A stretch of DNA of 64,000 nucleotides from Pseudomonas laurentiana (GTDB taxonomy: Bacteria > Pseudomonadota > Gammaproteobacteria > Pseudomonadales > Pseudomonadaceae). Shown here piece by piece: positions 1 through 64,000 of this stretch. Positions within the stretch are counted from its first letter, which is position 1. Each line of letters starts with the position of its first letter. The translations under genes and the position numbers were made by a program. The notes under the pieces are model-generated. The model made no database searches. It saw only the letters and a program-made list of their open reading frames with translations, and had not been told where the DNA came from. Location: positions 1 through 64,000 of the forward strand of contig NZ_BMQU01000009.1 of NCBI RefSeq assembly GCF_014648275.1, in the 5' to 3' direction.

Positions 1-85
1 GATCTTCCTGACGCTGCTCTTCGGCATTCATCGCCGCCAGCAGTGCATCGTCATAACCCTGGAGTTGATCGTTTTTACTGAACAT
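1..85 (-). CDS. glyA: Serine hydroxymethyltransferase, N-terminus only (cut by window edge)
   Basis: Only the first 28 codons are present. They read MFSKNDQLQGYDDALLAAMN and continue AEEQRQED, the characteristic start of Pseudomonas GlyA. The enzyme is a cytosolic, PLP-dependent protein that interconverts serine and glycine with tetrahydrofolate. A good ribosome binding site (GAGGAGAG) precedes the ATG. The gene is divergent from a GlxA-type regulator. In P. aeruginosa one glyA copy heads the sarcosine oxidase (sox) operon; this copy could do the same just outside the window, which would suit the creatine genes nearby (inference). Confidence 0.85.
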   Translation of the reverse strand, partial: MFSKNDQLQGYDDALLAAMNAEEQRQED

Positions 86-343
86 GTTCTCTCCTCATGA
101 CGGAGACCTTCCGTCGCTGTTTTTTTTGTTGAGCCGATTGTGCAAAAACGACAAGCGTCATGTTTGTCTGATATCGACATCCAAATGCCCGGCAATCCCG
201 CCAAGGGCCAGGCACCAAGCCTGCACAAGGTGTACTATCCGAACGCCTGGAAGCAGGCAGGAACAACAAGAAAAACAACCCGTACTGCGATGTCTCGATG
301 CTAATGCCGGAGAACGCATTACCGATGCAGAAGAGGAAAGAAC

Positions 344-1357
344 ATGGCCCAGACATTGAAGGGCACAGCCGCCGCGGATCATTTGGCCAAGGCGCAGAAG
401 CCGGTTAAGACCATCGGTTTCCTGGTGCTGCCGAACTTCACTACCATCGGCTTCGCCTCGGCCGTGGAGACCCTGCGAATCGCCAACATGGCCGCGCATC
501 AAACCTTGTATCGGACCGTCATCATTGCCGCCAATCACGACCCCGTGACCGCCAGTAACGGCATGCGCGTGCTGCCAGACTATGCCATCGAAGACGCACC
601 TGACCTCGACATTCTCTTCGTCGTAGGCGCCAACCCCATCGTGTCCGACCACAGCAGCCGACCACTGCTCAACTGGCTGCGCAAGCTGGCCCATCAACAC
701 ATCCCATTGGGAGGGATCTGCACCGGAAGCCACCTGCTGGCCCGAGCCGACCTGCTCAAGGGCTATCGCTGCACCATTCACTGGGAAGACATCGAAGCAC
801 TCAAGGATCGTTTCCCGGGGATCATCATTTCCAATCAGTTGTTCGAACTGGACCGCGACCGCTACACCTGCTCAGGCGGCGTCGCTGCCATGGACATGAT
901 CCTGCAACTGGTCGCCCGCGAGCCCAACGGCGCAGAGATCGCCGCGCGGGCTGCCGAGCTGCTGTTGTGTGATCGGGTGCGTGGAGCGCGGGAGCAGCAA
1001 CGGGTACCGTTGCGCAGCAAACTGGGCACGTCTCAACCCAAACTCAGCCAGGTGGTGGCCATCATGGAAGCCAATCTTGAGGAGCCAGTGGGGCTGGATG
1101 AACTGGCCTCCTTGAACGATGTGTCGGTACGACAACTGGAGCGCTTGTTCAGCAAGTACCTGCAACGCACCCCGAGCCAGTACTACCTGGAATTGCGCCT
1201 GTCGCGGGCGCGTCAGTTGCTGCTGCGCAGTGAATCCCAGGTGCGCGACATCGCCCTGGCCTGCGGTTTCGCCTCGCCTGCGCATTTCTCCAAGTGCTAC
1301 AGCCGGTTCTTTGGCCTGTCACCGATGGGCGAACGCAAACAAGGCGCGTTGCAGTAA
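344..1357 (+). CDS. GlxA-family (GATase1-like + AraC HTH) transcriptional regulator
   Basis: A 337-residue protein. Residues about 22-190 form a DJ-1/PfpI-like domain, with the nucleophile-elbow motif GGICTGS, and residues about 232-330 form a double helix-turn-helix AraC domain (SVRQLERLFSKYL; CGFASPAHFSKCY). This is the architecture of GbdR, CdhR, ArgR and SouR, which sense small amine metabolites in Pseudomonas. The gene is divergent from glyA across a 258-bp gap and lies beside creatine genes. A sarcosine or glycine sensor of the SouR type is therefore plausible, but the ligand is inferred from context only. Confidence 0.85.
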   Translation: MAQTLKGTAAADHLAKAQKPVKTIGFLVLPNFTTIGFASAVETLRIANMAAHQTLYRTVIIAANHDPVTASNGMRVLPDYAIEDAPDLDILFVVGANPIVSDHSSRPLLNWLRKLAHQHIPLGGICTGSHLLARADLLKGYRCTIHWEDIEALKDRFPGIIISNQLFELDRDRYTCSGGVAAMDMILQLVAREPNGAEIAARAAELLLCDRVRGAREQQRVPLRSKLGTSQPKLSQVVAIMEANLEEPVGLDELASLNDVSVRQLERLFSKYLQRTPSQYYLELRLSRARQLLLRSESQVRDIALACGFASPAHFSKCYSRFFGLSPMGERKQGALQ

Positions 1358-1370
1358 CGTCTGTGGCATG

Positions 1371-1795
1371 CAGGCAAGCCTGCTCCTAAAGGGCTGCAAT
1401 TCATCTTGTCGGAGCGTGCTTGCCCGCGATGGAATCGGTGTGGTGTCAGTGAGTTCGCGGTGTTTGTATCGCAGGCAAGCCTGCTCCCACAGGGCTGCAG
1501 TTCATCTTGTGGGGGCGCGCTTGCCCGCGATGGAATCGGTGTAGTGCCAGTGAGTTCGCGGTGTTTGTATCGCAGGCAAGCCTGCTCCCACAGGGCTGCA
1601 GTTCATCTTGTGGGGGCGCGCTTGCCCGCGATGGAATCGGTGTAGTGCCAGTGAGTTCGCGGTGTTTGTATCGCAGGCAAGCCTGCTCCCACAGGGCTGC
1701 AGTTCATCTTGTGGGAGCGTGCTTGCCCGCGAGGGTATCGGTGTGGTGCCAGTACGTTCGCGGTGTTTGTATCGCAGGCACGCCTGCCGAATCAA
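1371..1795. repeat. Tandem array of about four 101-bp REPIN units
   Basis: The start of the unit, CAGGCAAGCCTGCTCC, recurs at 1371, 1472, 1573 and 1674, and a degraded copy sits at 1775; the step is exactly 101 bp each time. Each unit holds one REP, about 18 bp of spacer, an inverted REP (GTGGGNGCGYGCTTGCCCGCG) and a conserved tail, so it can fold into a long hairpin. The second and third full units are almost identical. The last partial unit ends at the stop codon of the MFS gene. No RAYT transposase lies in the window. The open reading frames across the array are repeats of one another and are not genes. Confidence 0.92.
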
Positions 1796-3133
1796 TCAGT
1801 CCCGCAGGGCTGTATGCGCGGTTTCACGCACCGAGAGCATCGCCACCAGCGCGACCAAGGCTGCCGCCAGCAAGTACCAGGCTGGCGCCATCTTGTTGCC
1901 TGTCAGCTGGATCAACCACGTCGCGATAAACGGCGCAGTTCCGCCAAACAAGGCGTTGGCGATATTGAAACTGAAGGCAAAGCCGCTGAAGCGTACCCGG
2001 GTCGGGAAAATCTCTGCGAGAAAACTCGGCAAGGTGCCGTCGTTCATGGCAAGCATGGCGCCGAAGATGATCTGAATCATCAGAATGGCCACCAGCGGCT
2101 GATGATCCAGCATGCTGAACAACGGGAAGGTCAGTAACAGGAACAACACCGATGCCATGACCAACATGGTCTTTCGACCCAAGAGGTCGGACAGTTTGCC
2201 CATCAGGAAAATCAGACCGATGTAGGTCGCAAGCGACACGGTCGAGGCAATGAAGGAGTCGCTCTCGCTCATCCCCATTTCCGTCGACAGGTAGGTCGGC
2301 ATGTAGCTGAGTAACAGGTAGAAGGCTACTGCGTTGAGGCAGGTGACGCCGATACCGATGATGACGCTGCGACGATGCACGGTCAGCAGTTCGCGGATCG
2401 GTGCTGCGGTAGCACACTCCTTGCTCTCCAGACGCTGTTCCATTTCCAGAAACTTGGGGGTGTCCTGCAGGCTCATGCGGATGTAGCGACCGACCAGGCC
2501 AAAGGGTGCCGCCAACAAGAACGGCACGCGCCAGCCCCAGCTTTGCATGTCTTCGCTGCTCAACAATCCATGCAGCCCCGCAACGAAGGCGGCGCCGAAC
2601 AGTAAACCTGCTGCGGTACTCGCCGGCACGATGCTGGTGTACAGCCCTCGCTTGCCGTGTGGTGCGTACTCCGCAAGAAATGCCGAAGCACCGGCGTATT
2701 CACCGGAAGCCGAAAAACCCTGAACCAGTCGGATGAGCAATAGCAACGCCGGTGCCCACAAGCCGATGTGCCCATAGGTGGGCAGAATGCCGATGCAGAA
2801 GGTCGAAATGGACATGATCAGGATGGAAAAGGACAACGCATTGCGACGCCCATACTTATCGCCGAAATGTCCCCACACCAATCCACCCAAGGGGCGAACG
2901 ATAAAGGACAAGGCGAATACGGCAAAGGTTGCCAGCAAACCAGTGGCCTTATCGGTTTGCGGGAAAAAAGTGGCGGCGATGACCGTGGCCAGATAGCCGT
3001 AGGCGGCGTAATCGAACCATTCGACGAAGTTACCCATGAAACTGGCACGTGCAGCCTTGCGCAGCGCTTGCCGTTCAGCGTCTTGCTCGCGGGAATGAAA
3101 CCGGGTTGACGTCAGTGTGGAGGTGGTAGACAT
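1796..3133 (-). CDS. MFS transporter, metabolite:H+ symporter (MHS) family
   Basis: A 445-residue inner-membrane protein with about 12 hydrophobic segments. It has the MHS-type N-terminus (GNFVEWFDYAAYGYLA), the loop motif GHFGDKYGRRNAL, and a second-half repeat GKLSDLLGRKTML. Relatives (ProP, KgtP, ShiA) import organic acids or betaines with protons. I chose the ATG at 3133 because AAGGG lies just before it. The gene follows creatinase by 113 bp on the same strand, so it probably imports creatine, creatinine or a related amidine (inference). The A-rich leader before the gene matches that of the permease at 5925-7319. Confidence 0.85.
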   Translation of the reverse strand: MSTTSTLTSTRFHSREQDAERQALRKAARASFMGNFVEWFDYAAYGYLATVIAATFFPQTDKATGLLATFAVFALSFIVRPLGGLVWGHFGDKYGRRNALSFSILIMSISTFCIGILPTYGHIGLWAPALLLLIRLVQGFSASGEYAGASAFLAEYAPHGKRGLYTSIVPASTAAGLLFGAAFVAGLHGLLSSEDMQSWGWRVPFLLAAPFGLVGRYIRMSLQDTPKFLEMEQRLESKECATAAPIRELLTVHRRSVIIGIGVTCLNAVAFYLLLSYMPTYLSTEMGMSESDSFIASTVSLATYIGLIFLMGKLSDLLGRKTMLVMASVLFLLLTFPLFSMLDHQPLVAILMIQIIFGAMLAMNDGTLPSFLAEIFPTRVRFSGFAFSFNIANALFGGTAPFIATWLIQLTGNKMAPAWYLLAAALVALVAMLSVRETAHTALRD

Positions 3134-3158
3134 GACAAGTACCCTTTTTATTGTTATT
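3134..3158 (-). promoter_or_regulatory. A-rich leader with ribosome binding site, possible Hfq/Crc site
   Basis: Read on the minus strand, the leader is AATAACAATAAAAAGGGTA followed by six bases and the ATG. The AAN repeats running into the Shine-Dalgarno sequence resemble the AANAANAA motif through which Hfq with Crc blocks translation in Pseudomonas. The part AATAAAAAGGGTA-N6-ATG recurs exactly before the permease starting at 7319. Confidence 0.45.
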
Positions 3159-3246
3159 TCTGGCGAAATGTAGGGCTGGCTCGCTTCTCCCCTGACAACA
3201 TTGACCAGGGAAAAAAAGCCGCACATCCCTGTGCGGCGTATCACGT

Positions 3247-4458
3247 TTACTTCTTGATGATGTTTTTCTCTGGCCCGTAAGGGAACTTGGTGATGTTTTC
3301 CGAGCCGTGCTCGTTGACGATCAGGATGTCGTGCTCACGGTAGCCACCCGCACCTGGCATGCCTTCGGGCAGCATGATCATCGGTTCGATCGACACCACC
3401 ATGCCCGGCTCGAGCACTGTATCGATGTCTTCACGCAGCTCCAGACCTGCCTCGCGGCCGTAGTAGTGGCTGAGGGTACCGAACGAGTGGCCATAACCGA
3501 AGGTGCGGTACTGCAACAGGTCGTGCTGGAGGTAGATCTCGTTCAGCTCGCGAGCGATGTCGCTGCAACGCATGCCGGGCTTGATCAGTTTCAGGCCCGC
3601 CTCATGCACCTGGACGTTGACGTTCCACAAGCGCAGGTGCTCGTCGGAGCAATGATCGAGGAACAGGGTACGTTCAAGGGCGGTGTAGTAACCGGCGATC
3701 ATCGGGAAGCAGTTGAGGCTCAGAATGTCACCCTTGTTGACCTTGCGGCTGGTCACCGGGTTGTGGGCGCCATCGGTGTTGATGCCCGACTGGAACCAGG
3801 TCCAGGTGTCCATCAGCTCACCTTCTGGGAAGCTGCGGGCGATCTCGCGCACCATCGCCTGGGTGGCGTGCAATGCCACTTCGTATTCCGGCACCTGGTC
3901 ACGCAAAGCCTCGACGACCGCCGCGCCGCCGATGTCGGCGATGCGTGCGCCATGACGAATCATGACGTGTTCTTCTGCTGACTTGATCATACGCATGCGC
4001 ATGCAGGGCGCGGCGATGTCGACCAATTGTGCCTGCGGATAACGGGCAGCGAGCTTGGCGTGGTTCTGCAGGTTCAGATGGTCGAATTCGATACCGATGC
4101 GGCCCGCTTTGGGAAGCGCCTGCTCGATGGCGACGAAGAAGTTGTCGCGCTGCCAGTCGGTGTAGACGATGTTGTCGGTACCCACGGTACGGCGCCATGG
4201 CTGGCCGCCGTCGATGTTGGCGCTGATCGACACCACCTTGTCCTGGGTTACGACCAATGCATATGGGCGGCCGAAGGAGCAGTAAATGAAATCGCTGTAG
4301 TAGTTGACGTTGTGGTAGGAAGTGAACACCGCCGCATCGATATCCTGGGCCGCCATGTAGGCGCGCAGCTTGGCCTGGCGATCGGCATATTCCTGAGCGG
4401 AAAAGGTCGATTGGACTTTATCGCCGTTGCGGATCTGGATTGTTTTTGGCATTTGCAT
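3247..4458 (-). CDS. Creatinase (creatine amidinohydrolase)
   Basis: A 403-residue protein, the same length as the characterised Pseudomonas putida creatinase and closely similar to it throughout, starting MQMPKTIQIRNGDK. The enzyme is a cytosolic 'pita-bread' fold homodimer that hydrolyses creatine to sarcosine and urea without a metal. The catalytic histidine falls at residue 232, in INTDGAHNPV. The start is supported by AAGGA eight bases upstream. The gene sits between its likely regulator (4663-5685) and an MFS transporter, and the conserved 65-bp block lies 60 bases upstream of its ATG. Confidence 0.97.
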   Translation of the reverse strand: MQMPKTIQIRNGDKVQSTFSAQEYADRQAKLRAYMAAQDIDAAVFTSYHNVNYYSDFIYCSFGRPYALVVTQDKVVSISANIDGGQPWRRTVGTDNIVYTDWQRDNFFVAIEQALPKAGRIGIEFDHLNLQNHAKLAARYPQAQLVDIAAPCMRMRMIKSAEEHVMIRHGARIADIGGAAVVEALRDQVPEYEVALHATQAMVREIARSFPEGELMDTWTWFQSGINTDGAHNPVTSRKVNKGDILSLNCFPMIAGYYTALERTLFLDHCSDEHLRLWNVNVQVHEAGLKLIKPGMRCSDIARELNEIYLQHDLLQYRTFGYGHSFGTLSHYYGREAGLELREDIDTVLEPGMVVSIEPMIMLPEGMPGAGGYREHDILIVNEHGSENITKFPYGPEKNIIKK

Positions 4459-4517
4459 CGTCTGTGTTCCTTGTCATTGTTAGCGATTCGGTACACCGCT
4501 TTTGGCCGGGTCCGTGA

Positions 4518-4582
4518 GAAGCATTGCAGCAGATACCCCGGGGCATCTTTTGTACGTGCCCGACCCGAAATTGGTTAGATCC
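4518..4582 (-). promoter_or_regulatory. Conserved 65-bp upstream block, copy 1 (creatinase promoter)
   Basis: This block aligns without gaps to 12527-12591 with 55 of 65 bases identical, although the flanking sequence is unrelated. Read toward creatinase it contains GGTCGGGC, then CGTACAAAA, then GGTATCTGCTGCAATGCTTC. The GTCG...AA part resembles the TGTCGC-N8-AA half-site of ArgR-type GlxA-family regulators. It is most simply an operator plus core promoter shared by the creatinase and ABC-transporter units. Confidence 0.7.
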
Positions 4583-4606
4583 GAATAGAGGACACCACGC
4601 CCCCCC

Positions 4607-4636
4607 AAAAAAACGGCCCCGAGAAATCTCGGGGCC
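4607..4636 (-). terminator. Intrinsic terminator after the GlxA-type regulator
   Basis: The hairpin arms are CGGCCCCGAGA and TCTCGGGGCCG with a two-base loop. On the minus strand the hairpin is followed by a run of seven T (plus-strand A at 4607-4613). It separates the regulator from creatinase. Confidence 0.85.
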
Positions 4637-4662
4637 GGACGGGTGTCGCGTCAGCAGTGCTG

Positions 4663-5685
4663 TCAATGCAGCGGCGAGGAACTCATGCGGCGCCGATGCG
4701 CGCGCTCATCTTTGGGCGGTACGCCATAGTGTTCACGGTAGCGCTTGGAGAAATGCTGGGTTGAAATGAAACCGCACTCCGTCGCGACCTGCGTCACCGG
4801 CAGTGCCGTCTGCCTGAGCAGTTGCCGTGCCCGTATAAGCCTCAACTTCTGGTAATAGCGCATGGGCGTGCTGTACAGATACTTGAGAAACAACCGCTCC
4901 AACTGGCGCCTGGAAACACTCAGGTAGTTGGCCAGTTCGTCGAGGCTCAGAGGCTCGCGCAGGTTGCTTTCCATCAGTGCCACGACTTCCTGCAGTTTCG
5001 GCTGCGCATGCCCCAGTATGTGCTGGAGTGGCAAGCGCTGATGGCCCTGCTCGTTACGTCGATGATCGAAGGCCAGGGTCTCGCAGATCTGCGCCACCAG
5101 TTCAGTCCCGTGCCCCGTGCCAATCAAGCGCAACATCATGTCCAGAGGCGCAGTCCCTCCCGAGGCCGTGTAACGGTCGCGGTCAATCACGAATAATTGC
5201 GCACTTAAGGTCACACCTGGAAAGCCCTCCTGCATGTCCATCAGGTAGGGCCAGTCGACACTGCAATCGTAGCCATCGAGCAGACCGGCAGCGGCCAAGG
5301 CCCAGCTTCCAGAGCACAGGCCACCCAGATGCAGCCCCTGTTCGGCCTGTGACTTGAGCCAGGATGCCTGCTCAGCCGTACAACTGCGCTCGATGCCTTT
5401 GCCACCACACACAAACAGCGCATCCATCGCCGGCGCATTGCTGGCAGACGTATTGGGAGATATCTGCAGGCCGTTGCTGGCCCATACCGGGCGACCATCC
5501 AGGGTCAAGGTGTGCCAGCGATAGAGCTCCTGCCCTGACAACTGATTGGCCAGACGCAGCGGTTCAACGGCGCAGGACATGGCCATCAGGGAAAAGTTGT
5601 TTATCAGCAAAAAGCCCACCGACTCCAGTACGCGCTCATGCGGACCGTGCTGTTTATCGTCGATTGCCATAGCGGTATTTGTCAT
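4663..5685 (-). CDS. GlxA-family (GATase1-like + AraC HTH) regulator of the creatine cluster
   Basis: A 340-residue protein with a DJ-1/PfpI-like N-terminal domain (elbow GGLCSGSWALAAAGLL) and a C-terminal AraC domain (SVSRRQLERLFLKYL; CGFISTQHFSKRYREHYGV). The frame extends to a TTG at 5688, but the ATG at 5685 is the natural start. It lies between creatinase and a permease and has its own terminator. It is the best candidate activator for the two units carrying the 65-bp block, responding to creatine, creatinine or sarcosine (inference from position). It is clearly distinct in sequence from the regulator at 344-1357. Confidence 0.88.
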   Translation of the reverse strand: MTNTAMAIDDKQHGPHERVLESVGFLLINNFSLMAMSCAVEPLRLANQLSGQELYRWHTLTLDGRPVWASNGLQISPNTSASNAPAMDALFVCGGKGIERSCTAEQASWLKSQAEQGLHLGGLCSGSWALAAAGLLDGYDCSVDWPYLMDMQEGFPGVTLSAQLFVIDRDRYTASGGTAPLDMMLRLIGTGHGTELVAQICETLAFDHRRNEQGHQRLPLQHILGHAQPKLQEVVALMESNLREPLSLDELANYLSVSRRQLERLFLKYLYSTPMRYYQKLRLIRARQLLRQTALPVTQVATECGFISTQHFSKRYREHYGVPPKDERAHRRRMSSSPLH

Positions 5686-5853
5686 CAAAACCTGCCACCT
5701 CTGCGCAAGAGTTAAGCGCGCCTGGGTGGATTATCAGATCTCCAACACAGCCAACATTGTCTGAATTCGACCCTCGATTGTTTGCATTCGGCGCCCACCT
5801 GGCGCGGTGCCGTGCCCTTTCGAAGGGGGAACCGATGCACTGACAGCGGGGAA

Positions 5854-5883
5854 GAAAAAACCGGCCTGCTCCAGGAGCAGGCC
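5854..5883 (-). terminator. Intrinsic terminator after the permease gene
   Basis: A perfect hairpin, GGCCTGCTCC / GGAGCAGGCC with a one-base centre at 5863-5883, is followed on the minus strand by GG and a run of T (plus-strand GAAGAAAAAA). It lies 42 bases past the permease stop. Confidence 0.85.
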
Positions 5884-5924
5884 GTCATAGAGGTCGGCGC
5901 CAGAAGGCGCCGGTGGGGCTGGTG

Positions 5925-7319
5925 TCAAACGCTTTTCGTTGAAGCGACCTCAATGGTTTGCACGGTAGGCTTCTTGGCATTGAAGATTGAACCCATGCAG
6001 ACGATGCACAGCGTGAGCGCACCGGTAGCAATCACTTCCATACGATGCTCTGGCAGCATCAGCATAACGATCAGGATGCTCAGGATGCAGAAAATGACCA
6101 CATAGCTGAGCCACGGGTAAAACCACATCTTGAATGCAATGTGCTGTCCCGATTCATTCAGCTTCTTGCGAAGCTTGAGCTGGGAAAGCGCAATGACGAG
6201 GTACACCAGCAGTGCAACGGCGCCCGAACTGGCAAGCAGGAAGGAGAACACTTCATCAGGCGCGAAGTAATTGAGCGCTGTAGTCAGAAAGCCGACGGCT
6301 GTGCTCGTCAGTACCGCCACATAGGGCACGCCCGACGACGAGGTCTTCTGCAGCACTTGAGGGCCATCACCGCGCTTGCTCAGGGAGTAGACCATGCGCG
6401 AAGCCGTATAGATGGCTGAGTTGAGGCAACTGGCCACCGCTATCAGTACCACGATATCGACGATCATCTTCGCCTGCGGAACGTTCATCAGCTCAAGCGC
6501 TCGCTGATAGGAACCCACCTCCCGAAGCATGGGGTCATTCCAGGGAACAATGGAGATGATGAGGAATACCGAGACAATGTAGAAAATCCCCATTCGCCAG
6601 ACGACCGAGTTTGTCGCCCGGGTGATCTGCTTGGCTGGGTTCTGGGACTCAGCCGCTGCAATCGTGACGATTTCCGTGCCCATGAAACTGAAGACCGTGG
6701 TGAGCATCGCACCGATGACCGCCGTCATGCCATTGGGCATGAAGCCACCAAACGTCTTGCTCAGTTCCATGACGCCACTCACTTCCCTGCCCGGCAATGC
6801 GCCTGCCAGGGCAAGCCCACCGACCGCGATAAAGCCCAGTACGGCAATGACTTTGAGCATGGCGAACCAGAACTCGAACTCACCGTAACGCGCCACGCTG
6901 AAGAGGTTGGTTAGCGTCAACAGACCCGTGACTGCGATTGCAAACTCCCACGTCTGCACGGCAGGGAACCAGGCGTGCAGAATAGCGGCGGCAGCAATGG
7001 CTTCGATAGGAATCACCAACACCCAGAACCACCAGTACAGCCAGCCGATGGTAAAGCCCGCGCTGCGTCCCATCGCCCGCTCGGCATAGGTCGAAAATGA
7101 TCCGGTATCGGGTGAGGCTACCGCCATTTCTCCCAGCATGCGCATGACCAGGACGACCAGCGTGCCGGAAAAGATGTAAGCCAGGATCGCCGCAGGACCG
7201 GCAGATGCAATGGCATGCCCTGAACCGATAAACAGGCCGGCACCGATGGCACCGGCAATGGAGAGCATGGTGACATGACGCTGCTTGAGGCCTGGGGCCA
7301 AAGTGGAGCTGTTTGACAT
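5925..7319 (-). CDS. APC-superfamily amino-acid permease (GabP/AAT type)
   Basis: A 464-residue inner-membrane protein with about 12 membrane segments. It has the family signature in segment 1 (SIAGAIGAGLFIGSG), a charged stretch GEMAVASPDTGSFSTYA, and the loop EIVTIAAAESQNPAKQI. Its relatives are the GABA, lysine and proline permeases. The gene follows creatininase by 78 bp on the same strand and ends at a strong terminator, so creatinine, creatine or sarcosine uptake is likely (inference). Its leader matches that of the MFS gene. A function as a general GABA permease cannot be excluded from sequence alone. Confidence 0.88.
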   Translation of the reverse strand: MSNSSTLAPGLKQRHVTMLSIAGAIGAGLFIGSGHAIASAGPAAILAYIFSGTLVVLVMRMLGEMAVASPDTGSFSTYAERAMGRSAGFTIGWLYWWFWVLVIPIEAIAAAAILHAWFPAVQTWEFAIAVTGLLTLTNLFSVARYGEFEFWFAMLKVIAVLGFIAVGGLALAGALPGREVSGVMELSKTFGGFMPNGMTAVIGAMLTTVFSFMGTEIVTIAAAESQNPAKQITRATNSVVWRMGIFYIVSVFLIISIVPWNDPMLREVGSYQRALELMNVPQAKMIVDIVVLIAVASCLNSAIYTASRMVYSLSKRGDGPQVLQKTSSSGVPYVAVLTSTAVGFLTTALNYFAPDEVFSFLLASSGAVALLVYLVIALSQLKLRKKLNESGQHIAFKMWFYPWLSYVVIFCILSILIVMLMLPEHRMEVIATGALTLCIVCMGSIFNAKKPTVQTIEVASTKSV

Positions 7320-7338
7320 GATATTTACCCTTTTTATT
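7320..7338 (-). promoter_or_regulatory. A-rich leader and ribosome binding site of the permease
   Basis: On the minus strand AATAAAAAGGGTA is followed by six bases and the ATG. The 13-base motif and its spacing are identical to those of the MFS gene starting at 3133, while the six bases next to the ATG differ. Confidence 0.5.
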
Positions 7339-7397
7339 CTACTTAGGAGGGTGAAGGATCAGTTGCAGGTTGTTGTTTCGGCTCTCACGGGTGCTCG

Positions 7398-8180
7398 TTA
7401 GGTGGTTAAATCGAACGCCTCCCGCACTGCGGCGCTAATACCGGAAACACAGACGCTCAGAATCAGTTCACCTTTCTCGCGACTGGAGCCTTTAGGCGAT
7501 GACAGTGTTCCACATGCCGGGGTGCGCTCTGGAATGATGGGAAAGACGTCATACGGCGGGAAGGTGGCCGGTGGATGGTCGACTGCGCGACTCAAGTCGA
7601 CCTTGTCTGGGTGCAGGGCCAACATCAGCGACGTCTCGAAGACGCCACCATGCTCGATATCCCAACCGAGAAATCCTTCGGGATAAAGCTGTTCAATCAC
7701 CGCGGGGTCGTTAATGAAGTCCCAGTAGGAAAGCACCACCACTTTGAAATCGTTGATGCCGCCGTAGCGCAGTTCGCGAAGGGCAAGGTCAATGCCTTCG
7801 ACAATGAACATCGAGTTTTCGAAATGCCCATTCATCAGCACCAGCTTGCGCGCACCATGACGTGCCAGCTCTCTGATGATGTCCTGAACGGTATGGGTCA
7901 GTGTGGCGCCATCAAGGCTCGTCGTGCCGGGAAAGTGGTTACCGCCTCCCGATTTCTGCTGAGATTTGTACCCATACGCCAGCGCAGGCAAAACCAGTCC
8001 ATCGACATTGAAGGCCACCGCCTTGCACACGGCTGTCGGTAGCAGGACATCAACCTCCATGCACATGTGATGACCGTGCTGCTCCAACGCGCCGACGGGC
8101 AGGAATATAGGGCAACCACCGGCCACCTTCTGCGCGTACTCCTGCCAGGTGAGTTCGCCGATCGATACGCTGTTATTCAT
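7398..8180 (-). CDS. crnA: Creatininase (creatinine amidohydrolase)
   Basis: A 260-residue protein that follows the Pseudomonas putida creatininase closely. The cytosolic hexameric metalloenzyme reversibly opens creatinine to creatine. Metal ligands expected from the known structure are present: Glu33 and His35 (GALEQHGHHM), Asp44 (MEVDVLLPT), His119 and Glu121 (LMNGHFENS). The start at 8180 has AGAGGG upstream; a longer frame to 8243 lacks similarity. The gene lies 169 bp past the ABC ATPase gene and 78 bp before the permease, making the first catabolic step of the cluster. Confidence 0.97.
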   Translation of the reverse strand: MNNSVSIGELTWQEYAQKVAGGCPIFLPVGALEQHGHHMCMEVDVLLPTAVCKAVAFNVDGLVLPALAYGYKSQQKSGGGNHFPGTTSLDGATLTHTVQDIIRELARHGARKLVLMNGHFENSMFIVEGIDLALRELRYGGINDFKVVVLSYWDFINDPAVIEQLYPEGFLGWDIEHGGVFETSLMLALHPDKVDLSRAVDHPPATFPPYDVFPIIPERTPACGTLSSPKGSSREKGELILSVCVSGISAAVREAFDLTT

Positions 8181-8349
8181 GCACACACCCTCTGTAAGTG
8201 TCTTATTTTCTTCATGTTTTTCAAGCGCCAAATCGTGCGCCACTATAGTTACAGCCGTGGTACAGCGGTAGCCTTGTTTTTGCAGTTATCTGTTGGCCAT
8301 CATGGCTCTGAGGCCTTGCGGCAAACGCAATCCGTGCGCGCCACGATGC

Positions 8350-9438
8350 TCAATCGCCACGCAGGATCAGCGCACACGCGCCATCCCATTCGGCGACGAT
8401 TTTTTGCCCGTTGCGCAAGCCGAGTCGGTTGTAATCGGCATGCGGTTTCTGCACCTGCAGTTCCAGCCCATCGCCGGCATCAAGGTAGATATTTACCATT
8501 GAGCCGATGAACTCTTCGCCGACCACGGTGCAGGTCAGTCGGTTGCGTTGGCGGGGGTGCTCGGTCAAGTCGATATGCTCGGCGCTCAGGCAGACAGTGA
8601 CCCGCTCGCCGGGTGTGGTCGATTTGCCCTCTGGCCGCCGCGCCAGGAACTCGCCGTGCTCGGAGCCGACACGAACCAGCCCCCTATCGTCAAAGCCTAT
8701 GACTGTGCCGCAGAGGATATTCTTGCCGCCGATGAACTCGGCGACAAAACGGTTGTGCGGCTCGAGGAAAACCTCCTTCGGCGAGCCTATCTGCTCTACC
8801 CTGCCCCGGCTCATGATCACCACACGATCGGCCATGGCGAAGGCTTCGGACTGACTGTGCGTGACGTAGACGAAGGTGATGCCGAGGTCCTTCTGCAGCC
8901 CGGTCAACACGCCCTGCATACGCACACTCAGATGAGCATCGAGCGCACTCAGCGGCTCGTCGAGCAACAGGATCGATGGCTCGGTGACCAGCGAACGGGC
9001 CAGCGCCACACGTTGACGCTGGCCGCCGGAGAGCAGGCTGATGTCGCGCATCGCAAACTCTTCCAAGCCCAGCCGCTCAAGCCATTGCAGCGACTTCTTG
9101 CGCCGCTCGGCCTTGGCCATGCCGCGCATCCGCAGACCGAACTCGACGTTCTCGACCACATTGAGAAACGGGAACAGTGCCAGGTTCTGCCAAACCAGCG
9201 GTGTCTCCCGCTCCCAGGAATAAAGGTCGTTGATCCGCTCGCCGTTAAGGCGTATCTCGCCTTCACTCGGCTTGTCGAGGCCGGCGAGCATGCGTAGCGT
9301 CGTGGTCTTGCCGCAGCCGCTCGACCCCATGATCGCGACAAATTCGCCCTTGTAAATCTCAAGGTTCATGCGTTCGACAGCATGGTAACTGCCGAAATGC
9401 TTGACCACGTTATCAAACACCACCAACGGTTGAGTCAT
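8350..9438 (-). CDS. ABC transporter ATP-binding protein, polyamine/opine type (PotA-like)
   Basis: A 362-residue cytosolic ATPase with Walker A GSSGCGKTT, a Q-loop at VWQNLALFP, signature LSGGQRQRVALARSL, Walker B ILLLDEPLSALD, switch histidine VTHSQSEAFAMADR and a C-terminal TOBE domain. It is the last gene of a four-gene operon transcribed leftward (binding protein, permease, permease, ATPase). Relatives import putrescine, spermidine or other cationic amines. Its place next to creatininase and the shared 65-bp block before the operon point to creatinine or creatine as substrate (inference). Confidence 0.92.
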   Translation of the reverse strand: MTQPLVVFDNVVKHFGSYHAVERMNLEIYKGEFVAIMGSSGCGKTTTLRMLAGLDKPSEGEIRLNGERINDLYSWERETPLVWQNLALFPFLNVVENVEFGLRMRGMAKAERRKKSLQWLERLGLEEFAMRDISLLSGGQRQRVALARSLVTEPSILLLDEPLSALDAHLSVRMQGVLTGLQKDLGITFVYVTHSQSEAFAMADRVVIMSRGRVEQIGSPKEVFLEPHNRFVAEFIGGKNILCGTVIGFDDRGLVRVGSEHGEFLARRPEGKSTTPGERVTVCLSAEHIDLTEHPRQRNRLTCTVVGEEFIGSMVNIYLDAGDGLELQVQKPHADYNRLGLRNGQKIVAEWDGACALILRGD

Positions 9439-9478
9439 GGCTGAAATCCTTCGGGTTCAGTTGTTTGTCAGGGTGGCA

Positions 9479-10276
9479 TCAAGCCGTTGCAGGCTTGTGA
9501 CGCCGCATCAGCAACAGTTGTGCGAGGATCACCAAGGTCATCGTCGTGATGAAGACAATCGTGCCGATCGCATTGATGGTGGGGCTCACCTGCCCCTGCA
9601 AGGTGTTCAGGATGCGCACGGGAACCGTTTCATTGAGCCCGGACACGAACCACGCGACAGCGAACTCGTCAAATGAAACGGCCATGGTCACGAACAGCGC
9701 AGCGAAGATGCTCGGCGCCGTAAACGGCAGGATCACAAAGCGCATGGCCTTCCATTGGTTGGCACCGAGGTTCCATGCTGCCGCCTCGATATTCGGGTCC
9801 ATCTGCGCAAGGCGCATCCGGATCACCGCCATCGCAAACGGTGCACACATCACCACGTGACTGATCATCACCGCGTAGATCTCGCCGGAAAGCCCGACCC
9901 GCGACAGGAAAGCCAGCATCGCCAACCCCATGATCACCACCGGAATGGTCGGCGGCAGCAGCGCCAGCGCCATGTAGATCGACTTGCCAAAGAACTGATA
10001 GCGGAAGTCGGTATAGGCCGCGGTGAAGCCCAGCACGGTCGACACCAGGGACACCACCACACCCACCATCAGGCTGTTCTTGAATGCCTGCCACACCGCG
10101 GGGTCAGCGGCGATCGTCTCGTACCAGTGCAGGCTGAAACCACCCAGCGGCAAGGACGGGAAACGGTCGATGTTGAATGAAAACACGACGCTGCCAGCAA
10201 TCGGCGTGAAGATGAAAACAAACACCAACACCACGTAACTGCGCAGTACCAGGTTAATCAGGCGATGCTCGTTCAT
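9479..10276 (-). CDS. ABC transporter permease, polyamine type (PotC-like)
   Basis: A 265-residue inner-membrane protein with about six membrane segments and the ATPase-coupling loop EAAAWNLGANQWKAMRFVI. I chose the ATG at 10276 because it overlaps the preceding permease stop as ATGA, implying translational coupling; the open frame upstream to 10369 has no similarity to permeases. Forty bases separate it from the ATPase gene. Confidence 0.92.
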   Translation of the reverse strand: MNEHRLINLVLRSYVVLVFVFIFTPIAGSVVFSFNIDRFPSLPLGGFSLHWYETIAADPAVWQAFKNSLMVGVVVSLVSTVLGFTAAYTDFRYQFFGKSIYMALALLPPTIPVVIMGLAMLAFLSRVGLSGEIYAVMISHVVMCAPFAMAVIRMRLAQMDPNIEAAAWNLGANQWKAMRFVILPFTAPSIFAALFVTMAVSFDEFAVAWFVSGLNETVPVRILNTLQGQVSPTINAIGTIVFITTMTLVILAQLLLMRRHKPATA

Positions 10277-11190
10277 GCGCGCCTCCGATAAGCGAAGCGA
10301 ACCGCCGCGAAAGCCGTGATCAACAACGTCACGATCATCATCGTTGCGATCACCGCTGCGCGTGGCCATTGCTGGCCGGACTTGGTGGTGTCGGTGATCA
10401 GGGTGCTCAAGGTCGGCGGCTGGCCACCCCCCAGATAGAGCGGGCTGACAAAGTCACCGAACGTCAGGATGAAGCAGAACAGCGCCGCGACGACGATACC
10501 GATTCGTGCCGACGGCACCACCACCAGAAACACCGTGCGCATCCGCCCGCAACCCAGGTTGTGCGCCGCCTCGATCAGCGAACGATCGATGTACATCAGG
10601 CTGAACAGTTGCAACAGCACCACCAGCGGCAGGCACAACGTGAAGTAACCGACATAGGTCGCAAACGCGGTATTCAGCATTGCCAGCGGTTCCAGCCCGA
10701 ACTGGCCCAGCGCGGCGTTGAGAATGCCGTTATCGCTGAGGAACACCTGCCATGAATAGGTACGCACGAGGTAGCTGGTGAAGAACGGTGTGATCAGCAA
10801 CAGCACGATCAACTGCTTTACCGACTCACGAAACTTGAACGCGATGGTGTAAGCACAGGGCAACGCCACCACGCTGATCAGCACTGCGGCCCCGGCAGCC
10901 ATCGCCAGGGTGTGGGCATAGGCATCCCAGAAAAACCCGCGACTGAGCATGTAGTTCCAGTTCAGCCACTCGAACGCCGGCACCATCCGGAAGTTGCGCA
11001 CGACCCAGAAACTGATCGCCACCAGAAACGCCAGCGGAAAAACGAAGAAGACCAACTGCCAGATCAGGATCGGCATCGAAAAGCTGAAGCCGTACCAGGG
11101 CAAGCGCAAGCCTCTTCTGCCACCACGCAGTTGCGCCGCGCTGCCGTCGGTAACGACAGGCGGGGAAACCTTTAACTTGTTTGACATCAT
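10273..11190 (-). CDS. ABC transporter permease, polyamine type (PotB-like)
   Basis: A 305-residue inner-membrane protein with about six membrane segments and coupling loop IEAAHNLGCGRMRTVFLVV. It has a longer soluble N-terminus than usual before the first segment (ILIWQLVFFVFPLAFLVAIS). GGAGG lies eight bases before the ATG at 11190, with an alternative ATG at 11187. It is 23 bases past the binding-protein stop and overlaps the next permease by four bases. Confidence 0.91.
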   Translation of the reverse strand: MMSNKLKVSPPVVTDGSAAQLRGGRRGLRLPWYGFSFSMPILIWQLVFFVFPLAFLVAISFWVVRNFRMVPAFEWLNWNYMLSRGFFWDAYAHTLAMAAGAAVLISVVALPCAYTIAFKFRESVKQLIVLLLITPFFTSYLVRTYSWQVFLSDNGILNAALGQFGLEPLAMLNTAFATYVGYFTLCLPLVVLLQLFSLMYIDRSLIEAAHNLGCGRMRTVFLVVVPSARIGIVVAALFCFILTFGDFVSPLYLGGGQPPTLSTLITDTTKSGQQWPRAAVIATMMIVTLLITAFAAVRFAYRRRA

Positions 11191-11213
11191 TGCGACCACC
11201 TCCGCACGCCTCG

Positions 11214-12341
11214 TCAAGCACCCTTGTATTCGGACCAGAAGTCGTTCCAGTCCTCCAGGCTCTGCTGGACCGGAAGCTCGCGGTACTTGATGCGACCCGC
11301 ACGGATGTCATCCATGACGTTGTGCTGACCGAGCACCATGCCTTGGCGCTTGGCTTCGGCGGGATCGGTCTTGTTCAGCAGCTCCCAACCGCGCTTGTTG
11401 GGGATGAGTGCGGGATAGGCGGCCATCTTCGCCGACTTGACCTGACCTTCCGGCGAGGTGATGTATTGGATGAACTTCTTCGCCAGTTCCGGGCTGTGGG
11501 CGTTCTTGGCAATGCAATAGGACTCTGTCCATTGCAACCCACCCTCCTCTGGCACCACGGTTTTCAGTGGCGCGCCGGAGCGCTGCAACACACCCGTGAT
11601 CCAGTCGCCGATGCCGCACATTGCATGGATCTGACCGTTCTTGAGCGACGAGAAGGTGCCGCCATAATCGAAGAATCCACCGATCTGCGGACGCAGGGTC
11701 ATCATCTTCTGCTTGACGCTTTGCCAGTGCGAGGCGTCGATGTCGTAGGGGCGTGTATTGCCATTGGCCAGACTGATCTGCCCCAAGTTCGGCAAGTGCC
11801 AGTCGAAGTGCCCGACCTTGCCCTTGAGGCTTTCGTCCCAGAACGCGCTGTAGCTGCGCACCTTGGTTTCGGGAACAAGCAGGGTGTTGTAGGCGATGCC
11901 AAGGAAGCCGAAGCGGATCAGGACCGAATAGAGCTCATCACCCTTCCAGTGCCCGGGGAAGTGCTGGAACTCGGGGTAGAAATCATCGAAGGGATAGTCG
12001 GCGGGATCGAGCCGTTCAATGTATTCGGCGGCATTGAGTTGCTGTACGTATTCAGCGTCGGACAGGATCAAATCGAAGGTGCCGGGCGGGGACTGCGAAA
12101 TCAACCCGAGCATATTGTCCCCGCCGGTGTAGTACTTGGCCCGGACCTTGACCCCGTACTGGCGTTCGAAATCGGCGACGATGTCCGGCTCGGCGTGCCC
12201 AGCCCACGCCAGGATAACCAGTTCTTTTTCTGCAGCTGCAAAGCTTCTCATGGGGAGGAAGCTGGAAAGCGCGGCGGTGCCCGCCAGGATACTGCTGGTC
12301 TTGATGAACGTACGGCGTGAAAGGTCGATGCTTTTTTTCAT
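11214..12341 (-). CDS. ABC transporter substrate-binding protein, polyamine type, Tat-exported
   Basis: A 375-residue periplasmic protein. The start at 12341 has GAGGAGAG upstream. The N-terminus has a twin-arginine signal (LSRRTFIKTSS) followed by a hydrophobic stretch and a likely cleavage after SFAAA, so it is probably exported folded. The mature part resembles PotD/PotF-type proteins (IRFGFLGIAYNT; FFDYGGTFSSLKNGQIHAM). First gene of the importer operon, with the conserved 65-bp block 186 bases upstream. A creatinine or creatine ligand is inferred; a polyamine or other guanidino compound is the alternative. Confidence 0.9.
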   Translation of the reverse strand: MKKSIDLSRRTFIKTSSILAGTAALSSFLPMRSFAAAEKELVILAWAGHAEPDIVADFERQYGVKVRAKYYTGGDNMLGLISQSPPGTFDLILSDAEYVQQLNAAEYIERLDPADYPFDDFYPEFQHFPGHWKGDELYSVLIRFGFLGIAYNTLLVPETKVRSYSAFWDESLKGKVGHFDWHLPNLGQISLANGNTRPYDIDASHWQSVKQKMMTLRPQIGGFFDYGGTFSSLKNGQIHAMCGIGDWITGVLQRSGAPLKTVVPEEGGLQWTESYCIAKNAHSPELAKKFIQYITSPEGQVKSAKMAAYPALIPNKRGWELLNKTDPAEAKRQGMVLGQHNVMDDIRAGRIKYRELPVQQSLEDWNDFWSEYKGA

Positions 12342-12852
12342 TATTGTCTCTCCTCGGTAATGGAAAGTTGCTTCTGTCCTTCTGGCCTCGCCTATTGCTT
12401 GTCCCTGTCCTGGCACGCGAACGGAAGATGAACACGGCCAATTCCCCCTTCCGCACACACCCCGTCGCAACGCCATGAACAGTGAATGGAATCCCCTGAT
12501 GCAACGCGGCACGGGTGGATTCTCAGGAAGCATTGCAGCAGATACCCACGAGCCTTTTTTGTACGCGCCCGACCTGCAGTTGGTCAGATCCGCCCTCATT
12601 GTTTTTATCTGGCTCAAGCGTGTCAGACTGATAACGCACCTGACTCGATGAGTGGCTTTTTGCGTATCTCGAATAACGCGAAGGGACGGGATGGACTACA
12701 TGAGCGCCGTTGCTCAGTGGATTGGCCAAGCGCCTATCTACAGTCCATATCTACAACAGCGGCATCACTCGTGGCGCTTTTTCCATGACCGCTACGTTTT
12801 CTGAAACAGGCAACTCCCCCGAACGACACAAATAAAAAAAGTAGAGGGTTGT
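12342..12852. other. 511-bp divergent intergenic region, ABC operon / chemoreceptor
   Basis: No gene is seen here. It holds the long leader of the binding-protein gene on the minus strand, the conserved 65-bp block at 12527-12591, and the promoter of the chemoreceptor on the plus strand, which ends in AGAGGG before the ATG at 12853. Confidence 0.7.
12527..12591 (-). promoter_or_regulatory. Conserved 65-bp upstream block, copy 2 (ABC operon promoter)
   Basis: Gap-free partner of 4518-4582, with 55 of 65 bases identical. The best-conserved parts are the 21 bases beginning GAAGCATTGCAGCAG (plus strand), TTTTGTACG, GCCCGACC and TTGGT-AGATCC. It lies 186 bases upstream of the binding-protein ATG, against 60 for creatinase, so the leader here is long. 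Confidence 0.7.
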
Positions 12853-14808
12853 ATGACTATTCGCTTCAAACTGATAGCCGCGTTTATCGGTGTGACGTTA
12901 ATTCCCATGTTGATGATTACGCTGTTTGTTACTACGCAAGCGATGAACAGGGAACGCGAGCAGTTTAACCAGAGCAGCGTTAAACAGATTAATGAAGTAG
13001 ATAATGCATTTTCTTTTTTCCTTGAGAACGTCGCAGACAATGTCACGCTATTGAGTCAGACCCGACTTTTAAAGTCTGCCGACAACACCCTTCCTCGTTA
13101 TATCGAAACCTCGCAGGTGACAAAAATGCACGCGCCTGCCAGCGGAGTGGGTGCTGCGATCCATGAGCTGTTCGAGCAGATGGGCACGTCGCACCCCAGT
13201 TACGCCTATGTCTATGCGGCAACTAGCCAAGGGCATTATCTGCAATGGCCAGCGTCGGATATCCGCGCGGGCTACGATCCCCGCGAGCGCCCTTGGTTCA
13301 AGGCCGCCCTTACGGGCAATGGAAAGCCGGTGCGTACTCAGGCCTACACGTTTGCCGAGGATAACGCCGTTATTGTGTCCACCGCACAAACCTTTATCGA
13401 TGCCGATGGCGGCACCGGTGTTATCTCGCTGGACGTCTCACTGAACCAGTTGACCGAAGTGGCCGGCAAGATCCGTTTTGGCAACAACGGTTATCTGTTG
13501 TTAGTGGAAAGTGACGGCAATGTGCTGGCCGACCCGATGCACCCCACAAACAATTTCAAAGCCTTGGCGAGCCTGGGTGATGGGTACAGTTTCCTCGCCC
13601 GCCAACCCGCAGGCTTTTATAACGTGCAACTGGAGGGCAAAGACTACAACGCCAGTATCTATAAATCGAAAGCCCTGGGCTGGACCTACATCGCCCTGAT
13701 CGAGAGCAGCGAAATAAGCGCTGGCGCCTGGCATCTGGTGTGGGTGATCACACTGCTGGCCGGCGTTCTGGTGACGATTTTCGGACTGTGCGGTGTAGCC
13801 CTGTCCCACGTGGTCATTGCACCGATCAACAAGACCTCGGCAGGCTTGCACGATATTGCCAGCGGCGAGGCCGACTTGACGCGCCGCCTGCAGATCAAGG
13901 GCAATGATGAAACAGCGCAAATGGCCAAGGGCTTCAATGGCTTTGTCGACAGTATCCAGAACCTGATCAAGGAGATTCGCGCGTCCAGCTTGCAGGTCGA
14001 GCAAGGCGCAGCGGATATCGGTGCCCAGGCCGACCAGCTCGACGATACGGCACAACGCCAGTCGATGGCGGTGGACATGGTGTCCACTGCCTTCCATGAA
14101 ATGGTCGCCACCGCCAATGAAGTGGCGATCAACTGCAATCGCGCCGCGCAAGCGGCTCAGCACGGCCAGGATCAGGCGCACAAAGGCCAGCAGGTCATCG
14201 GCCTGATGGTCAACCAGGTGAGCAACCTGGGTGACCGTATTCGTCAGGCGGCGGAGTCGATCAGCCAACTGGAGCACAATACCCAAGGCATCACCGCCAT
14301 TCTCGACACCATCCGCGGCATTGCCGAGCAGACCAACCTGTTGGCGCTCAATGCTGCCATTGAGGCCGCGCGCGCTGGTGATCAGGGACGCGGTTTTGCG
14401 GTGGTGGCCGACGAAGTGCGCGCACTGGCCAAACGCACCTCCGACTCGACCGAACAGATCAACGGCTTGCTCGGCAAACTGGTCACCAGCAGCCAGAGTG
14501 TGGCCATGGAAATGCATCACAGCCTGATTCAGTCAAACGAATCTGTGGCGTTCACCGCTCAGGTGGAAGAGGCATTTGCCGGCGTGCATGAAGCGGTGAC
14601 GACGATCAAGGACATGAACACCCAGATCGCCACTGCTGCCGAAGAACAGCATGCTGTGGCCGAAGACATCAATCGCCACATCGCTGACATTCACAGCGAT
14701 GCGGGTCGTATCAGTGAAGTGTCCAGCGTCTCCAAGATCACCACGCACTCCCTGACGCAGATATCCAGCGAGTTGAACACATTGGTGGGGCGTTTCCGTA
14801 CGGACTGA
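12853..14808 (+). CDS. Methyl-accepting chemotaxis protein with dCache sensor
   Basis: A 651-residue inner-membrane chemoreceptor. Membrane segment 1 is at about 5-28, a periplasmic double-Cache domain at about 35-285, membrane segment 2 at about 290-312, then HAMP and the long signalling coiled coil. Its tip [19 protein letters not shown] lies near residue 500. The sensor has [13 protein letters not shown], then a Tyr (QAYTF) and an Asp (SLDVSL), close to the residues that contact the amino group of ligands in amino-acid or amine-binding dCache domains. It is divergent from the ABC importer, so the ligand may be a substrate of that cluster (inference). Confidence 0.92.
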
Positions 14809-14822
14809 GCACTGAGCAGCCA

Positions 14823-14838
14823 TTGGCAGGCGTGCCTG
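14823..14838. repeat. Single REP-like palindrome between convergent genes
   Basis: GCAGGC-GTGC-CTGC forms a small palindrome resembling the core of the REP units elsewhere in the window. It lies in the 38-bp gap between the chemoreceptor stop and the stop of the convergent gene, where it may end transcription from both sides. There is no T run. Confidence 0.4.
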
Positions 14839-14846
14839 CGAAGGTG

Positions 14847-15644
14847 TCAGTGGGTCTTGGCGACGCGAATTTGGTACGGCGTGAAAATACGCTCCAGTTC
14901 ACCATTTTCGCGTAGCTGCTGCAGCAACCGCTGAAAAGCTTCGCTGGTAATCGGTGCACCCGGGCGCAGCAGGGCAAAGTGATGGTAGATCTGATCAACC
15001 CGCTCAGAGGCCAGCAGTTGCTCGGCGCTGCCAGGGTTGCGCACCTGGTAATCGGACAGGTACGAACGGGTGATCAAGGCGATATCCGCCCGATCGCGCT
15101 GAACCATCAGCAGGTTGCTGTCGTGGGAATAGGTCAGGGTGGCGTTGAAATTTTCTGCCAGGTAACGCGGGGTTGAGTTGAACTCGGCAAAGGCATAGTG
15201 GTAACCGCTGAACAGTGCCAGACGCTTGCCCTGAAGGTCGGCAAAGTACGTTTGCCCACGGCCAGGCAGGCGGTGAGTGACAAACACCTCGGCATCTTCG
15301 AGCCCCAGGTCGACGCTCGTGTGGGGGATCTGCTGCCAGCCCCACTCAGGGTTCTCGAAGATCGCCATGTCAATGCGGCCATGCTGAAAATCGCGAAAGC
15401 GCCGCGGGATCGAGGTGGGCACCAACACAAAGCGGTACTGGTGCTGCAACTGGTTGAGGGCCACGACCAACTGCGGCAACAAGCCTGTGTCCGCGCCCTG
15501 CTCGGGACGCACGGTATAAGGAGGGAAATGCGCAGCACCAATCCGGACTTCGACATCCTCAAAGGCACTTGCCGACGGAGCGAGCCACGCCATGGCGAAC
15601 AAGAGCAGAGCGGACAACAGCTGCGGCAGTGGCACTGACTTCAA
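14847..15644 (-). CDS. Periplasmic solute-binding protein, family 3 (amino-acid-binding fold)
   Basis: About 265 residues with a signal peptide (LLSALLLFAMAWLAPSASA) and a family-3 fold beginning VRIGAAHFPPYTVRPEQGAD. No ATG suits the start. TTG at 15644, with GAGAG upstream, or GTG at 15635 are the candidates. No permease or ATPase is adjacent, and the usual amino-acid Arg/Asp motif is not clear, so it may be an orphan sensor-type protein rather than part of a transporter. Function unknown. Confidence 0.75.
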   Translation of the reverse strand: MKSVPLPQLLSALLLFAMAWLAPSASAFEDVEVRIGAAHFPPYTVRPEQGADTGLLPQLVVALNQLQHQYRFVLVPTSIPRRFRDFQHGRIDMAIFENPEWGWQQIPHTSVDLGLEDAEVFVTHRLPGRGQTYFADLQGKRLALFSGYHYAFAEFNSTPRYLAENFNATLTYSHDSNLLMVQRDRADIALITRSYLSDYQVRNPGSAEQLLASERVDQIYHHFALLRPGAPITSEAFQRLLQQLRENGELERIFTPYQIRVAKTH

Positions 15645-15813
15645 GGCTACACACTCTCGACGGACGGGACGCGCCCTTTAAGCTAGGTGTTTTACCACGT
15701 TTTCACAACCACAGCGTAGGTCACAAGGGACGTCACTGCTGCCAAAACAGGGGATATCCTAAATGCCGCGCATTGGCTACGCTCTAGCCAGCATATTGGA
15801 TGGGAAGCGGACG

Positions 15814-16365
15814 ATGGGGCATTGGCTGGTAATCGACCTGGAGGCCACCACTGATGACGGTGGCTGGCCAGTCGCAGAAATGGAAATCATTGAAATCGGT
15901 GCCAGCCTGGTCAACCGCGATGGCCGGGAGGTTGACCACTTCCAGCGGTTTATACGACCACGGCGGCGACCACAGCTGACTGCATTTTGCCGCGAGCTGA
16001 CCCATATCAGCCAGAGCAATGTCGATACTGCAGCATCGTTTATCGAGGTCTGGGCACAGTTCGAACGCTGGCTCAGTCACCATCAACCCCACCTGCAGGG
16101 CTGGGTGAGCTGGGGTGACTACGATCGTAAACAGTTGCTCCAGGAATGGCAGCAGCATGAGATCGACAGCCTGTTGGCCAACGTCCCCCACATCAACCTC
16201 AAGCAGCGCTTCGCCAAGGCCCGACACCTGCAACGCCCTCTCGGCCTGAATGGTGCGTTGCAACTGGCCGGCCTGCAGTTCTGCGGGCAGCAGCATCGGG
16301 CCCTGGAAGACGCCCGCAACACGGCTCGCCTGCTGCCGTTGACCCTCCCTGCCAGCGGCATTTGA
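15814..16365 (+). CDS. DEDDh-family 3'-5' exonuclease (KapD/ERI-1-like)
   Basis: A 183-residue soluble protein. The DEDDh motifs are visible: Asp8 and Glu10 (VIDLEATTDDGG), SWGDYDRKQLL for motif II, and HRALEDARNTARLL for motif III with His and Asp. The ATG at 15814 has GGGAAG upstream; the frame extends to 15763 without similarity. Relatives are RNA or DNA 3' exonucleases; which one this is cannot be told. It is divergent from the solute-binding protein gene. Confidence 0.85.
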   Translation: MGHWLVIDLEATTDDGGWPVAEMEIIEIGASLVNRDGREVDHFQRFIRPRRRPQLTAFCRELTHISQSNVDTAASFIEVWAQFERWLSHHQPHLQGWVSWGDYDRKQLLQEWQQHEIDSLLANVPHINLKQRFAKARHLQRPLGLNGALQLAGLQFCGQQHRALEDARNTARLLPLTLPASGI

Positions 16366-16435
16366 AAGCGGATGACGACAACCGGGCGCTTGGGCATACT
16401 GGCCAGCCTTTTTCCCCCCTTTTCAGGAGTCGCCC

Positions 16436-16720
16436 ATGTTTAAAGTCAACGAGTACTTTGATGGCACTGTCAAGTCCATCGCATTCGGTACTGCCGAAGG
16501 TCCGGCCACGGTCGGCGTGATGGCTCCGGGCGAATACGAGTTCGGTACCAGCCAGCGTGAAATCATGCATGTGGTCTCCGGTGCCCTGACCGTCAAGCTG
16601 CCAGACAGCGAGAACTGGGAAACCTTCAGCGCTGGCAGCCAGTTCAATGTACCGGCCAACAGCAAGTTCCAGCTGAAAGTTGCCGTCGACACCGCCTACC
16701 TCTGCGAATACCGCGGTTAA
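16436..16720 (+). CDS. ppnP: Pyrimidine/purine nucleoside phosphorylase PpnP
   Basis: A 94-residue single cupin domain (DUF1255), the usual full length. Recognisable stretches are [24 protein letters not shown] and the C-terminal TAYLCEYRG. In E. coli this enzyme phosphorolyses several nucleosides. A ribosome binding site (TCAGGAG) precedes the ATG. The TAA stop overlaps the stop of the convergent hydrolase gene. Confidence 0.93.
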
Positions 16721-17448
16721 GCAAGGCCTGCCGGGGTTGCCCTGACCCCGGCACTCACGTCTTCAATGAAGTGCACAATCCGGTTTGCCGCCGTCTGCAG
16801 ATGATCGGCATGGCTGAACCCTGATGCCTTGAGCGGCTTCAGATCATGGTCGGCAGCATCCAGCCAGCACAGCTCGATGGCTGACGACAAGGCGTACCCC
16901 TCCACCGTCTGGCGATTGCCCAACGCGTCGCGTTCCCCCTGAATGATCATGGTTGGCGTCTTCAGCGCTGCCAGATGCGCCACCCGCGGCTTTTCCGGCT
17001 TGCCCGTTGCATAGAACGGATAGCCCAGGCAGACCAGTGCATCCGCGCCCAGTTCATCGGCCAACAGGCTGGCCATGCGCCCGCCCATGGACTTGCCGCC
17101 AATGGCCAACACCCCAGCGACCGATGGTCGCACTTGACAGTACACCTCGCGCCAGCATTCAAGCAGTACCGCCTGTGGATTGGGTGGCCTTTTACTGCCA
17201 TCCAGGCGCCGCTGAGCCATGTAGGGAAACTCGAAACGCAGCACGCCCAACCCTTGCGCTGCAAGCCTTTGCGCCATGTCCTCCATGAAATCGCTGTCCA
17301 TGGGTGCACCTGCACCGTGGGCCAGAATCAACACGTCGCGACAGGGTTTATCCCCCTGATTTTGCGGGGCATTCCAGCGCCAGCCACGCGCTTCCAGCCG
17401 TTGCGCCCATTGATCCCCGTCAATACCGGCCATTTGCCCATTACTCAT
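16717..17448 (-). CDS. Alpha/beta-hydrolase of the KANL3/Tex30-like group
   Basis: A 243-residue soluble protein. It has [16 protein letters not shown] near the N-terminus, the nucleophile elbow [12 protein letters not shown] with Ser, then [10 protein letters not shown] supplying an Asp and a late His in [10 protein letters not shown]. The substrate is unknown. The start at 17448 follows GCGAGG; the frame runs on to 17505 without similarity. Its 5' coding end contains the Anr-like box that probably serves the divergent ccoN operon. Its stop overlaps that of ppnP. Confidence 0.85.
17410..17423 (+). promoter_or_regulatory. Anr/FNR box of the first cbb3 operon
   Basis: TTGATCCCCGTCAA differs from the consensus TTGAT-N4-ATCAA at one base. 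It is centred 81 bases upstream of the ccoN ATG and lies inside the first codons of the divergent hydrolase. By position this operon corresponds to the P. aeruginosa cco2 operon, which Anr induces at low oxygen. A -10 box at the expected distance is weak. Confidence 0.7.
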
Positions 17449-17497
17449 GCTTGCCTCGCTAATCAGTCTGCCTATAACCGTGGATGGGAACCCATAC

Positions 17498-18928
17498 ATG
17501 AACACAACCAGCAGTACCGCCTACAACTACAAGGTGGTCCGCCAATTCGCCATTATGACGGTGGTGTGGGGGATAGTCGGGATGGGACTCGGCGTTTTTC
17601 TTGCCGCGCAACTCGTCTGGCCTTCGCTCAATTTCGACCTCCCCTGGACCAGCTTCGGGCGCCTGCGCCCGCTGCACACCAACGCGGTGATCTTCGCCTT
17701 CGGTGGTTGTGCACTGTTCGCCAGCTCCTACTACTCGGTGCAACGCACCTGCCAGACCACGCTGTTTTCGCCACGTCTGGCGGCATTCACCTTCTGGGCC
17801 TGGCAACTGGTCATCGTCCTGGCTGCCGTATCCCTGCCGCTGGGCTTTACCAGCTCCAAGGAATACGCTGAGCTGGAATGGCCAATCGACCTGCTGATCA
17901 CCGTCGTCTGGGTCGCCTACGCCGTGGTGTTCTTCGGCACGCTGATGAAGCGCACCACCAAGCACATCTATGTGGGCAACTGGTTCTTCGGTGCGTTCAT
18001 CATTACCGTGGCCATCCTGCACATCGTCAACAACATGGAAATACCGGTCAGCCTGACCAAGTCCTACTCACTGTACGGCGGCGCAACCGACGCCATGGTC
18101 CAGTGGTGGTACGGCCACAACGCCGTAGGCTTCTTCCTGACCGCGGGCTTCCTCGGCATGATGTACTACTTCGTGCCCAAGCAAGCCGAACGTCCGGTGT
18201 ACTCCTATCGCCTGTCGATCGTGCACTTCTGGGCATTGATCACCCTGTACATCTGGGCCGGCCCGCACCACCTGCACTATACCGCCCTGCCCGACTGGGC
18301 TCAGTCGCTGGGCATGGTGATGTCGCTGATCCTGCTGGCCCCAAGCTGGGGTGGCATGATCAACGGCATGATGACCCTCTCGGGCGCCTGGCATAAATTG
18401 CGCAGCGACCCGATCCTGCGTTTCCTGGTGGTATCGCTGGCGTTCTACGGCATGTCGACCTTCGAAGGCCCGATGATGGCCATCAAGACCGTCAACGCCC
18501 TGTCGCACTACACCGACTGGACCATCGGCCACGTACACGCCGGTGCGCTGGGTTGGGTCGCGATGATCTCCATCGGCGCGCTGTACCACATGATCCCGAA
18601 AGTCTTCGGTCGCGAGCAGATGCACAGCATCGGCCTGATCAACGCCCACTTCTGGCTGGCTACCATCGGCACCGTGCTCTACATCGCCTCGATGTGGGTC
18701 AACGGTATCGCCCAAGGCCTGATGTGGCGCGCAGTCAACGCCGACGGCACCCTGACCTACTCCTTCGTCGAGACCCTGGTGGCCAGCCACCCAGGCTTCA
18801 TCGTGCGCTTCGTCGGCGGTGCCATCTTCCTGACCGGCATGCTGCTGATGGCGTGGAACACCTGGCGCACCGTGACTGCCGCCGCTCCGGCCAAGACCGA
18901 AGCCGACGCCGCCACCCAGCTGGCCTGA
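17498..18928 (+). CDS. ccoN: cbb3-type cytochrome c oxidase subunit I, first operon
   Basis: A 476-residue, about 12-segment membrane subunit that binds the low-spin heme b and the heme b3-CuB centre where oxygen is reduced. Heme and copper ligand regions are seen in [46 protein letters not shown] and [14 protein letters not shown]. The ATG at 17498 gives the usual length; the frame opens at 17447. First gene of ccoNOQP. In P. aeruginosa the operon in this position (cco2) is the Anr-induced one. Confidence 0.97.
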
Positions 18929-18938
18929 GGAAAGCGAA

Positions 18939-19547
18939 ATGAAACACGAAACTATTGAGAAAAACGTCTTCCTGCTGGTGCTGTTGATGGTGGTCGCCGT
19001 GAGCATCGGTGGCCTGACCCAGATCGTCCCGCTGTTCTTCCAGGACGTCACCAACAAGCCGGTCGAGGGCATGAAGCCTTACACCGCGCTGCAACTGGAA
19101 GGCCGCGACATCTACATCCGCGAAGGCTGCGTCGGTTGCCACTCGCAGATGATCCGCCCGTTCCGTGCTGAAACCGAGCGCTACGGCCACTACTCGGTTG
19201 CCGGTGAGAGCGTCTGGGATCACCCGTTCCTGTGGGGCTCCAAACGTACCGGCCCGGACCTGGCCCGTGTCGGCGCTCGTTACTCCGATGACTGGCACCG
19301 TGCGCACCTGTACAACCCGCGCAACGTCGTGCCTGAGTCGAAAATGCCTGCCTACCCATGGCTGGTGGCCAACCAGGTCGACAGCACGCACACCGAGGCC
19401 AAACTGCGCACCATGCGCACCCTTGGCGTGCCGTACAGCGACGCCGACATCGCCGGTGCAGCCGAATCGCTCAAGGGCAAGACCGAGATGGATGCCCTGG
19501 TCGCCTACCTGCAGGTGCTTGGCACCGCGATCAAGAACAAGAGGTAA
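18939..19547 (+). CDS. ccoO: cbb3 oxidase subunit II (monoheme cytochrome c), first operon
   Basis: A 202-residue protein with one N-terminal membrane anchor and a periplasmic cytochrome c domain. The heme motif is GCVGCHSQM, with an axial Met in SKMPAYPW. It passes electrons from CcoP to CcoN. The start follows GAGGAAAGCGAA, ten bases after ccoN. Bases 19137-19342 are identical to the second copy. Confidence 0.97.
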
Positions 19548-19552
19548 GCCCC

Positions 19553-19750
19553 ATGGACTTCACACTGGATATCGGCCAGCTACGTGGCCTGGGCACACTG
19601 CTGGTGATGATCGCGTTCATCGGCCTGGCCTTCTGGGTGTTCAACGCCCGCCGCGACCGTGATTTCGCCGAAGCACGCCTGCTGCCATTCGCCGATGACC
19701 GCCTGCCCCCTACTGCCAATGAATCCGCCTTGAGGAGTACCCGGCAATGA
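19553..19750 (+). CDS. ccoQ: cbb3 oxidase small subunit CcoQ, first operon
   Basis: A 65-residue protein with a single membrane segment ([18 protein letters not shown]) and a short charged tail ending in PFADDRLPP. CcoQ stabilises the complex in other bacteria. It starts five bases after ccoO and overlaps ccoP as ATGA. Confidence 0.92.
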
Positions 19751-20682
19751 CCACCTTCTGGAGTACGTATGTCTGCGTACTGACAATCGGTAGCCTGGTT
19801 GGCCTGACCTGGCTGCTGCTGGCCACTCGCAAGGGTGAAACCAAAGGTTCCACCGACCAGACCATGGGCCACAGCTTCGACGGCATCGAGGAGTACGACA
19901 ATCCGCTGCCCAAGTGGTGGTTCTGGCTGTTCGTCGGCACCCTGGTGTTCTCGGTCGGCTACCTGATCCTCTACCCGGGCCTGGGCAATTGGAAAGGTGT
20001 ACTGCCTGGCTATAAAGACGGCTGGACGGGCGTCAACGAGTGGCAGAAAGAGATGGACAAGGCAGACGCCAAGTTCGGACCGATCTTCGCCAAATTCGCC
20101 GCCATGCCGGTCGAGGAAGTGGCCAAGGACCCTCAAGCACTGAAAATGGGTGGCCGTCTGTTCGCCTCCAACTGCTCGGTGTGCCACGGTTCCGATGCCA
20201 AGGGCGCCTATGGTTTCCCCAACCTGACCGACAACGACTGGCGTTGGGGCGGCGAGCCGGAAACCATCAAGACCACCATCATGGCCGGTCGTCATGGCGT
20301 GATGCCTGCCTGGGCTGAAGTGATTGGCGAACAAGGCGTGGCCGACGTGGCCGCCTTTGTCCTGACCAACCTCGATGGCCGCACCCTGCCAGAAGGCACA
20401 AAAGCCGATCCGGCCAATGGCCAGAAACTCTTCGCGACCAACTGCGTGGCCTGCCACGGGCCTGAAGGTAAAGGTACCCCAGCCATGGGCGCCCCGAACC
20501 TGACTCACCCACAGGCGTTCATCTACGGTTCGAGCTTTGCTCAACTGCAGCAGACCATTCGTTATGGTCGCCAAGGCCAGATGCCTGCCCAACAGGAAAT
20601 GCAGGGCAACGACAAGGTTCACCTGCTGGCTGCCTATGTGTACAGCCTGTCTCAGGGTGGTGAACAGGTTTCTGCCAAGTGA
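19747..20682 (+). CDS. ccoP: cbb3 oxidase subunit III (diheme cytochrome c), first operon
   Basis: A 311-residue protein with two N-terminal membrane segments (the second [19 protein letters not shown]) and two periplasmic heme c sites, [11 protein letters not shown] and [11 protein letters not shown]. It receives electrons from soluble cytochromes. It is 15 residues shorter than the second copy between the membrane part and the first heme. Bases 20245-20459 are identical to the second copy. Confidence 0.97.
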
Positions 20683-21178
20683 AATGAATGTGTAACTGAT
20701 GCTTGACTAAAAACGCCGCACCTTCAGGGGTGCGGCGGCTCCACCCTCCTCCCTCCCCCGCCTTGCGACCAAGTGTCGCAGCCAGGCACACCCCCGCCTT
20801 GCACCCCGACTAATCGGAACTAAGCTTGTTGCCACAGTGGCTGGAATGAGCGGTCCGGCTGCACTTTTCTGGGGCACTCACCGTCAACGATCCGGCGCAA
20901 AGGCTGATAGGGCGGCTCATGTCAGCTATCCTCGGCCCGATGCCCGTTTCGACGAACGGCAAGTGAGCGCAATTGACCGGCGATAAAAACCGAAAAATCG
21001 TACACATAAACAAGAACTAACTGTGTACAATTTGCGCGCCAGAAAGGCCTGAAAAGGCCGCAGCACCCGCTCTGGCAAGGATCGGCGCGGATGCCATCGC
21101 GTTGCAATAACCACACGGTTTATACATACTTGCGCCGATTTTTACCCTACAAAAACACCCAAACCGTGGAACCTTAGA
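20683..21178. other. 496-bp region between the two cbb3 operons
   Basis: No gene is seen. At 20714-20737 a hairpin (CGCCGCACC / GGTGCGGCG) follows the first operon; it has A residues before it and no T run after, so it is a weak terminator. At 21000-21028 GTACACA and TGTGTAC form an inverted repeat overlapping TACAAT, a good -10 hexamer. A degenerate Anr-like sequence, TTGACCGGCGATAA, lies just upstream (20973-20986). The second operon therefore has its own promoter. Confidence 0.55.
20714..20737. terminator. Hairpin downstream of the first ccoP
   Basis: A nine-base-pair GC-rich stem with a six-base loop, 32 bases after the ccoP stop. The lack of a T run on the plus strand makes full termination uncertain. 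Confidence 0.45.
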
Positions 21179-22618
21179 ATGAGCACAGCAATCAGTCCGA
21201 CTGCTTATAACTATAAGGTAGTCCGCCAGTTCGCCATCATGACGGTGGTCTGGGGGATCCTTGGCATGGGGCTTGGTGTCTTCATTGCCTCGCAATTGGT
21301 ATGGCCCCAGCTGAACCTGGACCTGCCCTGGACGACCTTTGGACGCCTTCGCCCGCTGCACACCAACCTGGTGATTTTCGCCTTCGGTGGTTGTGCACTG
21401 TTTGCCACCTCCTATTACGTCGTGCAGCGTACCTGCCAGACGCGACTGATCTCCGACAGCCTCGCGGCCTTCACCTTCTGGGGTTGGCAAGCCGTGATCG
21501 TCGGTGCACTCATCACCTTGCCGATGGGCTACACCACGACCAAGGAATACGCAGAGCTGGAGTGGCCAATCGCCATTCTGCTGGCCATTGTCTGGGTGAC
21601 CTACGGCATTGTGTTCTTTGGCACCATCGTCAAGCGCAAGACCAAGCACATCTATGTCGGTAACTGGTTCTACGGTGCCTTCATCGTGGTTACCGCGATG
21701 CTGCACATCGTCAACCACATGTCGTTGCCGGTCAGCCTGTTCAAGTCCTACTCGGCTTATTCCGGCGCCACCGATGCGATGATCCAGTGGTGGTACGGCC
21801 ACAACGCCGTAGGCTTCTTCCTGACCACCGGCTTCCTGGGCATGATGTACTACTTCGTACCCAAGCAGGCCGAGCGTCCGATCTACTCCTATCGCCTGTC
21901 GATCGTGCACTTCTGGGCGCTGATCACCCTGTACATCTGGGCCGGTCCGCACCACCTGCACTACACCGCACTGCCAGACTGGGCCCAGTCGCTGGGCATG
22001 GCCATGTCGATCATCCTGCTGGCACCAAGCTGGGGCGGCATGATCAACGGCATGATGACCCTCTCGGGCGCCTGGCATAAACTGCGCACCGACCCGATCC
22101 TGCGCTTCCTGGTGGTATCGCTGGCGTTCTACGGCATGTCGACCTTCGAAGGCCCGATGATGGCCATCAAGACCGTCAACTCGCTGTCGCACTACACCGA
22201 CTGGACCATCGGCCACGTACACGCCGGTGCCCTGGGCTGGGTAGCGATGATCTCCATCGGCGCCCTGTACCACCTGATTCCGAAGGTCTACGGTCGTCAG
22301 CAGATGCACAGCATCGGCCTGATCAACGCCCACTTCTGGCTGGCTACCATCGGTACCGTGCTGTACATCGCTTCGATGTGGGTCAACGGCATCACCCAAG
22401 GTCTGATGTGGCGTGCAATCAACGACGACGGCACCCTCACCTACTCCTTCGTCGAAGCGCTGCAAGCTAGCCACCCTGGCTTTATCGTTCGTGCCCTGGG
22501 CGGTGCGTTCTTCGCCTCCGGCATGCTGCTGATGGCGTACAACGTCTACCGTACCGTGCGCGCCTCGAAGCCGGCAGAAGCTGAAGCCGCCGCTCAGATC
22601 GTAGTTGGAGCTCACTGA
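21179..22618 (+). CDS. ccoN: cbb3-type cytochrome c oxidase subunit I, second operon
   Basis: A 479-residue paralogue of the first CcoN with the same ligand regions ([32 protein letters not shown]). The N-terminus ([18 protein letters not shown]) and C-terminal tail differ most. In gene position it corresponds to P. aeruginosa cco1, the constitutively expressed high-affinity oxidase. Its stop overlaps the ccoO start by one base (TGATG). Confidence 0.97.
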
Positions 22619-23226
22619 TGAAGCACGAAGTAGTCGAGAAGAATATCGGCCTGCTGGCCTTCTTCATGGTCATCGCCGTCAGTATCGGCGGCCTGACCCA
22701 GATCGTCCCGCTGTTCTTCCAGGACGTCACCAACAAGCCGGTCGAAGGCATGAAGCCACGCACCGCGCTTGAACTGGAAGGCCGTGACGTGTACATCGCC
22801 AACGGCTGTGTCGGCTGCCACTCGCAGATGATCCGCCCGTTCCGTGCTGAAACCGAGCGCTACGGCCACTACTCGGTTGCCGGTGAGAGCGTCTGGGATC
22901 ACCCGTTCCTGTGGGGCTCCAAACGTACCGGCCCGGACCTGGCCCGTGTCGGCGCTCGTTACTCCGATGACTGGCACCGTGCGCACCTGTACAACCCGCG
23001 CAACGTCGTGCCTGAGTCGAAGATGCCTTCCTACCCATGGCTGGTAGAGAACAAGCTCGACGGCAAGGAAACCGCCAAGAAGATGGAAGTCCTGCGCACC
23101 CTGGGCGTGCCGTACACCGACGAAGATATCGCCGGTGCCCGCGACGCGGTCAAGGGCAAGACTGAAATGGACGCCCTGGTTGCCTACCTGCAAGGGCTGG
23201 GTACCATCATCAAAAGCAAACGGTGA
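22618..23226 (+). CDS. ccoO: cbb3 oxidase subunit II (monoheme cytochrome c), second operon
   Basis: A 202-residue paralogue of the first CcoO, with one membrane anchor ([19 protein letters not shown]) and the heme motif [10 protein letters not shown] central 206-bp tract (22816-23021) is identical to the first copy, while both ends have diverged, as expected after gene conversion. Confidence 0.97.
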
Positions 23227-23231
23227 CCTTG

Positions 23232-23429
23232 ATGGATATCGGGATGATTCGTGGCCTGGGCACCGTCGTGGTGATGGTGGCCTTCATCGGCCTGGCCTTG
23301 TGGGTATTCAGTTCTCGGCGCAAGTCCGAGTTCGACGAAGCGACCTTGCTGCCTTTCGCGGATGATCCCGAGGCCATCAAGCACGTCGAGCAAGCGCAAG
23401 CGAGAGCTTCTAGGAGTAACAACGAATGA
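23232..23429 (+). CDS. ccoQ: cbb3 oxidase small subunit CcoQ, second operon
   Basis: A 65-residue protein ([15 protein letters not shown]...) with one membrane segment and the tail motif [17 protein letters not shown] lies six bases before the ATG at 23232. An in-frame GTG at 23223, overlapping the ccoO stop as GTGA, is the alternative start. It overlaps ccoP as ATGA. Confidence 0.9.
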
Positions 23430-24406
23430 CTACCTTCTGGAGTCTGTACGTCACCGTTTTGAGTCTGGGCACCATCTTCGCCCTGACCTGGCTGCTGCTG
23501 TCCACCCGCAAGGGCCAGCGCAGCGAAGCCACCGATGAAACCGTGGGCCACTCCTTCGATGGTATCGAGGAGTACGACAACCCACTGCCGAAATGGTGGT
23601 TCATGCTGTTCGTCGGCACCATCATCTTCGCCTTGGGCTACCTGGTGCTGTACCCGGGCCTGGGTAACTGGAAAGGCATGTTGCCAGGTTATCAGTACCT
23701 GGATAACGACAAGAAAACCGAGTTCGCCAACGGCCAGCCTGGCTGGACCGGCGTTCACGAGTGGGAAAAGGAAATGGCGCGTTCGGATGCCAAGTTCGGT
23801 CCGATTTTCGCCAAGTTTGCTGCCATGCCGATTGAAGAAGTCGCCAAAGACCCGCAAGCACTGAAGATGGGTGGCCGCCTGTTCGCCTCCAACTGCTCGG
23901 TGTGCCACGGTTCTGACGCCAAGGGCTCCTACGGCTTCCCGAACCTGACCGACAACGACTGGCGCTGGGGCGGCGAGCCGGAAACCATCAAGACCACCAT
24001 CATGGCCGGTCGTCATGGCGTGATGCCTGCCTGGGCTGAAGTGATTGGCGAACAAGGCGTGGCCGACGTGGCCGCCTTTGTCCTGACCAACCTCGATGGC
24101 CGCACCCTGCCAGAAGGCACAAAAGCCGATCCGGCCAATGGCCAGAAACTCTTCGCGACCAACTGCGTGGCCTGCCACGGACCTGAAGGCAAAGGTACCC
24201 CAGCCATGGGCGCCCCGAACCTGACTCACCCACAGGCGTTCATCTACGGCTCGAGCTTCGCTCAGCTGCAGCAGACCATTCGTTATGGTCGTCAGGGCCA
24301 GATGCCTGCCCAGCAGGAAATGCAGGGTAACGACAAGGTTCACCTGCTGGCGGCCTACGTCTACAGCCTGTCACATCAAGGCGACAAAGCGACCGAAGCG
24401 AAGTAA
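23426..24406 (+). CDS. ccoP: cbb3 oxidase subunit III (diheme cytochrome c), second operon
   Basis: A 326-residue diheme cytochrome with two N-terminal membrane segments and heme motifs [11 protein letters not shown] and [11 protein letters not shown]. After LPGY it has an extra stretch of about 15 residues ([16 protein letters not shown]) that the first copy lacks. Bases 23966-24180 are identical to the first copy. A strong terminator follows. Confidence 0.97.
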
Positions 24407-24420
24407 TTCGATCGACTGGA

Positions 24421-24456
24421 AAAAGCCCCGCCAGCCTGCGCTGCCGGGGCTTTTTT
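24421..24456 (+). terminator. Intrinsic terminator of the second ccoNOQP operon
   Basis: AAAAGCCCCG and CGGGGCTTTT form the stem and a run of six T follows. It begins 15 bases after the ccoP stop. Confidence 0.9.
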
Positions 24457-24680
24457 ACACCCGCATGGCCCTGACGGATTCCGCGATCACTGGCTTCGTG
24501 ACCTGCGTCAATTGACACACGCCATTACACTATTGCCAGGCATTACCCAACGCGGCCAAAAGTCGCACCCCTCCCCCGTACTGCCAGTACAGGCGTATCA
24601 TGCGCCCTAGAGCATCAAGCTTTCGACTGCGGCCTGCATGTATGGGTCGCGGCACCTTTCCACTGCCGTGGGACTCAATG

Positions 24681-26096
24681 ATGAGCAACCAGATTCCGGT
24701 ACACGACGTCACACCGCCTGCCAAGAAAGCCGACAACAGCGTCGACCTCTATGCCTCTCGGGACAAAATCTATACCCGCGCCTTCACCGGCCTGTTCCGC
24801 AACCTGCGGATGGTGGGTGGCGCCGTACTGTTCGTGCTCTATTTCGGCACTGTCTGGCTGAACTGGGGCAGTCACCAGGCTGTCTGGTGGAACCTGCCGG
24901 AGCGCAAGTTCTACATCTTTGGCGCCACCATCTGGCCGCAGGATTTCATCCTGCTCTCGGGCCTGCTGATCGTTGCCGCCTTCGGCCTGTTCTTCATCAC
25001 GGTGTTCGCCGGGCGGGTCTGGTGTGGCTATACCTGTCCACAGAGCGTCTGGACCTGGGTCTTCATGTGGTGTGAAAAGGTCACCGAAGGCGACCGCAAC
25101 CAGCGCATGAAGCTCGACAAGGCACCGATGAGCGGCAACAAGTTCCTGCGCAAACTGGCCAAACACAGCCTGTGGTTGCTGATCGGCTTTGTGACCGGGA
25201 TGACCTTCGTCGGCTACTTCTCGCCGATCCGCGACCTGGTGGTGGAGTTCTTCACCGGCCAGGCCGATGGCTGGGCCTACTTCTGGGTGGGCTTCTTCAC
25301 CCTGGCCACCTACGGCAACGCCGGCTGGCTGCGTGAGCAGGTGTGCATCTACATGTGCCCCTACGCGCGCTTCCAGAGTGTCATGTTCGACAAGGACACC
25401 CTGATCGTCTCCTACGACCCGCGCCGTGGCGAAGCCCGTGGCCCGCGCAAAAAAGACATCGACTACAAGGCCAAGGGCCTGGGTGACTGCATCGACTGCA
25501 CCATGTGCGTCCAGGTGTGCCCGACCGGCATCGATATCCGTGATGGCCTGCAGATCGAGTGCATCGGCTGTGCCGCCTGTATCGATGCCTGCGACACCAT
25601 CATGGACAAGATGAACTACCCACGCGGGCTGATCAGCTACACCACCGAGCACAACCTGTCGGGGCAGAAAACCCACATGGTGCGCCCACGCCTGATCGGC
25701 TACGCCATCGTGCTGCTGACCATGATCGGCCTGCTCACCAGCGCCTTCGTCATGCGGTCGCTGGTCGGCTTCGACGTCAGTAAAGACCGCGTCCTGTACC
25801 GTGAAAACGCCCAGGGCCGGATCGAGAACGTCTACAGCCTGAAAGTCATGAACAAGGACCAGCGCGATCACGTGTATGTGCTCGATGCCGCCGGCCTGCC
25901 AGGCCTCAAGCTTGAAGCCGTGCGGGAAGTCAGCGTCGCTGCCGGCGATATCGTCAGCCTGCCCGTGCAATTGTCGATGGCCCCGGAACAACTGCCGTCG
26001 ACCACCAACGAAGTCACCTTCATCCTGCGCGACGCCGATGACAGCAGCGTTCAGGTTGAAGCCAAGAGCCGATTCATCGGCCCGCAAATTCGATAA
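24681..26096 (+). CDS. ccoG: cbb3 oxidase assembly protein CcoG, [4Fe-4S] cupric reductase
   Basis: A 471-residue inner-membrane iron-sulfur protein. Membrane segments lie at about 40-60, 90-110 and 160-180, with another near 340. Cys motifs are CGYTCPQSVW, then the ferredoxin-like pair CIDCTMCVQVCP and CIGCAACIDACD, followed by a periplasmic immunoglobulin-like tail. CcoG reduces Cu(II) to Cu(I) for cbb3 assembly in other bacteria. ATG at 24681 (MSNQIPVHD) is preferred; another ATG lies three bases upstream. First gene of the assembly set. Confidence 0.94.
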   Translation: MSNQIPVHDVTPPAKKADNSVDLYASRDKIYTRAFTGLFRNLRMVGGAVLFVLYFGTVWLNWGSHQAVWWNLPERKFYIFGATIWPQDFILLSGLLIVAAFGLFFITVFAGRVWCGYTCPQSVWTWVFMWCEKVTEGDRNQRMKLDKAPMSGNKFLRKLAKHSLWLLIGFVTGMTFVGYFSPIRDLVVEFFTGQADGWAYFWVGFFTLATYGNAGWLREQVCIYMCPYARFQSVMFDKDTLIVSYDPRRGEARGPRKKDIDYKAKGLGDCIDCTMCVQVCPTGIDIRDGLQIECIGCAACIDACDTIMDKMNYPRGLISYTTEHNLSGQKTHMVRPRLIGYAIVLLTMIGLLTSAFVMRSLVGFDVSKDRVLYRENAQGRIENVYSLKVMNKDQRDHVYVLDAAGLPGLKLEAVREVSVAAGDIVSLPVQLSMAPEQLPSTTNEVTFILRDADDSSVQVEAKSRFIGPQIR

Positions 26097-26108
26097 GAGA
26101 GTCTGCCA

Positions 26109-26648
26109 ATGCGTTCAGCAACTGCCGCAAGCCCCTGGTACAAGCACCTCTGGCCCTGGATCATCATTGGCATTCTGGCCACCTCGGTGACCCTCAGCCT
26201 GACCATGGTCGGCATCGCGGTAAACAACCCGGACAACCTGGTCAACGACAACTACTACGAGGCCGGCAAGGGCATCAACCGCTCACTCGACCGCGAGTTG
26301 CTGGCGCAGACGCTCAAACTCAAGGCCACCGTGCACCTGGACGAGCTCACCGGTGAAGTGGACCTGCGCCTGAAAGGCGACAGCCAGCCACAACGCCTGG
26401 AACTGAACCTGATCTCGCCAACCCAGCCCGAGAAAGACCGCAAGATCGAGCTGGTGCGCAGTGCCAGTGAAGCCGGCCGCTACCTTGGCCAGCTCAATGA
26501 CAAGGTAGAAGGTCGGCGTTTCGTGGAGTTGCTGGGCAGCCAGGACGAGCATGTCTGGCGCCTGTTCGAGGAAGAACAGGTGGGCCACGACAAGACCCTG
26601 GTACTGGGCGATGAAGCCCTTCAGGGTGCTGAACACCTGGAACAATGA
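26109..26648 (+). CDS. ccoH: cbb3 oxidase assembly protein CcoH (FixH)
   Basis: A 179-residue protein with one N-terminal membrane segment (WIIIGILATSVTLSLTMVGI) and a periplasmic FixH domain with the typical NNPDNLVNDNYYEAGKGIN. It is needed for stable cbb3 assembly. It lies 12 bases after ccoG. Confidence 0.93.
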   Translation: MRSATAASPWYKHLWPWIIIGILATSVTLSLTMVGIAVNNPDNLVNDNYYEAGKGINRSLDRELLAQTLKLKATVHLDELTGEVDLRLKGDSQPQRLELNLISPTQPEKDRKIELVRSASEAGRYLGQLNDKVEGRRFVELLGSQDEHVWRLFEEEQVGHDKTLVLGDEALQGAEHLEQ

Positions 26649-26726
26649 GTTTCGCCATCATCGCTGGTACGGTCGCCCTCTGCGGGGGCCGGCCGTGCCC
26701 GTCCTGAACTGCCTGCGATAGACACC

Positions 26727-29177
26727 ATGACCAGCCCCACCCCCTGCTACCACTGCGCCCTGCCCGTCCCTGGCGGCAGCCAATTCACCGCCGTGGTACT
26801 GGGTGAAACCCGCCAGTTCTGCTGCCCGGGCTGTCAGGCGGTGGCCGAAGCCATCGTCGCCGGCAACCTGGAAAGCTACTACCAGCACCGCAGCGAAGCC
26901 AGCGCCAACCCTGATGCACTGCCCCTGCAACTGGTCGATGAACTGGCCCTGTACGACCGTCCCGACGTGCAGAAGCCCTTCGTGCGCCACACCGGCGAAC
27001 AGGCAGAGACCACTCTGCTGATCGAAGGCATCAGTTGCGCCGCCTGTGGCTGGCTGATCGAAAAGCACCTGCGCAACCTGCCCGGTGTGGCCGAGGCACG
27101 GCTGAACCTGTCGAACCACCGCCTGCAGGTGCACTGGAGCGACCGCCAACTCCCGCTGTCAAAACTGCTCGCCGAGCTGCGCCAGATCGGCTACGCCGCA
27201 CACCCGTACCAGGCCGACCGCGCCGCCGAACAACTGGCCAACGAGAACCGTACAGCCCTGCGCCAACTGGGTGTCGCCGGATTACTGTGGTTCCAGGCGA
27301 TGATGGCGACCATGGCCACCTGGCCGGAGTTCAATATCGACCTCAGCCCGGAACTGCACACCATCCTGCGCTGGGTGGCGATGTTCCTGACGACCCCGAT
27401 CGTCTTCTACAGCTGCGCGCCGTTCTTCCGCGGCGCCGCCCGTGACCTGCGCACCAGACACCTGACCATGGATGTCTCGGTGTCACTGGCTATTGGCCTG
27501 GCCTACGGTGCCGGCATCTGGACGGCCATCACCGGCAGTGGCGAGCTGTACTTCGACGCAGTCGGCATGTTCGCCCTGTTCCTGCTGGCTGGTCGCTACC
27601 TGGAGCGCCGGGCACGCGAACGAACTGCCGCCGCCACGGCACAACTGGTCAACCTGCTGCCGGCTTCCTGCCTGCGCCTGGATGCTCAAGGCAACAGTGA
27701 ACGTATTCTGCTCAGCGAACTGCAATTGGGTGACCGCGTCCTGGTCCACCCCGGCGCCGTGCTTCCGGCCGACGGGCGCATCCTGGATGGCCAGTCCAGC
27801 GTTGATGAGTCGCTGCTGACCGGCGAGTACCTTCCACAACCGCGCCAACCCGGCGATACCGTGACTGCCGGCACCCTGAACGTGGAAAGCGTGCTCACCG
27901 TCGAGGTGCAGGCGCTGGGCCACGACACCCGGCTGTCAGCCATTGTCCGCCTGCTGGAACGGGCGCAGTCGGAAAAGCCCCGGCTGGCGGTGATCGCCGA
28001 CCGCGCCTCACAGTGGTTCCTGCTGTTCACACTGCTCGCTTCGGTTGCCATCGGCCTGCTCTGGTGGCAACTGGATGCCGAGCGGGCCTTCTGGATCGTC
28101 CTGGCCATGCTGGTCGCCACCTGCCCCTGCGCCTTGTCGCTGGCCACCCCCACTGCACTCACTGCGGCCACCGGCACCCTGCATAAACTTGGCCTGCTGC
28201 TCACCCGCGGTCATGTGCTGGAAGGCCTGAACCAGATCGACACGGTGATCTTCGACAAGACCGGCACCCTCACCGAAGGCCGCCTGACCCTGCGCACCAT
28301 TCGCCCACTCGGCAACGCCGATGCCGATCACTGCCTGAAGCTCGCCGCCGCCCTTGAAAACCGCTCCGAGCACCCGATCGCCCGCGCCTTTGGTCGCGTC
28401 CAACAGGTCGCTGACGAGGTTCAGGCCTCACCCGGCCTCGGCCTTGAGGGTCAGGTTGACGGCCAGCGGCTGCGCATCGGCCAGCCTGCCTTTGTCTGCG
28501 CCCTGAGTGACAGCGCCGCGCCATCCATGCCCGACGAAGCCGGGCAATGGCTGCTGCTCGGCGACACCCAGGGCCCGCTGGCCTGGTTTGGCCTGGACGA
28601 CCGCCTGCGCCATGACGCTACCGACCTGGTAGCCGCGTGCAAGGCCCGCGGCTGGCAGACCTTGCTGCTTTCCGGGGACAGCTCACCGATGGTCGCCAGT
28701 GTCGCGGCCGAACTGAACATCGACCTGGCCATTGGCGGCCTGCGCCCGGACGACAAACTGGAAAAACTCAAGGCCCTGCAACGCGAGGGGCACAAGGTGC
28801 TGATGCTCGGCGACGGCGTCAACGACGTACCCGTGCTGGCAGCGGCCGACATCAGTATTGCCATGGGCTCTGCCACCGACCTGGCCAAGACCAGCGCCGA
28901 TGCCGTATTGCTGTCCAACCGGCTGGACGCGTTGGTGCACGCCTTTGCCCTGGCCCGGCGCACCCGGCGCATTATTATCGAGAACCTGCTCTGGGCAAGC
29001 CTGTACAATGGCCTGATGCTGCCGTTCGCTGCACTGGGCTGGATCACGCCGATCTGGGCGGCGGTCGGCATGTCGATCAGTTCATTGATCGTCGTGCTCA
29101 ACGCACTGCGCCTGACACGCGTCGCCGGTGAATCGGCCCAGGCCGCACCCGCCACCTCTCGCCACGCGACGGCTTGA
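26727..29177 (+). CDS. ccoI: Copper-transporting P1B-type ATPase CcoI (FixI)
   Basis: An 816-residue inner-membrane pump that exports Cu(I) for loading into cbb3. The N-terminal Cys-rich stretch (CYHCALPV; FCCPGCQAVAE) is typical of this clade. It is followed by an HMA domain with GISCAACGWLIEKHL near residue 105, actuator motif TGEYLPQ, membrane motif CPCALSLATP near 465, phosphorylation site DKTGTLTEG near 510, and GDGVNDVPVL near 695. It lies 78 bases after ccoH. Confidence 0.95.
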   Translation: MTSPTPCYHCALPVPGGSQFTAVVLGETRQFCCPGCQAVAEAIVAGNLESYYQHRSEASANPDALPLQLVDELALYDRPDVQKPFVRHTGEQAETTLLIEGISCAACGWLIEKHLRNLPGVAEARLNLSNHRLQVHWSDRQLPLSKLLAELRQIGYAAHPYQADRAAEQLANENRTALRQLGVAGLLWFQAMMATMATWPEFNIDLSPELHTILRWVAMFLTTPIVFYSCAPFFRGAARDLRTRHLTMDVSVSLAIGLAYGAGIWTAITGSGELYFDAVGMFALFLLAGRYLERRARERTAAATAQLVNLLPASCLRLDAQGNSERILLSELQLGDRVLVHPGAVLPADGRILDGQSSVDESLLTGEYLPQPRQPGDTVTAGTLNVESVLTVEVQALGHDTRLSAIVRLLERAQSEKPRLAVIADRASQWFLLFTLLASVAIGLLWWQLDAERAFWIVLAMLVATCPCALSLATPTALTAATGTLHKLGLLLTRGHVLEGLNQIDTVIFDKTGTLTEGRLTLRTIRPLGNADADHCLKLAAALENRSEHPIARAFGRVQQVADEVQASPGLGLEGQVDGQRLRIGQPAFVCALSDSAAPSMPDEAGQWLLLGDTQGPLAWFGLDDRLRHDATDLVAACKARGWQTLLLSGDSSPMVASVAAELNIDLAIGGLRPDDKLEKLKALQREGHKVLMLGDGVNDVPVLAAADISIAMGSATDLAKTSADAVLLSNRLDALVHAFALARRTRRIIIENLLWASLYNGLMLPFAALGWITPIWAAVGMSISSLIVVLNALRLTRVAGESAQAAPATSRHATA

Positions 29178-29190
29178 CCAGGAGATTTCC

Positions 29191-29418
29191 ATGCCCGCGC
29201 TCTACGTCATGATTCCCGCTGCGCTGCTGATCGTTGCCATCGCCGTGTACATTTTTTTCTGGGCGGTCGACAGCGGCCAGTATGACGACCTCGAAGGCCC
29301 GGCCCACAGCATCCTGTTCGACGACCAGGACCCCAAGCACCAGGCCGCCGTAGACCCGACGCAAGCCGCTCAAGCAGCCCCCAAGCCCGACGACCACGGC
29401 GTCCCGCCCCGTGGCTGA
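29191..29418 (+). CDS. ccoS: cbb3 oxidase maturation protein CcoS
   Basis: A 75-residue protein with one membrane segment (MIPAALLIVAIAVYIFFWAV) followed directly by the CcoS hallmark SGQYDDLEGPAHSILFDD. It is required for cofactor insertion into cbb3. AGGAG precedes the ATG at 29191. Its end overlaps the next gene by eight bases. Confidence 0.94.
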   Translation: MPALYVMIPAALLIVAIAVYIFFWAVDSGQYDDLEGPAHSILFDDQDPKHQAAVDPTQAAQAAPKPDDHGVPPRG

Positions 29419-30094
29419 CCTGCTGCCCCTGCTGAGTTCAGCGCTGATTCTGGGGTTGCTCGGCGGCGGCCATTGCCTGGGCATGTGTGGCGGCCTGATG
29501 GGCGCCCTGACCCTGGCGATCCCGCAGGAACAACGCAGCCGCCGCCTGCGCCTGCTACTGGCCTACAACCTGGGCCGCATCCTCAGCTATGCCACCGCCG
29601 GCCTGCTGCTCGGTCTGGCAGGCTGGGCACTGGGCAACAGCCCGGTGGCCACTGGCATGCGTGTCGTGGCAGCGTTGCTGCTGATTGCCATGGGCTTGTA
29701 CCTGGCCGGCTGGTGGAGCGGCCTGACACGCATCGAAGGCCTCGGGCGCGGCCTGTGGCGGCATATCCAGCCAATTGCCAACCGCCTGCTGCCGATCACC
29801 AGCGTGCCACGCGCCTTGCTGCTGGGCGCACTGTGGGGCTGGCTGCCTTGCGGGCTGGTCTACAGCACCCTGCTATGGGCTGCCAGCCAAGGCAATGCCC
29901 TCGACAGCGCCCTGCTGATGCTCGCCTTCGGCCTCGGCACCTGGCCGGTCCTGCTTGCCACCGGCCTTGCCGCCGAGCGCACCCGCGCCGTATTGCGCAA
30001 ACGTGGCGTGCGTGTCGCTGGCGGCCTGCTGGTGATCCTTTTCGGCCTCTGGACCCTGCCAGGCCCGCACCAGCATTGGCTGATGGGCCACTGA
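29411..30094 (+). CDS. TauE/SafE-like (UreH-type) membrane protein in the cbb3 assembly operon
   Basis: A 227-residue protein with about six membrane segments and a GTG start inside the ccoS end, which implies coupled translation. Two Cys motifs stand out within membrane segments: GGGHCLGMCGGLMG near the N-terminus and WGWLPCGLVYS in the middle, the pattern of CcdA/UreH-type thiol or metal transport proteins. Genes of this kind regularly follow ccoS in Pseudomonas. A role in copper or thiol handling for cbb3 is likely but unproven. Confidence 0.85.
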   Translation: MADLLPLLSSALILGLLGGGHCLGMCGGLMGALTLAIPQEQRSRRLRLLLAYNLGRILSYATAGLLLGLAGWALGNSPVATGMRVVAALLLIAMGLYLAGWWSGLTRIEGLGRGLWRHIQPIANRLLPITSVPRALLLGALWGWLPCGLVYSTLLWAASQGNALDSALLMLAFGLGTWPVLLATGLAAERTRAVLRKRGVRVAGGLLVILFGLWTLPGPHQHWLMGH

Positions 30095-30101
30095 AGCAGC
30101 G

Positions 30102-30115
30102 TTGATGCAAATCAA
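30102..30115 (+). promoter_or_regulatory. Perfect Anr/FNR box of hemN
   Basis: TTGATGCAAATCAA matches the full consensus. If it sits at -41.5, transcription starts at about 30150 and the -10 box is TAGACT at 30138-30143. This suits oxygen-limited induction of hemN by the Anr protein encoded next door. Confidence 0.9.
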
Positions 30116-30176
30116 CACCCTGTTGCGCATCGCTCCCTAGACTTCGGACATTGCCGCAATTCTAGGGACTGCCTCC

Positions 30177-31559
30177 ATGCTCGACGTACTTCGTTGGGAC
30201 TCTGACCTGATTCGCCGTTACGATCTGGCAGGCCCACGCTACACCTCTTACCCAACCGCCGTGCAACTGCACAGCCAGGTTGGCGCGTTCGACCTGTTGC
30301 ACGCCCTGCGTGACAGCCGCCGCGCAGTGCGCCCGCTGTCGCTGTATGTGCATGTGCCCTTCTGCGCCAACATTTGCTACTACTGCGCCTGCAACAAGGT
30401 CATCACCAAAGACCGTGGTCGCGCCCAGCCCTACCTGCAGCGCCTGGAACAGGAAATTCAACTGATTGCCTGCCACCTCGACCCCAACCAACAGGTCGAA
30501 CAACTGCACTTCGGCGGCGGCACACCGACCTTCCTCAGCCACGAAGAACTGCGCCAGCTCATGGCTCACCTGCGCCAGCACTTCAACCTGCTGGACGACG
30601 ACTCTGGCGACTACGGCATCGAAATCGACCCCCGCGAGGCCGACTGGTCGACCATGGGCCTGCTCCGGGAACTGGGCTTCAACCGGGTCAGCCTTGGCGT
30701 ACAAGACCTCGACCCGCAGGTACAGCGGGCCATCAACCGACTGCAGAGCCTGGAACAAACCCGGGCGATCATGGAAGCCGCACGCACCCTGCAGTTCCGT
30801 TCGGTGAACCTCGACCTGATCTATGGCCTGCCCAAGCAGACCCCGGAAGGCTTTGCCCGCACGGTCGAGGAAGTGATCAAGCTGCAACCGGACCGGCTCT
30901 CGGTGTTCAACTACGCGCACCTGCCCGAGCGCTTCATGCCGCAACGGCGCATCGACGCCAACGACCTACCCGCGCCGGCCGCCAAGCTCGAGATGCTGCA
31001 CAACACCATCGAACAACTCACCGCTGCCGGCTACCGCTACATCGGCATGGACCACTTCGCCCTGCCGGACGACGAACTGGCCATCGCCCAGGAAGAGTCG
31101 ACCCTGCAACGCAACTTCCAGGGCTACACCACCCACGGGCACTGCGACCTGATCGGCCTGGGTGTGTCGGCAATCAGCCAGATCGGTGACCTGTACTGCC
31201 AGAACAGCAGCGACCTGAACGAATACCAGAACAGCCTGACCCTGTCGCAACTGGCCACCAGCCGCGGGTTGATCTGCAACCAGGACGACCGCATACGCCG
31301 CGCCGTGATCCAGCAGTTGATCTGCCATTTCGAGCTGAAGTTCGAGAGCATCGAACTCGCATTTACCCTAGACTTTCGCGGCTACTTCAACGACCTGTGG
31401 CCTGCACTGGAAGGCATGGCCAAGGACGGCCTGATCAGCCTCGACGCCCAGGGCATCACGGTACTACCTGCCGGTCGGCTGCTGGTGCGCTCGGTGTGCA
31501 TGGTCTTCGACGCCTATCTGGACCTGCACAACCGGCAACGTTTTTCGCGGGTCATTTGA
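30177..31559 (+). CDS. hemN: Oxygen-independent coproporphyrinogen III oxidase
   Basis: A 460-residue cytosolic radical-SAM enzyme that decarboxylates coproporphyrinogen III for heme synthesis without oxygen. It has the Cx3CxxC-type cluster motif CANICYYCACNKV, the SAM-binding FGGGTPTFLS, and the HemN C-terminal domain (YSFQGYTTHG-like: RNFQGYTTHGHCDLIGLGVS). AGGGA lies eight bases before the ATG. Heme for the cbb3 oxidases fits its position and the Anr box. Confidence 0.96.
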   Translation: MLDVLRWDSDLIRRYDLAGPRYTSYPTAVQLHSQVGAFDLLHALRDSRRAVRPLSLYVHVPFCANICYYCACNKVITKDRGRAQPYLQRLEQEIQLIACHLDPNQQVEQLHFGGGTPTFLSHEELRQLMAHLRQHFNLLDDDSGDYGIEIDPREADWSTMGLLRELGFNRVSLGVQDLDPQVQRAINRLQSLEQTRAIMEAARTLQFRSVNLDLIYGLPKQTPEGFARTVEEVIKLQPDRLSVFNYAHLPERFMPQRRIDANDLPAPAAKLEMLHNTIEQLTAAGYRYIGMDHFALPDDELAIAQEESTLQRNFQGYTTHGHCDLIGLGVSAISQIGDLYCQNSSDLNEYQNSLTLSQLATSRGLICNQDDRIRRAVIQQLICHFELKFESIELAFTLDFRGYFNDLWPALEGMAKDGLISLDAQGITVLPAGRLLVRSVCMVFDAYLDLHNRQRFSRVI

Positions 31560-31669
31560 CACGGAGGGGGAACAGACATCGACCAACAGCCTGTATAGCG
31601 CGCTGGCTTCAGGGAATTTGCTGAGTTACCCTTATGGCTTATGTGTGCTTTACCACAAGGACTGATGAA

Positions 31670-32404
31670 ATGTCTGAGCCAGTTAAACAACGCGCTCACA
31701 ACCAAGCCCATTGCAAGGATTGCAGCCTGGCGCCCCTGTGTCTCCCCCTGTCACTCAATCTGGAAGACATGGACGCACTGGACGACATCGTCAAACGCGG
31801 GCGTCCGTTGAAGAAAGGCGAGTTTCTGTTCCGGCAGGGCGAAAACTTCGGCTCGGTCTATGCAGTACGTTCAGGCGCACTGAAAACCTTCAGCCTGAGC
31901 GACAGCGGCGAAGAACAGATTACCGGCTTCCACCTCCCGAGCGAGCTGGTCGGGCTTTCCGGCATGGATACCGAAGCCTACCCGGTATCGGCCCAGGCCC
32001 AGGAAACCACCTCGGTCTGCGAAATCCCTTTCGAGCGCCTGGATGAACTCTCGGTACAACTGCCGCAGTTGCGTCGGCAATTGATGCGCGTCATGAGCCG
32101 GGAAATCCGTGACGACCAGCAAATGATGCTGCTGTTGTCGAAGAAAACCGCCGACGAGCGTATTGCCACCTTCCTGGTCAACCTGTCAGCGCGTTTCCGT
32201 GCGCGTGGCTACTCGGCCAACCAGTTCCGCCTGAGCATGTCGCGCAACGAAATCGGCAACTACCTGGGCCTGGCCGTGGAAACCGTGTCACGGGTGTTTA
32301 CCCGCTTCCAGCAAAACGGCCTGATCGAGGCTGAAGGCAAGGAAGTGCGCATCATTGACCCGATCCAGCTGTGCGCCCTCGCGGGCGGAGCCCTCGAAGG
32401 CTAA
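31670..32404 (+). CDS. anr: Anaerobic regulator Anr (FNR-type, oxygen-sensing [4Fe-4S])
   Basis: A 244-residue Crp/Fnr regulator. The N-terminal cluster Cys lie in [14 protein letters not shown], with a further Cys in [11 protein letters not shown] cyclic-nucleotide-like sensor domain, dimer helix and C-terminal HTH ([19 protein letters not shown]) follow. It activates genes at low oxygen through TTGAT-N4-ATCAA sites such as those at 17410 and 30102. The ATG at 31670 gives the conserved start MSEPVKQR; the frame is open from 31634. Confidence 0.97.
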
Positions 32405-32460
32405 ACCCTGCGGATTAGCGGGTATACTGACGAGCATTCGTTCCTCAGGATACCCGCACC

Positions 32461-33009
32461 ATGCCCAGCGACACTTTCAACCTCAAGGCCTTGATCCGCC
32501 CGGTAATGGACTTTCCCAAGCCCGGCGTCGTCTTTCGTGACATTACCCCGCTGTTCCAGTCGCCACGGGGCTTGCGCCATGTCACCGACAGTTTTATCGA
32601 ACGCTACGTCGAAGCTGAATTCAGCCATATCGGCGCCATGGATGCACGTGGCTTTCTGATCGGCGCGATCATCGCCCACGAACTGAACAAGCCGCTGATC
32701 CTGTTCCGCAAACAAGGCAAACTGCCTGCCGACGTACTGACCGAAGGCTACCAGACTGAATACGGCGAAGCCTTCCTGGAAGTACATGCCGACAGCCTGT
32801 GCGAAGGTGATTCGGTACTGATCTTCGATGACCTGATCGCCACGGGCGGTACGCTGCTGGCTGCGGCCAACCTGATACGCCGCACCGGTGCCCAGGTGTT
32901 CGAAGCGGCGGCAATCATTGACCTGCCCGAACTGGGAGGCTCACAGCGCCTGCAGGCTGCCGGCATCCCGACGTTCTGCCTGACCACCTTCTCCCTGAGC
33001 GAACAATAG
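32461..33009 (+). CDS. apt: Adenine phosphoribosyltransferase
   Basis: A 182-residue cytosolic enzyme that joins adenine and PRPP to make AMP. Key parts are [19 protein letters not shown], the base-binding [10 protein letters not shown] and the PRPP loop [13 protein letters not shown]. Length and order match the family. It lies 56 bases past anr on the same strand and is convergent with recR across a REPIN. Confidence 0.96.
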
Positions 33010-33020
33010 TACCGGCCCCA

Positions 33021-33137
33021 TCGCAGGCAAGCCTGCTCCCACAGGGGCCCGCGCTGGCTCAGGGCTGCCCCCAGGAAGTTGGACACAAATCCAACCCTTT
33101 GGGCAGTCCAGAGGGGTGGGAGCAGGCTTGCCTGCGA
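33021..33137. repeat. REPIN between convergent apt and recR
   Basis: A REP at 33021-33042 (TCGCAGGCAAGCCTGCTCCC) is inverted at 33116-33137. The spacer holds nested inverted pairs (TTGGA/TCCAA and TGCCC/GGGCA), so the whole element can fold into one long structure that may serve as a two-way terminator. Confidence 0.85.
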
Positions 33138-33154
33138 TGCTCTTCGTCATACGA

Positions 33155-33757
33155 CTAAAGCGAGATAGGTTTACGCCCCGCGAACGAATGCGCCAAGGTA
33201 CCGCCGTCGACCAGTTCCAACTCGCCACCCAGCGGCACACCATGGGCGATGCGTGACGCAACCACACCCTTATCGGCCAGCAATTGGGCAATGTAATGGG
33301 CCGTCGCCTCCCCTTCCACCGTCGGGTTGGTGGCCAGGATCACTTCACGCACGCTGTTCTGCTCGGCAATACGCGCCATCAACTGCGGGATACCAATGGC
33401 GTCAGGCCCAAGGCCATCAAGTGGCGACAGGTGCCCCTTGAGCACGAAATAGCGACCACGGTAACCGGTCTGCTCCACGGCATACACATCCATCGGCCCT
33501 TCGACCACGCACAACAGGCTGTCGTCGCGGCGCGGGTCTGCACACTGTGGGCACAGGTCTTGTTCGGTCAAGGTACGGCATTGGCGACAGTGCCCAACCC
33601 CATCCATGGCCTGGCTCAGCGCCTGGGCCAAGCGGGCGCCGCCACTGCGGTCACGCTCCAGCAGGTGCAGCGCCATGCGCTGCGCCGTTTTCTGGCCGAC
33701 ACCTGGCAACGTACGCAAGGCATCGATCAACTGTCGGATGAGTGGGCTGAAGCTCAT
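33155..33757 (-). CDS. recR: Recombination mediator RecR
   Basis: A 200-residue protein with an N-terminal helix-hairpin-helix ([17 protein letters not shown]), a four-Cys zinc finger (CRQCRTLTE and CPQCADPR) and a Toprim domain ([31 protein letters not shown]). With RecO it loads RecA at gaps. In most Pseudomonas it directly follows ybaB; here about 9.7 kb of fimbrial DNA separates them, so it must use a new promoter in 33758-33971. Confidence 0.96.
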
Positions 33758-33971
33758 GGGAAAAAGGCCTGACTGCGACTAAACGCGGTTTATACCCGGC
33801 TGTGGGGGTGGCGTCAAATTCGACACCCTCACCCCCAACCCGCCAAGGCAATACTGAATCGCCTCCGGTTTCGTCGATACCTCTTCACCTTAAATGAGAC
33901 CTACCCAAAGATACCCTGAACAACCCGCATTACGTTGAATCATTCAGAATCCAGCCCCCACGTAAGGGCTT

Positions 33972-35240
33972 TCATATTTCACTGTCCCACACCACTGTAA
34001 CATTTCCCAAATAACGGTTCCCCGCATAGCCGATCATTTGCTCAACGCTATCTCGGCTCACCTCAAAGCTCAGCATGGCACGGCCATTATTCACGTACAT
34101 TGAGGGATAAAAAAAGCTGGGGACACTATTACTGAGCTGATAGCGGTTGACTGCATTACCCGTCATTGACGTTACACCAGAGGGTAATGTCACCAGCGTA
34201 TTAACTGGCACTACGTGACCGCTCCCATTTCTGATGCCACACCTATCACCCACCGGGTATTCGCATTGTATCTGCATTTTGAACACACCAGAGTTCCAGA
34301 GCTGAAAGGACTGATTTGCGAATAATTTTTCGGGGCGTCGACCACGGTTCAGCCATTGTTGCCAGCCGCCCTCAGGAATCAAAGCCAAGCGATCTGAATT
34401 CGGAGGAAATCGAACCCCGAGCACATGGTTGACCTCAAGAATGAAGTTTACAGTCAACGTGCTCTCACTCGGAATAATGACGTCGCCAAAATCAAAATCC
34501 ATTCCAGGCCCAAGGGTATACACTACACTACCCGTATACGTGCCAGCCTCCATGTCAAGGGGGTTGGGTGTGGTTAACTGATAGGCCCCAGTAATCCCAT
34601 AAAAATACATACGATCAAAAGCAAATAGCGCTTGTTTAGCACAGGCCTGGCCATTACGAGACAGCCAAAAAAACCTGAATACACGGGCGGTATAAGCTCC
34701 AATTGGCGTTGTACTGAAGCAGTTGCTAGGCGCATTATCGAGACTACCGCCAGCCCATAGTGCATCATGAGCCTTATATACGTTAGGTATGCCGGCCTTT
34801 ATGGTAACATCTGAAGTTTCCATCGACAGACCCATACCAATAAACTTGAAAACTACATTTTTTGTAACACCACTCGAAGACGTAACCGATACAACTTTAG
34901 ATTGTACCGGCACTTTTAGCATTACACCTTCACGTTCGTCGGCATGATTTGGATGAATCAAACGTTGCCCAGTAGCGCTAAAGTGCCCCAAAGATATACT
35001 ATGCAAATTATTAGTCTTGCAATACTCAGGCTGCCTGAAACAAAACCCTACGTCGGGCGTTGTATTTTTAAAAGTATTGCCATATGGGGTTGTAGGGTCT
35101 GGTGAAAAACTGGCGGCAATATCAATACTTACCGCTAACGCCAGACTCGAGGCCATTGCCGACAAGCCTCCTATCATATATTTCAAATGCCGCTTGATTT
35201 TTTTATGGCGCTGGCCCCCAGCTCTATTTTCACGTTTCAT
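33972..35240 (-). CDS. CfaE/CblD-type fimbrial tip adhesin, copy B
   Basis: A 422-residue secreted protein with a long basic n-region and a signal helix (YMIGGLSAMASSLALAVS). It resembles the tip subunits of CS1/CFA-I and cable pili. An N-terminal adhesin half is followed by a pilin half beginning near PEGGWQQWLNRGRRPEKLF, with conserved Cys pairs (CFRQPEYCK; CEYPVGDRCG). The ATG overlaps the chaperone stop as ATGA. It is about 88% like copy A by eye. Base composition is clearly more AT-rich than in the housekeeping genes. Confidence 0.85.
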   Translation of the reverse strand: MKRENRAGGQRHKKIKRHLKYMIGGLSAMASSLALAVSIDIAASFSPDPTTPYGNTFKNTTPDVGFCFRQPEYCKTNNLHSISLGHFSATGQRLIHPNHADEREGVMLKVPVQSKVVSVTSSSGVTKNVVFKFIGMGLSMETSDVTIKAGIPNVYKAHDALWAGGSLDNAPSNCFSTTPIGAYTARVFRFFWLSRNGQACAKQALFAFDRMYFYGITGAYQLTTPNPLDMEAGTYTGSVVYTLGPGMDFDFGDVIIPSESTLTVNFILEVNHVLGVRFPPNSDRLALIPEGGWQQWLNRGRRPEKLFANQSFQLWNSGVFKMQIQCEYPVGDRCGIRNGSGHVVPVNTLVTLPSGVTSMTGNAVNRYQLSNSVPSFFYPSMYVNNGRAMLSFEVSRDSVEQMIGYAGNRYLGNVTVVWDSEI

Positions 35241-35974
35241 TTTTTCACTTCGATACTTTTCTTGGCGTTTGCTTCTACCAAATAGAATCGATAAACCCGC
35301 CCTGCTTCCTTGGTAAAGCTAAAACTCTCCCCAGGCCTCACGTGGTGCTTTTTGGTAGCCTGGCAATCACTTTCTTTTTTTATCGAACAGTCCTTGAAAT
35401 CATCCAGCACGATGGTGCTGTTACCCGCATTGCCCACACGATACTCAGTGGGACCATCCTGGATTTTCGTATCGAAACGGGTATTTTTGGGCCGTACAAA
35501 AAAGATCGCGCCATAACCAGTCAAAATGTTCACACCGGCAGACATCGACTGTTTGTACGCTTCACGCTCTGCGTCGGAGACGTTGAACTGATCGGCCTTC
35601 TCCGGCACGACAGGAACAAACCGCACACGGTAGTAACGCTCCCGATCCCGGTCTCCGATATACAGCAGGCGGGTGGCCTGCATCCCATTGGCGGGGACAA
35701 TCAGCCGCGCGGGGCTGGCCACCAGCCCCTTGCGCTCCGAAGCAGCAGCGCCTTGAGTATCCAAGGGGGTTTCTGTGGCTTTCCCTTTCGCGTCAAAAGC
35801 CATTTCAAAGATACTGACTCGAACAAAGGCGGTACCATCACCACCATTGAAGACACGCTTGAGATACGTACTTTTATCACCGTCCATGTAATCATAAACG
35901 GCGCCAATATTAATGCTGGGGCCAGCCTGGGCGAAACTTGAGCACAGGCCCAATACCAGTAACCATCTATTCAT
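35237..35974 (-). CDS. Alpha-type fimbrial periplasmic chaperone, copy B
   Basis: A 245-residue periplasmic protein with signal peptide MNRWLLVLGLCSSFAQA, then a PapD-like fold of the CfaA/CooB branch (LVASPARLIVPANGMQATRLLYIG; YYRVRFVPV). It caps fimbrial subunits before secretion by the usher. GAGGCC precedes the ATG at 35974; a longer frame starts at 35995. It is translationally coupled to the adhesin. A near twin lies at 37877-38620. Confidence 0.88.
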   Translation of the reverse strand: MNRWLLVLGLCSSFAQAGPSINIGAVYDYMDGDKSTYLKRVFNGGDGTAFVRVSIFEMAFDAKGKATETPLDTQGAAASERKGLVASPARLIVPANGMQATRLLYIGDRDRERYYRVRFVPVVPEKADQFNVSDAEREAYKQSMSAGVNILTGYGAIFFVRPKNTRFDTKIQDGPTEYRVGNAGNSTIVLDDFKDCSIKKESDCQATKKHHVRPGESFSFTKEAGRVYRFYLVEANAKKSIEVKK

Positions 35975-36173
35975 GAGCAGGGGCCTCTCCGACAAGAATG
36001 CCGCAAATGCGAGCGGCGTTTCATGTCAGAAATGCTAGTAGGAAAAACCTGATCTGCCACTGGTATTTCTGCTAGGTATTCAGCCTCGGAGCGTCATGCT
36101 GCACCCTTAACTATCGAGCAAGAGGATGCCTCATGGAGGAACGTCTTCATGGCTCAGCCCGAGCAACGTCATG

Positions 36174-36358
36174 AACTCGAGCCGAGCTCCACGCATCGAA
36201 TCGCAAGCGTGCTGCCCACTACCGATTGAACGTAAAAGCCGTGGCCAAATGGCGCTCGCGGTCAACGCCCAAGGACTCACGTATGGGACCCGCCCGGCTG
36301 CGAATGTGGCTGACGTGACAGAGGTCACTCAGCTACTGCATGGCGGTTTGGATACCTG
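36174..36358 (+). mobile_element. Degenerate transposase remnants (IS481-like then IS5-like)
   Basis: In one plus-strand frame 36174-36308 reads HYRLNVKAVAKWRSRSTPKD then SRMGPARLR, like the helix-turn-helix region of IS481-family transposases. In another frame 36268-36358 reads GLTYGTRPAANVADVTEVTQ then LLHGGLDT, like the IS5-family catalytic region (AANVAD...LLHG). Neither is intact and no terminal repeats are visible. It looks like two fused fragments; the family calls are from memory of motifs. Confidence 0.5.
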
Positions 36359-36479
36359 AAAACTCGCTTCCGTGGCGTGGCCAGGAACACGGCACAATCG
36401 ACCACACGGTTTGCCCTGTCGAATGTGTGAAGGCTGCGCAGCATTTGTTGAACGCTGCAGGTGACGTGCATCTGTAAGG

Positions 36480-36512
36480 CATGATAACCAGCGCTCAGCG
36501 CTGGTTATCATG
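36480..36512. repeat. Perfect 33-bp palindrome
   Basis: The left arm CATGATAACCAGCGCT and right arm AGCGCTGGTTATCATG are exact complements around a single C. There is no T run on either side, so it is not a simple terminator. It lies 100 bases downstream of adhesin copy A. Confidence 0.9.
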
Positions 36513-36611
36513 GTCATTGACGTGAGACATCGGGGCTACAACGGTCGGTCGCTCGCTCGGTCAGTCATTGCCGGCTTCTGAACAACGTGCCCGGCGTTTC
36601 CCTAAGGATTT

Positions 36612-37880
36612 TCATATTTCACTGTCCCATACCACTGTAACATCTCCCAAATAACGCTCCCCCGCATAGCCGATCATTTGCTCAACGCCATCTCGGTTCA
36701 CCTCAAAATTCAGTATGGCGCGGTCATTAACCACGTATTTTGAGGGATAAAAAATGCTGGGAGCACTATTGCTAAGTCGATAGCGATTTACTGCATTACC
36801 CGTCATTGACGTTATGCCATGGGGTAATGTCACCAGCGTATCCACTGGGACTACGTGACCGCTTCCATTCCTGATGCCACACATATCCCCCACCGGATAT
36901 TGGCATTGTATCTGCATCTTGAACATAGCCGAAGTCGAAAGCCTGAAATGCTGATTCGCAAATAATTTTTCGGGGCGTCGACCACGGTTCAGCCATTGTT
37001 GCCACCCGCCCTCCGGAATCAAGGCCACGCGATCTGAATTCGGAGGAAATTGAACCGCGAATACATGGTTAACCTCAAGAGTGAAATTTATAGTCAACGT
37101 GCTCGCACTCGGAATAATGACGTCGCCAAAATCAAAATCCATTCCAGGCCCAAGCGTATACACTACGCTACCCGTATACGTACCCGGCTCCATGCCAAGG
37201 GGGTTGGGTGTGGTTAACTGATAGGCCCCAATAATTCCATAAAAGTACATACGACCAAAAGCAAATAGCGCTTGTTTAGCACAGGCCTGGCCATTGCGAG
37301 ACAGCCAAAAAAACCTGAATACACGGGCGCTATACCCTCCAATTGGCGTTGTACTGAAGCAGTTGTCAGGTGCATTATCGAGACTACCGCCAGCCCATAG
37401 CGCATTATGAGCTTCATATACGTTAGGTATGCCAGCCTTTATGGTAACATCTGAAGTCTCCATCGACAGGCCCATACCAATAAACTTGAAAGTTACATTT
37501 TGTGTAGCACCGCTCGGCGACGTAACCGATACAACTCTAGGCTGCACCGGTACTTTGAGCATTACACCTTCCCGTTCGTCGACATGATTTGGAAGAATCA
37601 GACGTTGCCCAGTAGCGCTAAAGTGCCCCAAAGACACACTGTGCAAGTCATTAGCTTTGCAATACGCAGGCTGCCTGATACAAAACCCTACGTCGGGCGT
37701 TGTATTTGTAAAAATATTATTATAAGGATTTGTAGGGTCCGGCGAAAAACTGGCCGTAATATCAATACTTGCCGCCAACCCCAAACCCGAGGCCACGACA
37801 GACAAGCCCCCCACTATACATTTTAAATACAGCTTGATTTTTTTAGGGAGCTGCCACCCCGCTCTATGTTCAGGCTTCAT
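36612..37880 (-). CDS. CfaE/CblD-type fimbrial tip adhesin, copy A
   Basis: A 422-residue paralogue of copy B with the same signal helix, Cys pairs (CIRQPAYCK; CQYPVGDMCG) and pilin-half motif PEGGWQQWLNRGRRPEKLF. It starts four bases inside the chaperone end (ATGA). Differences from copy B are scattered single residues across both halves, with no frameshift, so both genes look functional. Confidence 0.87.
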   Translation of the reverse strand: MKPEHRAGWQLPKKIKLYLKCIVGGLSVVASGLGLAASIDITASFSPDPTNPYNNIFTNTTPDVGFCIRQPAYCKANDLHSVSLGHFSATGQRLILPNHVDEREGVMLKVPVQPRVVSVTSPSGATQNVTFKFIGMGLSMETSDVTIKAGIPNVYEAHNALWAGGSLDNAPDNCFSTTPIGGYSARVFRFFWLSRNGQACAKQALFAFGRMYFYGIIGAYQLTTPNPLGMEPGTYTGSVVYTLGPGMDFDFGDVIIPSASTLTINFTLEVNHVFAVQFPPNSDRVALIPEGGWQQWLNRGRRPEKLFANQHFRLSTSAMFKMQIQCQYPVGDMCGIRNGSGHVVPVDTLVTLPHGITSMTGNAVNRYRLSNSAPSIFYPSKYVVNDRAILNFEVNRDGVEQMIGYAGERYLGDVTVVWDSEI

Positions 37881-38620
37881 TTTTTCACTTCAATACGTTT
37901 CTTGGCGTTTGCTTCTACCAAATGGAATCGATAAACCCGCCCTGCTTCTTTGGTAAAACTAAAACTCTCACCGGGTCTCACATGGTGCTTTTTGGTAGCG
38001 TGGCAATCACTTTCTTTTTTAATCGAACAATCCTTGAAGTCATCCAGCACAACAGTGCTGTTCCCCGCATTTTCCACACGATACTCAGTGGGGCCATTCT
38101 GAATTTTTGTATCGAAACGGGTGTTTTCGGGCCGTACAAAAAAGATCGCGCCATAACCGGTCAAAATGTTTACACCGGCAGACATCGACTGCTTGTACGC
38201 ATCACGCTCTGCGTCGGAGACGTTGAACTGATCGGCCTTTTCCGGCACCACAGGAACAAACCGCACACGGTAGTAACGCTCCCGATCCCGGTCTCCGATA
38301 TACAGTAGGCGGGTGGCCTGCATCCCCTTGGCGGGCACAATCAGCCGCGCGGGGCTGGCCACCAGCCCCTTGCGCTCTGAAGCACCAGCGCCTTGAGTAT
38401 CCAAGGGGGTTTCTGTGGCTTCCCCTTTCTCGTCAAAGGTCATTTCAAAGATACTGACCCGAACAAAGGCTGTACTATCACCGCCATTGAAAACACGCTT
38501 GAGATAGGTACTTTTATCGCCGTCCATATAATCATAAACGGAGCCAATATTAATGCTGGGGCCAGCGTGGGCAAGACTTGAGCATACGCCCAATACCAGT
38601 GCCGATAACCATCTATTCAT
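37877..38620 (-). CDS. Alpha-type fimbrial periplasmic chaperone, copy A
   Basis: A 247-residue PapD-like chaperone with signal peptide MNRWLSALVLGVCSSLAHA. The body is nearly the same as in copy B (LVASPARLIVPAKGMQATRLLYIG). It follows the usher gene after 195 bp, part of which (to about 38725) is repeated upstream of copy B. Confidence 0.9.
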   Translation of the reverse strand: MNRWLSALVLGVCSSLAHAGPSINIGSVYDYMDGDKSTYLKRVFNGGDSTAFVRVSIFEMTFDEKGEATETPLDTQGAGASERKGLVASPARLIVPAKGMQATRLLYIGDRDRERYYRVRFVPVVPEKADQFNVSDAERDAYKQSMSAGVNILTGYGAIFFVRPENTRFDTKIQNGPTEYRVENAGNSTVVLDDFKDCSIKKESDCHATKKHHVRPGESFSFTKEAGRVYRFHLVEANAKKRIEVKK

Positions 38621-38815
38621 GAGAAGGGGCCTCGTTGGAAAGAATGCCGCACGTGCAAGCGGCGTTTCATATCAGAACTGCCAGTAGGAAAACCTAACCC
38701 GCCACTGGTACTTCTGTAGGTGTAATCGCACGCTTGATATACGGCTACAGAACGAACCTGATTCATACCGTGCTGTACAAGGACATACCGCACGGTTTCA
38801 ACATGCTTTAGTGCC

Positions 38816-41326
38816 TTATCCTTGAGCCAGTTGCCCGGCGACACGACCTTCGATACAGCGCAAATCACCGGCCATCAGTACATCGCCGTCGGTTGGCAGG
38901 ATGTTCGTATCCAAGGCAAATCGGCACATGACCTTCTCATCGCGGACAACTTCCAGCGTCGGAGTGCTGGCACTGAGTTCCATAGAGAAGAAGCCATCCA
39001 CCTCAGTCACACCACGGCTGGCATGGTTAACCACATGGTGGCCCTTCATGGGGTTGCCTTGCGCATCAACCAAGCGTCCGAGCACGGTCAATGTCTTCAT
39101 CACGCGTATTTTTTGGTAGGCCACACCGCCCTTGTTCAAATGATAGAGCGCGCGTGCAGGTTGAATCGTTGCGGCCGGGGCGTCGTTGCCCTGAAAATCG
39201 AACTGCACGGTGCCACCTTTATACGCAGCCACAGGTACTACATTTCGCCCTGGCCTGAGTATTGCTCCGCTGCCGCTCAAATCATCCGCGCGCAATTCAA
39301 TTTCATCGAGGTCCGACTCAACGTCGATGATCATTCCGGCGTTGCTGCCCATATCCTGGCCTGTCAGTACCATCTTTTTGCCGCCCACCATCAGGTTGCT
39401 GCTCAAATTCAAGCTGCCAGACAGTGCCTGGTTGTAGGACGAACGCTGCATCTGCACATCCCCTGTAGCCAGATCGGTCTCAAATTGGGCAGAACCGGTG
39501 AGGCCTACACCATAGGTATCGGTCTGGACCGCGGCGTTTACACTGCGTACAGGTCCGGATTTGATATCTTGCTGGTAACCCAGGCTGGCATTGCGATCTG
39601 TCCGCCCGTCACGCGAGGCACGAGAGCCAACGCTGCCAGTCAGTCGTTTGCCTTCGCTGCCCAGGGCCATGGTCAGACTCAAATCAACACCGCGATTGCG
39701 CTGATTTCCACTGCTGGCAGAACCCGGGCGGTCGAACACGGACAAACGCCAGCTTGTGTCATGCCCAAACAGCTTGGCGTTACGCATCCAACCCAGATCC
39801 AGGCCCACACCTGCGACTTGCCCTTCACTATGAGAGAGGCGGGCATTAAGGCTGTTTTGCGTGCTCAAGCGATGAGACACGCCCAGCGAAGAATTACTGA
39901 TGTTGCCGTTGTAAGGGCTGCGTTGACGTACACGACTACCATCGGACAGGGTTTCCCAGGTGTCGCGGTTATCCAGCCAGCTGCGGTTATGGCTCAGGAT
40001 CACACTTCCCGAACCATAGTTATGCACGGCCTGCACATCCATGCCAACACCACGGTCCTGCGCTTGATAAACGCTGGTATACAGGCTCGACTGACTGCTG
40101 AGACCAATATCCATCGAGGCGCCCAGTTGGCTTTGGTCCCTGACCTGGCGCGCCGACAGCCCCACCACCGCACGCGGATGCAGCAAGTAGTTAACAGCCG
40201 CACCTGCCGTGAGCGCGCCATCGTCCGGATTTTCCACACTGCTCAACAGTGCGCTTTCACGGCCAAGGAACGCGTTGTAGCGCCAGCGCTGATTCGGATT
40301 GCTCCAATTGTTGGGCTTGTACACCAGTTCGTCGGTACGCGAGGTGACAGTGCCATCCTCGATCAGCCGCACTTCGATGTCGTAAATCCCCCCTGGCAAA
40401 GGTCGGGTATCCAGAGCCTGCAACCCAGGCTTTACCTGCTGGGTGTTGATCAGCGTGCCGTTACGGTAGATTTCTACTGTCGCGTCACGATTGGCAGTGA
40501 CATAGATCGGGTATACAGACGGCTTCGCCCCGTCCTTGGCCAAACTGTCGGAACTGCCCAGCATAAGACCCAAGGCGGTATCGGGACTGTTGCCGAACGA
40601 GCGCGGTTGGCGACTTAAGCCAATGGAGTCCGGGGTGAAGTAACCGATGCGCAGAAAATTGTTCTGCAATTCTTTCTGTGTGTGCAGCTCGTAGACCGAA
40701 TGCTGAACCTCGTCTCCCGGCCCGCCGCTTTTGGTTAACTGGCCACTGAATGTTTGAGTCCAATTACCCAGACTGGCGATGGCTTGCAAACCATAGCGAC
40801 CGGAAAGGTCTTGCGCCTGCCCACCCGAAAGGTTCAATTGATTCTTCAACATGAGCCCCGTGCTTCCGCCCTCAGGTTGCTCATAGTGTTCGGTCGCATT
40901 GATATCGCGTTCGGCGTTGTTACTCAGCAACGACAGTTCGGAGTTTTCCAGGCTGTAATGCACCGCCACCAACCCGTTGGCGCATTGACGTTCACACGGC
41001 CCCAGGGCAATACCTTTTTGCAGCAGCGCTTGCCAGGCTTCACGCTCCACAGCCCCGATATCACTGTCGCGAGTATCGCTGAACTCAAGCAGCGTAACGC
41101 GTTCGTCCCGGGAGAGGACAACCATGGCCTCGCCCAGCACTTGACGATCAAGCATGACTCGTACGGCCAACGGCACGTCGAAGAAATGCTCATGGAATTC
41201 TTTGGGTAGCCCTTCTGCCTGGGCCAGCAAACTCAGATGCGTTGAAGGTGCTGCGACGGACTGGGCAGATGCTCCCATGCAGGCAGCTAAAGCAATCGCA
41301 ACGGGCAAGCAGGCAAACCGAAACAT
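38816..41326 (-). CDS. Outer-membrane fimbrial usher, CS1/CFA-I (alpha) type
   Basis: An 836-residue protein with a signal peptide (MFRFACLPVAIALAACMGAS), a periplasmic N-domain, a large beta-barrel with plug (GYFTPDSIGLSRQPRSFGNSP region; YRNGTLINTQQVKPG) and C-terminal domains with GSGAILRPGRNVVP. It secretes and polymerises fimbrial subunits. I chose the ATG at 41326 because it opens the signal peptide; the frame extends to 41383. It is the only complete usher in the locus, and a 58-codon copy of its start lies at 42200-42376. Confidence 0.92.
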   Translation of the reverse strand: MFRFACLPVAIALAACMGASAQSVAAPSTHLSLLAQAEGLPKEFHEHFFDVPLAVRVMLDRQVLGEAMVVLSRDERVTLLEFSDTRDSDIGAVEREAWQALLQKGIALGPCERQCANGLVAVHYSLENSELSLLSNNAERDINATEHYEQPEGGSTGLMLKNQLNLSGGQAQDLSGRYGLQAIASLGNWTQTFSGQLTKSGGPGDEVQHSVYELHTQKELQNNFLRIGYFTPDSIGLSRQPRSFGNSPDTALGLMLGSSDSLAKDGAKPSVYPIYVTANRDATVEIYRNGTLINTQQVKPGLQALDTRPLPGGIYDIEVRLIEDGTVTSRTDELVYKPNNWSNPNQRWRYNAFLGRESALLSSVENPDDGALTAGAAVNYLLHPRAVVGLSARQVRDQSQLGASMDIGLSSQSSLYTSVYQAQDRGVGMDVQAVHNYGSGSVILSHNRSWLDNRDTWETLSDGSRVRQRSPYNGNISNSSLGVSHRLSTQNSLNARLSHSEGQVAGVGLDLGWMRNAKLFGHDTSWRLSVFDRPGSASSGNQRNRGVDLSLTMALGSEGKRLTGSVGSRASRDGRTDRNASLGYQQDIKSGPVRSVNAAVQTDTYGVGLTGSAQFETDLATGDVQMQRSSYNQALSGSLNLSSNLMVGGKKMVLTGQDMGSNAGMIIDVESDLDEIELRADDLSGSGAILRPGRNVVPVAAYKGGTVQFDFQGNDAPAATIQPARALYHLNKGGVAYQKIRVMKTLTVLGRLVDAQGNPMKGHHVVNHASRGVTEVDGFFSMELSASTPTLEVVRDEKVMCRFALDTNILPTDGDVLMAGDLRCIEGRVAGQLAQG

Positions 41327-41471
41327 GACAAGGCACCGAATTTTAGGCGAAAGGATTCTTCCGATAGATACCGGGGCACCCATCGGAAGAGTGAGTAAGT
41401 TCTAGAACCTAGATCAAACTACAACGTGCTTACTGCAGCTGAAACGTTAGCAAGCACGTAAACAGATGACG

Positions 41472-41963
41472 TTATGGAGTCACTGCATCGAAGGTCAACT
41501 GAACGTTGCCGGTGTAGTTACCGGGTTTATAGCCACCCGTTGTTGGTTTTACCGCGGCAATTTCAAAATTAACAACGCTCGGGGTTGCAGCTTGTGCTGC
41601 AGCGACCACTTCCTGCGACGTGGTCGTGAGCGTCTTGTTATTGAACTTAACGGTCAGCGGAATGCTGTCAGTAGCACTTGTAAGCACCGCTGGCGCAAGC
41701 AATGCACCCTTGATAGAACCGGCGGAATGCACCACATCAAACTGCTTGAGCAGCGAAGAAAGATCCCCAGTGACCGGGTTATAGCTAAGAATTTGAGTGT
41801 TACCGATCCAGCTTGAATCATTTGGCAGCACATAAAAATCAGCGGTTGGTACAACGGCTTCCAACTGAACAATGTGATTGATAGGGCTGGCCACAGCCTG
41901 CACAGAGAACGCTGCAGCAACGAATGCGAAAGGCATGAATACAGATTTTTTCAAGAAAGTCAT
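41472..41963 (-). CDS. CS1-type major fimbrial subunit, copy 2
   Basis: A 163-residue pilin with signal peptide ending VQAVASP, then INHIVQLEAVVPTADFYVLP and the C-terminal strand GGYKPGNYTGNVQLTFDAVTP typical of CS1/CFA-I/CblA pilins. It has no Cys in the mature part, as expected for alpha fimbriae. It lies directly upstream of the intact usher. Confidence 0.9.
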   Translation of the reverse strand: MTFLKKSVFMPFAFVAAAFSVQAVASPINHIVQLEAVVPTADFYVLPNDSSWIGNTQILSYNPVTGDLSSLLKQFDVVHSAGSIKGALLAPAVLTSATDSIPLTVKFNNKTLTTTSQEVVAAAQAATPSVVNFEIAAVKPTTGGYKPGNYTGNVQLTFDAVTP

Positions 41964-42199
41964 TTTAAGGACATCCAGTAAAGTTGATGAGACGTTTAAA
42001 TCTCCACATATTCCTGCATTACGGGCTGACCACTTGATCGTGCCGTGCAGCGAATGAGCACACTTTAGGTTCAGGCGCTAAATGGTTAAAGCAGACTAAC
42101 CCTAGGATCCTGTAGGAAAAGTACTACAGCTACGCCATGCGCCACATATTCGCCACCATGCCCTACCCCACATGCTGGGTTTTTCAGGCGTAAGACGAT

Positions 42200-42376
42200 C
42201 TAGCCTTGCTCGTACGGCAATGGCACGCCGAAGAAATGCTCATGGAATTCTTTGGGTCGCCCTTCTGCCTGGGCCAGCAAACTCGGATGCGTTGAAGGTG
42301 CTGCGCCTGACGGAGCAGATACCCCCATGCAGGCAGCCAAGGCAGTCGCAACGGGCAAGCAGGCAAGCCGAAACAT
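42200..42376 (-). pseudogene. Truncated usher start (duplication remnant)
   Basis: Fifty-eight codons (MFRLACLPVATALAACMGVS...) match the first part of the intact usher through KEFHEHFFGVPL and then stop. It arose at the junction of the pilin-unit duplication. It could at most make a short secreted peptide. Confidence 0.85.
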
Positions 42377-42528
42377 GACAAGGCGCCGAATGTCAGGCGA
42401 AAGGATTCTTCCGACAGATACCGAAGTATCCATCGGAAGATCGAGTAAGCTCTGGAACTTTGACTACGCCATCCTACGCTTACTACAACCGAAGGTTCAG
42501 CAAGCAAGTAAACAGCTAGCGTTAAACA

Positions 42529-43017
42529 TTAAATTTTTGCATCAAAGGTCAACTGTACGTTGCCGGTGTAGACACCTGGCTTATAGCCCCCCGCAGCTGG
42601 TTTGACCGGGGCAATTTCAAAATTAACAACGCTCGGGGCTGCAGCCTGCGTTTCGCTGACCACTTCCTGCGCGGTGGTCGTGAGCGTCTTGTTATTAAAT
42701 TTAACAGTCAGTTGAATATTGTCGGTGGCACTTGTAAGCACCGCTGGCGCAAGCAATGCACCTTCGATAGAGCCAGCGGTATGCAGCACATCAAACTGTT
42801 TTACCAGCGAAGAAAGCTCCCCATTGACCGGGTTATAGCTAAGAACCTGAGTATTACCGATCCAGCTTGAATCATTTGGAATCACATAAAAATCAGCGGT
42901 TGGCACAACGGCCTCCAACTGAATAGTGTGATTGATAGGGCTGGCCACAGCCTGCACAGAGAACGCTGCAGCGACGAAAGCGAAAGGCATGAAGACGGTT
43001 TTTTTCAAGAAAGTCAT
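42529..43017 (-). CDS. CS1-type major fimbrial subunit, copy 1
   Basis: A 162-residue pilin very like copy 2: signal peptide to VQAVASP, INHTIQLEAVVPTADFYVIP, and C-terminal GGYKPGVYTGNVQLTFDAKI. Changes cluster in the middle and near the C-terminus. It is the first gene of the fimbrial locus, and the upstream region shared with copy 2 (to about 43250) probably contains the promoter. The ATG at 43017 opens the signal peptide. Confidence 0.9.
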   Translation of the reverse strand: MTFLKKTVFMPFAFVAAAFSVQAVASPINHTIQLEAVVPTADFYVIPNDSSWIGNTQVLSYNPVNGELSSLVKQFDVLHTAGSIEGALLAPAVLTSATDNIQLTVKFNNKTLTTTAQEVVSETQAAAPSVVNFEIAPVKPAAGGYKPGVYTGNVQLTFDAKI

Positions 43018-43449
43018 TTTAAGTACACCCAGTAAAGTTGATGAGAAGTTTAAATCTCTACCCATTCCTGCATTACGGACTGACCACTTGATCTTGCCGT
43101 GCAGCGAATGAGCACACTTTAGGTTCAGGTGCTAACGGGGCAAAGCGGACTAACCCTAGGATTGTGTAGGAAAAATACTACAGCACACGCCATGCGCCAC
43201 GTATTGACAGCCATACTCCGCCCCAAATGCTGATGCTTTCAGGAGTAACAAGCCTGACGCATAGCGGTCAGATCACTGGATCAGCATATAACGGTGCTTT
43301 CACCTGCAAGATGGCCGTCATGCTGGGCACAAAAAAAATCCGATGCCTGTTCGGGCATCGGATTTCGGTTACGTGTGCCAGAAGGTAAAGCGCAGAGGCT
43401 TACCTGACCAGCACCAGGCACTGGCCTGGCATTTTTAGCGACTGATGCC
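43018..43449. other. 432-bp region between ybaB and the fimbrial locus
   Basis: No gene is seen. From 43018 to about 43255 the sequence matches that upstream of pilin copy 2, including GAATGAGCACACTTTAGGTT and AACCCTAGGAT. The dnaX-ybaB terminator lies at 43331-43365. The right edge of the inserted DNA is probably between these two points. Confidence 0.6.
43331..43365 (-). terminator. Intrinsic terminator of the dnaX-ybaB operon
   Basis: On the minus strand the stem ATCCGATGCC / GGCATCGGAT with a six-base loop is followed by a run of eight T. It lies 85 bases past the ybaB stop. Confidence 0.9.
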
Positions 43450-43776
43450 TTAGAACGGCATTTTGAAGCCCGGCGGCAATTGCATGCCGGCGGTCATGCT
43501 GCCCATTTTGTCCTGGCTGTTCTGCTCGACCTTGCGCACGGCGTCGTTGACGGCAGCGGCGATGAGGTCTTCGAGCACTTCCTTGTCTTCCTGCATCAGG
43601 CTGTCGTCAATGCTGATGCGCTTGACGTCGTGACGCCCGGTCATCACCACGCTGACCAGGCCTGCACCGGATTGACCGGTCACTTCAGCATTGGCCAGTT
43701 CTTCCTGCATCTTGGCCATTTTTTCCTGCATCTGCTGGGCCTGCTTCATCAGGCCGGCCATGCCACCTTTCATCAT
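43450..43776 (-). CDS. ybaB: Nucleoid-associated protein, YbaB/EbfC family
   Basis: A 108-residue protein starting [20 protein letters not shown] and ending [11 protein letters not shown], the normal form in Pseudomonas. It is a small DNA-binding dimer. GAGGTG lies upstream of the ATG at 43776; a longer frame from 43842 has no similarity. It follows dnaX by 70 bases; recR, its usual neighbour, has been displaced. Confidence 0.95.
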
Positions 43777-43846
43777 GGGGATCACCTCAAGTATCACATT
43801 ACGGAATACGACCGGGAGCACGCTCCTGGCCGCCAGTGTCATTCAG

Positions 43847-45907
43847 TTACTCGCTTTGGCCAACCAAAGCGTCCACAGGTTCAATAGTATCGTCACGCAC
43901 CACGGCACCGAACTGCTGGATCATCTGCTGGATGAACGGATCAGCATGAATCGATGCTTCTGCATCTCGCTGGCGCTCTGCACGGCGACGCGCGGCGGCC
44001 TGGGCCGGGGTTTCCTGTTCGGGCTGGATCAGTTCGATGACCAGGTTGATGCTGCGCCCCAGGTGCTGGTTCAGCGCGTCGTTAAGGCGCCGTTGCTGGG
44101 TAGCGTTGAACAAGGCGCCCTGCCCCGGGTCGAGGTGCAGCAGCCAGTTATCGCCCTCGGCGGCCATCAAGGTGCAGTTGGCGGCGATATTGCCGGTCAT
44201 GCCGGAAACCGGCAACGCAGGGAACATTTCCAACCATTGCAGCGCAAGCCCGGTGGCCGGCTGGGCTGCCGGCAAGAGCACAGGCTCAGGTTCGGCGGCC
44301 ATGGGGGCGGTTTCGCTGGCCAACTCATCCAGGTAGCTGTAGCCCATTGGGTCCAGCTCGGGCTCGTAGTAATCCTCGTCCAGCGGCGGCTCGTCGTCCC
44401 GCTCCATGCCGGCCGGGCTGTAGCTGGCGTCATCATCGAGCGGTGGCGCCTCCACCACCGGAGCCGCAACCGGCGCCGGCACCTCAGGCTGCACGGCCTC
44501 AACCAGCTCGGCTTCAACTACTGGTTCTGGTTCTGGTTTTGGCTCTACTACAGCCTGCGCCATCGGCGGATCGTTCCAGGGCAGATCGATCTCGGCCTCG
44601 GCAACGACCACGGGGGCGGGTTCAACGACGGGTTCGGGCTGCGGCTCAAGCGCGGGCGCAACAGGCAGCTCAGCCACGGGCGCGGGGGCTTCGACTACAG
44701 GCACCTGCACCGGCGCCTGCACGGGCGGCATAGCGGTGGCCGCAGCCACTGCTCGTGTGGAATCAGCTGTGGCCGGGCTGATCCCCACTGGCTTTAGTGT
44801 CGACCTGGGTGCATCCGGGGTATCGGCCGGACGGAAGGCCAGCATCCGCAACAGGACCATTTCGAAGCCGCTGCGCGGATCGGGGGCCAGCGGCAGGTCA
44901 CGACGACCGATCAGGCCCATCTGGTAATAGAACTGCACATCTTCGGCTGGCAGCGCCTGGGCCAGTGCCAGCACGCGTTCGCGGTCACCCTGGCCGTTAT
45001 CGACCGCTTCGGGCAACGCCTGGGCAATGGCCACGCGGTGCAGCACATTGAGCATCTCTGCGAGCACACCACTCCAGTCCGGGCCTTGTTCGGCCAGCTG
45101 TCGAACCGCCTCGAGCAATGCCCGGGCATCGCCCTCCAGCAGGGCCTGAAGCACGCCATAGACCTGGCCGTGATCAAGGGTACCGAGCATCGCCCGGACA
45201 TCCGCAGCCAACACCTTGCCTTCGCCAAAGGCGATGGCCTGGTCGGTCAGGCTCATGGCATCGCGCATCGAACCGTCGGCGGCGCGCCCAAGCAACCACA
45301 GGGCATCGTCTTCAAACGGTACGTTCTCGACACTCAGCACATGGCTCAAGTGCTCGACGACGCGCTCCGGGGTCATGTTTTTCAGCGAGAACTGCAGGCA
45401 GCGCGACAGAATCGTGGCCGGCAGCTTCTGCGGATCGGTGGTGGCGAGAATGAATTTGACGTAGGGCGGCGGCTCTTCCAGCGTCTTGAGCAAGGCGTTG
45501 AACGAGTGGCTGGAAAGCATGTGGACTTCGTCGATCAGGTAGACCTTGAAGCGCCCACGGCTCGGCGCGTACTGCACGTTATCGAGCAGTTCGCGGGTGT
45601 CCTCGACCTTGGTCCGGCTGGCGGCGTCGATTTCGATCAGGTCGACAAAACGGCCTTCGTCGATTTCCCGGCAGACCGAACAGGTGCCGCACGGGGTCGA
45701 GGTGATACCGGTTTCGCAGTTAACGCACTTGGCAATAATGCGCGCAATGGTGGTCTTGCCGACACCCCGGGTACCGGTAAACAGGTAGGCGTGGTGCAGG
45801 CGCTGATTGTCCAGCGCGTTGATGAGGGCCTTGAGCACATGGGTCTGGCCGACCATTTCGCGGAACGAGCGCGGACGCCATTTACGTGCAAGAACCTGAT
45901 AACTCAT
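43847..45907 (-). CDS. dnaX: DNA polymerase III subunits tau/gamma
   Basis: A 686-residue clamp-loader ATPase. Walker A is GTRGVGKTTIARI, a zinc module has four Cys (CVNCETG; PCGTCSVC), Walker B is LIDEVHMLS, and sensor 1 is FILATTDPQKLP. After residue 370 comes a Pro/Glu/Val-rich linker of about 170 residues, then the tau C-terminal domain. I did not find a convincing slippery site for the gamma form. Confidence 0.97.
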   Translation of the reverse strand: MSYQVLARKWRPRSFREMVGQTHVLKALINALDNQRLHHAYLFTGTRGVGKTTIARIIAKCVNCETGITSTPCGTCSVCREIDEGRFVDLIEIDAASRTKVEDTRELLDNVQYAPSRGRFKVYLIDEVHMLSSHSFNALLKTLEEPPPYVKFILATTDPQKLPATILSRCLQFSLKNMTPERVVEHLSHVLSVENVPFEDDALWLLGRAADGSMRDAMSLTDQAIAFGEGKVLAADVRAMLGTLDHGQVYGVLQALLEGDARALLEAVRQLAEQGPDWSGVLAEMLNVLHRVAIAQALPEAVDNGQGDRERVLALAQALPAEDVQFYYQMGLIGRRDLPLAPDPRSGFEMVLLRMLAFRPADTPDAPRSTLKPVGISPATADSTRAVAAATAMPPVQAPVQVPVVEAPAPVAELPVAPALEPQPEPVVEPAPVVVAEAEIDLPWNDPPMAQAVVEPKPEPEPVVEAELVEAVQPEVPAPVAAPVVEAPPLDDDASYSPAGMERDDEPPLDEDYYEPELDPMGYSYLDELASETAPMAAEPEPVLLPAAQPATGLALQWLEMFPALPVSGMTGNIAANCTLMAAEGDNWLLHLDPGQGALFNATQQRRLNDALNQHLGRSINLVIELIQPEQETPAQAAARRRAERQRDAEASIHADPFIQQMIQQFGAVVRDDTIEPVDALVGQSE

Positions 45908-46102
45908 CGAAAACCGTCGCGATCCAGAAGCTGAAGAGGGCTAATGCTAGCGGAGCGGGGGCAAAATTGCATCCGGTGTCGTCTACGCTGTGCAAGAGGA
46001 CAGGCAGCGGTGCGGCTCAATCGTCAAATAGACGACGGCTCACACAGCAAAAACGCTGTCTGAGAGGGGAAATAACGGGAGGGGGACTTTCAAAATGGAG
46101 GC

Positions 46103-46206
46103 GGCCCCACCAGCCACACCCCGGCACACGATGTTCCCGCTATGGCTGCTCCCTTCCGGGCCTGACCAGGTTGACGGGTAATCGTTGCGGGGGGACCGAT
46201 GGGGCC
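46103..46206 (-). ncRNA. ffs: 4.5S RNA of the signal recognition particle
   Basis: On the minus strand the conserved tip TCAGGCCCGGAAGGGAGCAG is seen with both internal-loop strands, and the outer stem pairs GGCCCCA at the 5' end with TGGGGCC at the 3' end. This defines a molecule of about 104 bases. TTTT follows the 3' end. It pairs with Ffh to target membrane proteins. It lies between ligA and dnaX, as in other Pseudomonas. Confidence 0.93.
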
Positions 46207-46312
46207 ACCACTACGCGGCTCATCAAGCGACGAGCCGCGCCATTGTACCGGTCTTGCGCCAAGTTACAACCTCTGCCTCAAGAAAAAACCAACGTTTCTC
46301 AAGGACTTGGGT

Positions 46313-48919
<2,607 letters not shown>

Positions 48920-49795
48920 TCAACGCTTCTGAGTCAGCGCCCGGCGCTCGAACTCGACGATACGCTGGCGGTAGTGCTCGATGGTCTGCGCGGTCATGAC
49001 GCTACGCTGGTCATCCTTCAGCTCGCCATTGAGCTCGTGGGCCAGTTTGCGCGCAGCCGCCACCATCACGTCGAACGCCTGTTTCGGATGACGCGGGCCT
49101 GGCAGGCCCAGGAAGAAGCTCACCGCACGGGTACTGAAATGGTCGATGTCGTCCAGGTCAAATACACCCGGCTTGACGGCGTTGGCCATGGAGAACAGCA
49201 CCTCGCCATTACCGGCCATGCTTTCATGGCGGTGGAAAATGTCCATTTCGCCGAAACGCAAACCGCTTTCCAGAATGTTCTGCAGCAGTGCCGGGCCCTT
49301 GAAGCCGCCGTCATCACGGGAGATCACGCTGATCACCAGCACTTCTTCTACCGGTGGCAGCTCCTTGCCTTCATTGGCGGCGCCAAAGCCGGTGCTCTTG
49401 GTGCGCGTTTCGTCCGGGAAATCATCGGACGCATCGGCAAACAAGTCAGGCTCACGTGGCTCAGCGGCCAGGTTCAGGTCGCCCTGTTGCGGCTCGCTGT
49501 TGCGCTTGCGCTTGGAGGACTTCGGCTTGCTCTCACGTTCACGCTCACGCAACGGCGCACTCATCGACGGCAGGTCATGCTCGTCCAGCTCCGGTTCCTT
49601 GTGATTGTCCAGTACGCGGGAAGGCCCCAACACATCAGGACTGCTTTCCTCATCAGGCAGGTTGGAGAAACTGCGATCCAGACGGAATTTCAGCTTGCCC
49701 TTGCCACCACGCATACGACGCCAGCCGTCAAAAAGAATACCGGCGATGACAATAATGCCGATGACGATCAGCCACTCGCGCAGACCGATTTCCAT
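48920..49795 (-). CDS. zipA: Cell division protein ZipA
   Basis: A 291-residue protein with one N-terminal membrane anchor ([20 protein letters not shown]), a charged Pro/Ser/Glu-rich linker to about residue 145, and a C-terminal FtsZ-binding domain ([26 protein letters not shown] at the end). It tethers the FtsZ ring to the membrane. It lies downstream of smc and upstream of ligA. Confidence 0.95.
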
Positions 49796-49829
49796 GTAAT
49801 CCCGTGCCTCTGTAAAAAATGCTGATAAA

Positions 49830-49850
49830 TAAAGGGCTTAAAGCCCTTTA
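49830..49850 (-). terminator. Possible terminator between smc and zipA
   Basis: TAAAGGGCTT and AAGCCCTTTA are perfect arms around one base. On the minus strand TTTATCAGCATTTTTT follows. It would end smc transcripts, leaving zipA with its own promoter, although the T run is displaced. Confidence 0.5.
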
Positions 49851-49999
49851 AAACGTGGCGCCAACTCTATGTTCTGACAGGCGTTTTGCCCACGCGTAAG
49901 AAAAATTGCCATTAAGCTAGCACGACCAAAGATAACTTTACACCGTCTGTCGCAACTGACAGGACCATTAAGCGCAAGTTCACGCTTCAGGGCTCCCGA

Positions 50000-52900
50000 T
50001 CAGGCGTCGACCATGGCCATCGCCTCCTCCACATCAACCGCCACCAGGCGCGAGCAACCGGGCTCGTGCATGGTCACCCCCATCAATTGATCGGCCATTT
50101 CCATGGCGATCTTGTTGTGGGTGATATAGATGAATTGCACCGTCTGGCTCATTTCCTTTACCAGCCGGGCATATCGTCCCACGTTGGCATCGTCCAGTGG
50201 CGCATCGACTTCGTCGAGCATGCAGAACGGTGCCGGGTTCAACTTGAAGATCGCGAACACCAACGCCAGGGCAGTCAACGCTTTTTCTCCACCGGACAAC
50301 AGGTGGATGGTGCTGTTTTTCTTCCCGGGCGGGCGCGCCATGATCGTCACCCCTGTATCGAGTAAATCTTCGCCCGTCAGTTCCAGATACGCGCTGCCGC
50401 CACCGAAAACTTTTGGGAAAAGCGCCTGTAAACCGGCATTTATCTGATCAAAGGTATCCTTGAAGCGGTTACGGGTTTCCTTGTCGATTTTGCGGATGAC
50501 GTTTTCCAACGTCTCCAGCGCCTCGACCAGGTCATCGTTCTGGGCATCCAGATAACGCTTGCGTTCGGACTGCTGCTGGTACTCATCGATGGCCGCCAGG
50601 TTGATTGCACCCAGGCGTTGAATACGCCCGTCGATGCGTTCCAGCTCAAGCGCTGCCTCCTGCTCACTGGCCTGCTCGGTCAGGGTTTCGAGCACGCCAT
50701 GCAGGTCATAGCCATCGGTGTGCAACTGCTCCTGCAAGGCCTTGCGCTGAACGCTCAGCCCTTGCCATTCCATCCGGTGTTGCTCAAGCTGCCCCCGCAG
50801 CAACTGGGACTGCTGCTCTGCCTGGCTGCGACGCTTCTCGGCCTCGCGCAGCTCGCGGTCGGCTTCGTCCATGTGCAAGCGCGCCTGACGCATTTCGTCA
50901 TCGACGCTCATGCGTTTTTCCAGCAGCTCTTCAAGCTTGAGCCGCAGTTCTTCCAGCGGCGCCTCGCCCTCCTCCAGGTTCAGCGTCAACTGCTCACGTT
51001 TTTCGGTCAGCCGCTCCGACTGCAATTCAAGCCGCTCCAGCGCCTGACGGGTGGAGTCATGCTGGGCACGCAGCGAGCCCAAACGCACCGCCAACTGGTG
51101 GGCGTGGTCCTTGTGCTGCCGCGCCTCCTGGCGCACCCGATCAAGCCGCTCACGCAGGTGGTCGCGCTGCGCCAGCAGCAACTCACGTTGCTCGGTATCC
51201 TGCGCCATCAGGTCAAGTGCGTCCTGCAGCTGCAAGCGCGACTCACCGAGGCTTTCGTGCTCGATGGCACGCTGCTCGAGCAACTCGCCCAGCTCTTCGT
51301 CAAGGCGACGGCGACGAAGCGCCAACTGCTCGGCACGCGCCTTGCCCGCCGACAACTGCGCCTTGAGTTCGCCCTGCTGACGCGCTTCGTCCTGCGCCCG
51401 ACGACGCACCTGCTCGCGACCGTCCTCCAGGCTGCGCTGCCGCTCCCGCAGGCTGAGCAACTGCTCGTCCAGCAATTCCAGCTCGCCCTGCAAGGTTTCG
51501 CGCTCAAGGCGCAGTTGCTCAAGCTCCTGCCCTCGGGCCAGCACCCCACCCTCAGCGTCGCTGGCACGCGACACCCGCAAGAAGTGCCGCCCGACCCAGT
51601 AACCGTCACGGCTGACCAGGCTTTGCCCTTCGGCCAGTTGGCCACGCAACGCCAAGGCTGCGTCGAGGCTTTCCACCGGGCGAACCTGCCCCAGCCAAGG
51701 CGCCAGATCGACCCGGCCTTGAACCTTGTCGAGCACACTGCCCGGCAGGCTCGCCGCAGTACCGCGGACATCGAGCAGGCGCAGTGCGCCCTGATCGAAG
51801 CGGGCCAGGTCCAGGCCGGCAAAGTCATCGACCAGCACCGCCTGCAGGTCCGCGCCCAGCACGGTCTCGACCGCCAACTCCCAGCCCGGCTCGACGCGCA
51901 AACCCTCGGCCAGCCGTGGACGTTGCGCCAGGCCCTGCGCCTGCAGCCAACGGGCGGTGCCACTGCCCGGGTCTAGCGCGGCCTGCTGCAAGGCCTCCAA
52001 CGAAGCCAGACGACCGCCCAGGCGTTGCAACTCGCCCTGGGCTTGCTGCTGAGCCGAGCCGGCCTGCTGCAACTGTTCGCGCAGGGCCTCAAGCTGTTCG
52101 ACGACCTGCTGTTCTTCCTGCTGCAGGTCTTCAAGCAGCAGCTCACTGCTGGCCAACTGCTCGCCCAACTCCAGTATTGCGGCATCTTCAGGGTCGGCAC
52201 TGAGCTGGTCGCGCTCTTCGCCCAGCTTGCGCTGACGCTCCGACAGGCGTTCCAGGCTGTGCTCCAGCTGCTGAATGCGTGACTGCTGCACTTCTGCCTG
52301 ACGTCGCGGCTCGGCAGAACGGGTATTGAAACTGTCCCATTGTTCCTGCCAGCCGTGCATGGTGCCTTCGGCTTCTTCCAGTGTTGCTGCGGACTCTTCG
52401 GCAGCGGCCAGGGTCATTTCCTGTTCGGGCTCGAGCATGTCCAGTTCTTCAGCCAGCGTCGCCAGCAAGGTGCGGTCATGCCCAAGATGCGACTCGGTTT
52501 CCTGACGCGAACGCTCGGCCTCCTTGAGGTCATCCTGCAATTGGCGCAGGCGCTGCTGGCCGTGCTGAATGCTTTGTTCGATCCGGGCGATATCACCGCC
52601 CACCGAGTAGAACCGCCCCTGAACAAGGTTGAACCGCTCGGACAGTTCATGGTGACCGTCGCGCAGGCGCTCGATGCTGGCATCGGCATTGCGCTGCTCG
52701 GCAACCAATGCCTCGAACGCCACTTCCTGGTCGCCGATGATCGCCTCACGCTGGCCCACCTGATCGTTCAGCGCACGCCAGCGCAAGGCTGCCAGCTGCG
52801 CCTTGAGCTGACGTTCCTCGGCTTTGTATTCCTTGTACTTCTCGGCAGCCTGGGCCTGACGGTGCAAGCGTTCGAGCTGGCGTTCCAGCTCTTCGCGCAG

Positions 52901-53488
52901 GTCGGTCAGGCGCTCGAGGTTTTCATGGGTGCGACGAATGCGGTTCTCGGTTTCGCGGCGACGCTCCTTGTACTTGGAGATGCCAGCGGCTTCCTCGATG
53001 AAGTTGCGCAGCTCTTCGGGCTTGGCTTCGATCAGCTTGGAGATCATGCCCTGCTCGATGATCGAGTAGCTGCGCGGCCCCAGGCCGGTGCCGAGAAAGA
53101 TGTCGGTAATGTCACGGCGCCGGCATTTGGTGCCATTGAGGAAATAGGTGTTCTGTGCGTCTCGGGTCACCTTGCGGCGAATGGAGATTTCCGCATAGGC
53201 AGCGTATTCGCCCACCAGGGTGTTGTCGCTGTTGTCGAAGACCAGCTCGATGCTCGCCTGGCTGACCGGCTTGCGGCTGGTCGAGCCATTGAAGATGACA
53301 TCGGTCATCGACTCGCCACGCAGGTTCTTGGCCGAGCTTTCGCCCATCACCCAACGCACCGCGTCGATGATGTTGGACTTGCCGCAGCCATTGGGCCCGA
53401 CAACCGCCGCCATGTTACTGGGGAAGTTGACGGTGGTCGGGTCGACGAAGGACTTGAACCCGGCCAGGCGAATGCACTTGAGGCGCAT
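50000..53488 (-). CDS. smc: Chromosome segregation protein SMC
   Basis: A 1162-residue protein with Walker A GPNGCGKSNIID at the N-terminus, long coiled coils on both sides of a hinge at about 510-660, and the C-terminal signature HLLSGGEKALTALAL with Walker B FCMLDEVDAPLDDANVG. It organises the chromosome with ScpA and ScpB. The ATG at 53488 (MRLKCIRLAGFKSF) starts two bases after the GntR stop; the longer frame to 53539 lies inside that gene. Confidence 0.96.
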   Translation of the reverse strand: MRLKCIRLAGFKSFVDPTTVNFPSNMAAVVGPNGCGKSNIIDAVRWVMGESSAKNLRGESMTDVIFNGSTSRKPVSQASIELVFDNSDNTLVGEYAAYAEISIRRKVTRDAQNTYFLNGTKCRRRDITDIFLGTGLGPRSYSIIEQGMISKLIEAKPEELRNFIEEAAGISKYKERRRETENRIRRTHENLERLTDLREELERQLERLHRQAQAAEKYKEYKAEERQLKAQLAALRWRALNDQVGQREAIIGDQEVAFEALVAEQRNADASIERLRDGHHELSERFNLVQGRFYSVGGDIARIEQSIQHGQQRLRQLQDDLKEAERSRQETESHLGHDRTLLATLAEELDMLEPEQEMTLAAAEESAATLEEAEGTMHGWQEQWDSFNTRSAEPRRQAEVQQSRIQQLEHSLERLSERQRKLGEERDQLSADPEDAAILELGEQLASSELLLEDLQQEEQQVVEQLEALREQLQQAGSAQQQAQGELQRLGGRLASLEALQQAALDPGSGTARWLQAQGLAQRPRLAEGLRVEPGWELAVETVLGADLQAVLVDDFAGLDLARFDQGALRLLDVRGTAASLPGSVLDKVQGRVDLAPWLGQVRPVESLDAALALRGQLAEGQSLVSRDGYWVGRHFLRVSRASDAEGGVLARGQELEQLRLERETLQGELELLDEQLLSLRERQRSLEDGREQVRRRAQDEARQQGELKAQLSAGKARAEQLALRRRRLDEELGELLEQRAIEHESLGESRLQLQDALDLMAQDTEQRELLLAQRDHLRERLDRVRQEARQHKDHAHQLAVRLGSLRAQHDSTRQALERLELQSERLTEKREQLTLNLEEGEAPLEELRLKLEELLEKRMSVDDEMRQARLHMDEADRELREAEKRRSQAEQQSQLLRGQLEQHRMEWQGLSVQRKALQEQLHTDGYDLHGVLETLTEQASEQEAALELERIDGRIQRLGAINLAAIDEYQQQSERKRYLDAQNDDLVEALETLENVIRKIDKETRNRFKDTFDQINAGLQALFPKVFGGGSAYLELTGEDLLDTGVTIMARPPGKKNSTIHLLSGGEKALTALALVFAIFKLNPAPFCMLDEVDAPLDDANVGRYARLVKEMSQTVQFIYITHNKIAMEMADQLMGVTMHEPGCSRLVAVDVEEAMAMVDA

Positions 53489-53490
53489 GC

Positions 53491-54150
53491 TCAGGCAGGC
53501 ACCAGCGCCATCAGCACAAGGTCGCAGCTGCGCTGACAATATTCGACCAGTACGGCGCGGATGCGCGGCAGGTCACGTGCGACCACAGCGTCGAGCAGTT
53601 GCGCGAACAACACCAGGAAGTCATCCATTTCGGCCTTGCGCTGATCCAGCGCCAGGTAATACGTGCGACTCATGGCCGGCTGCAGGTTCTCGACGGTTTC
53701 CTGCAGGTAAGGGTTGTTGGCAAACGGATAGGCCGCGCGCATCACCGCGAAGCTGTCTTCAACGAATGCCTTGATGTCCTTGCGCTCGCAGGCAACGCGC
53801 AAACGCTGCTGAATGGCCAGAAAAGGGGCAAGCTCGGCATCGCTGCGCAGATGTGTGGCAACGGCATTGCCCAACAGAATATACAGCTCGCTCATCAGCA
53901 TGCAGAGGCTGCGTACATTGTGCTCGTTAAGCTCGGTCACATGCGCCCCGCGACGCGGCAGGATCGTGACCAGGTGCCGGCGCTCGAGGATCAGCAGCGC
54001 CTCACGCACGGAGCCGCGGCTGACATTCAGCGCCTGAGTGACCTTCAGCTCCTGGATGCGTTCGGCGGGCTTGAGCTCGCCGCGAATGATCCGCTCGGCC
54101 AGGTAATGGGCAATTTGCTCGGAGAGACTGTCCGGCGCCTTGAACGTCAT
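53491..54150 (-). CDS. GntR-family regulator, FadR/FCD subfamily
   Basis: A 219-residue regulator with an N-terminal winged helix (NVSRGSVREALLILERRHLV) and an FCD ligand domain (ELYILLGNAVATHL; HLRSDAELAPF). It is divergent from xdhA, so it probably controls purine degradation. Downstream it abuts smc, an arrangement shared with P. aeruginosa. The ligand is unknown. Confidence 0.88.
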   Translation of the reverse strand: MTFKAPDSLSEQIAHYLAERIIRGELKPAERIQELKVTQALNVSRGSVREALLILERRHLVTILPRRGAHVTELNEHNVRSLCMLMSELYILLGNAVATHLRSDAELAPFLAIQQRLRVACERKDIKAFVEDSFAVMRAAYPFANNPYLQETVENLQPAMSRTYYLALDQRKAEMDDFLVLFAQLLDAVVARDLPRIRAVLVEYCQRSCDLVLMALVPA

Positions 54151-54292
54151 GGTTTTCCTTCAAACTCTTTCAACGATGCACAAAGGCGGGATTGTAGCGC
54201 ACTTGCCCCCCACTCGCGCAGGGCCTCTCGGCCCGTTCTATGCTTAAAAAGTCAGTTGTAGAGCGCGCCACGCATCATTACTGCACTTTTCT

Positions 54293-54329
54293 TGACCCGA
54301 AGGTCAGAAAGATATTGACCGAGAAGTCA
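54293..54329. promoter_or_regulatory. Two phased inverted repeats in the xdh promoter region
   Basis: TGACC-CGAA-GGTCA at 54293-54306 and TGACC-GAGA-AGTCA at 54316-54329 have the same layout, and their centres are 23 bases (about two helical turns) apart. They lie between the GntR gene and xdhA and are likely operator sites; the binding protein is not known. Confidence 0.55.
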
Positions 54330-54359
54330 GGTCTGCTTAGAGTCAGCACAACCCCGCTC

Positions 54360-54370
54360 AACAACAATAA
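54360..54370 (+). promoter_or_regulatory. Possible Hfq/Crc-binding motif before xdhA
   Basis: AACAACAATAA fits the AANAANAA motif used by Hfq/Crc for catabolite repression. It lies about 20 bases upstream of the xdhA GTG. Confidence 0.5.
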
Positions 54371-54389
54371 TTCGCTTGTGAGGCCTTCC

Positions 54390-55844
54390 GTGATCCAGTT
54401 TCTCTTTAACCAGGAGCTGCGCAGTGAGCACGCCCTGGACCCCAACCTGACGGTGCTTGAATACCTGCGCGAACATCTGGGCAAGCCCGGTACCAAGGAA
54501 GGCTGCGCCAGCGGCGACTGCGGCGCCTGCACCGTCGTGGTTGCAGAGCGCCATGTGGATCAGGACGGTCACGAACACCTGCGCTATCGCAGCCTCAATG
54601 CGTGCCTGACCTTTGTGTCGGCGCTGCATGGCAAGCAATTGATCAGCGTTGAAGGGCTCAAGCACCAAGGGCAGTTGCACAGCGTTCAGCAGGCGATGGT
54701 CGACTGCCACGGCTCACAATGCGGCTTCTGCACGCCGGGCGTGGTGATGTCGCTGTTCGCCCTGCAGAAAAACAGTGACGCCCCGGACCTGCACAAGGCT
54801 CAGGAAGCCCTGGCAGGCAACCTCTGTCGCTGCACCGGCTACCGTCCGATCCTGGCGGCTGCCGAACACGCCTGCCGCCAGCCTGCGGCCGACGCGTTCG
54901 AGGCCGCCGAAGCGCAAACCCTCGCCCGGCTCAAGGCGATTGCACCCAACGAGACCGGCGAGCTCAACAGCGGCGATAAACGCTGCCTGGTTCCACTGAC
55001 CGTGGCCGACCTGGCCGAGCTCTATGGCTCGCACCCGGAGGCGCGCCTGCTGGCCGGTGGTACGGACCTGGCGCTTGAGGTGACCCAGTTCCACAAGACC
55101 CTGCCGGTGATGATCTACGTCGGCAACGTTGCCGAGATGAAACGCATCGACCATTTCGACGACCGCATCGAGATCGGTGCCGCCACGCCGCTGACCGACT
55201 GCTATGACGCGCTGAGCGCTGAGTACCCCGATTTTGGTGAACTGCTGCACCGCTTCGCCTCGCTGCAGATCCGTAACCAGGGCACCCTGGGCGGCAATAT
55301 CGGCAACGCATCACCGATTGGCGACGGCCCGCCCCTGCTGATCGCCCTCGGCGCACAGATCGTCCTGCGCAAAGGCGACAGCCAGCGCACCCTGGCCCTG
55401 GAAGACTACTTCATCGATTACCGCATCACGGCCCGCCAGGAGAGCGAGTTCATCGAGAAGATCATCGTGCCGAAGGCCTCGGCCGGCTGGGCGTTCCGCG
55501 CCTACAAGCTGTCCAAGCGCCTGGACGACGATATCTCGGCAGTCTGCGCCGCAATCAACCTGCGCATAGAAGGCGGCGTCATCCATGAAGCGCGCATCGC
55601 CTTCGGCGGCATGGCGGCCATCCCGAAACGCGCCCACGCCTGCGAAACCCTGCTGACGGGCAAACCCTGGAGCCAGGCATTGATTGAACAGGCCTGCCAG
55701 GCGTTGGGGGAAGACTTCACGCCGCTTTCGGATTTTCGCGCGAGCAAGGAGTACCGCTTGCTCAGTGCGCAGAACCTGCTGCGCAAATACTTCATCGAAC
55801 TGCAAACACCGCACATCGAGACCCGGGTGACCGCTTATGTCTAA
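54390..55844 (+). CDS. xdhA: Xanthine dehydrogenase small subunit (2x[2Fe-2S], FAD)
   Basis: A 484-residue subunit. The first cluster is GCASGDCGAC with a later Cys, the second CGFCTPG plus CRCTGYRPIL, followed by the FAD domain (LLAGGTDLALEVT; RNQGTLGGNIGNASP). It carries electrons from XdhB to NAD+ as xanthine is oxidised to urate. The GTG at 54390 gives MIQFLFNQELRSEHA and the same length as in P. aeruginosa; GAGG precedes it. The open frame from 54240 has no similarity. Confidence 0.95.
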   Translation: MIQFLFNQELRSEHALDPNLTVLEYLREHLGKPGTKEGCASGDCGACTVVVAERHVDQDGHEHLRYRSLNACLTFVSALHGKQLISVEGLKHQGQLHSVQQAMVDCHGSQCGFCTPGVVMSLFALQKNSDAPDLHKAQEALAGNLCRCTGYRPILAAAEHACRQPAADAFEAAEAQTLARLKAIAPNETGELNSGDKRCLVPLTVADLAELYGSHPEARLLAGGTDLALEVTQFHKTLPVMIYVGNVAEMKRIDHFDDRIEIGAATPLTDCYDALSAEYPDFGELLHRFASLQIRNQGTLGGNIGNASPIGDGPPLLIALGAQIVLRKGDSQRTLALEDYFIDYRITARQESEFIEKIIVPKASAGWAFRAYKLSKRLDDDISAVCAAINLRIEGGVIHEARIAFGGMAAIPKRAHACETLLTGKPWSQALIEQACQALGEDFTPLSDFRASKEYRLLSAQNLLRKYFIELQTPHIETRVTAYV

Positions 55845-58233
55845 CCATCCTCACGTCGCCAAGAGCCAGGCAGAACTGGCCGACCTGTTCAGCCAGGACA
55901 TGACCAGCGGTGTCGGCCGCAGCGTCAAGCATGACAGTGCCGACAAGCATGTGTCCGGCGAAGCGGTGTATATCGATGATCGTCTGGAATTCCCGAATCA
56001 GTTGCACGTGTATGCCCGCTTGTCCGACCGCGCCCATGCACGCATTGTCAGTATCGACACGACACCCTGCTATGCCTTCGAGGGAGTGCGCATTGCCATC
56101 ACCCATGAAGACATACCGGGCTTGAAAGACATCGGCCCGTTGCTGCCGGGCGATCCCTTGCTGGCTATCGACACCGTGCAGTTCGTCGGCCAACCGGTGG
56201 TGGCCGTGGCCGCACGCGACCTCGACACCGCGCGCCGCGCCGCGCTGGCGGCGATCATCACCTATGAAGACCTGGAGCCGGTACTGGACGTGGTCGAAGC
56301 GCTGCGCAAAAAGCACTTTGTCCTCGACAGCCACACCCATCGGCGCGGGGACTCGGCCAGTGCCCTGAGCCATGCACCCCATCGCCTGCAAGGCACCCTG
56401 CACATTGGTGGCCAGGAGCATTTCTACCTGGAAACCCAGATCTCTTCGGTCATGCCCACCGAAGACGGCGGCATGATCGTCTACTGTTCGACCCAGAACC
56501 CAACCGAGGTACAGAAGCTGGTCGCCGAAGTGCTCGACGTACCGATGAACAAGGTAGTGGTCGACATGCGCCGGATGGGCGGTGGCTTTGGCGGCAAGGA
56601 AACCCAGGCGGCGAGCCCGGCCTGCCTGTGCGCGGTGATCGCACACTTGACCGGCCAGCCGACCAAGATGCGCCTGCCACGCATGGAAGACATGACCATG
56701 ACCGGCAAGCGCCACCCGTTTTATGTGGAATACGATGTCGGCTTCGATGACCGTGGCCGGCTGCAGGGCATCCATTTCGAGCTGGCCGGTAACTGCGGCT
56801 GCTCGCCGGACTTGTCGGCGTCCATCGTCGACCGCGCCATGTTCCACGCCGATAACGCCTACTACCTGGGCGATGCCACGATCAACGGCCACCGCTGCAA
56901 GACCAACACCGCCTCGAACACCGCCTACCGCGGCTTCGGCGGCCCACAGGGGATGGTCGCCATCGAGGAAGTGATGGACCGTATCGCCCGCCATCTGGTG
57001 CTCGACCCCTTGGCGGTGCGCAAGGTCAACTATTACGGCAAGACCGAACGCAACGTCACCCACTACCACCAGACCGTCGAGCACAACATGCTCGAAGAGA
57101 TCACGGCAGAACTGGAAGCCAGCAGCGACTACGCCGAGCGCCGCGAGTCGATTCGCCGCTACAACGCCAACAGCCCGATATTGAAGAAAGGCCTGGCCCT
57201 GACGCCGGTGAAGTTCGGTATTTCGTTCACCGCAAGCTTCCTCAACCAGGCCGGTGCGCTGATCCATCTCTACACCGACGGCAGTATCCACTTGAACCAC
57301 GGCGGCACCGAGATGGGCCAGGGCTTGAACACCAAGGTTGCCCAGGTGGTGGCCGAGGTGTTCCAGGTCGATATCTCACGCATCCAGATCACCGCAACCA
57401 ACACCGACAAGGTGCCCAACACCTCGCCGACCGCCGCGTCCAGCGGCGCCGACCTGAATGGCAAGGCCGCGCAGAACGCTGCTGAAACCCTGAAACAACG
57501 CCTGATCGAATTTGCCGCGCGGCAGTACAAGGTCAGCGAAGAAGACGTCGTATTCCGCAACGGCCATGTGCGCGTACGCGATGAAATCCTGACCTTCGAC
57601 GCCTTGGTGCAACAGGCGTACTTCGCTCAGGTTTCGCTGTCGAGCACCGGCTTCTACAAGACCCCGAAAATCTACTATGACCGCAGCCAGGCCCGCGGCC
57701 GACCCTTTTACTACTACGCCTATGGCGCGGCCTGCGCCGAGGTCATCGTCGACACCCTGACCGGCGAATACAAGGTGCTGCGCACCGACATCCTGCATGA
57801 CGTCGGCGCCTCGCTGAACCCGGCCATTGACATCGGCCAGGTGGAAGGCGGTTTCGTCCAGGGCATGGGCTGGCTGACCACCGAAGAGCTGGTGTGGAAC
57901 GCCAAGGGCAAACTGATGACCAGCGGCCCGGCCAGTTACAAGATTCCTGCCGTGGCCGACATGCCCATCGACCTGCGGGTGCGTCTGGTCGAGAACCGCA
58001 AGAACCCGGAAGACACGGTGTTCCATTCCAAGGCCGTGGGCGAGCCGCCGTTCATGCTCGGTATCGCCGTCTGGTGTGCAATCAAGGATGCCGTGGCCAG
58101 CCTCGCCAATTACCGTGAGCAACCGCTGATCGACGCCCCCGCCACACCGGAGCGGGTACTCTGGGGCTGCGAGCAAATGCGCAAGGCGATGGCGACGCAA
58201 CCGCACACCGAGGCCGAGACCGCAGCGCCATGA
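55837..58233 (+). CDS. xdhB: Xanthine dehydrogenase large (molybdopterin) subunit
   Basis: A 798-residue subunit that binds molybdenum cofactor and oxidises hypoxanthine and xanthine. Recognisable parts are GGGFGGKETQ, NTAYRGFGGPQGM, NHGGTEMGQGLNTKV and the active-site Glu region AVGEPPFMLG. It overlaps xdhA by eight bases, implying coupled translation. Confidence 0.96.
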   Translation: MSNHPHVAKSQAELADLFSQDMTSGVGRSVKHDSADKHVSGEAVYIDDRLEFPNQLHVYARLSDRAHARIVSIDTTPCYAFEGVRIAITHEDIPGLKDIGPLLPGDPLLAIDTVQFVGQPVVAVAARDLDTARRAALAAIITYEDLEPVLDVVEALRKKHFVLDSHTHRRGDSASALSHAPHRLQGTLHIGGQEHFYLETQISSVMPTEDGGMIVYCSTQNPTEVQKLVAEVLDVPMNKVVVDMRRMGGGFGGKETQAASPACLCAVIAHLTGQPTKMRLPRMEDMTMTGKRHPFYVEYDVGFDDRGRLQGIHFELAGNCGCSPDLSASIVDRAMFHADNAYYLGDATINGHRCKTNTASNTAYRGFGGPQGMVAIEEVMDRIARHLVLDPLAVRKVNYYGKTERNVTHYHQTVEHNMLEEITAELEASSDYAERRESIRRYNANSPILKKGLALTPVKFGISFTASFLNQAGALIHLYTDGSIHLNHGGTEMGQGLNTKVAQVVAEVFQVDISRIQITATNTDKVPNTSPTAASSGADLNGKAAQNAAETLKQRLIEFAARQYKVSEEDVVFRNGHVRVRDEILTFDALVQQAYFAQVSLSSTGFYKTPKIYYDRSQARGRPFYYYAYGAACAEVIVDTLTGEYKVLRTDILHDVGASLNPAIDIGQVEGGFVQGMGWLTTEELVWNAKGKLMTSGPASYKIPAVADMPIDLRVRLVENRKNPEDTVFHSKAVGEPPFMLGIAVWCAIKDAVASLANYREQPLIDAPATPERVLWGCEQMRKAMATQPHTEAETAAP

Positions 58234-58282
58234 CCGCCCCATCGCCAGCACAGCCATACGGTCACCCACGAGGTCACTGAAC

Positions 58283-59128
58283 ATGCACACCTGGATCAAC
58301 GCCCTCGCCGACCTGCAGGCACGCGGCGAACCCTGCGTACTGGTCACCATCATTGAGGAGCGCGGCTCGACCCCGCGCAACGCCGGTTCCAAGATGGTGG
58401 TCAGTGCCGAGCAGTTGTTCGACACCATTGGCGGCGGTCATCTGGAATACAAAGCCCTGCACATCGCCCGGCAGATGCTGGCCGAAGGGCGCCAGGCACC
58501 TCACCTGGAGCGCTTCAGCCTCGGCGCCAGCCTCGGCCAATGCTGTGGCGGCGCCACGGTGTTACTGTTCGAGCCGATGGGTCGGGTACAGGCGCAGATC
58601 GCCGTCTTCGGTGCAGGCCACGTCGGGCGGGCGCTGGTACCCTTGCTGGCCGCCTTGCCGTGCCGGGTTCGCTGGATCGACTCGCGCGAGCAGGAGTTCC
58701 CTGAGGCGATCCCAACGGGGGTCAGCACAATCGTCAGCGAAGACCCGGTCGATGAGGTCGACGACCTTCCGGTCGGCAGTTACTGCATCGTCATGACCCA
58801 CAATCATCAACTGGACCTGGAGCTGACGGCTGCCATCCTCAAACGCAATGATTTCACCTGGTTCGGATTGATCGGCTCGAAAACCAAACGGGCCAAGTTC
58901 GAGCACCGCTTGCATGACCGTGGTTTTACCCCGGAGCGGCTGCAACGGATGCGCTGCCCGATGGGGATTGCCGAGGTCAAGGGCAAGCTGCCGATCGAGA
59001 TCGCCGTGTCCATCGCCGCCGAAATCATTGCCACCTACAACGCCAATTTTGGCCAGCATGACGCTGCCGCCAATGCCGGCCCCATTGCCCAGCTGCTGCC
59101 GCCCTCGCGGCGCAGCCAAGCCCTTTGA
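58283..59128 (+). CDS. xdhC: Xanthine dehydrogenase accessory protein XdhC
   Basis: A 281-residue protein that inserts the sulfurated molybdenum cofactor into XdhB. It has an N-terminal Cys-containing domain (RGSTPRNAGSKMVV; IGGGHLEYKAL) and a Rossmann domain (VFGAGHVGRALVPLL; WFGLIGSKTKRAKFE). It follows xdhB after 49 bases. Confidence 0.94.
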   Translation: MHTWINALADLQARGEPCVLVTIIEERGSTPRNAGSKMVVSAEQLFDTIGGGHLEYKALHIARQMLAEGRQAPHLERFSLGASLGQCCGGATVLLFEPMGRVQAQIAVFGAGHVGRALVPLLAALPCRVRWIDSREQEFPEAIPTGVSTIVSEDPVDEVDDLPVGSYCIVMTHNHQLDLELTAAILKRNDFTWFGLIGSKTKRAKFEHRLHDRGFTPERLQRMRCPMGIAEVKGKLPIEIAVSIAAEIIATYNANFGQHDAAANAGPIAQLLPPSRRSQAL

Positions 59129-59138
59129 CGAGAGCCTC

Positions 59139-60443
59139 ATGAGCGCAAAACCCAACGCCTACCGTGCCGCGATCCTGCACAGCCTCGACGACCCCGCTGA
59201 AGTCGGCGTGGAAGCGTCCTACCAGTACTTTGAAGACGGCCTGCTGGTGGTCGAAGACGGCAAGATCAGCGCCATTGGCCATGCCAGTGAGTTGCTGCCG
59301 ACACTGCCGACAGACGTGAACGTGGTGCATTATCAGGATGCCCTGATCACCCCGGGCTTTATCGACACCCATATCCATTTTCCACAGACGGGCATGATCG
59401 GCTCCTACGGCGAACAGCTACTGGACTGGCTCAATACCTACACCTTCCCCTGCGAACGGCAGTTCGCCGACAAAGCCCATGCCGAGCAGGTCGCGAAGCG
59501 CTTCATCAAGGAACTGCTGCGTAACGGCACCACCACCGCGCTGGTGTTCGGCAGCGTTCATCCCGAATCGGTGGACGCCCTGTTTGAAGAGGCCCAGCGC
59601 CTGGACCTGCGGATGATCGCCGGCAAGGTGATGATGGACCGCAACGCACCGGATTACCTGACCGACACCGCCGAGTCCAGCTACCTGCAAAGCAAGGCCC
59701 TGATCGAGCGCTGGCACGGCAAGGGCCGCCTGCATTATGCCGTAACGCCGCGTTTCGCCCCGACCAGCACGCCAGAACAACTGGCCTTGGCCGGGCAACT
59801 GCTGGGCGAGTACCCCGACGTGTACCTGCACACCCACCTGAGCGAGAACCTCAAGGAAATCGAATGGGTCAAGGCACTGTTCCCGGAGCGCAAGGGCTAC
59901 CTGGATGTTTACGATCACTTCCAGTTGCTGGGGCAGCGCTCGGTGTTTGCCCATGGCGTGCACCTGTGCGATGACGAGTGCAAGCGCCTGGCGGAAACCG
60001 GCTCCGCCGTGGCCTTCTGCCCGACCTCCAACCTGTTTCTCGGCAGTGGTCTGTTCAATTTGCCACAAGCCGAGCAGCACAAGGTGAAGGTCGGCCTGGG
60101 GACTGACGTGGGGGCCGGCACCAGCTTCTCGCTGCTCAACACCCTGAACGAAGCCTACAAGGTCATGCAGCTTCAGGGCGCGCGGCTCAACCCATTCAAG
60201 TCGCTGTACCTGGCCACCCTGGGCGGCGCCAGGGCCCTGTGCCTGGAAGAGCGCATTGGCAGCCTCTCGCCCGGCCTCGATGCCGATTTCGTGGTGCTCG
60301 ACTACAACGCCACACCGCTGCTGTCCTACCGCTTGCAGCAGTCGAAAAGCATCGAAGAAACCCTGTTCGTGCTGATGACCCTGGGCGACGATCGCACCGT
60401 CCGTGAAACCTTCGCGGCGGGTCGCAGCGTGCACCAACGCTGA
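59139..60443 (+). CDS. guaD: Guanine deaminase
   Basis: A 434-residue amidohydrolase that turns guanine into xanthine, the substrate of XdhAB. Metal ligands are in GFIDTHIHFPQTG, LHTHLSENL, HGVHLCDDE and GTDVGAGTSFSLL. The ATG at 59139 follows GAGAG, ten bases after xdhC; the frame is open upstream inside xdhC. Confidence 0.95.
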   Translation: MSAKPNAYRAAILHSLDDPAEVGVEASYQYFEDGLLVVEDGKISAIGHASELLPTLPTDVNVVHYQDALITPGFIDTHIHFPQTGMIGSYGEQLLDWLNTYTFPCERQFADKAHAEQVAKRFIKELLRNGTTTALVFGSVHPESVDALFEEAQRLDLRMIAGKVMMDRNAPDYLTDTAESSYLQSKALIERWHGKGRLHYAVTPRFAPTSTPEQLALAGQLLGEYPDVYLHTHLSENLKEIEWVKALFPERKGYLDVYDHFQLLGQRSVFAHGVHLCDDECKRLAETGSAVAFCPTSNLFLGSGLFNLPQAEQHKVKVGLGTDVGAGTSFSLLNTLNEAYKVMQLQGARLNPFKSLYLATLGGARALCLEERIGSLSPGLDADFVVLDYNATPLLSYRLQQSKSIEETLFVLMTLGDDRTVRETFAAGRSVHQR

Positions 60444-60447
60444 ACGG

Positions 60448-61146
60448 CTAAGGTTCGCGCGCCAGCCCGCGATAGAGTGCGCCGCCGATCACAGCACCGA
60501 TCAGCGGCGCCACCCAGAACAGCCAGAGCTGCTGGAGTGCCCATCCGCCAACGAACAATGCCGGCCCGGTACTACGGGCCGGGTTGACCGAGGTGTTGGT
60601 GACGGGAATCGAGATCAGGTGAATCAGTGTCAGTGCCAGGCCAATCGCGATGGGCGCAAAACCCGCCGGCGCCCGCGAGTCGGTCGCGCCCATGATGACC
60701 ACGATGAACATCGCAGTCATCACCACTTCACTGGTAAAACCGGCTGCCAACGAATAGCCGGCCGGCGAATGCTCGCCATAGCCGTTCGAGGCCAGGCCCG
60801 ATGCCACATCAAACCCGGCCTTTCCACTGGCAATGTAGTAAATCAACGCCGCTGCGATGACCGCACCAATCACCTGGGCAACGATGTAGGGCACCAGTTC
60901 CTTGGCGGGAAAGCGCCCGCCGACGACGAGCCCGAGCGACACCGCAGGGTTCAAATGACAGCCAGAGATATGACCGATAGCGAAAGCCATGGTCAGTACG
61001 GTAAGCCCGAAGGCCATGGAAACACCGACCAGCCCGATACCGCTGGGGAGCGACGCGGCCAGCACTGCGCTGCCACACCCACCCAAAACCAGCCAGAACG
61101 TCCCGATCAGCTCAGCACCCATGCGTTTACTCAGGGGCATCGACAT
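60448..61146 (-). CDS. aqpZ: Aquaporin Z-type water channel
   Basis: A 232-residue inner-membrane channel with six membrane segments and two NPA boxes ([23 protein letters not shown]). The HLNPA and RSTGPA surroundings fit water-selective aquaporins rather than glycerol facilitators. GAGGA lies before the ATG at 61146. It is convergent with guaD, four bases apart. Confidence 0.93.
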
Positions 61147-61309
61147 GGATCAATCCTCAAGTAGTTAGAAGCAGCACGCAAAAAGCGCAAGCCCAACTGC
61201 TTGATGAAGGTTTGCGGTGTGGTTCAGCTGAGAATCTAGCAGAGGATGGAGCAAGCGCCAGTGATTGCAGGGTTGCTGAAATCACCGGAGCCCGCGTTTG
61301 CCGTGCGCA

Positions 61310-62077
61310 TCAGCCCTTGGTCGACGCCGGGCTGCCGCGTTTCTTGGTCTGCAACAGGTGCGAGAACACTGCATGCAGGTCATCGGACGCACTGTCCTCA
61401 TCGAGGTTGAGCTTGCTGTCGATGTGGTCCATGTGGTGCATCATCAGGTTGACCGCAAGCGTCGCATCACGGGCTTCGATGGCGTCGATCAATTGCATGT
61501 GCTCGTCATAGGAACAATGCGAGCGGTTGCCACTTTCATACTGGGCGATGATCAGCGAGGTCTGCGACACCAGGCTGCGCTGGAAGCTGATCAGCGGTGC
61601 ATTGCCCGCGGCCTCGGCCAGCTTGAGGTGAAACTCGCCAGACAGGCGAATACCGGCACCGCGGTCACCTCGGGAAAAGCTGTCGCGCTCGTCACGCACC
61701 ATTTGCCGCAGTTCGTTCAATTGCTCGACGGTAGCGTGCTCGACCGCAAGCTCGGTAATCGCCCGCTCGACCAGACGCCGGGAAAAGAACACCTGGCGCG
61801 CTTCTTCTACCGTAGGGCTGGCAACCACGGCACCACGGTTGGGCCGCAACAGCACCACGCTTTCATGGGCCAGACGCGACAGCGCGCGGCGAATGATGGT
61901 GCGGCTGACGCCAAAAATCTCGCCCAGGGCTTCCTCACTCAATTTGGTACCCGGCGCCAGACGCTGCTCGAGGATCGCCTCGAAGATGTGCGCGTAAACG
62001 ATGTCGTCCTGAGTGCCACTGCGGCCGGCCTTGCCTGCACGCGCGGGTTTCTTGAGGGGTTGCAGCTGTTCGTTCAT
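61310..62077 (-). CDS. GntR-family regulator, FadR/FCD subfamily, next to purine permease
   Basis: A 255-residue regulator. The winged helix is LSEEALGEIFGVSRTIIRRA and an FCD domain with metal-type His (GEFHLKLAEAAGN; MMHHMDHIDSKL) follows. It is divergent from the purine permease, with a GntR-like palindrome between them, so it probably controls purine uptake and degradation. The ATG at 62077 is chosen; the frame upstream to 62260 lies in promoter DNA. Confidence 0.87.
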   Translation of the reverse strand: MNEQLQPLKKPARAGKAGRSGTQDDIVYAHIFEAILEQRLAPGTKLSEEALGEIFGVSRTIIRRALSRLAHESVVLLRPNRGAVVASPTVEEARQVFFSRRLVERAITELAVEHATVEQLNELRQMVRDERDSFSRGDRGAGIRLSGEFHLKLAEAAGNAPLISFQRSLVSQTSLIIAQYESGNRSHCSYDEHMQLIDAIEARDATLAVNLMMHHMDHIDSKLNLDEDSASDDLHAVFSHLLQTKKRGSPASTKG

Positions 62078-62433
62078 GGGTTCTCGAGCAGATAACCGGC
62101 AATTGGATCCGAACTGTAATACCGCACAGTGGGTCGTTGGCAAGCCGTGAGTAGAAAAATTAAGGAAAACAGTACGGCACATTGTACACAGCCAACAGCA
62201 ATTCTGCAGGTAGCGATAGCCGTTATAGCGGTATTGCCAAATAATATGCACACACTGCATAAAACATTATTTGATTTATTTGTATACAAAAGCATAATCG
62301 CAGCGTGCAACTTCCTGACTTAAAGGTCAATAAAGCAGTCCGGTCGCCTGCCACCCTACCCCCTCACAGAGCCCCCCAGTGCGTGCGCAGGCCAGGCTCT
62401 GCAAAACAAGAAAAGACTTGAGGAGTACATGCT
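62078..62433. other. 356-bp divergent promoter region, GntR / purine permease
   Basis: AT-rich in its middle part (62220-62300). It contains the palindrome TTTGTATACAAA (62279-62290) and a weaker TTGTACACA near 62183. No gene is seen. TTGAGGAG near the right end is the ribosome binding site for the permease. Confidence 0.65.
62279..62290. promoter_or_regulatory. Likely GntR/FadR-type operator
   Basis: TTTGTATACAAA is a perfect 12-bp palindrome of the TTGT-N2-ACAA kind often bound by FCD regulators. It is placed between the divergent regulator and permease genes. Confidence 0.55.
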
Positions 62434-63783
62434 GTGGAAAGCCGCAAATCCGAAGCCCCTACGCTGGATCTTGCTCCACCGCTCGAAACGAGCTGGCTGG
62501 AGCGGATTTTCAAACTCAAGCGGCATGGCACCACCGTCAAGACCGAGCTGATTGCCGGCATGACCACCTTCATCACCATGGCGTACATCATTTTCGTGAA
62601 CCCCAACATCATGGCCGATGCCGGGATCAACCATGGTGCCGCGTTCGTCGCCACCTGCATCGCCGCCGCCCTGGGCTGCCTGTTGATGGGCCTGTACGCT
62701 AACTGGCCGGTCGGCCTGGCGCCGGGCATGGGCCTCAATGCGTTCTTTACCTATACCGTCGTCGGCACCATGGGTTACACATGGGAAGCGGCCCTGGGTG
62801 CGGTGTTCGTTTCCGGTGTGTTGTTCATGCTGCTGACCTTGTCACGGGTGCGCGAGTGGCTTCTCAACAGCATCCCGGTCAGCCTGCGTCATGCCATGGG
62901 CGCCGGGGTCGGGTTGTTTCTCGGGTTGATCGGCCTGAAAACCGCCGGCATTGTCGTCGACAGCCCAGCCACCCTGATCAAGCTCGGCTCGCTGCACGAA
63001 CCCGCCCCCCTGCTGGCCGCAGTGTGTTTCCTGATGATCGCGATACTCAGCTATCGACGAGTGTTCGGCGCCATCCTGATCAGCATCATCAGCGTCACGC
63101 TGGCCGGCTGGAGCCTGGGGCTGGTGGAATACGGCGGCGTATTCTCATTGCCACCCAGCCTTGCACCGACCTGGATGGCCATGGATGTGGCCGGGGTGTT
63201 CAACGTCAGCATGATCAGCGTAGTCCTGGCGTTCCTGTTCGTGCACATGTTCGACACTGCCGGCACCCTGATGGGCGTCGCGCAGCGCGCCAACCTGGTG
63301 AACGCCGAGGGCCGCATCGAGAACCTCTCCCGCGCGCTGAAAGCCGACAGTGCCTCTAGCGTCTTTGGCGCCGTGGTAGGCGTTCCGCCCGTGACCAGCT
63401 ACGTGGAAAGCGCCGCCGGAGTGGCCGCAGGCGGGCGCACCGGCCTGACCGCCGTGGTTGTCGGGCTGTTGTTCATTGCCGCCATGTTCTTCGCGCCACT
63501 GGCGGGCATGATCCCCGCCTACGCCACCGCTGGCGCCTTGATCTACGTGGCCATGCTGATGATGGGCAGCATGGCCCACATCAATTGGGATGAAGCCACC
63601 GACAGCATCCCGGCAATCGTCACCGCAATCATGATGCCCCTGACTTTTTCGGTTGCCGACGGCATCGCCTTGGGCTTCATCACCTATGTCGCACTGAAGG
63701 CCGGTACAGGCCGACACAAAGAAATCTCAGCGAGCCTGTGGGTGCTGTGCGCCATTTTCATCGCCAAGTTCATGTTTTTGTAA
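62434..63783 (+). CDS. Purine (adenine/guanine/hypoxanthine) permease, AzgA type
   Basis: A 449-residue inner-membrane protein with about 12-14 membrane segments of the NCS2/AzgA family. Recognisable are FITMAYIIFVNPNIM, GLAPGMGLNAFFTYTVV and PPVTSYVESAAGVAAGGRTG. It would supply purines to guaD and xdhABC. The start is GTG at 62434, eight bases after GAGGAG; an ATG at 62429 is out of frame. Confidence 0.93.
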   Translation: MESRKSEAPTLDLAPPLETSWLERIFKLKRHGTTVKTELIAGMTTFITMAYIIFVNPNIMADAGINHGAAFVATCIAAALGCLLMGLYANWPVGLAPGMGLNAFFTYTVVGTMGYTWEAALGAVFVSGVLFMLLTLSRVREWLLNSIPVSLRHAMGAGVGLFLGLIGLKTAGIVVDSPATLIKLGSLHEPAPLLAAVCFLMIAILSYRRVFGAILISIISVTLAGWSLGLVEYGGVFSLPPSLAPTWMAMDVAGVFNVSMISVVLAFLFVHMFDTAGTLMGVAQRANLVNAEGRIENLSRALKADSASSVFGAVVGVPPVTSYVESAAGVAAGGRTGLTAVVVGLLFIAAMFFAPLAGMIPAYATAGALIYVAMLMMGSMAHINWDEATDSIPAIVTAIMMPLTFSVADGIALGFITYVALKAGTGRHKEISASLWVLCAIFIAKFMFL

Positions 63784-63804
63784 GGGTTGTACCGCAGTAA
63801 AAAC

Positions 63805-63825
63805 GGCCTCGCCTTCGGGTGAGGC
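63805..63825 (+). terminator. Hairpin after the purine permease gene
   Basis: GGCCTCGCC and GGTGAGGCC form a nine-pair stem with a TTCG loop, about 20 bases after the stop. There is no clear T run. Confidence 0.5.
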
Positions 63826-63848
63826 CTTCGCACATAAGGAGAACATAA

Positions 63849-64000
63849 ATGAGTGTGGAAACCTGGCTGTTGTTCTGTGGCGCGGCACTGATCGTCATTG
63901 CGATCCCCGGCCCGTTGTCCTTGCTGATGATCAGCAACAGCCTGAACTATGGCCTGCGTCGCTCCTACCCCGCGTTTCTCGGTGGTGTCATCGCTTCGAT
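63849..64000 (+). CDS. LysE/RhtB-family amino-acid exporter, N-terminus only
   Basis: Fifty codons are present before the window ends. MSVETWLLFCGAALIVIAIP followed by GPLSLLMISNSLNYGLRRSY is the typical first membrane segment and loop of RhtB-type exporters. AAGGAG precedes the ATG. Confidence 0.82.
   Translation, partial: MSVETWLLFCGAALIVIAIPGPLSLLMISNSLNYGLRRSYPAFLGGVIAS

Follow-up and report, generated by a model that had tools for sequence, protein, structure and literature searches.

Creatinine, a waste product of the kidney, is a large waste nitrogen stream of animals and a clinical marker, and little has been written on how bacteria take it up. Mutants without the MFS protein CreT are reported to lose growth on creatine and to keep growth on creatinine, and Pseudomonas putida NBRC 14164 has a similar MFS gene adjoining its creatinase gene (PMC8864220). 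In the parts of that paper drawn on here, the sole ABC system mentioned is Corynebacterium Ncgl1915-1918, which is given as transporting nitrogen sources. Among polyamine importers, the binding protein PotD contacts spermidine through E36, E171 and D257, as given in the part of PMC4096761 used here. A sequence-only reading of the DNA analysed here had held that no creatinine ABC importer is well described, and none is named in titles or abstracts of the open literature among the matches listed.

The window, which is the whole analysed stretch of 64,000 nucleotides from Pseudomonas laurentiana, carries a locus for creatinine catabolism, and the PotD-type ABC importer encoded there is probably dedicated to the uptake of creatinine. 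The genes named by the sequence-only reading (creatininase, creatinase, two regulators, an APC permease, an MHS symporter, the ABC genes and a chemoreceptor) lie where it had placed them, as open frames with zero internal stops in a reading-frame check of the window. The start codons of MHS, abcC and crnA were checked and corrected to 3133, 10276 and 8180, respectively. The start of a glyA gene, noted earlier, is also found, on the minus strand from base 85, and reads MFSKNDQLQGYDDALLAAMNAEEQRQED; we name the gene glyA provisionally. Base 1 of the window is base 1 of its contig, C9, so the remainder of this glyA-type gene is off the contig.

The two enzymes at the centre of the locus are well matched to their families, as had been claimed. 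Creatininase, encoded by crnA (7398..8180, minus strand), scores 382.2 bits with TIGR04448 (cut-off 235) and matches the solved creatininase 1j2t over its full length (E 9.2e-143). Creatinase, encoded by creA (3247..4458, minus strand), matches 1chm over its full length (E 3e-252), contains Creatinase_N and Peptidase_M24 domains and has the catalytic residues H232, E262 and E358. CrnA would open the creatinine ring to form creatine, CreA would split creatine into sarcosine and urea, and sarcosine would then lead to glycine and serine.

The regulators reg1 (344..1357, plus strand) and reg2 (4663..5688, minus strand), described before as GlxA-type, are 45% identical and both combine a DJ-1/PfpI domain with an AraC helix-turn-helix, which makes them GATR regulators. 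With the GbdR model, which has a cut-off of 480, reg1 scores about 385.7 bits and reg2 about 480.5; reg2 was rejected as GbdR because another gene of the same genome matches the model better (654.1). It lies directly upstream of creA, in the place of a CahR-like regulator, CahR being a creatine-sensing GATR regulator. A promoter block, also seen in the earlier reading, is present on the minus strand upstream of creA (4518..4585) and of the binding-protein gene (12527..12594). Its two copies are identical at 56 of 68 bases, the next best site in the window reaches 34 of 68, and a pattern drawn from both copies gave no further matches. A single transcription unit would run from the four ABC genes through crnA to the APC permease gene, and a terminator-like hairpin behind the latter (5862..5884, minus strand) is read as its end. 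A separate promoter bearing the same control block would serve creA, so both units are probably switched on by one GATR regulator. The shared block is observed directly; transcription units, regulator and inducer are what we infer.

The four-gene polyamine-type importer of the sequence-only reading is complete, with all genes adjacent and intact on the minus strand: the binding-protein gene (11214..12341), the PotB-like permease gene (10273..11217, listed with a TTG start, an ATG at 11190 being possible), the PotC-like permease gene (9479..10276, by profile match, start checked) and the PotA-like ATPase gene (8350..9438, by profile and domain match). The binding protein, a predicted creatinine receptor with a twin-arginine signal (TIGR01409), would catch creatinine in the periplasm, and the two permeases and the ATPase would bring it into the cell. 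In a structure model, for which 58 of 104 binding-protein rows were the input, its best Foldseek and VIA-align rows are PotD, PotF and YdcS. Many relatives are named as polyamine importers, and the system could be an ordinary one lying at the locus by chance, which is very improbable given that the binding protein falls far under the curated cut-offs of PotD (68.2 vs 582), PotF (41.5 vs 636) and YdcS (43.9 vs 725) and that the linkage to crnA spans bacterial classes. The pocket is changed as well. The counterpart of PotD E36 is a glycine in all 79 rows (G48 in the protein of the window), E171 has no aligned counterpart (its region is poorly aligned, with N185 opposite it in phmmer and a gap in hhalign), and D257 alone is matched by an acidic residue, E273, so that, judged from the alignments, two of the three spermidine carboxylates are missing. 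A polyamine importer was rejected on these model scores and pocket residues. The positions compared with PotD are mostly unchanged in relatives with other gene neighbours, so they argue against polyamines and do not single out creatinine. From the tree and the pocket table L073 was dropped, its frame continuing into the next gene (700 aa); L092 was assigned to neither of the groups in the pocket table, and L052 and L105 carry the crnA-linked label in both, their contigs stopping too early to show crnA.

The distribution among Pseudomonas genomes points to creatinine as the ligand. The binding protein is present in 16 of 399 genomes, and all 16 have the CrnA clade of the window, which comprises 24 genomes at 76% identity or more to the CrnA of the window. 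TIGR04448 is matched at E 1e-40 or better in 45 genomes, these 24 included; the CrnA count omits the other 21, which are 19 at about 45-50% identity and two (G188 and G257) at 35%, whose matches lie under the family cut-off and around which creA was not found in about 19 kb. Two of the 24 (G208 and G060) also hold a second-clade creatininase gene. Among the 68 genomes with creA, the importer occurs in 15 of the 23 with CrnA of the clade vs none of the 45 without it (Fisher 1.1e-9, kinship uncorrected). It is missing from eight of the 24 CrnA genomes and is therefore not essential; a secondary carrier, present in 25 of 26 named Pseudomonas loci (the remaining one ends at a contig edge), could do its job. 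Three loci (L055, L059 and L073) keep reg1, the APC gene, crnA and the ABC genes, and neither creA nor the MHS gene was found in the stretch examined; in G038 (L055) and G221 (L059), creA is on a different contig.

These counts bear on the reading that creatine, alone or on a par with creatinine, is what the importer carries, and that creatinine diffuses in or enters through the APC permease. Such a reading would fit the promoter block common to creA and the ABC operon and the finding that 65 of the 80 named loci have creA close to the ABC genes. It would also draw on Roseobacter denitrificans, which uses creatine although it has no homologue of CreT (PMC8864220, in the parts used here), so that another creatine carrier should exist. 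We consider it unlikely, because the importer is absent from all 45 creA genomes without the CrnA clade, because the three loci above join the ABC genes to crnA with no creA in the stretch examined, and because, for entry by diffusion, the same source describes creatinine, for Corynebacterium, as a nitrogen source to which the membrane is impermeable. In the family of the Roseovarius locus L110 (Rhodobacterales), 89 of 129 genomes have a creatinase-like gene, and 85 of these are without a binding protein of at least 73% identity, which again speaks against creatine. The binding protein occurs at that identity in four of the 129, and the same four have CrnA at 75% identity or more; in one of them (G411) the creatininase match carries one in-frame stop.

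Beyond Pseudomonas, the linkage to crnA continues. The crnA gene adjoins the ABC genes in 72 of the 80 named loci, and the other eight comprise two at a contig edge, five of a sister group and one plain exception; in L092 the ABC genes are present and crnA was not found in 19.5 kb. The usual cassette outside Pseudomonas consists of creA, crnA, a LysR gene and the ABC genes, mostly without a secondary carrier. It is found on plasmids of Microvirga, Mesorhizobium, Paracoccus and Shinella, where the stretch from creA to the ATPase gene has no other annotated transporter. Azoarcus has ABC genes of the group of the window side by side with an MFS carrier and a carrier of the cytosine-permease family. 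The comparison of genomes supports a tie of the ABC importer to creatininase, apart from creatine use, in Gamma-, Beta- and Alphaproteobacteria. The earlier claim of an importer for creatinine or creatine is thus supported, and co-occurrence and linkage with crnA narrow it to creatinine. Gene content, order, linkage and co-occurrence are observed directly, and ligand, affinity and direction of transport are what we infer.

Farther relatives of the binding protein, at about 49-65% identity, adjoin genes for cytosine deaminase, nucleoside deaminase, hydantoinase, phosphoribosyltransferase and BtpA, and small nitrogen heterocycles may therefore be what the wider family imports. An Ancylobacter relative (52%) adjoins hyuA, hyuB and genes for a deaminase, an isochorismatase-family protein and a creatininase. 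These are the genes of the N-methylhydantoin route, whose starting compound is creatinine rather than creatine, and they count in favour of creatinine as the ligand. Polyamine names are common in databases for proteins of the wider clade; among plasmid relatives, 13 of 22 are named spermidine/putrescine. The neighbours of the farther relatives would also suit another heterocycle, such as N-methylhydantoin or a pyrimidine, as ligand in the window, with a regulatory or historical link to crnA. This is improbable, since the enzymes linked to the clade of the window act on creatinine and creatine, and all relatives with deaminase, hydantoinase or phosphoribosyltransferase neighbours lie outside the crnA-linked parts of the tree, except L180, which is within them beside phosphoribosyltransferase and BtpA genes. 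With creatinine kept as the preferred ligand, there is perhaps an even chance that the PotD-like clade and its neighbours form one ABC family for small nitrogen heterocycles, in which the clade of the window takes creatinine, the hydantoinase, cytosine deaminase and phosphoribosyltransferase-BtpA groups take other cyclic ureides or pyrimidine-like compounds, and the member in the window is the first creatinine ABC importer.

Two secondary carriers and a chemoreceptor complete the locus, each of the class claimed before. The MHS-type symporter (1796..3133, minus strand), adjoining creA, belongs to the MFS family by TIGR00883 (425.8 bits), though under the cut-off of 443.45. It is better read as a CreT-like carrier that would import creatine itself, because CreT deletion affected growth on creatine only, and its family and place beside creA agree with PMC8864220 as far as that source is used here. 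The GabP-like APC permease (5925..7319, minus strand) passes the GABA permease model TIGR01773 (719.2 vs 678.1); three genes of the source genome do so, and thus the family score alone does not fix its substrate. It may be a second creatinine carrier, perhaps of high capacity. The chemoreceptor (12853..14808, plus strand), which has dCache_1, HAMP and MCPsignal domains, is a candidate creatinine or creatine sensor, and its sensor domain occurs at 79% identity or more in four of the 399 genomes, all with the ABC importer. A chemoreceptor adjoining the Shinella cassette was rejected as its orthologue for weak sensor-domain similarity (E 6e-4).

A creatinine-binding protein, if real, would explain scavenging by soil, marine and plant-associated bacteria, correct the polyamine label of the 13 plasmid relatives and offer a possible component of a reagentless creatinine sensor. 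Of the carriers known from Corynebacterium glutamicum, CrnT is a cytosine-permease-type permease, and neither it nor CreT is an ABC importer. CreT and CrnT resemble the system of the window in taking up creatine (CreT, by deletion) or creatinine (CrnT, as cited) for catabolism, but CreT is the product of one gene and is predicted to span the membrane 11 times (PMC8864220). The clusters of P. putida and Arthrobacter sp. TE1826 share a creatinase gene with an adjacent MFS carrier gene, and the parts of PMC8864220 used here name no creatine or creatinine ABC importer. The GATR regulator CahR is a possible further point of likeness. PotABCD and PotFGHI of E. coli are similar in the fold of the binding protein, the four-gene make-up, the TOBE-domain ATPase and the two permeases. 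The binding protein of the window, however, is about 20% identical in structural alignments and under the PotD cut-off, and its importer, which appears to be without two of the three spermidine carboxylates, is linked to creatininase.

The locus (1-14808 of the window) lies at the extreme start of contig NZ_BMQU01000009.1 in a genome of 5.2 Mb, and its nearest named relative is Pseudomonas defluvii, whose binding protein is 98% identical (among the best 80 of 262 binding-protein relatives, in named genomes). The minus strand carries, in this order, the genes of the binding protein (11214-12341), two permeases and an ATPase, which form a PotD-type ABC importer, followed by creatininase (crnA), an APC permease, the regulator reg2, creatinase (creA) and an MHS symporter; reg1, which like reg2 is a GATR regulator (DJ-1/PfpI and AraC), and the chemoreceptor have the opposite orientation. 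Creatininase and creatinase, both named in the sequence-only reading, are secure identities, since each matches a solved enzyme over its full length. A tandem array with a 101-base unit, 4.1 copies and 94% matches is found between reg1 and the MHS gene (1370-1787).

The binding-protein gene overlaps the first permease gene by 4 bases; a 4-base overlap also joins the two permease genes, provided that 10276 is the start of the second, and the ATPase gene lies about 40 bases past the second permease gene. Between the ATPase gene and the crnA start there are 169 bases, and 78 separate crnA from the APC gene. Hairpin structures that have a G+C-rich stem and a T tail follow the APC gene, reg2 and creA; the region holds 13 such hairpins where shuffling predicts about the same number (11.0), so the argument rests on their places. 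The ABC genes, crnA and the APC gene are read as one putative transcription unit, and reg2, creA and the MHS gene as further units.

The ABC importer tracks creatininase, not creatinase. Of 399 Pseudomonas genomes, 16 have the binding protein (at least 85% identity), and all of these are included in the 24 that have a creatininase of the window's clade (at least 76% identity). Creatinase occurs in 68 genomes, and the importer is present in 15 of the 23 that also have the window's CrnA clade and in none of the 45 without it; the p-values for co-occurrence of importer and CrnA ignore kinship. A second set comprises 129 genomes of the family to which Roseovarius locus L110 belongs, where a creatinase-like gene is common (89 genomes). 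Creatininase (at least 75%) and the binding protein (at least 73%) are found in the same four of these genomes, one of which, G411, has an in-frame stop in its creatininase match, and ten more genomes have binding-protein relatives at 49-65%.

Among the best 80 of 262 binding-protein relatives in named genomes, crnA adjoins the ABC genes in 72 loci (25 of the 26 Pseudomonas loci and 47 of the 54 others), creA is near them in 65, and a LysR gene is near in 47 of the 54 outside Pseudomonas. Eight loci are without crnA: L052 and L105 are cut by a contig edge, L123-L127 are a sister group, and L092, which has the ABC genes and no crnA in the 19.5 kb examined, is a true exception. On four annotated plasmids, creA, crnA, LysR and the ABC genes occur together, and no further transporter gene lies between them. 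A second clade of TIGR04448, the creatininase family model, is also found in Pseudomonas (loci L128, L129, L135 and others; genomes G010, G054 and G124), at about 45-50% identity and over the family cut-off. Its genes in these loci have no creA near them, and the family name creatininase may be misleading for this clade.

The promoter block that the first reading described as common to the binding-protein gene and creA holds, with 56 of 68 upstream bases identical and only 34 of 68 at the next best site in the window. In the 25 named Pseudomonas loci L048-L072, a 50-base form, scanned with up to five changes allowed, is located at most 214 bases from the binding-protein gene (20 loci) or about 530-700 bases upstream of it, with four changes (five loci). 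Of these loci, 21 show creA, and 19 of the 21 also have the form upstream of that gene, at a distance of about 65 bases; 20 mononucleotide shuffles of the window contained none. CahR, a creatine-sensing GATR, reportedly binds a creA promoter. Locus L133 (genome G114) has the block at 10440-10489, the expected place of the ABC genes, and the stretch fetched yielded no ABC gene, which looks like an importer lost with its promoter block left behind.

Secondary carriers vary between loci while the ABC importer persists. The 26 Pseudomonas loci have APC and MHS (12), APC alone (8), BCCT and SSF (3), BCCT alone (2) or none (1, at a contig edge). Outside Pseudomonas, none of the five carrier families searched for was found in 47 of 54 named loci (within the best 80 of 262); MHS is present in L098 and SSF in L113, and five of the 54 have BCCT relatives at 50-53% identity, under the threshold used. 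ABC genes of the window's group also occur in Azoarcus, where they adjoin an MFS carrier and a carrier of the cytosine-permease family. In four Pseudomonas loci (L132, L149, L159 and L161), a BCCT-type carrier, partly with a sodium/solute symporter, adjoins crnA instead of APC and MHS.

Loci L055, L059 and L073 keep reg1, APC, crnA and the ABC genes together, and neither creA nor MHS was found within the stretches fetched. In the genomes of L059 and L055 (G221 and G038) creA is located on another contig, and none was found in that of L073 (G316, 78% complete). Such loci suggest a creatinine module of reg1, APC, crnA and ABC and a creatine module of a GATR, creA and MHS. PMC8864220 describes CreT, a Corynebacterium MFS protein, as needed for growth on creatine, not on creatinine, and as resembling a gene beside the creatinase of P. 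putida NBRC 14164, which fits this creatine module. The same paper treats creatinine as membrane-impermeable and does not settle by which route Roseobacter denitrificans, which is without CreT, takes up creatine; since the importer follows crnA, it is not claimed as the answer to that uptake.

The sensor domain of the chemoreceptor (12853-14808) has relatives of at least 79% identity in four of the 399 Pseudomonas genomes, all with the importer, and the next relatives are at most 45% identical. The receptor is on another contig in G082, lies some 14 kb away from the binding-protein gene in G060, and is also present in three named loci (L048, L064 and L067). By sequence, its closest solved sensor domain is 6mni, and a sensor of creatinine or creatine is a fair guess.

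When 104 binding proteins are placed in a quick tree, where long branches are flagged, the 79 rows labelled crnA-linked (L052 and L105 by kinship only) group with few exceptions, with 3 label changes against a shuffled mean of 22.6. They are not a single clade: L082 groups with L092, and the Pseudomonas rows branch separately from the alphaproteobacterial ones. A ten-row group and L180, which comes from inside the crnA-linked part, adjoin phosphoribosyltransferase and BtpA genes. Such neighbours of ABC importers were observed in L165 (4459-12007), L123-L127, L180-L182, L184 and L186, and in L165, inside the ten-row group, a cytosine deaminase gene also adjoins the ABC genes. The ligand of these importers is perhaps a nucleobase-like compound. 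Neighbours of farther relatives include a nucleoside deaminase, an amidase with polysaccharide-deacetylase and urea-carboxylase-associated genes, and, for some, other genes outside the deaminase, amidase or hyu sets. One farther relative, and partly also L187 and L188, adjoins deaminase, hyuA, hyuB, isochorismatase-family and creatininase genes, which we take to be the predicted needs of the N-methylhydantoin route of creatinine. Creatinine is the common starting compound of this route and the other creatinine route.

The ABC importer of creatinine proposed in the sequence-only reading is well supported by genome comparison, and the system is most likely a creatinine importer of PotD type. Creatinine would be a new substrate handled by machinery of a known type; the type itself is not new.
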